From contig JAKAJV010000052.1 in assembly GCA_021813585.1 (NCBI GenBank), positions 1-36,690 of the forward strand: DNA of 36,690 bases, in the 5' to 3' direction. Source of the stretch: Bacteroidota bacterium (GTDB lineage Bacteria > Bacteroidota > Ignavibacteria > Ignavibacteriales > Ignavibacteriaceae). Below are positions 1 to 36,690 of the stretch, one piece after another; the first letter of the stretch is position 1, and the number at the start of each line of letters is the position of its first letter. The notes beneath the pieces are model-generated. The model had not been told where the DNA came from. It did not search any database and saw only the letters and a list, made by a program, of their open reading frames with translations. The translations under genes and the position numbers were made by a program.

Positions 1-1095
1 ATAGGCATAACAAGGATACACATGGAAGAGGATGCTGGCAAGTCCATTCACGACCAATCGTACGATACTCTGGTAGATGTAAACCGCTGCGGCGTTCCTT
101 TAATTGAGATTGTAAGCGAGCCGGATATGAGGAGCCCGTACGAAGCCTACCAGTACCTTACAAAAATAAGGCAGATTGTACAGTACCTTGGTATATGCGA
201 CGGGAATATGGAGGAAGGCTCTCTGCGGTGCGATGCCAATGTTTCGCTTAGATTAAAAGGAGAACAAAAGCTGGGCACCAAAACAGAAATTAAAAATATG
301 AACTCGTTCAAGAATGTTGAGAAAGCACTGGCGTTCGAAATAAACAGGCAGAAGGAATTACTTGAAGACGGCGGAACTGTTGTGCAGGAAACATTGTTAT
401 GGGATGCGGATCTTAACGAAGCTTACTCAATGAGGAGCAAAGAGGAAGCACACGATTACAGGTACTTCCCCGATCCCGATCTGGTACCGGTTATAGTTGA
501 TGATGTGTGGAAGAAGAAGATATCCGGCTTTTTACCGGAGCTGCCCGAGGCGAGAAAAGAAAGGCTCGTCACTCAATTCAACCTGCCGGAATATGATGCC
601 GAGATACTAACACAGTCAAAGTCTACTGCCGATTACTATGAAAAGGTTATCTCTGTTACCGACGATTATAAATCCGCCAGTAACTGGATAATGACTGACG
701 TGTTAAAAGTAATAAACGAAGAGAAGATGGATATAAAAGATTTTACCGTTACTCCGGAAAATTTAGGCGATCTGATCAATCTAATTAAGAGCGGCACAAT
801 AAGCAGTAAGATTGCGAAAGACATCTTCCCGGAAATGGTGAAGGAGAACAAAAGCCCTTCCGTAATCGTAAAAGAAAAGAACCTTGTTCAGATTTCCGAT
901 TCCTCCGAGATTGAAAAAGCTGTTGAAAAGATTTTGAATAATAACCCCGGCCAGGTTAAGCAGTACATAGGCGGAGAGGATAAGGTGTTCGGATTTTTTG
1001 TAGGCCAGGTTATGCGCGAGACAAAAGGCAAGGCCAATCCCAAAATTGTAAACGAGCTGTTAAAGAATAAGCTGGAAGTGTTAAAAAATAATTGA
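1..1095 (+). CDS. gatB: Aspartyl/glutamyl-tRNA amidotransferase subunit B, 5'-truncated
   Basis: GatB is the subunit of the GatCAB complex that phosphorylates the side chain of misacylated Glu-tRNA(Gln) or Asp-tRNA(Asn) before GatA-derived ammonia converts it to Gln or Asn. The reading frame is open from base 1 (IGITRIH leads straight into the first Met at 22), so the real start lies upstream of the window and about the last 364 residues are present. Visible family signatures are HMEEDAGKS, the VNRCGVPLIEIVSEPD stretch, EIKNMNSF and the HDYRYFPDPDL block; the C-terminal third (from about DDYKSASNW) is the helical YqeY-like tRNA-binding tail ending in KIVNELL. The next gene, lepB, follows after 29 bases, so co-transcription is likely. 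The catalytic N-terminus is not visible here, otherwise the identification is firm. Confidence 0.97.
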   Translation: MGITRIHMEEDAGKSIHDQSYDTLVDVNRCGVPLIEIVSEPDMRSPYEAYQYLTKIRQIVQYLGICDGNMEEGSLRCDANVSLRLKGEQKLGTKTEIKNMNSFKNVEKALAFEINRQKELLEDGGTVVQETLLWDADLNEAYSMRSKEEAHDYRYFPDPDLVPVIVDDVWKKKISGFLPELPEARKERLVTQFNLPEYDAEILTQSKSTADYYEKVISVTDDYKSASNWIMTDVLKVINEEKMDIKDFTVTPENLGDLINLIKSGTISSKIAKDIFPEMVKENKSPSVIVKEKNLVQISDSSEIEKAVEKILNNNPGQVKQYIGGEDKVFGFFVGQVMRETKGKANPKIVNELLKNKLEVLKNN

Positions 1096-1124
1096 TCAAA
1101 TTTTATATTATACCGGAGTAGGTT

Positions 1125-2060
1125 TTGGCGTTTAAAGATGAGGCGAAAAGATTCTTCGGAATAAAAACAGACGACGAGAAGAGAGAGCCCGAAACTCTAA
1201 AAGAGAAAGCCGTTGAGTTCGCTAAATCGCTTTTCTTTGCGGCAATCGCAGCGCTGTTCATTATAACATTTATAATTCAGAATACCAGGATACCTACCGG
1301 CTCGATGGAAGATACAATACTTGTAGGCGACTTTGTGCTGGTTAATAAATTTATTTACGGTTCCGAATCACCGAAGTATTTCCCATTTACCCAGATTGAA
1401 ATTCCTCACTTTAGGCTGCCTGCTCTTAAAGACCCGAAGCGAAACGATATTGTGGTATTCGAGTTTCCCGGCGACCGCGATCTGATTAAGGCAAGCACGC
1501 TAGGAATAAATTACGTTAAAAGATGCATCGGCATTCCCGGGGATACAATACAGATTATTAACAATGTTGTTTTTGTTAATCATAAGCAGTTCCCTATTCC
1601 ATCGCATATTCTTTACACCGATTATGTGCCGGTTCCTAAAGGAGCAATACGGCCGGATATTTTTCCCAGAGGCATGCCGTGGAATACCGAAAATTACGGG
1701 CCACTGATAGTACCGAAGAAAGGCTATACAATCCCTTTGAATACCGGCAATGTGCAGCAGTGGGAAATTACGATTGACAGAGAGTTCGGCAAGAGCGTAG
1801 TTGCCGTTAAAGACGGCGCCGTAACTATTGATGGTAAACCGGTTACATCATATACCTTTAAAAAGGATTATTATTTTATGATGGGCGATAACAGGGACCT
1901 TAGTTACGACAGCCGGTTCTGGGGCTTTGTACCTAGAGACAACATTGTTGCAGAGGCATCTATTATTTTATTCTCGTGGAACAGGGACATTCCCTTTACG
2001 GATTTTTTTAGACTAATAGGATCGATAAGGCCGGATAGAATACTGCTTCTATTGCACTAG
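1125..2060 (+). CDS. lepB: Signal peptidase I, first tandem copy
   Basis: Type I signal peptidase (family S26), which removes signal peptides from exported preproteins at the outer face of the inner membrane. The 311-residue protein has a cytosolic N-terminus, one membrane helix at about residues 35-52, the catalytic Ser60 in PTGSMEDT, the general-base Lys132 in YVKRCIG, and the box E motif GDNRD at 254-258 followed by SRFWGFVP. The start is TTG at 1125: a GGAG ribosome site sits at 1115-1118, six bases ahead, and there is no better ATG. The conserved box E usually reads GDNRDxSxDS; here it reads GDNRDLSYDS, slightly off consensus compared with the next copy. It lies 29 bases after gatB and 61 bases before a paralogue. 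Function is certain at family level; which substrates each copy takes is unknown. Confidence 0.96.
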   Translation: MAFKDEAKRFFGIKTDDEKREPETLKEKAVEFAKSLFFAAIAALFIITFIIQNTRIPTGSMEDTILVGDFVLVNKFIYGSESPKYFPFTQIEIPHFRLPALKDPKRNDIVVFEFPGDRDLIKASTLGINYVKRCIGIPGDTIQIINNVVFVNHKQFPIPSHILYTDYVPVPKGAIRPDIFPRGMPWNTENYGPLIVPKKGYTIPLNTGNVQQWEITIDREFGKSVVAVKDGAVTIDGKPVTSYTFKKDYYFMMGDNRDLSYDSRFWGFVPRDNIVAEASIILFSWNRDIPFTDFFRLIGSIRPDRILLLLH

Positions 2061-2121
2061 TAAATTTTAGTATGCGTTTTATTAGAAAAATTTTTATTAC
2101 ACAATCAGCTGGAGAAATAAA

Positions 2122-3057
2122 TTGTCGTTTAAGAACAGCGTTAAGAAATTCTTCGGTATAAAAACCGAAGAAGAAATAAAAAAGCAGAAGACTCCCAAAG
2201 AAAAAGTGAAAGAGTTTATTGAATCGCTGCTGTTTGCGGGTATAGCTGCGTTCTTTATTATAACCTTTATAGTTCAGAACACACGTATACCCACCGGGTC
2301 TATGGAAGATACTATTCTTGTAGGTGATTTTGTGCTAGTTAATAAATTCATTTACGGCCCCGAATCTCCCAAATATATACCGTTCACGCAAATTGAAATA
2401 CCTCATTTCAGACTGCCTGCTTTAAGGGATCCTCACAGGGGCGATATAGTCGTGTTCGAATTCCCCGGCATGCGTGATCAGGTTAAAGCAGACGAGCTTG
2501 GCGTTAACTATGTTAAAAGATGCATCGGCACTCCCGGGGACACAGTGCAGGTTATTCATAACGTAGTTTACGTTAACCATAAAATGTTTCCGGTACCTTC
2601 GCATATAAAATATCTAAGCGAATACGAAACTCCGCCTGGAACTATAAATCCCAGAATATTCCCTAAAGGTATGCCCTGGAACGAAGACAACTACGGCCCG
2701 ATTGTAATCCCTAAAAAGGGATACAAGATCCGTTTGGATACCAGCAATGTTGAGCAGTGGGAAATTACGATTGACAGGGAATACGGCAGACGAGTAGTAG
2801 CTGTTAAAGACGGGGTTGTTACTATTGAAGGCAAGCCTGTTACCTCTTATACTTTCAAAAAGGACTATTACTTTATGATGGGAGATAACAGGGACGACAG
2901 CCTTGACAGCCGGTTCTGGGGATTTGTTCCAAGAGATAATGTAGAAGGCGAGGCGTTTATTACTCTGTTCTCGTGGGACAGAGATATTCCTTTTACAGAC
3001 TTTTTCAGATTGATCGGATCAATCAGACCGGACAGGATACTGCTTTTGTTACATTGA
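2122..3057 (+). CDS. lepB: Signal peptidase I, second tandem copy
   Basis: Second type I signal peptidase, also 311 residues and aligning to the first copy without a single gap; a hand count gives 237 identical residues (76%). The catalytic Ser60, Lys132 and box E GDNRD at 254-258 are all retained, and box E here matches the consensus better (GDNRDDSLDS). The cytosolic tail at residues 15-35 and the segment at about 161-180 differ most. The start is again TTG (2122), preceded by GGAG at 2111-2114. Both copies keep every catalytic residue, so neither looks like a decaying duplicate. The gene probably shares a transcript with gatB and the first lepB. The gap after it (3058-3237) holds no recognisable gene, only a weak 5-bp hairpin at 3116-3128. 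Confidence 0.96.
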   Translation: MSFKNSVKKFFGIKTEEEIKKQKTPKEKVKEFIESLLFAGIAAFFIITFIVQNTRIPTGSMEDTILVGDFVLVNKFIYGPESPKYIPFTQIEIPHFRLPALRDPHRGDIVVFEFPGMRDQVKADELGVNYVKRCIGTPGDTVQVIHNVVYVNHKMFPVPSHIKYLSEYETPPGTINPRIFPKGMPWNEDNYGPIVIPKKGYKIRLDTSNVEQWEITIDREYGRRVVAVKDGVVTIEGKPVTSYTFKKDYYFMMGDNRDDSLDSRFWGFVPRDNVEGEAFITLFSWDRDIPFTDFFRLIGSIRPDRILLLLH

Positions 3058-3240
3058 AATTATAGAATAAATATCTTAAAATACATTGTCCAATTTGCGG
3101 TAATATCCTAATCCAGCCGTAGTACGGCCGGCAAATGTAATCATTAAAACTTCCGGCGATTATTTTTCAGGTAAGAATTTATTAGTTAGATAAGACAGGC
3201 TAAAGGACTGCCGTTTTTTTCCGAACATGCAAAGGATATG

Positions 3241-4503
3241 ATGAATATATTAAATATAGAATACGACAAATATAAATTGAACAACGGGATGGAGGTTATA
3301 CTTTATAAGGACGGCGCACTCCCGCTTGTTGCATCCAACATCTGGTTCAAGGTTGGCTCGTCTAATGAGAAAAGAGGCAAGACGGGTATCGCTCACCTGT
3401 TCGAGCATATGATGTTCCAGGGCTCGGAGAACGTACCTAAAGAGATGCACTTTAAGTTTATACAGGAAGCTGGCGGCAGCCTTAACGGATCGACCAGCTT
3501 CGACAGGACGAACTATTACGAAAAGGTCCCTTCCAACTTTCTGGAATTAATTTTATGGCTTGAATCCGACAGGATGGGATTTTTCCTTCCGGCACTTACG
3601 CAGGAAAAGCTGGATAACCAGATAGGCGTTGTTAAGAACGAAAGACAGGAAAGATACGATAACCAGCCGTACGGGCTATCGTGGGAAATCTTATTATCAA
3701 ATTTGTTCAATCAAAACCACCCGTATAGCTGGCCTACTATCGGGTTTATGAATGACATTACCGCCTATACCTTACGCGATGTTTCCGAGTTCTTTACAAA
3801 ATATTATTCTCCTGCAAATGCTTCGCTGGTAGTTGCGGGAGACTTTGAAAAGGAAAAGACCAAGGAGCTTATCGAAAAATATTTCGGCAACCTGCCCTCA
3901 AACAATCATCTTGGTAAACCGGGCTTGCCGCTGAACATTTTAAGCGAAAACAAATTAATAATACATCCCGATAACGTTCAGCTTGAAAGGCTTTACCTTG
4001 CCTGGCACTCGGACGTTGCCTACAGCGATGACGATGCCGAGCTGGATATACTTTCCGATATTTTAACCGGCTCAAAAAACTCAAGGCTGTATAAAAACCT
4101 TGTGTTCGAAAAGGAAATCGCACAGGATATAACCGCATTCCAGTTCTCCGGCAAGCTGGCCGGCTTTTATATTATAGTTGCAACTGCTAGGCCGGGCGTT
4201 AAATGCGAGCATCTGAAAGCGGAAATATTAAATGAACTCGATTCCGTTAGAAAAAACGGAGTTACTTCCAAAGAGCTTGTAAAATCAAAAAACGGGATTA
4301 AGTCAGGCTTTATCTTTTCAATGCAGAATATCGATTCGCTTGCAGACCAGATAAATTCTTATAACTTTTTCTTAAACGAACCAAACTCATTTAACTACGA
4401 CCTAAAGAGATATGAGGGAATCCGGAACGAAGGCATAAAGAACGCAGCCGAGAAATATTTAACAAAGCCTTACGTGGAGCTACATATAATACCGAATAAA
4501 TAA
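3241..4503 (+). CDS. M16-family zinc peptidase, catalytic subunit
   Basis: Pitrilysin/insulinase-type (M16B-like) metallopeptidase of about 420 residues. The inverted zinc motif HxxEH is intact as HLFEH (residues about 52-56), with the third ligand Glu about 78 residues later in VVKNERQ. In the C-terminal domain the usual arginine/tyrosine pair is incomplete: the segment reads SRLYKNLVFEKEIAQDITAF, with Asp where the Tyr is normally found. Two consecutive ATG codons exist (3238 and 3241); an AGGA at 3233-3236 is only one base from the first, so the second is the better start. The in-frame TAG at 3187 with no other start codon in between excludes a signal peptide upstream, so the protein is probably cytoplasmic. 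It is followed after 13 bases by a paralogue lacking the zinc motif, and the two probably form a heterodimer. Confidence 0.92.
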   Translation: MNILNIEYDKYKLNNGMEVILYKDGALPLVASNIWFKVGSSNEKRGKTGIAHLFEHMMFQGSENVPKEMHFKFIQEAGGSLNGSTSFDRTNYYEKVPSNFLELILWLESDRMGFFLPALTQEKLDNQIGVVKNERQERYDNQPYGLSWEILLSNLFNQNHPYSWPTIGFMNDITAYTLRDVSEFFTKYYSPANASLVVAGDFEKEKTKELIEKYFGNLPSNNHLGKPGLPLNILSENKLIIHPDNVQLERLYLAWHSDVAYSDDDAELDILSDILTGSKNSRLYKNLVFEKEIAQDITAFQFSGKLAGFYIIVATARPGVKCEHLKAEILNELDSVRKNGVTSKELVKSKNGIKSGFIFSMQNIDSLADQINSYNFFLNEPNSFNYDLKRYEGIRNEGIKNAAEKYLTKPYVELHIIPNK

Positions 4504-4516
4504 TGAAAGAGACTCT

Positions 4517-5884
4517 ATGATTTTGTTGAACAGGAGCGTTAAGCCGAAATCGGCGGAAGAAATTAATTTTTCTCTGCCGCAGCTTGAAAAGCTCAAACTG
4601 GAGAACGGGCTTGAAGTTTATTTTATAAAAAAAGATAAACTGCCCATTCTGCAGTTCGATCTTGTAATCAGCTCCGGCAGCATCTGCGATCTGCCGGGAA
4701 AGAAAGGGCTTTCAAACTTATTTGCCATGACGGTTGATGAAGGCGCCGGAGATTTTGATGCGCTTGCTTTAAGCGATGAATTCGATTCTCTGGGCTCAAA
4801 CTTTAGTGTGTACAGCAGCCAGGATTATACCTACTTCGGTCTGCAAACTCTCAAAGAGCATTTTAAAAGATCGCTTGAACTGATGGGCACGGTATTAACA
4901 AAGCCGCATTTTAACGATAAAGACTTCGAACGCGAGCAAAGAAAAATAATTACCCGGCTCTTACAAATTAAAGATGAGCCGGATGAGATTGCCGACTCAG
5001 TATTCGAGCGGAATTTATTCGGCAGCTTAAATCCCTACGCGTACCAGGTTGCAGGCTATGAAAGCGATGTTAGGAATATAAGCACAAAAGATATTAAGGA
5101 ATTTTACAAGACTTACATAACTCCCGGCAATTCGGTCTTAATTGTTGTCGGCAATTCCAATGTTGAAGAACTTGAAGAAGCGCTTAACCGTTATTTAAAT
5201 GATTGGAAGGCCGGCCCGGCAAATCAAATAGAAATCAATTGGGCTAGAGACATCTTGCCTTCTCTTTATATTTTTGATAAGAAGGATTCCGTACAAACCG
5301 AAATTAGGGCGGGGCACTTATCAACAAAGAGAAACGACGTCGATTATTTTCCGAAGACAATTTTAAATACGATTCTAGGCGGCCAGTTTACAAGCAGGAT
5401 CAACCTTAATTTAAGAGAGAATAAAGGATACACTTACGGCGCTCTGTCCAGGTTCAATTATTTTAAATATGAATCTTATTTCGGCGTCTCAACATCCGTG
5501 GGAACTGAGAATACCGGCAGCGCCTTAAACGAGATTTTTAATGAGCTGAAGGGAATAAAGAACGGCGTGCTGCCCAGCGAGCTTGATTTTGCAAAGTCCT
5601 CGCTTATAAGAAAATTCCCGTCCAGCTTCGAAACGTATAAGCAAATAGCTGCTAACCTTACCGGCATGGTCGTTCATTCGCTGCCTGATGATTATTTTAA
5701 TACGTACATCGACAACATTAAGAATGTTACGCTTGACGATGTTAATTCGGCTGTAAAATATATCTCGCCGGAAAACTCTACAGTTGTACTGGTGGGAGAA
5801 AAAGAAAAAATTATTCCGCAGCTAGGCGATGACTGGAGAGACATGATTATAGAAGTGGATATTGAAGGTAAGCCTTTGAAATGA
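4517..5884 (+). CDS. M16-family peptidase, non-catalytic partner subunit
   Basis: A 455-residue M16 homologue in which the zinc-binding site is gone: where the family has GLxHxxEHM, this protein reads GLSNLFAMT, so the ligands His, Glu and His are replaced by Asn67, Ala70 and Met71. The C-terminal half keeps the substrate-binding R/Y pair, Arg300 and Tyr307 in NLRENKGYTYG, which the upstream protein lacks in part. In known two-subunit M16B enzymes one subunit gives the zinc site and the other the R/Y pair; this gene pair matches that pattern. Start ATG at 4517 follows a GAAAGAG purine run at 4505-4511. No signal peptide is visible. The 3' end overlaps the convergent gene on the opposite strand by 38 bases. 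Confidence 0.9.
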   Translation: MILLNRSVKPKSAEEINFSLPQLEKLKLENGLEVYFIKKDKLPILQFDLVISSGSICDLPGKKGLSNLFAMTVDEGAGDFDALALSDEFDSLGSNFSVYSSQDYTYFGLQTLKEHFKRSLELMGTVLTKPHFNDKDFEREQRKIITRLLQIKDEPDEIADSVFERNLFGSLNPYAYQVAGYESDVRNISTKDIKEFYKTYITPGNSVLIVVGNSNVEELEEALNRYLNDWKAGPANQIEINWARDILPSLYIFDKKDSVQTEIRAGHLSTKRNDVDYFPKTILNTILGGQFTSRINLNLRENKGYTYGALSRFNYFKYESYFGVSTSVGTENTGSALNEIFNELKGIKNGVLPSELDFAKSSLIRKFPSSFETYKQIAANLTGMVVHSLPDDYFNTYIDNIKNVTLDDVNSAVKYISPENSTVVLVGEKEKIIPQLGDDWRDMIIEVDIEGKPLK

Positions 5885-6881
5885 TAACTGAAGGATTGAC
5901 AAACTTGTATCCTATTTTTATCAAGCTGAAGATTTTGGGTCTCAGAAGCACAAAGTCGTCGGCGTTAACCATAACGATTTTTTCGTCTCCCGTCCTGGTT
6001 GGTTTTACAATATCCCAAAGTTGAGAGCTTACTTCCCCGGCGCCGCCTTCTTCAATCTGAATAAAAGAACTTTCCCTTATCAAATTTATTTTTCTCTTGG
6101 CGAACTCGTCCTTTATAAACGGATAAGCCGGAGAATTGTAGAGACCGGAGTTATCGTCAATAATATAAAACAAAGCATCGGGGAATGCGCCGATTATTGA
6201 ACGGATAACCAGCTTAATCCTGTTCCTTGTAAATCCGCCGCTCAGCTTGTAGTCGAGGTCCTTAATGTCGTCGTTCAGCAATACTGCATATTCCTTACGG
6301 TTATTCAACAGGCTGTCTGAAACAGCGATTGCATTTTGAGAAGGCAGAAGTATTGCGGCAAAGGTCTGTGGAAATTCTATCAGCGCATCCATATCCTTTT
6401 TCTTCAGCAATTCCAGGCCTTTAACCAGTATACCAATGCTTCCCGCGTTCCTATAAATATTTTCATCATAGTTAAAAACGGCAGAAATTACCGGCCTGTT
6501 ATCCGAATTAATTTTTAAGACTGTCTCACTCCCGGTTTTCTCCTCGGTACATGCCAGCTTTACATTGGAGGTAATATATGCGTCGTATATTTCCGAGACA
6601 ACGACAGGTATCGGCAGGTCTTTCGGAATGTTCACGGAATAATTATAATCGCTGCTGCCGGACTTTTTATTTCTCAAGAGCGTTATCCAGTCTTTTTTAA
6701 GTCCAAAGTCGTTTAGAGCGCCGAGGAATTTTGCGTTAACAATATCGGGACTAACATTCTCAAGCTTTGCATTTACCGGCTTAACGGAAAATTTTGAAGC
6801 GATAATGTTTGCAACAACCAACAGCACCGCAAGCATAAATAATATTTGAATTATTTTTTGTTTGATACCGGATATATTCAT
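5847..6881 (-). CDS. Membrane-anchored protein, possibly a degenerate polysaccharide deacetylase-2 family member
   Basis: A 344-residue protein with one N-terminal membrane helix (about residues 9-28) and a long extracytoplasmic part; I do not recognise it firmly. The order of motifs recalls the divergent polysaccharide deacetylase family (NodB-like fold, formerly DUF610): a strand ending FNYDENIY (about 136-143) where the family has IIDDxG, then TFAAILLPSQNA (173-184) where it has vTFAxLPxxp, EYAVLLNDD (197-205) where it has EvLLHxPM, FPDALFYIIDDNSGLY (233-248) for the GxNNHMGS block, and a late IVMVNADD...FSLIKIGYKFVNPSVII for the IGHP...GxxFVxxS block. The His and Asp residues of the active family are mostly replaced, so it would be catalytically inactive if related. 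It is the last gene of the truA cluster (29 bases after the crotonase gene) and overlaps the M16 gene tail to tail. Confidence 0.75.
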   Translation of the reverse strand: MNISGIKQKIIQILFMLAVLLVVANIIASKFSVKPVNAKLENVSPDIVNAKFLGALNDFGLKKDWITLLRNKKSGSSDYNYSVNIPKDLPIPVVVSEIYDAYITSNVKLACTEEKTGSETVLKINSDNRPVISAVFNYDENIYRNAGSIGILVKGLELLKKKDMDALIEFPQTFAAILLPSQNAIAVSDSLLNNRKEYAVLLNDDIKDLDYKLSGGFTRNRIKLVIRSIIGAFPDALFYIIDDNSGLYNSPAYPFIKDEFAKRKINLIRESSFIQIEEGGAGEVSSQLWDIVKPTRTGDEKIVMVNADDFVLLRPKIFSLIKIGYKFVNPSVIISKAYLQYPLL

Positions 6882-6910
6882 TGATTTAAAGCAGAGTGAT
6901 AATCAAGAGT

Positions 6911-7693
6911 TTACCTATTCTTAAAAGCCGGTTTTCTTTTCTCAAGGAAAGCTGAAGTGCCTTCTTTAAAATCTTCGGTGCCGCAGCATAGGGCAAAAAG
7001 GCTGGCTTCATAATTCTGCCCTTCCCTCTCAGAGACTTCATCGGCAATGTTAACGGCTTTTACCGCCAGCCTAACCGCATTCTGCGCTTTGGATGCAATT
7101 TTAATTCCCATCTCTACAGCCCTTGTAATTAATTCCGGCTGCGGGTAAATTTTATTTACAAGTCCTATCCTAAAGGCTTCCCCGGCGTCAATCATGTCGC
7201 CGGTTAAAATAATTTCCATTGCCCTGCCGGAACCAACCAGCCTAGTCAATCTTTGAGTTCCGCCGTAACCGGGAATAATTCCAAGGTTAACTTCGGGCTG
7301 GCCGAATTTAGCATTGGGCGAAGCAATGCGTATATGGCAGGCTAGCGCAAGCTCGCAGCCGCCGCCAAGAGCAAAGCCGTTTACTGCGGCAATAACTGGC
7401 TTGCTCATATTGGATATTAAATTAAAAGCCTCCTGACCGTTCTCTGAAAAAGCCTTCGCGCTTATCATATCCAGCTTGCTAAGCTCGGATATATCGGCTC
7501 CGGCAACAAACGCCTTTTCCCCGCTGCCGGTTAATACAATAACCGAAACCTGGCTGTTTGAATTCAGGCCGGTAAAGATTTCCTTCAGTTCGTCCAGGGT
7601 TTTTAAATTCAATGCGTTAAGCTTATCCGGACGGTTAAGCGTAACTATTGCAGCCGGTCCGTTAATTTCCAACAATAAATTCTGATATGACAT
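6911..7693 (-). CDS. Enoyl-CoA hydratase / crotonase-family protein
   Basis: A 260-residue crotonase that hydrates trans-2-enoyl-CoA, as in beta-oxidation or butyryl-CoA pathways. The CoA oxyanion-hole segments are present (AFVAGADISEL at 61-71 and FALGGGCELAL), and both catalytic glutamates are in place: Glu114 in GGCEL and Glu134 in FGQPEVNLG, with the 20-residue spacing typical of true hydratases. The IPGYGGTQRL motif follows. This argues for hydratase activity rather than an isomerase or a dead paralogue, though short-chain 3-hydroxybutyryl-CoA dehydratase cannot be separated from general enoyl-CoA hydratase by eye. The start ATG (7693) is preceded by a GAGGT site. It lies 11 bases after the barrel-protein gene in the truA cluster; no other fatty-acid gene is adjacent. 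Confidence 0.93.
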   Translation of the reverse strand: MSYQNLLLEINGPAAIVTLNRPDKLNALNLKTLDELKEIFTGLNSNSQVSVIVLTGSGEKAFVAGADISELSKLDMISAKAFSENGQEAFNLISNMSKPVIAAVNGFALGGGCELALACHIRIASPNAKFGQPEVNLGIIPGYGGTQRLTRLVGSGRAMEIILTGDMIDAGEAFRIGLVNKIYPQPELITRAVEMGIKIASKAQNAVRLAVKAVNIADEVSEREGQNYEASLFALCCGTEDFKEGTSAFLEKRKPAFKNR

Positions 7694-7704
7694 ATTTACC
7701 TCAT

Positions 7705-8295
7705 TTATAAACTTATGTACAAAGGAAGCCGTACTCTCAGGTCAACCGATAAATATTGATTAGTATAAGTATAATGGTAAGACGCAACCACTTCCATCAT
7801 AAACATCGAGATGCCTGCCCCGGCGCTGAAACCGATTTTAGAATTATCCTCGATATAATTACTCTTGCCTGTCGCCGGCTTAAATTGATGCAGCTTTTCG
7901 AAATAGGTATAGTCGGCAGATACTTCAACTATCGGCATAAAAAGCACAATATTCTCAACCAACGGTGGAAAGAAATATCTTACTCCCAGATCCACGGGCA
8001 GCGCCCTGGTAAAGTAGTTCGAATAATCGGTAACTTCGTAAAACTGCTGGCTGCCGGGAAACTGATCGAATCCAACTTTGGCAAAAACAAAGAACGGCAG
8101 ATACTGATCGTCGGTGTAGGACAGCTCTACGTTAAAGCCGTAACCCAGATCGGTTGAATTGGCAAAGTACCCTAAGGGAAGTCTGGGGCCCACATCAAAT
8201 GCAATGAACAGTCCTCTTGCCTTATCAACAGGAGTGCTTTGAGGAAAGACATTGCAAGCGAAAACCAGTATTAAAAATAAGAGTAATTTTTTCAT
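7705..8295 (-). CDS. Small outer-membrane beta-barrel-like protein, unknown function
   Basis: A 196-residue protein with a clear Sec signal peptide: MKK, a hydrophobic core LLLFLILVFA and a likely cleavage near VFPQ-ST at residue 19, in the style common in Bacteroidota. The Cys at residue 14 lies within the hydrophobic core without a convincing lipobox, so a lipoprotein is unlikely. The mature part is rich in alternating aromatic and polar residues (YTDDQYLPFFVFAKVGF, VEVSADYTYF, VASYHYTYTNQYLSVDLRVRL), typical of amphipathic strands of an 8- to 10-stranded barrel, and ends in a short hydrophobic LPLYISL tail like a barrel assembly signal. I cannot name a family. The gene sits between a polytopic membrane protein gene (39 bases upstream) and the crotonase gene. 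Confidence 0.8.
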   Translation of the reverse strand: MKKLLLFLILVFACNVFPQSTPVDKARGLFIAFDVGPRLPLGYFANSTDLGYGFNVELSYTDDQYLPFFVFAKVGFDQFPGSQQFYEVTDYSNYFTRALPVDLGVRYFFPPLVENIVLFMPIVEVSADYTYFEKLHQFKPATGKSNYIEDNSKIGFSAGAGISMFMMEVVASYHYTYTNQYLSVDLRVRLPLYISL

Positions 8296-8334
8296 TATAA
8301 AGGATAAACGGAATTAACGCTTTAAAATACAAAA

Positions 8335-9159
8335 TTACACGTTCTTCTGAAAAGAGTTCTTAGACTTTTGTTCTTTTATAACGGCCGAAACAGCAATCAA
8401 TAAAGCTGTAAGTCCCAACTGGACAGGCAGTAAATAGTTAGGGTAGTTTTTTGCTACATCAAAAAAGCCTTCCCACCCGGTGTACCTTGCGGCAAACAGA
8501 ATATGGATGAACATTTGGGACTGACTGCCGAAAGCCAGCAGGTTGCACCAGAAAATTGTAAATATAATTATCGAGAACCAATAGATATTTTGAAAATAAT
8601 TTATAAGAAGCCCTGTAATTACTGCCGAAATAAAAAATGAAACCAGGCCGAACAAATCCAGCTTAGATTTATCCACCGGGACAAACTCGTAGGCGAACAC
8701 CAGCAGCACAATAATAACCGAAGATAAAAACCGCCGTTTGAACAATGAGCTCGTCAAAATTAAAAATAAAGCGAAGGCAATAAGCTGAAACAAATTCCAG
8801 ACGAGGTAAACCGGATAATCAACAACAGAGGAAAGGCCGAACTCATAAAAATATTCCGGGTCGCCTATCTCTATTTTTTTTGCTAAGTACAAGGCTGCAA
8901 TCAAAATTAAGAAAGGGATGAAAATCCATCCCAGCGGCTGAAAGGTCTTATTGTAAGGAGGCTTCTTTAAAATATTTTTAACGGAAGATAAATTACCCGG
9001 GCCGGAAATTATGATGAGAGGAAGAATTAAGCTAAGATGAAATCTGAACCCGGCAATAATTATATAGGTGTCTAGATTAAAATGCCTAAGCAGCAGACCG
9101 GCAGCATTAACAACCAGTATTGCAGCCACAATCCGGGATATTTTTAAATTGGGATTCAC
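8335..9159 (-). CDS. Polytopic inner-membrane protein, unknown function
   Basis: A 274-residue protein composed mainly of membrane helices, about seven to eight by eye (for example around residues 9-25, 39-52, 77-92, 118-138, 147-160, 172-187, 193-212 and 244-262), with a basic C-terminal tail. No enzyme or transporter motif is recognised. It starts with GTG at 9159, six bases after the stop of the DUF2231-like gene, so translational coupling is likely; the ribosome site is weak. Together with the DUF2231-like and barrel genes it makes a small envelope module inside the truA cluster. Confidence 0.75.
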   Translation of the reverse strand: MNPNLKISRIVAAILVVNAAGLLLRHFNLDTYIIIAGFRFHLSLILPLIIISGPGNLSSVKNILKKPPYNKTFQPLGWIFIPFLILIAALYLAKKIEIGDPEYFYEFGLSSVVDYPVYLVWNLFQLIAFALFLILTSSLFKRRFLSSVIIVLLVFAYEFVPVDKSKLDLFGLVSFFISAVITGLLINYFQNIYWFSIIIFTIFWCNLLAFGSQSQMFIHILFAARYTGWEGFFDVAKNYPNYLLPVQLGLTALLIAVSAVIKEQKSKNSFQKNV

Positions 9160-9165
9160 AAGCTT

Positions 9166-9645
9166 TTACTTTCGAATTTCTCCTTTTAACAAGTCGGTTC
9201 CAATTCCGTGTTTATAAACCAGCCTTCCGCCTAACTGCCCGGTGCGGTAAACCAAAAAGGAGCCGAGCAACGCAAGAAATATAAATAAGATTTTCATCTT
9301 TCCCGAAAATTTTTTCCTGAGCGCGATGAACGTTCTTAAAACAAGAAGCCCGGTAAAATACCACATAGTTATGTTGGCCAATTCTTCATGATCTTCGATT
9401 GCACCGGCAGCTATATTAACGCCTTTGCTGCCCAGCTGCTTAGCTGCATCAACGGCGGAATTTCCCGAAAGCACTGCGGCAACCGCGCCTATAACGCCGA
9501 AGAATAAAAACAAATGAGCTGTTTTGGAAAAATATTCTTTCCGGAAAATTATTCCGATAATTTCAAGCAAAGCGTATACTAAAAAAAACGCTATGGGAAA
9601 ATGCACAACCTGTGGATGCAGATTAGCGAGAAAGTTCATCTTCAT
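9166..9645 (-). CDS. DUF2231-like predicted membrane protein
   Basis: A 159-residue protein with four predicted membrane helices. It opens with the segment LHPQVVHFPIAFFLVYALLE (residues 8-27), which matches the HPxxVHFPIAL signature of the DUF2231 family of small four-helix inner-membrane proteins. Further His residues sit in EDHEEL and at the end of helix 2, and some relatives are suspected of binding heme or a metal; that is only an inference here. The gene begins 14 bases after the SDR gene and ends six bases before the next membrane protein gene. The biological role of the family is not established. Confidence 0.8.
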   Translation of the reverse strand: MKMNFLANLHPQVVHFPIAFFLVYALLEIIGIIFRKEYFSKTAHLFLFFGVIGAVAAVLSGNSAVDAAKQLGSKGVNIAAGAIEDHEELANITMWYFTGLLVLRTFIALRKKFSGKMKILFIFLALLGSFLVYRTGQLGGRLVYKHGIGTDLLKGEIRK

Positions 9646-9659
9646 TCCTTAAATTAATT

Positions 9660-10415
9660 TCAGCCGCATAACACTGAACCGCCGTTTACATTTAATATCT
9701 CTCCGTCTATATAGTCGGCAAGCCCGGAAGCTAAAAACAGAACCGGGCCGGCTATATCTTCCGGCCCGGCAATTTTTCTAACAGGCATTTCGTTCCTAAC
9801 CTTTTCCTTGTATTCCTCGTTCGAAAATACTCCTTCGGTCATCTCTGTAATAACCCATCCGGGCGCAACGCAGTTAACCGTTATGTTAAAGCCGCCAAGC
9901 TCGGCTGCCAGAGATTTGGTAAACGATATTATCCCTCCCTTTGACGAAGCATAGTGGGAATAAAAAGGCTCTCCTCTTTGCCCGGCAGTCGATGCAATGT
10001 TTATTATTCTGCCGAACTTGTTTTTCTTCATTGACGGAATGACGGCTTTAGTAAATAGGAATGTGCCAGTCAGGTTTACTCTTATCGTCTCTTCCCATTT
10101 ATCAAGACTTAATAACTCGACTTTGCCGTGCTTCCATATTCCGGCATTGTTAACTAAAATATCCACTCTCCCGAAATCATGGATAATTCTTTCCACGCTG
10201 CTTTCAATTTCCTCCGGTCTGTTCATGTCCACATTATAAGCTTTGATTTTTGTATCACCGGAAAGTTCGTTAACTAATTTCTCCGAATTCTTCTTACCCG
10301 AATAATAAGTAAAAGCTACATCGGCACCGGCATTGCAAAACATTCTAACGCAGGCCTCGCCTATGCCTTTAGAGCCGCCGGTAATTAATGCTATTTTAGA
10401 TTCCAGATCTATCAT
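9660..10415 (-). CDS. Short-chain dehydrogenase/reductase, FabG-like
   Basis: A 251-residue classical SDR using NAD(P)H. The Rossmann motif TGGSKGIG is at residues 12-19, the NNAG motif at 89-92, and the catalytic tetrad is complete: Asn114, Ser142, Tyr155 and Lys159 (YASSK). The C-terminus ends in the usual DGEILNVNGG block. Length and motif spacing match 3-oxoacyl-ACP reductase, but FabG-like paralogues act on many ketones and sugars, and this copy is not beside acpP or fabD/fabF, so the substrate is open. It begins two bases after the truA stop, a spacing that suggests translational coupling, and no independent ribosome site is obvious. Confidence 0.93.
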   Translation of the reverse strand: MIDLESKIALITGGSKGIGEACVRMFCNAGADVAFTYYSGKKNSEKLVNELSGDTKIKAYNVDMNRPEEIESSVERIIHDFGRVDILVNNAGIWKHGKVELLSLDKWEETIRVNLTGTFLFTKAVIPSMKKNKFGRIINIASTAGQRGEPFYSHYASSKGGIISFTKSLAAELGGFNITVNCVAPGWVITEMTEGVFSNEEYKEKVRNEMPVRKIAGPEDIAGPVLFLASGLADYIDGEILNVNGGSVLCG

Positions 10416-10417
10416 GT

Positions 10418-11146
10418 TTAATATTTTACTTTATAAAGGAACAATCCTTTTGCCGGAACGGCTTCACCGGCAGAGCGGCGGTCCTTGGATTCGATTACTC
10501 GCTTAACGTATTCCGATCCGCCGCCGGTTTTTGCCGCTTTAATTAAAGTACCGACTATTGTTCTTACCATGCCGTGCAAGAACCTGTCGGCTTCAATTTT
10601 AAAAATTATCCGGTTGTTCCATTTTTTCCAACGGGCTTCATAAATATTGCAAATTTTATTTTTTGTCCCGGTGTTCTGTCTCGCAAAGGAAGTAAAATCT
10701 TTTTCGCCTAGAATGTTTCCGCTTAATTCGTTTAGTAATTCACAGTTTAATTCCCCGTGATAAAAATAAGAATACTTATTATAAAACGGCGACTTTTGAC
10801 TGCTGAAAAAGTAAAGATAAGTTCTCTTCTTCGCATCAAACCTGGCATGGAACTCGAGCGGCACAGCTTCCAGATTAACAATAGAAATGTCCGAAGGCAG
10901 GATAGAATTTAAAGAATGCATGAACTTAAAAATATCTACGTCATTATCGGTTCTAAAATTTGCTACCTGCCCGAATGCATGAACCCCGGTATCGGTTCTT
11001 CCCGAGCCGATAAGGCTTACTTTTTTCTTAAGGATTACCTCAATCGACTCGGTAATTTTTTGCTGAATTGATGCAGAGTTTTCCTGCACCTGCCAGCCGT
11101 TGTAATTTGTACCGTCGTATTGTATGGTCAGCTTATAATTATTCAA
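10418..11146 (-). CDS. truA: tRNA pseudouridine(38-40) synthase
   Basis: TruA isomerises uridines at positions 38-40 of the tRNA anticodon stem. The 242-residue protein has the N-terminal strand YDGTNYNGWQVQ (10-21), the catalytic Asp52 in GSGRTDTGVHA, the RTYLYFF block and the C-terminal FLHGMVRTIVGTLI motif near residue 190. Length and order match the family (about 240-270). It is the first gene of a cluster of seven closely spaced genes on this strand, headed by a Bacteroidota-type promoter at 11275-11306. Confidence 0.96.
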   Translation of the reverse strand: MNNYKLTIQYDGTNYNGWQVQENSASIQQKITESIEVILKKKVSLIGSGRTDTGVHAFGQVANFRTDNDVDIFKFMHSLNSILPSDISIVNLEAVPLEFHARFDAKKRTYLYFFSSQKSPFYNKYSYFYHGELNCELLNELSGNILGEKDFTSFARQNTGTKNKICNIYEARWKKWNNRIIFKIEADRFLHGMVRTIVGTLIKAAKTGGGSEYVKRVIESKDRRSAGEAVPAKGLFLYKVKY

Positions 11147-11274
11147 GATTATTCTTTAATGATTTCAATTCTATCTGCAGCTCCAGCCTGGTCAAATAAG
11201 CTAAAACTAAACCGGAACCGCAGACCGCACTGCAGGCGGCCCATTAGCCGGTTAAACAAAATATATACTTACCG

Positions 11275-11306
11275 CAAAGGTATAAAAATAATCGAAAATA
11301 GAGCAA
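11275..11306 (-). promoter_or_regulatory. Bacteroidota-type promoter for the truA cluster
   Basis: Read on the minus strand, TTG (11306-11304), a 21-base spacer and TACCTTTG (11282-11275) match the -33/-7 elements (TTG and TAnnTTTG) of the Bacteroidota primary sigma factor. Transcription would start near 11268, giving a leader of about 120 bases before truA. Position, strand and spacing all fit; there is no experimental support. Confidence 0.55.
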
Positions 11307-11417
11307 CAAAAATTATATTATGCTGTACGATGTAAATTTTTCCTGAAAAACTTCGATTATGAATATGATGCTTTCTATCAAGTTTAAAAGCAGAGCGGCA
11401 GACTCTTTATAATAAAT

Positions 11418-11551
11418 GCCCCCCATCTCCCCCATAGGGGGAGAGAAAAATACTCGGTCGGAGTATTGACTCCGGCCTGCGCTGAAAGACACCCCCGACC
11501 CTAGGGTCGGGGTATTTTAAGTCCTCCCTTTTGGGGAGGATTTAGGAGGGG
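11418..11551. repeat. GC-rich multi-hairpin intergenic element
   Basis: Inside the 452-base gap between truA and the first kinase gene lies a GC-rich block of about 134 bases made almost wholly of inverted repeats. Perfect stems are at 11426-11444 (8 bp, ATA loop), 11449-11467 (7 bp), 11493-11512 (a 20-base palindrome centred on TA) and 11522-11540 (7 bp). A 9-bp stem with one G-T pair at 11456-11477 competes with the second hairpin. The two ends read alike on opposite strands (GCCCCCCATC...TCCCCC on the left; GGCCCCTCCTAAATCCTCCC from the right), so the block behaves as one imperfect inverted unit. It codes for nothing and is much more GC-rich than its flanks. The rest of the gap holds the truA promoter and otherwise nothing that I recognise. 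Confidence 0.75.
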
Positions 11552-11598
11552 CCAATAAGAGGTTCTCATTTAACAATTGATAAAACTTCTGGAATAAA

Positions 11599-13803
11599 AT
11601 GACAGACCGGGACAAGACAAAGGCTCAATTACTTGAGGAAATAAATTCGCTCAGAGTTGAAAGCGATAAGCTGCATAAACTGACGAAGGACCATCAACAC
11701 GAAAAAGAAGAGCTGAGAAAAAACAACCGGGCTCTAAAAATATTAAGCAGCTGCAATCAGGCTCTTATAAGGGCAAAAGAAGAAAAGACTCTTCTTAATA
11801 ATATCTGCAGGATAATAATAGACAAAGGCGGGTATAAATTCGCGTGGATAGGCTATCTGCATGATGATGAAAATAAACATGTTGTTCCTGCAGCTTATGC
11901 AGGCAGCAGCAGCGGATATTTAAATTCGTTAAGCATCTCATGCGCAAATAATAATTATAACAAAAATCCCGTTAGCCATGCAATACACGAAAGGAAAACG
12001 AAAGTTGCGGCAGATATTCATTCGGAGAAAAATTACTCTGAGTGGAGAGAAGTTGCGCTGCAAAAAGGATTTCTATCGTCGATAAGCTTCCCGTTATTAA
12101 AGGATGATTATTGCTTCGGCGCGTTAAATATATATTCGTCTAATTCAAATGCGTTTGACGATACGGAAATAACTCTTCTTAAAGAATTATCCGACGACCT
12201 GGCCTTCGGTATATCTTCATTAAGGCTTTTAAAAGAAAAAGAGAAGATTGACAAGAACCTTTCCGAAAGCGAGGACAGGACGAGGAGCTTGTTCGAAAAT
12301 GCCGCTATAGGAATTTACAGGACCACTACCGAAGGTAGACTTGTTATGGCTAATCCGGAACTAATTAAAATCCTCGGCTATGATTCCTACGAAGATTTAC
12401 GCGCAGCCGAAATGAAAGATATTTACACAGAGATTAAAAAGAGAGAAGAATTTTTAGAGGCAGCTTCCCGGAACGGCATTGTTACCGGCTTTGAGACAGA
12501 GCTAAGACGGAAGGACGGCTTAACAATAAACGTAAGACTTAACGGGAGATTAATTAACAACAATAGCTTTAACGAGCAATATATGGAGGGAACATTAGAA
12601 GACATTACGAGTAAAAAAGAGATCGAAAGGAATTTAATAGAAGCCAAAGAAAGGGCGGAAGAGATGAACCGCCTTAAGGATAATTTTTTAGCAAACATGA
12701 GCCACGAACTGAGAACGCCCATGGTCGGCATACTAGGCTTTTCCGAAATCTTTTTGAATAATATGACAGACGGCGAATACAAGGAAATGGCGGAAGCACT
12801 CTATTCTTCAGGGAAAAGATTAATGGAAACTCTGGATTCCATACTGGATCTTTCAAAACTGGAAGCGAACCAAATTCAACTGTGCAAAACGAAAGTAAAT
12901 ATTAACAACCAGGTAAATGAATTAATTTCATCCTACTCGGAAACAGCACAAAAGAAGGGACTGTATATTAAGCACGAAATATCCGATGAGGAAATATATT
13001 CCGTTCTGGATATTCAGATACTAAAAAAGATTTTAAACAACCTGGTTAACAACGCTATTAAATATACAGCAAGGGGCGGTGTTGTAATAAATGTAAACAG
13101 CCAATTTATGAACGGCAGGAAGTGGGCGGTAATTAAAATTACCGATACCGGTATTGGCATTCCCGAGCAGGGGCAAAAAATTATATTTGAAGACTTCAGA
13201 CAGTTGAGCGAAGGCCTGAACCGCAAATATGAAGGCAACGGTCTCGGCCTATCCTTAACAAAAAGATTTGTCGAACTTATGGGCGGCGTATTGCATCTTG
13301 AAAGCACTATAAATTCAGGCTCAATTTTTACAATCAAATTCCCTTCGGCAGATAGCAATCACGGTACCTTATCCGAAACAAATAAAAACCAAGCAGCCCG
13401 GCAAAGCTCCCCCGGCGGGCTAAATACTCTCAACGTTCTGCCATATGTTCTAATGGTGGATAATGATTTGACCACGGTTGATATTACAAAGATTATGTTA
13501 AAAAATGTCTGTTATGTAGACTACGCATTGAACGGAGGCGAGGCATTGAAAAAGATTACCGAAAAAAATTACGACGCTGTTTTTATGGATATAAATCTAG
13601 GCGCCGGATTAAACGGCATGGAGGTAACTAAAAAGATAAAAGAAAATCCAGCCTATGCAGGTATTCCTGTAATTGCTTGTACCGCTTATGCAATGCAGGG
13701 AGACAAGGAAAAGTTTTTGCAGGAAGGCTGCACTCATTATGTTTCAAAGCCATTTCAAAAGGAAACTATTATAGGTTTGTTAAAAGGAATTTTTAACCGT
13801 TAG
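11599..13803 (+). CDS. Hybrid sensor histidine kinase: coiled coil-GAF-PAS-HisKA-HATPase-REC
   Basis: A 734-residue cytoplasmic hybrid kinase with no membrane helix. In order: an N-terminal coiled coil (about 5-60), a GAF domain (about 60-212), a PAS domain (about 225-340), a dimerisation domain with the phospho-accepting His369 in FLANMSHELRTP, an ATPase with N box NNAIKY (484-489), G1 DTGIG (516-520) and G2 GNGLGLSL (546-553), a Ser/Asn-rich linker (583-612), and a receiver domain with the acidic pair Asp621-Asn622, the phospho-acceptor Asp664 in VFMDINLG and the conserved Lys717 in VSKPF. The acidic pocket here is DND rather than the usual DD, a minor deviation. Start ATG 11599 follows TGGAA. 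A second kinase follows after 70 bases; no DNA-binding regulator is nearby, so the output partner is unknown. Confidence 0.94.
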   Translation: MTDRDKTKAQLLEEINSLRVESDKLHKLTKDHQHEKEELRKNNRALKILSSCNQALIRAKEEKTLLNNICRIIIDKGGYKFAWIGYLHDDENKHVVPAAYAGSSSGYLNSLSISCANNNYNKNPVSHAIHERKTKVAADIHSEKNYSEWREVALQKGFLSSISFPLLKDDYCFGALNIYSSNSNAFDDTEITLLKELSDDLAFGISSLRLLKEKEKIDKNLSESEDRTRSLFENAAIGIYRTTTEGRLVMANPELIKILGYDSYEDLRAAEMKDIYTEIKKREEFLEAASRNGIVTGFETELRRKDGLTINVRLNGRLINNNSFNEQYMEGTLEDITSKKEIERNLIEAKERAEEMNRLKDNFLANMSHELRTPMVGILGFSEIFLNNMTDGEYKEMAEALYSSGKRLMETLDSILDLSKLEANQIQLCKTKVNINNQVNELISSYSETAQKKGLYIKHEISDEEIYSVLDIQILKKILNNLVNNAIKYTARGGVVINVNSQFMNGRKWAVIKITDTGIGIPEQGQKIIFEDFRQLSEGLNRKYEGNGLGLSLTKRFVELMGGVLHLESTINSGSIFTIKFPSADSNHGTLSETNKNQAARQSSPGGLNTLNVLPYVLMVDNDLTTVDITKIMLKNVCYVDYALNGGEALKKITEKNYDAVFMDINLGAGLNGMEVTKKIKENPAYAGIPVIACTAYAMQGDKEKFLQEGCTHYVSKPFQKETIIGLLKGIFNR

Positions 13804-13873
13804 TGTTTAAAAAATAATTATAGAATGTCAACATACCATGATTTATATTAAATATGCTTTTACATAGATTTTT

Positions 13874-16396
13874 ATGAAAGACAGTAAAAAATTAATGCCT
13901 GCACATAAAAGGAGTTCTAAAAATCGCCGTACTGAATTGCAAAGACTAGGGAACGGCCGGAATAAACATCTAAGTACCATCAAAGAGCTTAAGAAATCCA
14001 ACAAAGAGTTGACGACATATTTAAAAGCTCTTCCCGATATAATTTTTGTTATGGACGCCGAAGGAAGGTATTTAAAAATTCTTGAGACAAGCCTTCTAGG
14101 CGCACTGTACAAGTCTCCCGGCCGCTTAATTGGCAAAAACGTTTACGAGATATTCCCTGCGGACAAAGCAGATTTAATTATCGACCGGATAAAAAAATCT
14201 TTAGCCAGGAATAAAACCATCTCATTAGAATACGAAATAATAAGCGGCAGAAGGAAGCTCTGGTTCTCCGGTATAATTGTTCCGCTTACAAAAGAAACTG
14301 TAATTTTTATTTCGAGAGACATAACCGGGCAGAAGCAAATTGAAAGCACCGAGAAGGAGCTGCAGAGCCTTTTCCGGCTTATCTGGGAAAATTCCATAAT
14401 GGGCATGAGGCTGATTGACGACAACGGAACCATACTGATGGTAAACGATGCCTTCTGCCGGATGGTAGGTAAAAGTAAAAAACAGCTTGAAGGCAAGCTT
14501 TTATCGGTTATCTATAATAAGGAGAGGCATTCCGAAATCGTAAGAAAGCACCGGGATAGATTCAAGGCCAAAACTGTAAATCCATACATTGAACAGGAAT
14601 TTATTCTATGGAACAATGAAAAAAGATGGTTCGGAGTAACCAATACATTTCTTGAGCTTGAAAAGGAAGTAACATACCTTCTCGGAATATTTCGCGACAT
14701 AACCGAAATAAAAAGCTCCGAGGAAGCTTTGATAGAAAGCGAAAAAAGATTCAGGCTGCTGTTTGAAAACTCGGCTGAGAGCTTTTGCATAATGACTGAG
14801 AGGTTTGAAGAGTGCAACGAGAAGATGTGCGAGCTTTTCGGCTGCTCAAGAGAGGAAATAGTAGGGCATTCGCCTTGGGAGTTTTCGCCGGAGTTTCAGC
14901 CGGACGGCAGAGGCTCGCGAGAATCGGCTTTGGAAAAAATAAACGCAGCATTAAACGGCATTCCGCAATATTTTTATTGGCAGCATAAGAGAAAGGACAA
15001 TGCTTTAATAGATATAGAAGTCTCGCTTAAGAAATTCTCGGTTGATAATAAGAGCATGGTTCAGGCTACACTGCACGATATAACCGAGCGTACAAGGTAC
15101 GAGAAAATTCAAAATGCCTTATACAAAATCTCGGAAGCGGTAATTACCACCGATGATATGCATACGTTATATTCAAAAATTCACGATGTAATAAAAGGCT
15201 TAATGTCCGCAGATAATTTTTACATCGCACTGTACGATGAATATACTGATCTAATGTCATTCCCCTATTTTGTTGATGAACACGATACGCCGCCCGCGCC
15301 AAGAAAGCTGCGCAAAGGATTAACCGAATACGTGCTTAAGACCGGGGAAAACATGATAATAACCAAAGAGCGGGATTCCGAACTGCGCAGACAGGGAATA
15401 CTTGAATTAATCGGTGAAGCCTCGGCTATATGGCTCGGCGTTACGTTAAAGCTGGAAGGTAAGACAATCGGCGTTATGGCGGTGCAGGACTACAACAACG
15501 ATAGAGCTTACGGAGAATCGGAAAAGCAAATTCTCGAATTCGTTTCAGAACAGATTGCGCTTGCTATAGACAGGAAACAAACCGCAGAGGAACTGATTAA
15601 ATATACCTGGCAGCTGAAGGCAAACAGCGGCCTGTTGGAAGAAAGAGCGCAGCAGCTTACTAACTTAAATAAACAGCTCGAGGAATCGGAGAAAAAACTA
15701 ATCGAGCTGAATTCGAGTAAAGACAAGCTGTTCTCAATAATCGCCCACGACCTTAAGAGCCCGTTCCAGCCCTTGATCGGTATGTCGGAAATCCTCGCTA
15801 ATGAAGAAGAAATATTAACCGGGGAAGAAAGGACTAAGTTTAAAAAGGATATTTACAATGCGATAAAGAACCAGTACAAACTGCTGGAAAATCTGCTTGA
15901 TTGGTCAAGGCTTCAAACCGGGAGATTGGATTTTAAGCCTGTACAACTGAACCTGGCCCAGAAAGCCGGGGAAGTTATAAAGATATTGGCATCCAACGCC
16001 TTCAATAAAAATATCAGCATATCTAATAAAATTGGAAACGATATTTTTATTACCGCCGACGAATATATGCTTCATTCCGTATTTCAAAATATAATTACCA
16101 ACTCAATAAAGTTTACCAACCAGGGCGGGAATATATCTTTATCAGCAAAACCAACCGGCAAATTTACCGAGATAGAAATTGCAGACAACGGGATCGGCAT
16201 GTCCGCTGAAGATATAAGAAAAGTCTTTAGGACGGATACTCACCACACCACATTGGGCACGGCAAAAGAAAAAGGTACTGGCCTCGGTCTTATGATCTGC
16301 AAAGAAATGATAGCGAAGAACGGCGGAGAAATAAGAATAGAAAGCAAGCCGGGCGAAGGGACAAAATTCATTTTCACTCTGCAGTCTTCAAATTAA
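13874..16396 (+). CDS. Multi-sensor histidine kinase: three PAS-GAF-HisKA-HATPase
   Basis: An 840-residue soluble sensor kinase. After a basic N-terminus and short coiled coil come three PAS domains (about 48-155, 165-280 and 292-405, each ending in a DIT motif of the PAC type: RDITGQ, RDITEI, HDITER), a GAF domain (about 410-568), a long coiled coil (570-615), the HisKA domain with His625 in FSIIAHDLKSP, and an ATPase with N box NSIKF (743-747), G1 DNGIG (771-775) and G2 GTGLGLMI (801-808). There is no receiver domain. The start ATG at 13874 has no clear ribosome site, common in this group of bacteria. It follows the hybrid kinase by 70 bases and converges on an aldehyde dehydrogenase gene with 23 bases between the stops. 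Ligands are unknown. Confidence 0.93.
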   Translation: MKDSKKLMPAHKRSSKNRRTELQRLGNGRNKHLSTIKELKKSNKELTTYLKALPDIIFVMDAEGRYLKILETSLLGALYKSPGRLIGKNVYEIFPADKADLIIDRIKKSLARNKTISLEYEIISGRRKLWFSGIIVPLTKETVIFISRDITGQKQIESTEKELQSLFRLIWENSIMGMRLIDDNGTILMVNDAFCRMVGKSKKQLEGKLLSVIYNKERHSEIVRKHRDRFKAKTVNPYIEQEFILWNNEKRWFGVTNTFLELEKEVTYLLGIFRDITEIKSSEEALIESEKRFRLLFENSAESFCIMTERFEECNEKMCELFGCSREEIVGHSPWEFSPEFQPDGRGSRESALEKINAALNGIPQYFYWQHKRKDNALIDIEVSLKKFSVDNKSMVQATLHDITERTRYEKIQNALYKISEAVITTDDMHTLYSKIHDVIKGLMSADNFYIALYDEYTDLMSFPYFVDEHDTPPAPRKLRKGLTEYVLKTGENMIITKERDSELRRQGILELIGEASAIWLGVTLKLEGKTIGVMAVQDYNNDRAYGESEKQILEFVSEQIALAIDRKQTAEELIKYTWQLKANSGLLEERAQQLTNLNKQLEESEKKLIELNSSKDKLFSIIAHDLKSPFQPLIGMSEILANEEEILTGEERTKFKKDIYNAIKNQYKLLENLLDWSRLQTGRLDFKPVQLNLAQKAGEVIKILASNAFNKNISISNKIGNDIFITADEYMLHSVFQNIITNSIKFTNQGGNISLSAKPTGKFTEIEIADNGIGMSAEDIRKVFRTDTHHTTLGTAKEKGTGLGLMICKEMIAKNGGEIRIESKPGEGTKFIFTLQSSN

Positions 16397-16419
16397 GCCA
16401 TTACCGGCAGACAAAGATA

Positions 16420-17784
16420 TTATTTACAGTAAACTGTTTTGATGTTGACGAATTCTTTTATTCCGAAGGCGGAAAGCTCCCGCCCGTAGCCGGAATCCTT
16501 AATGCCTCCGAAAGGAAGACGGGGATCGGATTTAACGAACTCGTTAACAAAGCAGCACCCGGCATGCAGCTCTTCTTTGGCAATTCTCTCGCCTCTTTCA
16601 ATATCCGCAGTAAAAACCGCAGCGCCCAGCCCAAAGCTCGAATCGTTTGCAGTTTTTATCCCGCTCTGCTCATCCTTAACTCTTATAAGTGAAGCTGCCG
16701 GCCCAAAAAGTTCCTCGTCATAAGCAGGCATTCCGGGTGCAACGTTGGAAAGTACGGTCGGCGGGTAATACGCTCCTTTTCCGTCCGGGACTTTTCCACC
16801 CAAAAGCAGCCCGGCACCTTTAGCAATGCTTTTAACTATCTGCCCGTGCAATTCATCCCTTAAATCGTTTCTTGCCTGCGGGCCCAGATCGTTTGAAGCA
16901 TCAAAGGGATCGCCCATTTTCTTCGAACGCATTTTTTCAACGAACATTTCTTCGAACTTTTTATAAACCGGCTCCACAACGATAAATCTTTTAGCGGCTA
17001 TGCAGCTTTGTCCGCCGTTAATCAGCCTGGAAGTAACGCATGTATCCGCCGTTCTCTCAAGGTCGGCATCTTCCAGCACCAAATAAGGATCACTGCCGCC
17101 GAGTTCCAGAACTGTTTTCTTTAGTACTGATCCTGCAATGGATGCAACTGCTTTTCCTGCGGGAACGCTGCCTGTTAACGTTACCGCGCTTACCGATTTA
17201 TTTTCTATTACTTCCTTGATATGCTTGGAAGAGACGATTAGAGTTCTAAATAAATTTTCCGGAAAGCCGGCTTCGCGAAAAATTTCTTCGATAGCTAAGG
17301 CACAGCCGGTTACGTTCGAAGAGTGTTTTAATACACCTGCGTTGCCAGCCATTAAATTGGGGGCAGCAAACCTAAATACCTGCCAGAAAGGAAAATTCCA
17401 AGGCATAACGGCCAGCACTATGCCTAATGGTCTAAAGGCAACAAAGCTTTTAGAAGCATCCGTCTCAATTATTTCATCGTCAAGAAATTTTTCTGCGTTG
17501 TCAGCATAATAATCGCATACCCAGGCACACTTTTCAACTTCGCTCTTCGACTGCATGATTGGCTTGCCCATCTCAACAGTCATTATCGCTGCCCATTTGT
17601 CTTTTTGATCCCTCAATACGGCTGCAGCTTTTCTCATTTTAGCAGCTCGTCCGGCAAAATCAGTTTTCATCCAGTTTAATTGATCGGATTGAGTGTAAGA
17701 AATTATCCGGCTAATTTCTTCTCCGTCCATTTCCCGATAAGATTTTATCACTTCTTCATTAGCTGGATTTATAGACTTAATCAT
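16420..17784 (-). CDS. NAD(P)-dependent aldehyde dehydrogenase, succinate-semialdehyde type
   Basis: A 454-residue aldehyde dehydrogenase. The active site is complete: Asn130 in MPWNFP, the general base Glu227 in VLELGGSDP, and nucleophile Cys261 in NGGQSCIAAKRF. The short length, the MTVEMGKPIMQSKSEVEKC segment and the SCIAAKRF motif match the Sad/YneI-type succinate-semialdehyde dehydrogenases, so conversion of succinate semialdehyde to succinate is the best guess; other short aldehydes are possible. The start ATG is preceded by a strong GGAGGA site. It is the last gene of the pyrE cluster, 21 bases after the SpoIIE-type phosphatase gene; the link between these functions is not obvious. Confidence 0.92.
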   Translation of the reverse strand: MIKSINPANEEVIKSYREMDGEEISRIISYTQSDQLNWMKTDFAGRAAKMRKAAAVLRDQKDKWAAIMTVEMGKPIMQSKSEVEKCAWVCDYYADNAEKFLDDEIIETDASKSFVAFRPLGIVLAVMPWNFPFWQVFRFAAPNLMAGNAGVLKHSSNVTGCALAIEEIFREAGFPENLFRTLIVSSKHIKEVIENKSVSAVTLTGSVPAGKAVASIAGSVLKKTVLELGGSDPYLVLEDADLERTADTCVTSRLINGGQSCIAAKRFIVVEPVYKKFEEMFVEKMRSKKMGDPFDASNDLGPQARNDLRDELHGQIVKSIAKGAGLLLGGKVPDGKGAYYPPTVLSNVAPGMPAYDEELFGPAASLIRVKDEQSGIKTANDSSFGLGAAVFTADIERGERIAKEELHAGCCFVNEFVKSDPRLPFGGIKDSGYGRELSAFGIKEFVNIKTVYCK

Positions 17785-17805
17785 TTTGCGATCCTCCGTG
17801 GAAAA

Positions 17806-19038
17806 TTATTTTATTCGTTTGGCTACAACAATAGTCTTATCGTCGGAATATTCACCGTTCTTTGAAAATTTTATCAGCTCGTCAAATAAGCCGTAGGTTA
17901 TTTCCTTAGGAGACAGATGCTTGTTCTTTAAAAGAAACTCGCCCAGCCTTTTCTCGCCGTAGCTTTCAGACTGCGCGTTCATCGAGTCGGTAACTCCATC
18001 GGAGTAAATTAATAAAACATCATTCACTCCGAAGTTTATCGAGTCGATAGTGTACTTAGCCGAAGGCGACGGGCCCAGTACGGGTCCGGTGGAAGGCAAG
18101 GTAATTATCTCATTCGAATTTTCCCTTACGAACATAGGCGGATTATGGCCTGCATTGGCGTAAAGGAACTGGCCGCGCTTATCGGAAGAAAACTCGCCGT
18201 AAAAAAGCGATGCAAACTTTTCATCCTTAAAAATTTTATTTACAAGGGTATTCATCCTTTTCATCAACGGAGCTATTTTGATTTCGAAGCTGCAGGCCAT
18301 TCTAAGCGCGCCGGAAATATACATAGCCTCTGCGGCGGCACTAACGCCTTTGCTGGCGGCATCGCCAAGGGCCACGCCCAGCAAATCGCCTTCGCCGCCT
18401 ATTTCCAGGTAATCGAAAAAGTCTCCGCCGACGATCTCGGCAGGGTCCGACAGGCCGAATATTACATAGTTGTGAAAGCGGTATTCGTGCTCGGGCAAAA
18501 TTCCTTTCTGAAGCTCTCTGGCTTTATCCAAATCGGCTCTTAAATTTATTGCTCTAAGCGAATAACGGTGCTGCTTTAACTGCGAGGTTAACGCAGTGGC
18601 AATAATGCTTATCGTAATTTGAAAATCCTCGTCTATATTTTCACTGTTAAGGGCCAGCAGATATTCATAGTAAAGCTTGTCTTCAAATTTAATTTTAGAG
18701 CCCACGCCCGAAGCCGAGTATTTAAATATCCCTTTTTCCCGGAGTATCTGGTTGGTCTCGTTACCCAGTATAGTTCTCTCTTTTGCAATCTGTTCAAACT
18801 GGGGGTAATCCTTAATGTTTACCCTAAAGTCGTAATTAATTTTTTCCATATCCCCCGTCTGGTACAGCAGAATATAATCACCTGTATCTCTGTCAAATTT
18901 CCAAATCCTTCCGCCGTTAACGTGAATGTCTTCCATTTCCACAATCTGGTTGAGTACTGAAATAAGCATTTCGTTTTCGGTATTGAATTTCTGCGCAGCG
19001 ATGCTTTCGATCGTTTTATAAATTTTTCTCTGATCCAT
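17806..19038 (-). CDS. PP2C-type (SpoIIE/RsbU) serine phosphatase with GAF-like sensor
   Basis: A 410-residue protein with an N-terminal sensor region resembling GAF (about 1-160), a short coiled coil (160-180) and a C-terminal SpoIIE-type PP2C phosphatase domain. The metal-binding aspartates are recognisable: Asp206 in GGDFFDY, Asp226 in LGDAASKG, Asp347 in YSDGVTD and the final Asp399-Asp400 of YSDDKT. The NAGHNPP block (295-301) is also intact, so the enzyme should be active. Such phosphatases usually dephosphorylate an anti-sigma-factor antagonist in partner-switching pathways; no antagonist or anti-sigma gene is visible in this window. It lies 18 bases downstream of pyrE. Confidence 0.93.
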   Translation of the reverse strand: MDQRKIYKTIESIAAQKFNTENEMLISVLNQIVEMEDIHVNGGRIWKFDRDTGDYILLYQTGDMEKINYDFRVNIKDYPQFEQIAKERTILGNETNQILREKGIFKYSASGVGSKIKFEDKLYYEYLLALNSENIDEDFQITISIIATALTSQLKQHRYSLRAINLRADLDKARELQKGILPEHEYRFHNYVIFGLSDPAEIVGGDFFDYLEIGGEGDLLGVALGDAASKGVSAAAEAMYISGALRMACSFEIKIAPLMKRMNTLVNKIFKDEKFASLFYGEFSSDKRGQFLYANAGHNPPMFVRENSNEIITLPSTGPVLGPSPSAKYTIDSINFGVNDVLLIYSDGVTDSMNAQSESYGEKRLGEFLLKNKHLSPKEITYGLFDELIKFSKNGEYSDDKTIVVAKRIK

Positions 19039-19056
19039 ACATTCCCAACAAATTAT

Positions 19057-19638
19057 TTATAAAATTTTTTTCGAGCCCGGTTTAACGAACGGAATTCCCT
19101 GTTTGCACAGCTCGCATTCCTCCGGCGGGAAGGAGACTACATCCATCTTAATCGTACTCATCTGCGGCACGCCGAACTGCACTTTGCCGTTGCTGCGATC
19201 TACGATAAACCCGGCACCGACAACCTCCGCGCCGCATTTCTTAACAATATCTATCACCTCGAAAACCGAGCCGCCGGTGGTTACCACATCTTCGCACACC
19301 AGTACTTTTTCACCTTCCTTAAGGGAGAATCCTCTCCTGAGCGAAAGGCTTTTATCCTCTCTTTCAGCAAAGATGAACCTTTTGTTCAGCTGCCGTGCAA
19401 CCTCCTGGCCTACGACTATTCCGCCAATTGCCGGCGCAATTACGGTATCTATTTTCCTGTCTTTAAAATGTTCGTAAATAATCCGGCAAATTTTTTCAGT
19501 ATACTCCGGGTACTGAAGCACCTTTGCACACTGGAAGTAAACGCTGCTGTGCCTGCCGGAGGTAAGAAGGAAATGCCCTTCCAGCAGGGCCTCGGTTTTT
19601 TTAAATATATTCAGAATTTCAGTTTCGTTAAGGCTCAT
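19057..19638 (-). CDS. pyrE: Orotate phosphoribosyltransferase
   Basis: PyrE joins orotate and PRPP to give orotidine monophosphate in de novo pyrimidine synthesis. The 193-residue protein shows the family N-terminus (GHFLLTSGRHS at 21-31), the APAIGGIVVGQEVA block (68-81), the flexible-loop residues AEREDKSLSLRRG (91-103) and the PRPP-binding motif VLVCEDVVTTGGSV (112-125). Length is typical of the short bacterial form. A GGAGG site lies about nine bases ahead of the ATG. It is followed 18 bases later by the phosphatase gene and preceded by the carbinolamine dehydratase gene with an 88-base gap. Confidence 0.96.
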   Translation of the reverse strand: MSLNETEILNIFKKTEALLEGHFLLTSGRHSSVYFQCAKVLQYPEYTEKICRIIYEHFKDRKIDTVIAPAIGGIVVGQEVARQLNKRFIFAEREDKSLSLRRGFSLKEGEKVLVCEDVVTTGGSVFEVIDIVKKCGAEVVGAGFIVDRSNGKVQFGVPQMSTIKMDVVSFPPEECELCKQGIPFVKPGSKKIL

Positions 19639-19726
19639 TTAGGAATCCCTCCGTTTGGTATACCGGTTTGGTGTCTGTTAAATTTTTATTTCCGGTTTAG
19701 TTTAAAAATCAAAATGATAATCGCCC

Positions 19727-20005
19727 TCAAATCTTTTCAATTCTATTTGCCAGAGTGAAATCGTTTTGAGTTACTCCGCCTGCGCTGTGCGTAGAGATTG
19801 TAATTTTTACATTATTCCACCCGTGTATAAACATATCCGGGTGATGATCCATTTCCTCGGCTACTTTGCCTATTGCATTTACAAAAGCCAGCGCGCTTTT
19901 AAAATCCTTAAGCTTAAATTCCCTGGATATGCTGTTGTTCTCAAAAGACCACCCGCTCAGTTCTTTCAGCTTCGCTTCAATTTCATTTGATGATAAAACT
20001 TCCAT
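19727..20005 (-). CDS. Pterin-4a-carbinolamine dehydratase
   Basis: A 92-residue PCD/DCoH-family protein that dehydrates 4a-hydroxytetrahydrobiopterin, supporting aromatic amino acid hydroxylases or another pterin pathway. The family signature is complete: Glu50-x3-His54-His55-Pro56, then Trp63, His73 and Asp82, so the catalytic histidines 54, 55 and 73 are all present. The start chosen is the ATG at 20005: an AAGGAGG ribosome site at 20011-20017 lies five bases ahead of it; a longer frame up to 20050 gives 15 extra residues of low quality. No phenylalanine hydroxylase gene is visible nearby, so its partner is unknown. It lies between clpC and pyrE on the same strand. Confidence 0.93.
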   Translation of the reverse strand: MEVLSSNEIEAKLKELSGWSFENNSISREFKLKDFKSALAFVNAIGKVAEEMDHHPDMFIHGWNNVKITISTHSAGGVTQNDFTLANRIEKI

Positions 20006-20047
20006 CGCCGCCTCCTTGCAGAACCATTTTATGTAAAACCCGCAAAT

Positions 20048-20078
20048 CAAATTTAAGCATAAAAAAAGCGTCCCGAAA
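20048..20078 (-). promoter_or_regulatory. Possible promoter for the carbinolamine dehydratase-pyrE cluster
   Basis: On the minus strand TAAATTTG (20055-20048) matches TAnnTTTG exactly; 19 bases upstream is TTTC (20078-20075), one base off the TTTG -33 element. The upstream half lies in the loop of the clpC terminator. Position fits a 5' leader of about 35 bases. Confidence 0.35.
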
Positions 20079-20092
20079 GTAGGGGCGCTTTT
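20064..20092 (-). terminator. Rho-independent terminator of clpC
   Basis: An 11-bp stem (AAAAGCG plus TCCC pairing with GGGG plus CGCTTTT, one G-T pair) encloses the 7-base loop GAAAGTA. Read on the minus strand it lies about 40 bases after the clpC stop and ends in a run of seven T, the classical intrinsic terminator form. On the plus strand it also ends in four T, but no plus-strand gene ends here. Confidence 0.8.
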
Positions 20093-20131
20093 GTATTTTA
20101 ATTTAGGTAATTAAAAGCACAGCCGTAGCGC

Positions 20132-22636
20132 TTATTTTATTTCATCCGGACTTTTTTCTTTTTCCTCGTGCGGGGTAATTTTACTCGAATCATCTTCGAG
20201 GAAAACCAGCTCTTCCGAATTTTCAAAATACTTTGCAATTATCTTTGCGCCTTCCTTAAAAGTACCGCGCAAAATCTCTTCAGCAAGAGGATCTTCAACA
20301 TACTTTTGAATTGCACGGCGCAGAGGCCTGGCTCCGTATTTCTGGTCGAAGCCTTTATCAACCAGAAAGCTCTTAGCGGAAATATCAAGCGTCAATTCCA
20401 TTTTGTTCTCGTGGATATTCTTGAAAATTTCCTTCATCTCTATATCTATTATCTCAAGTATATCTTCTTTCTCAAGGCTTCTAAATACAATGGTCTCATC
20501 AACCCTGTTAAGAAACTCGGGATTGAAAAGCTTTCTCATCGCTTCCTCTACGGTGTTCTTCATTGCAGCATGCCTATCCTCTGCCTTCTCGCTGCCGAAT
20601 CCGAAAGAGCCGATATTTTTAATATCCCTTGCACCTATATTGGTGGTCATTATGATTATCGTATTTTTGAAATCCACCTTCCTGCCTAGACTGTCGGTTA
20701 AAATACCGTCATCAAGAACCTGGAGTAGAATTCCGAAAATATCCGGGTGAGCTTTTTCAATTTCATCAAAAAGTACAACCGAATATGGTCTTCTTCTTAC
20801 TTTTTCGGTAAGCTGTCCGCCTTCTTCGTAGCCAACATATCCCGGAGGTGCGCCCACCAGCCTGCTGAGCGAAAACTTTTCCATGTATTCACTCATATCA
20901 ATTCTGATTAAAGCGTTATCCGAATCGAATAGATACTTAGCCAGCACCTTGCAAAGCTCGGTCTTGCCAACTCCGGTAGGTCCTAAAAATATAAAGCTGC
21001 CAATGGGCCTGCTGGGATTTTTAAGGCCAGCCCTTGTTCTTCTTATCGCCTTTGTCAGCTTGGTAACCGCTTCATTCTGACCAACTATGTAAGACTTCAA
21101 TGCATCTTCCATCTTTAGGAGCTTTTCGGATTCGGTTTGAGCAACCCGGTTAACCGGAATGCCGGTCATCATTGCAACAACGGTGGCAATATCTTCTTCA
21201 CTTACATCGTGAACTATATCTTTTGTCCGCGCTTCCCATTCTCTCTTCGCAATTTCAAGGTCGGACTGCAGGTTTCGCTCTTTATCCCTAAGCCGGGCTG
21301 CTTCTTCATAATCCTGTCTCTTAACAACCGATGCTTTTTCCTGTCTTACTTTCTCAATCTCGGCTTCAAGATCCAGAATTTCCTGTGGTACTTCGAAGTT
21401 GCCCATGTGTACTCTGGAGCCCGCTTCATCTATTACGTCTATTGCCTTATCAGGCAGATGGCGGTCGGTAATATACCTGTTGCTCAGCTTAACTGCAGAA
21501 TCAATAGCTTCCTGCGAATACCTTACGTGATGATGCTCTTCGTACTTGAACTTTATGTTGTTCAATATCTGGATAGTCTCATCGAAGCTTGGAGGCTCGA
21601 CCATCACTTTTTGAAAGCGCCTGTCCAGGGCACCGTCTGTCTCGATAAATTTTCTATATTCATCCAGTGTAGTAGCACCGATGCATTGAATATCCCCGCG
21701 CGCCAGAGCCGGTTTAAACATGTTCGAAGCGTCCAGCGACCCTGAAGCGCCGCCGGCGCCAACGATTGTATGGAGCTCATCGATAAAGAGAATTACGTCT
21801 TTAGCTTTTTCGAGCTCGTTCATTAAAGCTTTCATTCTCTCTTCAAACTGGCCTCTGTATTTTGTACCAGCAACCAGCCCTGCAAGGTCCAGGGTAACTA
21901 CGCGTTTATCCTGAAGGATTCTCGGTACTTTCTTTTGCACTATCTTAAGTGCAAGCCCTTCGGCAATAGCGGTTTTGCCTACACCCGGCTCGCCTATAAG
22001 CACGGGGTTATTCTTTTTCCTTCTGCTTAATACCTGGGCAACTCTTTCAATTTCCTTTTCGCGCCCAACCACCGGGTCTAGTTTGTCTTCAATTGCAAGC
22101 TTTGTAAGGTCTCTTCCAAAATTATCCAGCACCGGAGTTTTGGTGCGTTCAATTTTCTTATCAGGCGGAGGCACAGTAGCACCCGAGTCCTTGGGATTTT
22201 TTGTGCTTAGCATTGCATTCAATTCGGAACGCGCAGCATCGTAAGAAATGTTGAACTGATGAAGTATTTGTGTGGCTATGTTGTCTTCATCCCGCAACAG
22301 CGAAAGCAATAGATGCTCGGTTCCGATAACATCGGCTTTATAAATTTTCGATTCAATTTGAGTTATCTTTAAAACTTTTTCAGCTTGTTTGGTTAGAGGT
22401 ATATTACCAATTGTTAGAGTACCGCCGGAAGTTCTAACGGTGTCTTCAATTGCTTTTTTAAGTTTCATTAAATCACAGTCAAGATTCCTTAAAATTCTAA
22501 CCGCAACGCCCTGTCCTTCCCGAATTATTCCCAACAAAAGATGTTCGGTGCCGATATAATCATGACCCAGCCGCAAAGCCTCTTCGCGGCTTAACCTTAT
22601 TACGTCCTGCAGCCGATCTGAAAAATTTCCATCCAT
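20132..22636 (-). CDS. clpC: ATP-dependent Clp protease ATP-binding subunit ClpC
   Basis: An 834-residue Hsp100 AAA+ unfoldase that feeds substrates to ClpP. In order: two ClpN repeats (about 5-145), AAA-1 with Walker A GEPGVGKT (215-222) and Walker B VILFIDEL (281-288), a middle domain carrying a UVR motif (RQDYEEAARLRDKE, about 440-453) that separates ClpC from ClpA and ClpB, AAA-2 with Walker A GPTGVGKT (552-559) and Walker B VVLFDEIE (620-627), and a C-terminal D2-small domain. A long acidic/Lys-rich tail ends in SPDEIK. The ATG at 22636 follows AAGGGAAA. The gene is transcribed alone to the terminator at 20064-20092. A putative regulatory region with inverted repeats lies upstream. Confidence 0.96.
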   Translation of the reverse strand: MDGNFSDRLQDVIRLSREEALRLGHDYIGTEHLLLGIIREGQGVAVRILRNLDCDLMKLKKAIEDTVRTSGGTLTIGNIPLTKQAEKVLKITQIESKIYKADVIGTEHLLLSLLRDEDNIATQILHQFNISYDAARSELNAMLSTKNPKDSGATVPPPDKKIERTKTPVLDNFGRDLTKLAIEDKLDPVVGREKEIERVAQVLSRRKKNNPVLIGEPGVGKTAIAEGLALKIVQKKVPRILQDKRVVTLDLAGLVAGTKYRGQFEERMKALMNELEKAKDVILFIDELHTIVGAGGASGSLDASNMFKPALARGDIQCIGATTLDEYRKFIETDGALDRRFQKVMVEPPSFDETIQILNNIKFKYEEHHHVRYSQEAIDSAVKLSNRYITDRHLPDKAIDVIDEAGSRVHMGNFEVPQEILDLEAEIEKVRQEKASVVKRQDYEEAARLRDKERNLQSDLEIAKREWEARTKDIVHDVSEEDIATVVAMMTGIPVNRVAQTESEKLLKMEDALKSYIVGQNEAVTKLTKAIRRTRAGLKNPSRPIGSFIFLGPTGVGKTELCKVLAKYLFDSDNALIRIDMSEYMEKFSLSRLVGAPPGYVGYEEGGQLTEKVRRRPYSVVLFDEIEKAHPDIFGILLQVLDDGILTDSLGRKVDFKNTIIIMTTNIGARDIKNIGSFGFGSEKAEDRHAAMKNTVEEAMRKLFNPEFLNRVDETIVFRSLEKEDILEIIDIEMKEIFKNIHENKMELTLDISAKSFLVDKGFDQKYGARPLRRAIQKYVEDPLAEEILRGTFKEGAKIIAKYFENSEELVFLEDDSSKITPHEEKEKSPDEIK

Positions 22637-23019
22637 AAAATTTCCCTTATTTTCTATTAAATCTTAAACAAATCAAATTAACAACCTAAATGGCTACCAA
22701 TAATATAAATATACTAATGCATGCAATCAAGATTAGCTGATTACACCCAATTTTACACAATATTTTGGTAACTTTAAATACTGTTTGGGACAGGTTACCT
22801 TAAATCACTTAAAATTTACGTAAATGTGATCCCCGTAAGGATTTTTTGATTCTTTCCGGGCAATAAATGCCTACTTTTTCAAATCGCAGCGGGGTTCTAT
22901 TATCGTTTAAATTTATCCTTCCGTTAATATAGCATTTAAAACAATTATAGATTTATTTTTATAAAAAGTAAAGTAAGGAATTTTTTACCTCGACCGAATT
23001 AGCCGGCTCTTTACATTTC
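22637..23019. other. AT-rich divergent intergenic region upstream of clpC, with palindromes
   Basis: This stretch between the divergent clpC and helicase genes has no gene. It holds an inverted repeat GGTAAC (22767-22772) ... GTTACC (22794-22799), inside which CTGT-TTGGG-ACAG forms a smaller hairpin stacked directly on the right arm, and a perfect 12-base palindrome ATTTACGTAAAT at 22814-22825. Either could be an operator or a stress-regulation site for clpC. A weak TAnnTTTG-like sequence (TATTATTG on the minus strand, about 22695-22702) could be the clpC promoter. Nothing else is recognisable. Confidence 0.4.
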
Positions 23020-23176
23020 TTATTAACTCATGTTACGCAGGAATACATTTTGATGTCAGCATTGTCATTCCCACGAAAGTGGGAATCCATTTTTTATCAT
23101 ATTTTTGCATCTTGGATACCCGCTTTCGCGGGTATGACACTCAAGCTTTATAATTTTGCGTAACAGGAGTTATTAA
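23020..23176. repeat. Small palindromic element with 20-base terminal inverted repeats and two inverted hairpins
   Basis: Left end 23020-23039 (TTATTAACTCATGTTACGCA) and the reverse complement of right end 23157-23176 agree at 18 of 20 bases. Inside are two 27-base units in opposite orientation, 23063-23089 and 23113-23139. Each forms an 8-bp perfect stem with a four-base loop (GAAA read on the forward side). Compared in the same orientation they differ at four positions, and all four are paired with one another as two compensatory changes. The element of about 157 bases has no coding capacity and looks like a non-autonomous mobile or REP-like unit. A second right-end-like copy follows at 23181-23198. 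The units resemble dispersed ATTCCC...GGGAAT repeats known from several bacterial genomes. Confidence 0.75.
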
Positions 23177-23180
23177 AATT

Positions 23181-23198
23181 GCTTAACAGGAGTTATTA
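23181..23198 (+). repeat. Additional copy of the element right end
   Basis: GCTTAACAGGAGTTATTA repeats the sequence at 23158-23175 (GCGTAACAGGAGTTATTA) with one mismatch in 18 bases, 23 bases further on and in the same orientation. It may be a relic of an earlier insertion or a target-like duplication. Confidence 0.7.
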
Positions 23199-23237
23199 TT
23201 TTATTTTTATTATTAAGCAAAAGAAATTAAATTTTTA

Positions 23238-25244
23238 ATGATAGAGAAAAAATACAAATTAAGAAGGCTTAACGAACCGGTTATACAAAAGCCGGTAGTT
23301 GATGAAAGCCGTTTTGTTATAAACTATTCGAATGAATTAAACGCAGCTCAGTTCGAAGCGGCATCTGCATTAGACGGCGCTTACCTTATTATTGCCGGGG
23401 CGGGCACCGGCAAGACAAGAACCCTCGTTTACAGGGTTGCCCGGCTTGTAGAATTAGGCTACGACCCGAAGACAATATTGCTGTTAACTTTTACCCGGAA
23501 AGCTGCCAACGAGATGATGAACCGGGCGGCTGTTCTTCTAGATAAAAGATGCTCGAAGGTAAACGGCGGCACCTTCCATTCCTTTGCCAACTTAACTCTA
23601 AGAAAATACGCAAAAGCCGTTAACCTGGATTCTTCATTCACCATACTGGACCAGGGAGACAGCGAAGACATTATTAACCTGATCCGCTCTCAATCTGGAA
23701 TTGTTACTAAAGAAAAAAGGTTCCCCAATAAGCAGACCCTAACCAAGGTTTTCAGCTACAGTGTTAATACCGGCACTGCTGTTGAAGAAATTATAAAGGA
23801 AGATTATCCGCACTTTGTAGATAGCCTGGATAAAATTCTAGACATCCAAAGGATTTTTGTAAATTATAAACATAAGAACAACCTGCTGGATTACGATGAT
23901 CTGCTGGTTTACTTAAACAATTTCCTCAATGAATTCGGACCGGGCGCAAAGTCTCTGCTGTCTTCAATTCATTTTGTAATGGTGGATGAATACCAGGATA
24001 CGAACAAACTGCAGGCGGAGATTGTAAAAGGACTGACGAGGCTAAGGAACAACATTATGGTTGTGGGCGATGATTCGCAATCAATTTATTCCTTCCGCGG
24101 TGCAAATTTTAAAAACATAATGGAGTTCCCAAATCTATTCAATGATGTTAAGATAATTAAGCTGGAAGAGAATTTTAGAAGCATACAATCGATACTCGAT
24201 TTTACAAATAACATAATCGAGAGAGCAGTCGAAAAATACTCCAAGAACCTTTACACCAGAAAAACCGGCGGCGCATTGCCGGTAATTATTGCGGCCTCAA
24301 CCGAGAATTTGCAGTCCAAATTTATTGTTGAAAAAATCCTTGAGCTTAGGGAAGAAGGAGTTCCCCTTAAGGATATTGCCGTACTTTTCAGGTCCTCGTT
24401 CTTCTCTTTTGATCTTGAGATAGAACTGGCAAAGGCTAATATACCGTTCCAGAAATTCGGCGGGATGAAGTTCATCGAATCGGCTCACATAAAAGACATA
24501 CTTGCTTTCCTTAGAATAGCCTCCAATCCGAAGGACATTGTAAGCTGGTACAGAGTGCTGCTGCTTCACGAAGGTGTTGGACCTAAGACAGCACAAAAAA
24601 TTCTAGATGAACTGGCTACCGCCAGGCTTACAATTAAAGCCAGCCCGGATTCCGATGCTTCATTCAGGTATAATGAAAAAATCGCAAGCTTATTCCAACT
24701 GCTTTATAAGCTTCATACCGAAAGGAAGCTTCCGTCTGAGAAAGCCCAGATGGTAACGGATTATTATTATCCCTTGTTTAAGGATAAATACGACGACTTT
24801 AACAAGCGGAAAAAAGATATAGACATATTCCTGAACATAAGTGAAAACTATAAAACGCTGGAAAGCCTGCTGGCGGATATGGCAATTGAGCCGATTATCG
24901 AAAGCGTGATTGACATAGGCGCTGAGGATAAGGAAAACGAATTCGTTACCCTTTCAACAATTCATTCGGCAAAGGGACTTGAATGGCATTCGGTGTTTAT
25001 AATCCATCTGGTGGAAGGATTCTTCCCTTCAAGCAGGTCGGTGGATAAACTAGAAACTCTGGAAGAAGAACGGCGGCTTATGTACGTGGCTTCTACAAGG
25101 GCAAAGCATAATTTGTTTATCACTTATCCGATGAACCTGTTCGACCGTGAAGCCGGAACCACGCTGTCTAAGCCTTCGCGGTTCATCTCCGAAATTAACC
25201 CGGAGCTTGCCGAAGGATGGCTGCTTGATGATGAGTATGAATAA
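23238..25244 (+). CDS. UvrD/PcrA/Rep-family ATP-dependent DNA helicase
   Basis: A 668-residue superfamily 1A 3'-5' helicase. Motifs in order: Q-motif LNAAQFEA (34-41), motif I GAGTGKT (54-60; Thr where Ser is more common), Ia TFTRKAANEM, motif II DEYQD (250-254), motif III GDDSQSIYSFRGA (277-289), motif IV EENFRS, motif V TLSTIHSAKGLEW and motif VI MYVASTRAKHNLF. The whole helicase core is present. The protein is shorter than UvrD (about 720) and lacks the basic C-terminal Tudor-like tail of PcrA/UvrD, ending soon after motif VI with an acidic tail. It could be a repair or replication-restart helicase. The start ATG at 23238 has no clear ribosome site; it is divergent from clpC. Confidence 0.93.
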   Translation: MIEKKYKLRRLNEPVIQKPVVDESRFVINYSNELNAAQFEAASALDGAYLIIAGAGTGKTRTLVYRVARLVELGYDPKTILLLTFTRKAANEMMNRAAVLLDKRCSKVNGGTFHSFANLTLRKYAKAVNLDSSFTILDQGDSEDIINLIRSQSGIVTKEKRFPNKQTLTKVFSYSVNTGTAVEEIIKEDYPHFVDSLDKILDIQRIFVNYKHKNNLLDYDDLLVYLNNFLNEFGPGAKSLLSSIHFVMVDEYQDTNKLQAEIVKGLTRLRNNIMVVGDDSQSIYSFRGANFKNIMEFPNLFNDVKIIKLEENFRSIQSILDFTNNIIERAVEKYSKNLYTRKTGGALPVIIAASTENLQSKFIVEKILELREEGVPLKDIAVLFRSSFFSFDLEIELAKANIPFQKFGGMKFIESAHIKDILAFLRIASNPKDIVSWYRVLLLHEGVGPKTAQKILDELATARLTIKASPDSDASFRYNEKIASLFQLLYKLHTERKLPSEKAQMVTDYYYPLFKDKYDDFNKRKKDIDIFLNISENYKTLESLLADMAIEPIIESVIDIGAEDKENEFVTLSTIHSAKGLEWHSVFIIHLVEGFFPSSRSVDKLETLEEERRLMYVASTRAKHNLFITYPMNLFDREAGTTLSKPSRFISEINPELAEGWLLDDEYE

Positions 25245-25338
25245 GATATCCGGCTTAAAAGTCAGCTATAATCTTTGCGCCTAATAAAAGCTAAGGGAAA
25301 TTAATTTGGTAATTATTTTATAACAGAAGAACCGTAAT

Positions 25339-26424
25339 GTGAATTCAATTTTAATTGTAGCCGTATTGCTCATAGTTTTCCTGCTGTTCAATTTAGTAAT
25401 TGTAATCTCTGTTAAACAGTTATTCTCAAACAGCTATATACCGGCCGTCGGTCTTAACATTTCAATCATCGTCGCCGCAAAGAATGAAGAAAAGAATATT
25501 CCTCTGCTCATCCGGTCTGTTAAAAACCTGGATTACCCAAAAGATAAATTTGAAGTTATAATTGCAGATGATAACTCGGTTGACGGTACATACTCTGTGG
25601 CAGACAAATTAATAAGCGGGGAAAATAATTTTCGGCTTTATAAAGTAGGAAATAAAATCCTTCCCGGTAAAAAAGGCGCATTAAGTTTTGGAATAGGCCG
25701 ATCCCGAAGCGAACATATTTTAATTACCGATTCGGATTGCCGCCCTGAACCCCGCTGGCTTAAAATATTCGCCGGTATGTTCGGGCACGGCTACGATTTT
25801 ATTTTCGGCATAGCTCCATTTACTCAAAATAAAAACTTAGTTAACAAGCTCTCCTGCTTCGAGAATATGAGGGGCTGGCTGCTTACATTAACAGCCGCAA
25901 AGCTTGGGCTGCCTTATTCAGCCGCTGCAAGGAATTTCGGCTTTAAAAAATCTTCGTTTGAAAAAATTAAAGGCTATACTAACACAAGCGAGACTTTAAG
26001 CGGCGACGACGACTTGCTTCTGAGAGAAGCTTACAAAAACCATCTTAAAATTGGTGTTGCAGCCTCCAGGGACTCTTTCGTATTCTCGTTTGCAAAAGAA
26101 AATTTTAAGGATTATTTTTTACAGAAGTCTAGACACGTAAAAACTTCCTTACACTATTTATTCAGGCATAAGGTGCTTTTGGGCTTCTGGCATATATTAA
26201 ATCTAATCTTACTATTTTCATTTATTCCCGGATTCTTTCATCCGGTGTATCTCATCTTGTTTGCAGTTAAATTATTTATCGATGCGGCAGCCGTCTCTTT
26301 AACGCAGCAGAAATTTACATATCATTTTAACTTTGCCGAAATGATATATCTCCAAATTTTGTATGAGGTCTTTTTAATTATTAATTTTTTGGGCGCAATA
26401 GCAAGAAAAGATAGATGGAAGTAA
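25339..26424 (+). CDS. Membrane glycosyltransferase, family 2
   Basis: A 361-residue GT-A-fold glycosyltransferase with an N-terminal membrane helix (about 3-25) and two or three C-terminal helices (283-300, 303-320, 336-355). The nucleotide-sugar-binding segment is ISIIVAAKNEEKNIP (41-55) with ADDNSVDGT (76-84); the metal-binding DSD motif is at 131-133; the acceptor-side acidic block SGDDDLLL is at 221-228, and a KSRHVKT segment (263-269) stands for the QxxRW-like motif. The start is GTG at 25339; the overlapping ATG at 25337 runs straight into a stop. The next gene begins ten bases before its end. A lipid or carotenoid-type acceptor is plausible for such membrane GT2 proteins but not proven. 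Confidence 0.88.
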   Translation: MNSILIVAVLLIVFLLFNLVIVISVKQLFSNSYIPAVGLNISIIVAAKNEEKNIPLLIRSVKNLDYPKDKFEVIIADDNSVDGTYSVADKLISGENNFRLYKVGNKILPGKKGALSFGIGRSRSEHILITDSDCRPEPRWLKIFAGMFGHGYDFIFGIAPFTQNKNLVNKLSCFENMRGWLLTLTAAKLGLPYSAAARNFGFKKSSFEKIKGYTNTSETLSGDDDLLLREAYKNHLKIGVAASRDSFVFSFAKENFKDYFLQKSRHVKTSLHYLFRHKVLLGFWHILNLILLFSFIPGFFHPVYLILFAVKLFIDAAAVSLTQQKFTYHFNFAEMIYLQILYEVFLIINFLGAIARKDRWK

Positions 26425-27242
26425 AAGGAAACGCGCCGGCATGGCTGGATGAGTCCCACCCCAATTATAAAAGATGGGAGCGCGCCAGAAACCTTTCTCT
26501 GGAAAGAGGAGACTTTGTAAGATCGGTAGTTCAATTACATTCAAGCTGCAGCCGGTTAACCGTACTCGATTTAGGCTCGGGAGAAGGCGGCACAGCAAAA
26601 ACCTTTTCCGAAAATAATTTCGTCGTAAGCTTTGATGTAAGCATAACAAGACTGGAAAGGCAGAAGGAATCCGGCGCAGAGTATTGCCTTGTTAACGGCG
26701 ACGCGCTAAGGATACCCTTTGCCGGCAAGAAATTCGATTTAATAATTATCCAGGATGTTCTGGAACATTTATCCGATATTCATCTCTTCATCTCGAATGT
26801 AAAGGACGTATTGAAAGACAGCGGCATAATTTATTTAAGCACTCCGAATAAGCACTCGATAATAAATTTTTTATCAGACCCGCATTGGGGCATGCCTGTC
26901 TTATCCATGCTAAAAAGAAATTCTATCAAAAAATATTTCTTAAAAATATTCAGAAGAAGCGATTACCCAAGAAAAGATATTGCACAGCTGCTTTCTCTTT
27001 ATGACTTAAATAAATTCTTCAACAGAGACTTTGAAATAAGCATCCACACAAGGCACGCCGTTAAAAAATTATTTGAAGGACATAAAGGCATTATCTGGAG
27101 TGAATTTCACCTAAGGGTTCTTCATCTGTTAAAATTGCTGAAGATTAAAAACGCAATGATAAAGTTATCAAACGACAGGCCCGGTTTAATAAATAAATTC
27201 TTTACACCGTCGTTCTATTTAATTTTAAAAAGGATAAATTGA
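26415..27242 (+). CDS. Class I SAM-dependent methyltransferase
   Basis: A 275-residue methyltransferase. SAM-binding motif I is LDLGSGEGG (about 52-60), the acidic end of strand 2 is FDVSITRLE, and motif II/III is FDLIIIQDVLEHLSD (107-121), the type-11 pattern. A basic C-terminal half without recognisable domains (KRNSIKKYFLKIFRRSDYPRKD and a hydrophobic end) may hold a substrate domain or a membrane contact. The start ATG overlaps the end of the glycosyltransferase gene by ten bases, so the two are translationally coupled and probably act on one glycolipid or polysaccharide product; that is an inference from context. Confidence 0.88.
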   Translation: MEVKGNAPAWLDESHPNYKRWERARNLSLERGDFVRSVVQLHSSCSRLTVLDLGSGEGGTAKTFSENNFVVSFDVSITRLERQKESGAEYCLVNGDALRIPFAGKKFDLIIIQDVLEHLSDIHLFISNVKDVLKDSGIIYLSTPNKHSIINFLSDPHWGMPVLSMLKRNSIKKYFLKIFRRSDYPRKDIAQLLSLYDLNKFFNRDFEISIHTRHAVKKLFEGHKGIIWSEFHLRVLHLLKLLKIKNAMIKLSNDRPGLINKFFTPSFYLILKRIN

Positions 27243-27286
27243 ATACAGGTTTTTCCAGGTTAAATAAAATACATTCTTAAAATTTT

Positions 27287-27318
27287 TTTGTTTTCAAAAA
27301 TCTAAAAACATATTTTTG
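27287..27318 (+). promoter_or_regulatory. Bacteroidota-type promoter for the nucleoside-salvage operon
   Basis: TTTG at 27287-27290, a 20-base spacer and TATTTTTG at 27311-27318 match the -33 (TTTG) and -7 (TAnnTTTG) elements exactly. Transcription would start near 27325, leaving a leader of about 20 bases before cdd. Confidence 0.7.
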
Positions 27319-27343
27319 AACTTTAAGATAGCGAAAAGGTAAA

Positions 27344-27736
27344 ATGGAATACAAAGAGCTCGCAGAAAAAGCAGTGGAAGCGAAAAAGATTTCTTATCCT
27401 CCCTATTCAAATTTCCACGTAGGGGCAGCATTATTAACGGAAGATGAAAAGCTTTACTTAGGCGGGAATATTGAAACCCCGTCCTACAGTCTTACTATTT
27501 GCGCGGAAAGGACCGCAGTATTCAAGGCTTTTTCTGAAGGCGAAAGGAAATTCAAGGCGATCGCAATTGCCAGCGATTCACCGGACTTCTGTCCGCCTTG
27601 CGGCTCGTGCCGGCAGGTGCTGCTGGACCTTTGCGGCAACATCGACGTTATAATGATAAATCATAAAAAAGACCTGAAGATTTTAAAATTGAACGAGCTT
27701 CTTCCCTTAGCTTTCGGGGATAAGGACTTAACTTAG
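27344..27736 (+). CDS. cdd: Cytidine deaminase
   Basis: A 130-residue homotetrameric-type cytidine deaminase that converts cytidine and deoxycytidine to uridine and deoxyuridine. The zinc site is complete: Cys53 and the proton-shuttling Glu55 in CAERTAVF, then Cys86 and Cys89 in PPCGSCRQVL. The substrate-binding FHVGAAL (24-30) and GGNIE (40-44) segments are present. An AAAAGG site precedes the ATG. It is the first gene of an operon with tdk, a nucleoside transporter and purine nucleoside phosphorylase. Confidence 0.96.
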   Translation: MEYKELAEKAVEAKKISYPPYSNFHVGAALLTEDEKLYLGGNIETPSYSLTICAERTAVFKAFSEGERKFKAIAIASDSPDFCPPCGSCRQVLLDLCGNIDVIMINHKKDLKILKLNELLPLAFGDKDLT

Positions 27737-27765
27737 CATAAACAAAAAAAATTACTAAAAAGACT

Positions 27766-28344
27766 ATGATTGAAAGAGCCCCACATTCAATGCCGAAAGA
27801 AACCGGCTGGATAGAAGTAATTGCCGGCTGCATGTTCAGCGGTAAAACAGAAGAACTTATTAGAAGGCTTAGACGTGCAAAGATTGCCAAACAGAATGTT
27901 AAGATTTTTAAACCGAAGATTGACACTCGCTACTCAAACTCCGATATAGTCTCCCACAGCGAGCAGTCTCTTCCCTCAATTTTAATAGAGGATATTAATG
28001 AGGTACTGGAATATTCCAAAGATGCAGAAGTGATTGGAATTGACGAGGCACAATTTTTTTCCCCCGATATCGTTTCCGTATGCAACCGGCTTGCTAACGA
28101 AGGTAAGCGGGTTATAGTTGCCGGGCTCGATCAGGATTACCGGGGCGTGCCTTTTGAGCCTATGCCTCAGCTGCTTGCCATTGCAGAGTATATTACAAAG
28201 ACTCTGGCAATTTGTGTTGAATGCGGTAACCCGGCAGATAAGACACAACGCAAAACCGCATCATCGGAAAGAGTTATTGTCGGCGCATCCGACATATACG
28301 AAGCCCGGTGCAGAAAATGTCATTACATTCCCAAAGATAATTAG
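27766..28344 (+). CDS. tdk: Thymidine kinase
   Basis: Type II thymidine kinase, phosphorylating thymidine and deoxyuridine with ATP. The 192-residue protein has the P-loop GCMFSGKT (21-28), the catalytic Glu95 in GIDEAQFF (91-98), the lasso region ending in [13 protein letters not shown], and the structural zinc ligands Cys150, Cys153, Cys182 and Cys185. A second ATG at residue 9 would also fit the family start; the first is given because no strong ribosome site separates them. It lies 29 bases after cdd and 10 bases before the transporter gene. Confidence 0.96.
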
Positions 28345-28354
28345 GAAAATAAAT

Positions 28355-29707
28355 ATGAACCTTCTAGCATTAGTCAGAGGAATCATCGGAATAGCGGTGC
28401 TGATTGGAATTGCCTTCCTTATTTCCAATAACAGAAGAAAAGTAAACTGGAAACTGGTTGGCGGCGGCTTGGCTCTGCAGGTAATTTTTGCAATTCTAAT
28501 AATTAAAGGAGATGAGCTGCAGGCATTTTTTTCCCCGCTCGGTTGGCCGAAGGTATTTTTTAATTGGGTAAGCAGCTTCTTTGTTTACATTTTAAATTTT
28601 ACAAGCGAAGGTGCAAAATTCGTCTTTGGGAGCCTGGCCATAAACCCGGGTACCACAGGCAGCCTTGGTATGTTCTTCGCGTTCCAGGTACTTCCCACTA
28701 TTATTTTCTTCGCCAGTCTAATGTCTATACTCTATTATCTCGGAATAATGCAAAGGGTTGTCCAAGGAATGGCGTGGGTGATGAAAAAAGTTATGGGTAC
28801 AAGCGGAGCTGAATCATTAGTTTGTGCGGCAAACATATTTGTAGGACAAACCGAAGCACCTCTTATGATTAAGCCTTACCTGAGCGGCACAACTAACAGC
28901 GAGCTGTTAACAGTAATGGTAGCCGGAATGGCAACAATCTCAGGCGGAGTAATGGCAGCTTATATTCAAATACTTGGCAGCTCATATGCACAGGCATTCG
29001 GCATTTCGCTTGCCCAGGCCCAGCAAATTTTTGCTACACAGCTTCTTGGTGCAAGCGTTATGGCTGCACCTGCTGCTATGCTTATTTCTAAAATAATCTT
29101 CCCGGAAACAGGCATACCGCAGACTCAAGGGACTGTAAAAGTTAAAGTAGAAAAAACTTCAATCAATATAATTGAAGCTGCAACAAGCGGCGCAGGCGAC
29201 GGGCTGTGGCTGGCATTAAACGTCGGTGCAATGCTTATTGCTTTTATAGCTTTAATCGCAATGATAAATTTTATGCTGCAGGGCTTAGGCAATATTACGG
29301 GATGGAATACGGCACTGCAGGCCGCATACGGTCAGCCGCTTAACTTCCAGCTGATGATAGGATGGCTGCTGCAGTATTTGGCATTTGCAATCGGGTTGCC
29401 ATGGCACGACGCAATTCAGTTCGGAAGTCTTTTCGGCACAAAGACTGTACTGAATGAGTTTGTAGCTTACCTAGAGCTCGGCAAGATGATTGCCAATAAG
29501 GTAATGGTAGAACCAAAGTCCATTTTTATGACCACATATGCGTTGTGCGGTTTTGCTAATTTCAGTTCCATTGCAATCCAGATAGGCGGCATAGGTCCTC
29601 TGGCACCGGCCAGGAAATCGGATCTTGCCAAACTCGGAATCCGTGCATTAATCGGCGGCTCGCTTGCAACGCTTATGACAGCAACCCTAGCAGGAATCTT
29701 TTTCTAG
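28355..29707 (+). CDS. Concentrative nucleoside transporter, NupC family
   Basis: A 450-residue cation-coupled nucleoside symporter of the CNT (NupC) family. There are about nine to ten hydrophobic segments, the LVGGGLALQVIFAILI N-terminal helices, the FVGQTEAPLMIKPYL block and MATISGGVMAAYIQILG that carry the nucleoside and cation contacts, and the final CGFANFSSIAIQIGGIGPLAP motif. The frame stays open 79 codons further upstream, but that part overlaps tdk in another frame and reads as nonsense; the ATG at 28355, preceded by AGGA at 28343-28346, gives the normal family length. It lies 6 bases before the phosphorylase gene. Import of nucleosides feeds the three enzymes of the operon. Confidence 0.95.
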   Translation: MNLLALVRGIIGIAVLIGIAFLISNNRRKVNWKLVGGGLALQVIFAILIIKGDELQAFFSPLGWPKVFFNWVSSFFVYILNFTSEGAKFVFGSLAINPGTTGSLGMFFAFQVLPTIIFFASLMSILYYLGIMQRVVQGMAWVMKKVMGTSGAESLVCAANIFVGQTEAPLMIKPYLSGTTNSELLTVMVAGMATISGGVMAAYIQILGSSYAQAFGISLAQAQQIFATQLLGASVMAAPAAMLISKIIFPETGIPQTQGTVKVKVEKTSINIIEAATSGAGDGLWLALNVGAMLIAFIALIAMINFMLQGLGNITGWNTALQAAYGQPLNFQLMIGWLLQYLAFAIGLPWHDAIQFGSLFGTKTVLNEFVAYLELGKMIANKVMVEPKSIFMTTYALCGFANFSSIAIQIGGIGPLAPARKSDLAKLGIRALIGGSLATLMTATLAGIFF

Positions 29708-29713
29708 ATTGTA

Positions 29714-30535
29714 ATGATAAATTTAAATCTTAAATACGAAAATCTACTAGGAGAATTAAAAAAGGAATTTGATTTTGTCCCGGATATTGCTGTAATTCTC
29801 GGCAGCGGCCTGGGAGATTTTATTAAACAAGTAAGTGTAATAAAAAGCATAAGCACTTCAAGTCTTCCCGGTTATCCGCATTCTACAATTCCTGGGCACG
29901 AAGGGAAGATTCATTTTGCAAAATCGCAAGGTAAGCTGCTTCTCGTTTTCCAGGGACGGATACATATTTATGAAGGCTATCCTTTATCTGAATGTATCCT
30001 GCCGGTTTATATTTCACATAAGCTCGGCTGCAAAAAAATGATCCTTACAAATGCAGCAGGTGGAATAAATCCTACCTTTACTCCCGGAGATTTGATGCTG
30101 GCAGATTCGCTGAACGGGATTTCTATTAAGAGAGAGCTTACTGACTTAATAGGCATCTCGAGTCTAACAGGCAATTTAAATTTTTTCAATTTCCCGTCTG
30201 TTCTATTAAATTCAATAATTAAAAAAGCTGCTCTTGAAGAAAAAATCGATTTGAAAGAAGGAACTTACTGGTACACAAAGGGCCCTAGCTACGAAACTCC
30301 TGCCGAAATTAAAATGATTAGAAAATTCGGCGGAGATGCCGTAGGAATGTCAACCGTCCATGAGGCAGTCCTTTCAGCTTATCTTGGAATGGAAACCACA
30401 GCAGTATCTTGTATCACAAATTATGCTGCGGGAATTACAAACAAAAAATTGGACCATGCCGAGGTTACCGAAACAGCAAACATGGTAAAAGATAAATTTG
30501 AAAGATTACTGAAAAAAGCTGTTTCAATGATTTAA
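29714..30535 (+). CDS. Purine-nucleoside phosphorylase, trimeric (class II) type
   Basis: A 273-residue PNP that splits inosine, guanosine and their deoxy forms with phosphate. Phosphate and base contacts of the trimeric family are visible: GSGLG (30-34), PGHEG with His62, GRIHIYEGY with His84, TNAAGG (112-117), Glu194 in GPSYETPAE, Met212 in AVGMST and Asn236 in CITNYAAG. Asn236 with Glu194 favours 6-oxopurines (inosine and guanosine) over adenosine. It is the last gene of the salvage operon, six bases after the transporter gene. Confidence 0.94.
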   Translation: MINLNLKYENLLGELKKEFDFVPDIAVILGSGLGDFIKQVSVIKSISTSSLPGYPHSTIPGHEGKIHFAKSQGKLLLVFQGRIHIYEGYPLSECILPVYISHKLGCKKMILTNAAGGINPTFTPGDLMLADSLNGISIKRELTDLIGISSLTGNLNFFNFPSVLLNSIIKKAALEEKIDLKEGTYWYTKGPSYETPAEIKMIRKFGGDAVGMSTVHEAVLSAYLGMETTAVSCITNYAAGITNKKLDHAEVTETANMVKDKFERLLKKAVSMI

Positions 30536-30616
30536 TTTTAATACCTTCCATCTTATTTTTTCAAGTATTGCCCAAATTATTCAGCGCATTAATTAGTCTT
30601 AACAGCTCAATTTTTA

Positions 30617-30647
30617 TTGACTTTCTAAGCCTTATCTGGTAAGTTTG
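30617..30647 (+). promoter_or_regulatory. Bacteroidota-type promoter for secDF
   Basis: TTG at 30617-30619, a 20-base spacer and TAAGTTTG at 30640-30647 match the -33/-7 consensus TTG...TAnnTTTG. It gives a leader of about 35 bases before the secD start at 30690. The rest of the 154-base gap after the phosphorylase gene shows no clear terminator. Confidence 0.65.
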
Positions 30648-30689
30648 AGTCTTAATTTTTTTCAAAAATCTAATTAAAACAAGTTAAAT

Positions 30690-32630
30690 ATGAAAGAACT
30701 TAGATTCAGAATTATTCTAATAGCCGGGGCAGTACTGCTTTCACTCTATTTGTTGTATCCCACTTATCTAAACTACCGCAACAGTAAAATGTTGGATAAG
30801 GTTATAGCGGCGAAAAGAGAACAAATTAAAAAGGCTGATCCTCAATTAAGCAATGACGCAGTTGATCAGAAGCTTAAGCTGGTTGAAGACAGCATTAAGG
30901 CTGCAGATCCTTCCATAAATAAGGATAAATTGAAAAGCCTAAAGCTCGGCTTGGATTTACAGGGCGGTATGCGGGTTGTTCTTGAGGTTAATACAGGTAA
31001 ATTACTTCAAAAGCTTGCAAAGAGCCCCGATGACACTTTTAACTCAATCCTCGCCTCTGCAGAAAAAGAAGCTGCTACTTCCAACGCTTCTATAGTAGAC
31101 CTTGTTGCCGAAAGATTAAAGCAGCGGGGTATACGGCTTAGCAGATACTTTGGTAATATAAGACAGGACGACAGCCAGATAATATCGGATTTGAAAAAGG
31201 ACGCCGAAGATGCCGTTGCCAGGGCAAAAGAAATTATCCGGAACAGAGTTGACCAGTACGGCGTTTCCGAACCCACTATCCAAAGGGAAGGAACCAGAAG
31301 AATAATTGTTGAATTACCCGGCGTTGCCAGGGAAGAAGAGGCTAAACAGCTTTTGCAGGGCACTGCTTTACTGGAATTCAAACTTGTTAAGGCCCCGGAA
31401 TTTACTATTTCCGTTATGAAAAAGATTGATGATGTTTTGGCAGGCAATGTATCCGTCGATTCAACTTCGGCAGATTCAACCAAAGCTGATACTACCAAGG
31501 CCTCCTCCAAATCCAATGTTGCCTCTGCAAAGGATACTGCACAGAACGAACAGCTGTCAGCTGCAGAATTTGCTAAAAAACATCCCTTCTTTTCGGTAGC
31601 TATCTTAAGCCAGAGATCCGGCACTGCAGATGCATACGTAAAAGCAGACGATAAAGATAAATTAAAATTATGGCTGGCCCGTCCCGATGTTCAAAAAGTT
31701 ATACCGGATAATTGTCAATTCGTTTTTTCGGCTAAGCCGGAAGCTTACGAACAAGGCCAGGGCATTTACCGCTTATACTGTGTTAACAAAACTCCGGAGC
31801 TAACCGGCGGAGTAATAACAAATACAACAGCCACAATAAACCAGGAAACTTCTGCACCGGTTGTTAATATGGAAATGAATGCCGAAGGTTCTGCCGAATG
31901 GGCAAGGATTACCGGCGCCAACATAGGTAAAAGAATTGCCATCATTCTAGACGGCGTAGTCTACTCAGCTCCGGTAGTACAGAATAAAATTACCGGAGGA
32001 CGCTCAGAAATTACCGGCATGGCCGACATGAAAGAAGCCCAGCTTCTATCTATAGTCTTAAAGGCCGGCGCTCTTCCGGCACCTGTTGATATTATTGAAG
32101 AAAGAACCGTCGGACCATCACTCGGTCAGGACTCCATTAACGACGGCGCACTTTCCACTATTTTAGGATTCTTAGTTGTAAGCTTTTTCATGATCATGTA
32201 TTACCAAAGAGCCGGTACAATAGCCGCCGCTTCTTTGATATTTACTATACTTTTCATACTCGGCTGCCTTGCCGGCTTTAATGCAACGCTTACGCTGCCA
32301 GGTATTGCAGGTATTATTCTAACAATAGGTATGGCCGTGGATGCGAACGTGCTTATATACGAAAGAATAAGAGAGGAACTGGAAACCGGTAAAACAATAA
32401 AAGCATCGGTGGACAGCGGTTTCTCCAAAGCATATTCGGCTATTATAGACTCGAACATTACGACATTTATTACGGGACTCGTGTTGTACCAGTTCGGTAC
32501 CGGCCCGGTTCAAGGCTTTGCTTTAACGCTGATGATAGGATTGGCGGCAAGCTTGTTCAGCGCGCTTGTAATAGCCCGCGTCGTATTCGATTACATGGTT
32601 CAAAAAGGAATTAAAATTACTATTGGTTAA
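30690..32630 (+). CDS. secD: Protein-export membrane protein SecD
   Basis: SecD, with SecF, pulls preproteins through SecYEG using the proton-motive force. The 646-residue protein has an N-terminal helix (about 6-24), the large periplasmic region with the D1 motif LGLDLQGG (87-93), the second base motif with LTGGVITNTTA and SAEWARIT (371-409), the DGVVYSAPVV segment, and five C-terminal helices from about 485 (RND-like part, D5 TIGMAVDANVLIYERIREEL). Between the two periplasmic subdomains lies a low-complexity Ser/Thr/Ala/Lys/Asp-rich stretch (about 253-290) not typical of the short SecD forms. The N-terminal part (30-85) is also longer and charged. It is followed by secF after 29 bases. Confidence 0.96.
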   Translation: MKELRFRIILIAGAVLLSLYLLYPTYLNYRNSKMLDKVIAAKREQIKKADPQLSNDAVDQKLKLVEDSIKAADPSINKDKLKSLKLGLDLQGGMRVVLEVNTGKLLQKLAKSPDDTFNSILASAEKEAATSNASIVDLVAERLKQRGIRLSRYFGNIRQDDSQIISDLKKDAEDAVARAKEIIRNRVDQYGVSEPTIQREGTRRIIVELPGVAREEEAKQLLQGTALLEFKLVKAPEFTISVMKKIDDVLAGNVSVDSTSADSTKADTTKASSKSNVASAKDTAQNEQLSAAEFAKKHPFFSVAILSQRSGTADAYVKADDKDKLKLWLARPDVQKVIPDNCQFVFSAKPEAYEQGQGIYRLYCVNKTPELTGGVITNTTATINQETSAPVVNMEMNAEGSAEWARITGANIGKRIAIILDGVVYSAPVVQNKITGGRSEITGMADMKEAQLLSIVLKAGALPAPVDIIEERTVGPSLGQDSINDGALSTILGFLVVSFFMIMYYQRAGTIAAASLIFTILFILGCLAGFNATLTLPGIAGIILTIGMAVDANVLIYERIREELETGKTIKASVDSGFSKAYSAIIDSNITTFITGLVLYQFGTGPVQGFALTLMIGLAASLFSALVIARVVFDYMVQKGIKITIG

Positions 32631-32659
32631 CAAACACGCCATAAGGAGCAATTTTATAA

Positions 32660-33799
32660 ATGCGTATATTTGAAAATATTCATATAGACTGGTTAGGGAA
32701 AAGAAGGATCTTTTATTTTATATCATTAAGTCTTTTCCTGATAGGAGCGATAAATGTAGCAATACGTGGCCTGCATTTCGGAATCGATTTTAAGGGCGGT
32801 ACCGAAATTGTTTTGGAGTTCCAGAAGCCGGTTAACGTTAGTGAAATGAGAAATTATCTCAGCAATATCGGTCTAGGCAACGTTGAATTGAAAACATTCG
32901 GCAGCGAGACCGGTGTTCTTGCAAGAACGGAATTGCAGCAGCTGCCGCACCAAATTTTCCCAAAGGTTGTTGCAACTATTAACAAAGCAGTTGAAAAAGC
33001 TATTCCGGGCATTGCCTACAAAATAGTAGATACAAACGCTACATCAGTTACATACTCATTTGCAAATCCGGATACAGTTAACTTAATGGTAGCAAAATTA
33101 TTCGCAGAAGGCTTTCAGTCGGGTAAGGTATCAGAAGAACCGACCAACACCGAAATGGTGGTTAGAGTTGGTATTGCCGAATGGTTGAAGGAAAGTTTAA
33201 AAACAAAGATGGCGGATAATTCCTTCAGCGTAATTAAAGAGGACCATGTGGGACCAAAAGTTGGAAATGAGCTTAAGACAAATGCCGTAATAGCAATTTT
33301 CTTATCGCTGGTTGGAATTTTAATTTACCTTGCATTCAGGTTTAAATTTATCTTTGCAGTAGGTGCAGTTGTTGCCTTGTTCCACGATGTTCTTATAACG
33401 ATAGGATTATATGCTGCGCTTTACGGCGTTATTCCGGGGCTAAACCTTGAGATTGATTTGACGGTTGTAGCGGCATTTCTAACGCTTATCGGCTATTCGG
33501 TAAACGATACGGTTATCGTCTTCGATAGAGTTAGAGAGAACTTAAAAATACACAAGACGATGCCGCTTGAAGAATTGATAAATACCAGCGTAAACAGAAC
33601 GATGAGCAGAACAATCCTTACTGCCGGAACAGTACTGTTGGCTGTTCTGGTGCTTTTAATTTTCGGCGGCGAAGTATTAAGAGCATTCTCATTCACGTTA
33701 TTCTTCGGTACTATTACCGGAACTTATTCGTCAATTTTTATTGCAAGCGCACTGGTTCTGGAATATGCAAACCGGTTCCAGAAAAAAATGCAGTTTTAA
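32660..33799 (+). CDS. secF: Protein-export membrane protein SecF
   Basis: SecF is the partner of SecD in the Sec translocon. The 379-residue protein has an N-terminal helix (about 16-33), the signature GIDFKGGTEI (41-50), a periplasmic segment of about 160 residues and five C-terminal helices, including the GYSVNDTVIVFDRVRENL motif. The periplasmic insertion is longer than in E. coli SecF (323 residues), with a repeated pattern around EEPTNTEMVVRVG. The start ATG follows an AAGGAG site. A strong terminator follows 24 bases after the stop. Confidence 0.96.
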   Translation: MRIFENIHIDWLGKRRIFYFISLSLFLIGAINVAIRGLHFGIDFKGGTEIVLEFQKPVNVSEMRNYLSNIGLGNVELKTFGSETGVLARTELQQLPHQIFPKVVATINKAVEKAIPGIAYKIVDTNATSVTYSFANPDTVNLMVAKLFAEGFQSGKVSEEPTNTEMVVRVGIAEWLKESLKTKMADNSFSVIKEDHVGPKVGNELKTNAVIAIFLSLVGILIYLAFRFKFIFAVGAVVALFHDVLITIGLYAALYGVIPGLNLEIDLTVVAAFLTLIGYSVNDTVIVFDRVRENLKIHKTMPLEELINTSVNRTMSRTILTAGTVLLAVLVLLIFGGEVLRAFSFTLFFGTITGTYSSIFIASALVLEYANRFQKKMQF

Positions 33800-33823
33800 T
33801 CTTATAAAATATTTAAGAGACTT

Positions 33824-33850
33824 AAGCCGGCACATGCTGCCGGCTTTTTT
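33824..33850 (+). terminator. Rho-independent terminator of secDF
   Basis: A perfect 9-bp stem AAGCCGGCA / TGCCGGCTT with loop CATGC is followed by a T run. It lies 24 bases after the secF stop. The remaining 237 bases to the next gene (33851-34087) hold no gene that I can recognise. Confidence 0.9.
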
Positions 33851-34087
33851 ATTTTCAATTCCCGAATTCCGACAATTAGTGCGGCAAAATCATGCTTGCT
33901 GAAAATTATTCTCCCATATATCAATAACTTACTGGCTCGTTTCTCACTCCTTTAACTGAGCGTCAGAACTCAGGAATTCATAAACGAACCTTTCTTAACG
34001 ATTTATTCATATTAAATTCATCTTTTCATAACAATGGGTATATAATTTTACCGCAATAAAATTTTGTTATACAACCAATAGGGACAA

Positions 34088-35047
34088 ATGAGAATAGCGC
34101 ATTTATCGGACCTGCACTTTACCACCTTCTTTAAGAAGTCGAACCTAACCGGCATAGAATACTTATTAAATTACGCAATAGAACAGGACTCGGACCATAT
34201 TGTTATTACCGGGGACTTGACCGACAATGCCGATGAACACGACTTTCTGCTGTTGCGGCAGTTGTTTTATAAGTTAGGTCTGCTTAATTCAAAAAAGCTT
34301 TCCCTGGTAATAGGCAACCATGATATTTTCGGCGGGGTTCAAACCGCGGAAGATATTTTTACTTTCCCACAAAAATGCCGCACCGTAAATTTTAAAGAAA
34401 AGGTAAAACTGTTTTATAATTATTTTAAGGAAACCTTTGAGGACTGCACTTTTATTTCCGAAGATAATATCTTCCCTTATGCCAAGGTAATAAATGATAC
34501 ATTGCTGGTGGGAATGAATTCCATAGCGGAATATTCAACCTCAAAAAATATTTTCGCATCCAACGGGAGTGTTGACCTGGAACAGTTAAACGATACCGCA
34601 ACGATTCTTGATAAATTCCATAATAATATCAACGCAAAAATTATTTTGATCCATCATCATTTTAATAAGATTAGAGTGAAGAACAAAAGCTCATTCGGCA
34701 GCTTCTGGCAGAATATCGAGAAGCAGACGATGAAGCTCAGGAAGAAAAAAAGATTATTCAATCTATTTAAAATGTACCAGGTCAATCTGGTGCTGCACGG
34801 CCACTTTCATGAAACTGGCGAATATATAAGAAAGGGAGTTAAGTTTCTAAACGGCGGGGCAAGTGTAAAAGGCACCGTACCGGGTGAAATGAAAATAAAT
34901 TTTGTAGATATAAAACAAGAAGCGATTAAGATAAAGACGGTTAAACTCGTCCCTTTGCTGCCGGAGTATGCAACAGCCGGCAACTTGTTAAATGAAGTTG
35001 CAGAGCTGCAGGGTAATTTTAATTACACAGAGGTTGCCTCTTATTAA
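34088..35047 (+). CDS. Calcineurin-like metallophosphoesterase
   Basis: A 319-residue dimetal phosphoesterase. All metal-binding motifs of the family are seen: Asp8 and His10 in SDLHF, Asp43 in ITGDLTD, Asn77 and His78 in GNHDIFGG, His189 to His191 in LIHHHF, and HGHFH (237-241). This domain pattern fits the class III cyclic-nucleotide phosphodiesterase/CpdA-like group or a lipid-A precursor-type hydrolase; I cannot tell which. There is no signal peptide, so it is cytoplasmic. An AGGGAC site precedes the ATG. It is a single gene after the secDF terminator and converges on the glycosidase-like gene (15 bases between stops). Confidence 0.9.
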   Translation: MRIAHLSDLHFTTFFKKSNLTGIEYLLNYAIEQDSDHIVITGDLTDNADEHDFLLLRQLFYKLGLLNSKKLSLVIGNHDIFGGVQTAEDIFTFPQKCRTVNFKEKVKLFYNYFKETFEDCTFISEDNIFPYAKVINDTLLVGMNSIAEYSTSKNIFASNGSVDLEQLNDTATILDKFHNNINAKIILIHHHFNKIRVKNKSSFGSFWQNIEKQTMKLRKKKRLFNLFKMYQVNLVLHGHFHETGEYIRKGVKFLNGGASVKGTVPGEMKINFVDIKQEAIKIKTVKLVPLLPEYATAGNLLNEVAELQGNFNYTEVASY

Positions 35048-35062
35048 ATTATCCGGCCGGAA

Positions 35063-36690
35063 TTAGTAAGCTTGAGTAACGTTTTGCAGCAGATTTAATT
35101 CAATTGTCCCCGGTTTTAGCTCCAATACATTTTCATTTCGATTATTTCCAGTAACTGAAATAATTGCTTCGCTCCTGCCATCCGGTTTTATCCATCCTGG
35201 TAATTTAATATACCACTTGTCCGCAGAATCTTTTGTCTTTGCTTCATACTTAATAGAAATTAAAATCCCTTCTTGGCTCGGCTTAACACTTATGCCGATT
35301 ACGCCGCTAGAAATTTTTGCCTTTTCTATAGAGAAATTTTTTCCGCTCATAAACCAGCTATCGGGAATTCCGTACAAAAGCAGCACGCTGTTTATACCGG
35401 CTGCAGGCTCACGGCGCTCGAAAGCAAAAGCATCGTTCAAAGCAAGTAAAAGCTCGGCTGCCGCCCATCCGTGGTGGCCGTCGCCCATACAGCCGCCGCC
35501 GGTAAGCGGATTAATTGCCTCCGGAAAGTTTAACGTGGGCGACAAATGTGAAAGAGTGCCGGAGAGTATCTCAAAAAACTTTCTGCCGTCTCCGGTATAC
35601 AAAAATGCATGCGCAGTCTGCAGCGTTAAGTAGGCGTTCATCCCGGAATGGATATAATGCTGGAAGAACATACCGTCATAAAAATATTTCTCTTCGATTG
35701 TCTTTAATGTAGCGGCAATCCCGGGCTCATCAAAATTAAAAATCTGCAGCGGGTAACAAACTGAAATTGAGCCGATCATTCCGCAGTCTATTCCGCGAGC
35801 CGGCGATGCGGGAATAGACCTTATGCCGAACTTAGCCTGCACATTATTAACAGCCGATTGAAAATCGTTCATGTAATCGCCGAGCAGTTTTTCGGCAAAT
35901 TCTTTCTCTTCTTTTTGGGAAAGCAAGTTACATATTTCAATAAAGGCTTGGATACCTGCAATAGACCATGCATTATCCCAGAAATAATAATCTGCCAAAC
36001 CAAGATGCTCTGCGCTCATACCAGCCGGCAGAAGGCCGTAAAATTCCGTATCCTTAAACTCGGGGCTCTTCAACCTGGTAGCGTCAATCCACTTTACCGC
36101 TTTAAAAAGCAAATCGAAAATCGACTCCAAACTATGCCTGCTGTAAGAATATTTGGAATGCTGAAACACAGTCCAAAGCACCTGCCCGTTTGAGTCCCAC
36201 TCCCCTTTCTGCGATCTGAAGTAGCCCGAGTTGGAGAGGTAATGCTCAAACGAATTAATAATATTCTGAGTAAACTCTGTATAGCCGAACCTATCCAATG
36301 CCCAGATCATAAATGATGCATCCCTAAACCAAAATTGATGATAAGTAAACGGGCCGGGCGTAATTTCATTTTCATCTACCAGCAGTAATAAAGTTGTTAA
36401 AGCTGATTTGACAGCGGAATTAATTTTATCATCAGGAGTAGAAATTGCGGTACCCTTGGACAACAAATTTTCCCAGTACCTTATTACCTCATCCTCGTTA
36501 ACGGTATTTAATTGTGCCGAATAATACCCGCTTAAGTTACACATGCATTCAACTGTAAAGCTTTCACCGGCTTTAAGTTCATTATCGAATACTGCGACTG
36601 AGCTCGCCATGCCGTCCTTGCAGTTAACTGAAGTTCCGGTCCTTCCGTTCCTTCTTGAAGTAAATATCTCGGCAGAGTCTCCATCCAGAT
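35063..36690 (-). CDS. Glycosidase-like (alpha/alpha) toroid protein, N-terminus outside the window
   Basis: An open frame of 542 codons running off the right edge of the window; an ATG at 36610 is internal, since 26 plausible codons precede it without a stop (LDGDSAEIFTSRRNG...). The central part is rich in helices and aromatic residues, with HQFWFRDASFMIWALDRFG, EWDSNGQVLWTV and DYYFWDNAWSIAG, the pattern of (alpha/alpha)6 toroid glycosidases such as glucoamylase- or amylo-1,6-glucosidase-like proteins. The C-terminus ends with a beta-rich domain (about the last 130 residues). The family cannot be named without the missing N-terminus. No other sugar genes are adjacent. Confidence 0.8.
   Translation of the reverse strand, partial: LDGDSAEIFTSRRNGRTGTSVNCKDGMASSVAVFDNELKAGESFTVECMCNLSGYYSAQLNTVNEDEVIRYWENLLSKGTAISTPDDKINSAVKSALTTLLLLVDENEITPGPFTYHQFWFRDASFMIWALDRFGYTEFTQNIINSFEHYLSNSGYFRSQKGEWDSNGQVLWTVFQHSKYSYSRHSLESIFDLLFKAVKWIDATRLKSPEFKDTEFYGLLPAGMSAEHLGLADYYFWDNAWSIAGIQAFIEICNLLSQKEEKEFAEKLLGDYMNDFQSAVNNVQAKFGIRSIPASPARGIDCGMIGSISVCYPLQIFNFDEPGIAATLKTIEEKYFYDGMFFQHYIHSGMNAYLTLQTAHAFLYTGDGRKFFEILSGTLSHLSPTLNFPEAINPLTGGGCMGDGHHGWAAAELLLALNDAFAFERREPAAGINSVLLLYGIPDSWFMSGKNFSIEKAKISSGVIGISVKPSQEGILISIKYEAKTKDSADKWYIKLPGWIKPDGRSEAIISVTGNNRNENVLELKPGTIELNLLQNVTQAY

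Follow-up and report, generated by a model that had tools for sequence, protein, structure and literature searches.

REP sequences of the CGTC-1 type were defined in a 2013 survey (Di Nocera 2013, PMC3733652), and the definition includes the tag variant TGTC as well as the head-head (HH) arrangement of two units. The CGTC-1 REPs include dRS3 of Neisseria, and CGTC repeats have been reported in Chlorobi among five phyla (PMC3733652). In the sections of the survey drawn on here, no association of CGTC repeats with a transposase was found and their movement was left open with the suggestion that various transposases might do it; it was also suggested that heterodimers may evade the cleavage of long palindromes (PMC3733652). 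Precedents are known for a REP within a MITE (QMITE2, of the GTAG type) and for CGTC-1 dimers within palindromes, the latter in the same sections of the survey (PMC3733652). A CGTC REP dimer combined with terminal inverted repeats (TIRs), a target duplication and an IS partner was not found in searches of the open-licence literature.

We analysed a stretch of 36,690 nucleotides from a Bacteroidota bacterium of the family Ignavibacteriaceae (contig JAKAJV010000052.1; here, the window), which carries one copy of such an element. The absence of an associated transposase, a family observation for CGTC-1, does not hold here, as the TIRs around the dimer resemble the ends of a DDE-type IS. The element is probably a recently amplified, CGTC-1-carrying MITE of an IS701/ISAba11-like IS. 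We consider it about 85% probable that the element, termed family A, is a MITE that depends for its movement on a DDE transposase supplied in trans by a small IS, and that it carries a hitch-hiking CGTC-1 REP heterodimer and was amplified to about 100 copies. The features of the window copy are listed in Table 1.

Table 1. Coordinates of the family-A element and its parts in the window
Feature	Position	Strand	Remarks
Target-site duplication (TSD), left copy TTATTAA, quasi-palindromic	23020-23026		identical to 23170-23176
143-bp MITE, non-autonomous, family A	23027-23169	+	boundaries set by TIR and TSD across 60 copies
Left TIR CTCATGTTACGCA	23027-23039	+	inverted-arm comparison, genome-wide TIR matches, copy alignment
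REP unit 1, CGTC-1 type	23063-23089	+	tag TGTC, 8-bp stem ATTCCCAC/GTGGGAAT, loop GAAA, tail CCA, then T6
REP dimer spacer	23090-23112		23 nt
REP unit 2, CGTC-1 type	23113-23139	-	stem ATACCCGC/GCGGGTAT, loop GAAA
Right TIR TGCGTAACAGGAG	23157-23169	-	consensus TGCGTAACATGAG
Target-site duplication, right copy TTATTAA	23170-23176		
23-bp tandem repeat, two copies, 87%	23151-23196	+	right end of element and TSD

Alignment of the copies with their flanks gave CTCATGTTACGCAG...TTGCGTAACATGAG as the ends of the 143-bp element, with a duplicated heptamer on both sides. The TIR consensus of family A is the 13-bp sequence CTCATGTTACGCA, and the TIR arms of the window copy match at 12/13. An initial annotation of this DNA had described 20-base terminal inverted repeats, and the inverted 20-nt arms (23020-23039 and 23157-23176) do match at 18/20; their outer 7 nt are target duplication and the TIR proper is only 13 nt long, the 20-bp arms having arisen because a near-palindromic 7-bp target abuts the TIR. 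The element is short, non-coding, multi-copy and dispersed, with 13-bp TIRs and a target duplication, and is hence a MITE.

The hairpins are as initially annotated, namely two opposed 27-base units with 8-bp stems and GAAA loops that differ at four positions, which amounts to the exchange of two base pairs (T-A to A-T, A-T to G-C). Both units fit one degenerate pattern with 0 mismatches (100 shuffled versions of the window gave a mean of 0.00 matches), and the region 23000-23200 folds at z = -6.6 against shuffles. Each unit has the CGTC/TGTC tag, 8-bp stem starting AT, 4-nt loop and CCA tail of a CGTC-1 REP, and the tags are outermost (HH), matching the definition of a CGTC-1 dimer. The four differences preserve each local stem yet split the 27-nt long-range pairing into runs of 6 or fewer. 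The tandem repeat at the right end yields two AACAGGAGTTATT motifs directly upstream of a helicase gene, and both of its copies read CAGGAG in place of the consensus CATGAG, so that the repeat is probably a local duplication that would postdate the CAGGAG change. Elsewhere, the copy L029 is flanked by a similar partial repeat of the element end.

The initial annotation had proposed a mobile hairpin family with terminal inverted repeats, to be checked by searching the genome for further units with shared ends and for a target duplication, and both checks came out in its favour. Allowing up to 3 mismatches, the unit has 205 matches genome-wide against 1 for the reversed pattern; the exact two-unit (two-hairpin) arrangement is found 93 times on many contigs against 0 in the control, and the TIR 125 times against 1. 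Chance or assembly artefact is rejected by these counts (0-1 for reversed or control patterns against 93-205), with 1 control match seen for the class-wide pattern described below. The 143-bp MITE has a copy number of about 100 in the genome. An exact target duplication flanks 48 of the 61 full-length copies (copies truncated by contig ends excluded), being 7 bp long in 42 and 8 bp in 6; the other 13 are one base off in 8 cases and more in 5. The target consensus is TTAWTAA. Several contigs stop within a MITE copy and hence the assembly breaks at the MITE. The 6-nt TIR tips of some copies were observed to vary jointly at both ends (L114, CTCACC/GGTGAG; L145, TTCAAG/CTTGAG; L108, CTGAAG/CTTCAG), as if homogenised.

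The probable partner is a 1,074-bp IS with the TIR CTGAAGTTACGCA, which is complete in two related genomes, one of the same genus (L235) and one of the same class (L236), with 7-bp TSDs (TAAATAA and TTAATAA), TTACGCA ends and a 338-residue DDE-transposase frame; the IS at G006:C4 was located through the TIR search. The transposase matches Pfam DDE_Tnp_1 (2.8e-18) and NCBIfam NF049921 IS701_2 (E value 1.2e-54, residues 15-326, 186 bits against a cut-off of 250). Its motif YRNRQIIEEFHKILK is YREK and not HHEK, the mark of ISAba11. The IS TIR is identical to the MITE consensus at 11/13 positions, the two differences lying between the tip of the burst copies (CTCATG) and that of the IS (CTGAAG), and to the older copies L108 and L282 at 13/13. 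The IS tip is present in older family-A copies, at both ends in L108 and L282 and at one end in L107. Because the tip of the burst copies differs from that of the IS, these copies may in fact stem from a sister IS.

With 35 of 38 candidates scored, the DNA matches to the IS in the host genome were four IS ends (one left, three right), each broken off by a contig edge after 122-126 bp. Their flanking heptamers are all different, which implies no fewer than three and probably four IS copies missing from the assembly. An intact transposase gene was not found in this assembly, which holds IS ends only, and a search of 13 genomes of the genus for DDE_Tnp_1 gave 0 matches in this genome and 52 in the others, where 30 fetched loci had no TTACGCA TIR pair. 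Among related transposases with identities as low as 41%, CTGAAGTTACGCA adjoins the gene in 11 of 13 loci and 8 of 9 genomes. The combined TSD and TIR pattern was detected in 57 of 391 genomes of the class, and co-occurs with the transposase in 5 of the 9 transposase genomes against 52 of the 382 others (Fisher p 0.004). With up to 5 candidates scored per genome, a transposase match at E ≤ 1e-25 was absent from 52 of the 57 pattern-positive genomes, which we provisionally attribute to assembly loss or past activity. A relative in Acinetobacter lwoffii (27% transposase identity, motif HSSHWKIEQYHRVIK) is 1,101 bp long, with a 13-bp TIR (TAGGACTTACGCA) and a T-run of 5-6 as its duplication; this TIR shares the inner TTACGCA with CTGAAGTTACGCA and hence, judging from the one Acinetobacter element examined, TTACGCA may be an old end of the IS group.

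These comparisons suggest that an IS701/ISAba11-like transposase moves the family-A MITE. The transposase of the 1,074-bp IS would recognise the 13-bp ends, excise or copy the MITE and join it to AT-rich TTAWTAA heptamers, which would become duplicated; the head-head CGTC-1 heterodimer between the ends would hitch-hike and thus be amplified to about 100 copies.

The TTACGCA core end, with a 6-nt variable tip and a like target, also bounds very different interiors in this genome (29 matches against 10 in the control). A CTCATG-TTACGCA-like TIR followed by bases other than those of family A gave 14 matches in this genome against 14 in the control, none above background. Interiors fold at z < -2 in 17 of 22 TTACGCA MITEs, several of the 22 being interrelated. 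Another family of this genome comprises TTACGCA-ended MITEs of 104-133 bp with TGGAGTAATGGAGT-type palindromes and exact 7- or 8-bp duplications (L147, L152, L154, L158, L161, L171 and L173). Two further TTACGCA MITEs were observed, one of 71 bp with a ATCCTTCAAGGT hairpin (L157, C56:33964) and one made up of TCTTGCTCTTAATC/GATTAAGAGCAAGA arms (L111, C39, about 22,700-23,800).

Dimers of this kind occur both with and without such ends. Facing dimers that lack recognisable TTACGCA ends were observed in further genomes of the order, at L291-L294, L297 and L316-L319 (best end match 8/13). Those with TTACGCA ends at one or both sides are L281, L282, L287, L288 and L086, together with L295 in another genus. 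At L283 (G004:C27, about 95,800-95,900), a dimer of two perfect hairpins has TIR-like flanks that match the IS end at 9/13 and 11/13; it is probably a decayed element and was not counted among the dimers lacking TIRs, and its decayed flanks beside intact hairpins hint that hairpins outlive ends. A second REP dimer type, GTCATGCTGAACTTGTTTCAGCATCT facing GTCATTCCGAACTTGTTTCGGAATCT, with an 8-bp stem and a 5-nt loop, is located inside TTACGCA TIRs in two other species (G001 and G025). It was present in 10 of 10 loci fetched, with an exact duplication detected by script in 7, and its stem and loop features suggest a CGTC-2-like type.

The dimer was probably captured by the MITE rather than inserted later. 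The alternative that a REP dimer was inserted into a pre-existing TTACGCA MITE, after which both spread jointly, is compatible with mobilisation in trans, and we regard it as possible though somewhat unlikely. The dimers free of TTACGCA ends in other genomes and the two different dimer types within such ends both speak for it, as does the treatment of dimers inside palindromes as insertions in the sections of the 2013 survey drawn on (PMC3733652). Against this, no dimer-less family-A MITE turned up in passing among the copies examined, and several congeneric species (L281, L282, L287 and L288) already have the association, so that the order of events is not readable from them.

A set of 21 facing dimers, which includes many homologues, contains no homodimer, and the longest perfect long-range run is 11. 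The 21 were obtained from 33 partner candidates, of which 22 had at least 7/8 stem pairs (11 excluded); merging in both directions left 19, to which the window dimer and the G001 type were added. The lack of homodimers and the interrupted long-range pairing of the window dimer fit the suggestion, made in the part of the survey cited above, that heterodimers escape cleavage (PMC3733652). A broader reading, which we hold to be speculative and rather unlikely, is that CGTC-type REPs spread because MITEs of DDE transposases capture them time and again as heterodimer cargo, with locally folding pairs that are not perfect palindromes favoured as cargo, such that the mobile system itself would maintain covariation. 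It draws on the two dimer types in TTACGCA ends, on the strong folding of most TTACGCA MITEs (some related) and on the composition of the 21 dimers.

The same two unit types, one of each, are present in all 61 full-length copies. Both compensatory differences are thus common to the whole set and amount to a single inherited difference between two REP subtypes, that is, one inherited heterodimer. Further compensatory changes, which the initial annotation had named as a check, did not appear among the young copies of this genome: of their eight stem substitutions (5 and 3 per stem, pairing judged by hand), six break pairing, two in one copy produce wobble pairs and none is compensatory. Single-base stem deletions in the young copies L052 and L141, outside this count, also disrupt pairing.

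Across genomes, the covariation of the stems is real, with two further measures at the level of the shuffles. Both free pairs are Watson-Crick in 53 of 56 distinct units of other genomes, in four combinations. For 26 distinct partner units the covariation score was 0.284 against 0.169 when shuffled, a value reached by 0 of 500 shuffles (slid versions, 0.086 at most), and 82.4% of cells were paired against 75.0 when shuffled; the covariation scores are inflated by the relatedness of the units, and the choice of the better-pairing candidate where several occurred at one place favours pairing. For these 26 units, neither the count of pairs altered on both sides nor that of additional pair types was above the shuffles (148/500 and 119/500). 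A partial set without 5 poorly paired candidates gave 90.3% paired and a score of 0.351 against 0.173, and the full 26 are preferred. The initial annotation had suggested that the folded form is selected or that the units belong to a large family under that constraint; the cross-genome data bear out the family, and the compensatory pairs, being shared by every copy, lose their value as evidence of selection in situ.

The units are also more conserved than their surroundings. In four older copies, substitutions affect 9 of 135 unbaited unit sites against 77 of 241 other interior sites (p 4e-9), a rate about fivefold lower in the units; the test treats sites as independent and counts substitutions only, and with gaps as changes the figures are 9/135 against 88/252. 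The unbaited units counted were both of L169, unit 1 of L287 and unit 2 of L288 and L295, with L107, L108, L281 and L282 dropped as baited. Alignment is poor in the interiors of L287 and L295, and the left end of L287 lies beyond the fetched stretch; the two best-aligned older copies alone gave 3/81 against 33/124 (p 9e-6). A set of 54 young copies, in which one end has no more than 1 mismatch, shows 10 distinct changes in 54 unit sites and 28 in 63 others (p 0.0098). Some copies were retrieved via hairpins, which biases hairpin variation low in the whole set and partly in these 54 (late contigs); in the 32 copies with a perfect end, a set independent of the hairpins, there are 7 against 19 changes (p 0.036). 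The conservation probably reflects a constraint on the folded unit.

Such conservation, weaker in the young copies than in the older ones, would be expected of a hairpin, in RNA or DNA, that the host maintains by selection where it is useful as an attenuator, terminator or protein site, with amplification secondary. In the window, the element lies between divergent genes whose names were read from their translations, clpC (start at 22636 on the - strand) and a UvrD-type helicase (start at 23238 on the + strand). Read in the direction of the helicase gene, unit 1 and the T6 that follows it are terminator-like. By simple ORF calling at 27 three-kb loci, the flanking ORFs are tandem for 18 copies, convergent for 6 and divergent for 2, with 1 unclassified, and 0 of 27 copies lie wholly inside a called ORF, which also suits a useful hairpin. 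We nevertheless judge host selection quite improbable as the primary explanation. An intergenic bias is expected for any surviving insertion, and at 2 of the 26 classified loci the element is overlapped for 134 bp by a called ORF; 191 unit matches were found here against 1-12 in each of 16 other positive relatives, most young stem substitutions break pairing, and Rfam gave no match at gathering level.

Comparison with relatives was carried out on uvrD-type loci, the best 80 from 99 relatives. The nearest relatives of the helicase in this set come from Ignavibacteria-type MAGs, which makes that group the probable affiliation of the genome. A clpC match is upstream and divergent within the fetched stretch in 45 of the 80, and within 1 kb in 8 (303-893 bp). 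The exact TIR, in the form tested, was upstream of the uvrD-type gene in 0 of 80 loci, with a single match downstream (L327), and the clpC-helicase gap in the 8 genomes with both genes within 1 kb is without the TIR. A base-exact empty site was not obtainable from these 80 loci, the intergenic DNA being too diverged. Elsewhere in the window (1125-3057), two adjacent genes that are about 75% identical were read as signal peptidase I (lepB) paralogues.

It is most improbable that the element is a REPIN-like dimer moved by a RAYT (an IS200-type tyrosine transposase) with incidental TIRs: the architecture is REPIN-like and the genome has two Y1_Tnp matches, one of them a 186-aa ORF that we read as RAYT-like, but it is the TIRs and not the REP that bound the repeated unit, a 7-bp duplication is made, which is not known of IS200-type enzymes, movement with TIR and TSD is evident in most full-length copies, no CGTC-1-type unit is present within stretches of about 3 kb around both Y1_Tnp genes, and the GTAG tag and adjacent RAYT gene of REPIN/RAYT systems are missing, the tag being TGTC. 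The lack of a CGTC-transposase association in the sections of the 2013 survey drawn on argues in the same direction (PMC3733652). At L062 (G000:C112:6936-7112), the 3' flank of a RAYT-like tyrosine transposase gene is repetitive, with two occurrences of a VCTYLHKMYLLQSLCDHRKHNFLHLN-coding repeat, and is unrelated to CGTC units.

The spread of a CGTC-1 dimer as cargo of a TIR element represents one way in which 'ownerless' hairpin repeats can spread. With an identifiable type of IS partner, and a second dimer type in like ends in two other species, the question of movement becomes testable, as transposase, ends and target can be named. That the 'covariation' of the heterodimer goes back to a difference between subtypes, passed on together with the element, calls for caution in the interpretation of compensatory changes in repeat families.

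The partner transposase resembles those of ISAba11/IS701-like IS in that its best match is NCBIfam IS701_2 and in the inner TTACGCA shared with the A. lwoffii element, similar matches being annotated as IS701 family; it differs in having YREK, the tip CTGAAG and a 7-bp TTAWTAA duplication. IS701 duplications are 4 bp long according to the sections of PMC2266710 drawn on. The same sections describe an ISPepr1 subgroup of IS4 that shares with the partner duplications of 7-8 bp, AT-rich targets, YREK and ends of the form YT-AA-YTT---A (7/8 fit to CTGAAGTTACGCA), but its members are 1,500-1,600 bp long (PMC2266710) and the 1,074-bp partner has a transposase nearer to IS701_2 than to any IS4 model. 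ISPepr1/IS4 as the partner family, suggested by the end consensus and the TSD length, is not supported by the transposase models or by size.

Among REP-bearing elements, QMITE2 of Coxiella burnetii is similar in that its REP sits in a MITE of 150-190 bp with TIRs and direct repeats of 7-11 nt; that REP is of the GTAG type and a target of IS1111 (PMC5896051, in the portion used here). The CGTC-1 dimers of H. neapolitanus are likewise heterodimers regularly set in one palindromic sequence, of 41 bp, for which the portion of PMC3733652 used gives no TSD, transposase or mobile-element reading. With the CGTC-1 REPs as characterised in that portion (PMC3733652), the window element shares the TGTC/CGTC tag, the 8-bp AT-starting stem, the 4-nt loop, the CCA tail and the HH heterodimer, and it departs from them in that the dimer here regularly lies between TIRs flanked by a duplicated target, and in that an IS partner can be recognised.
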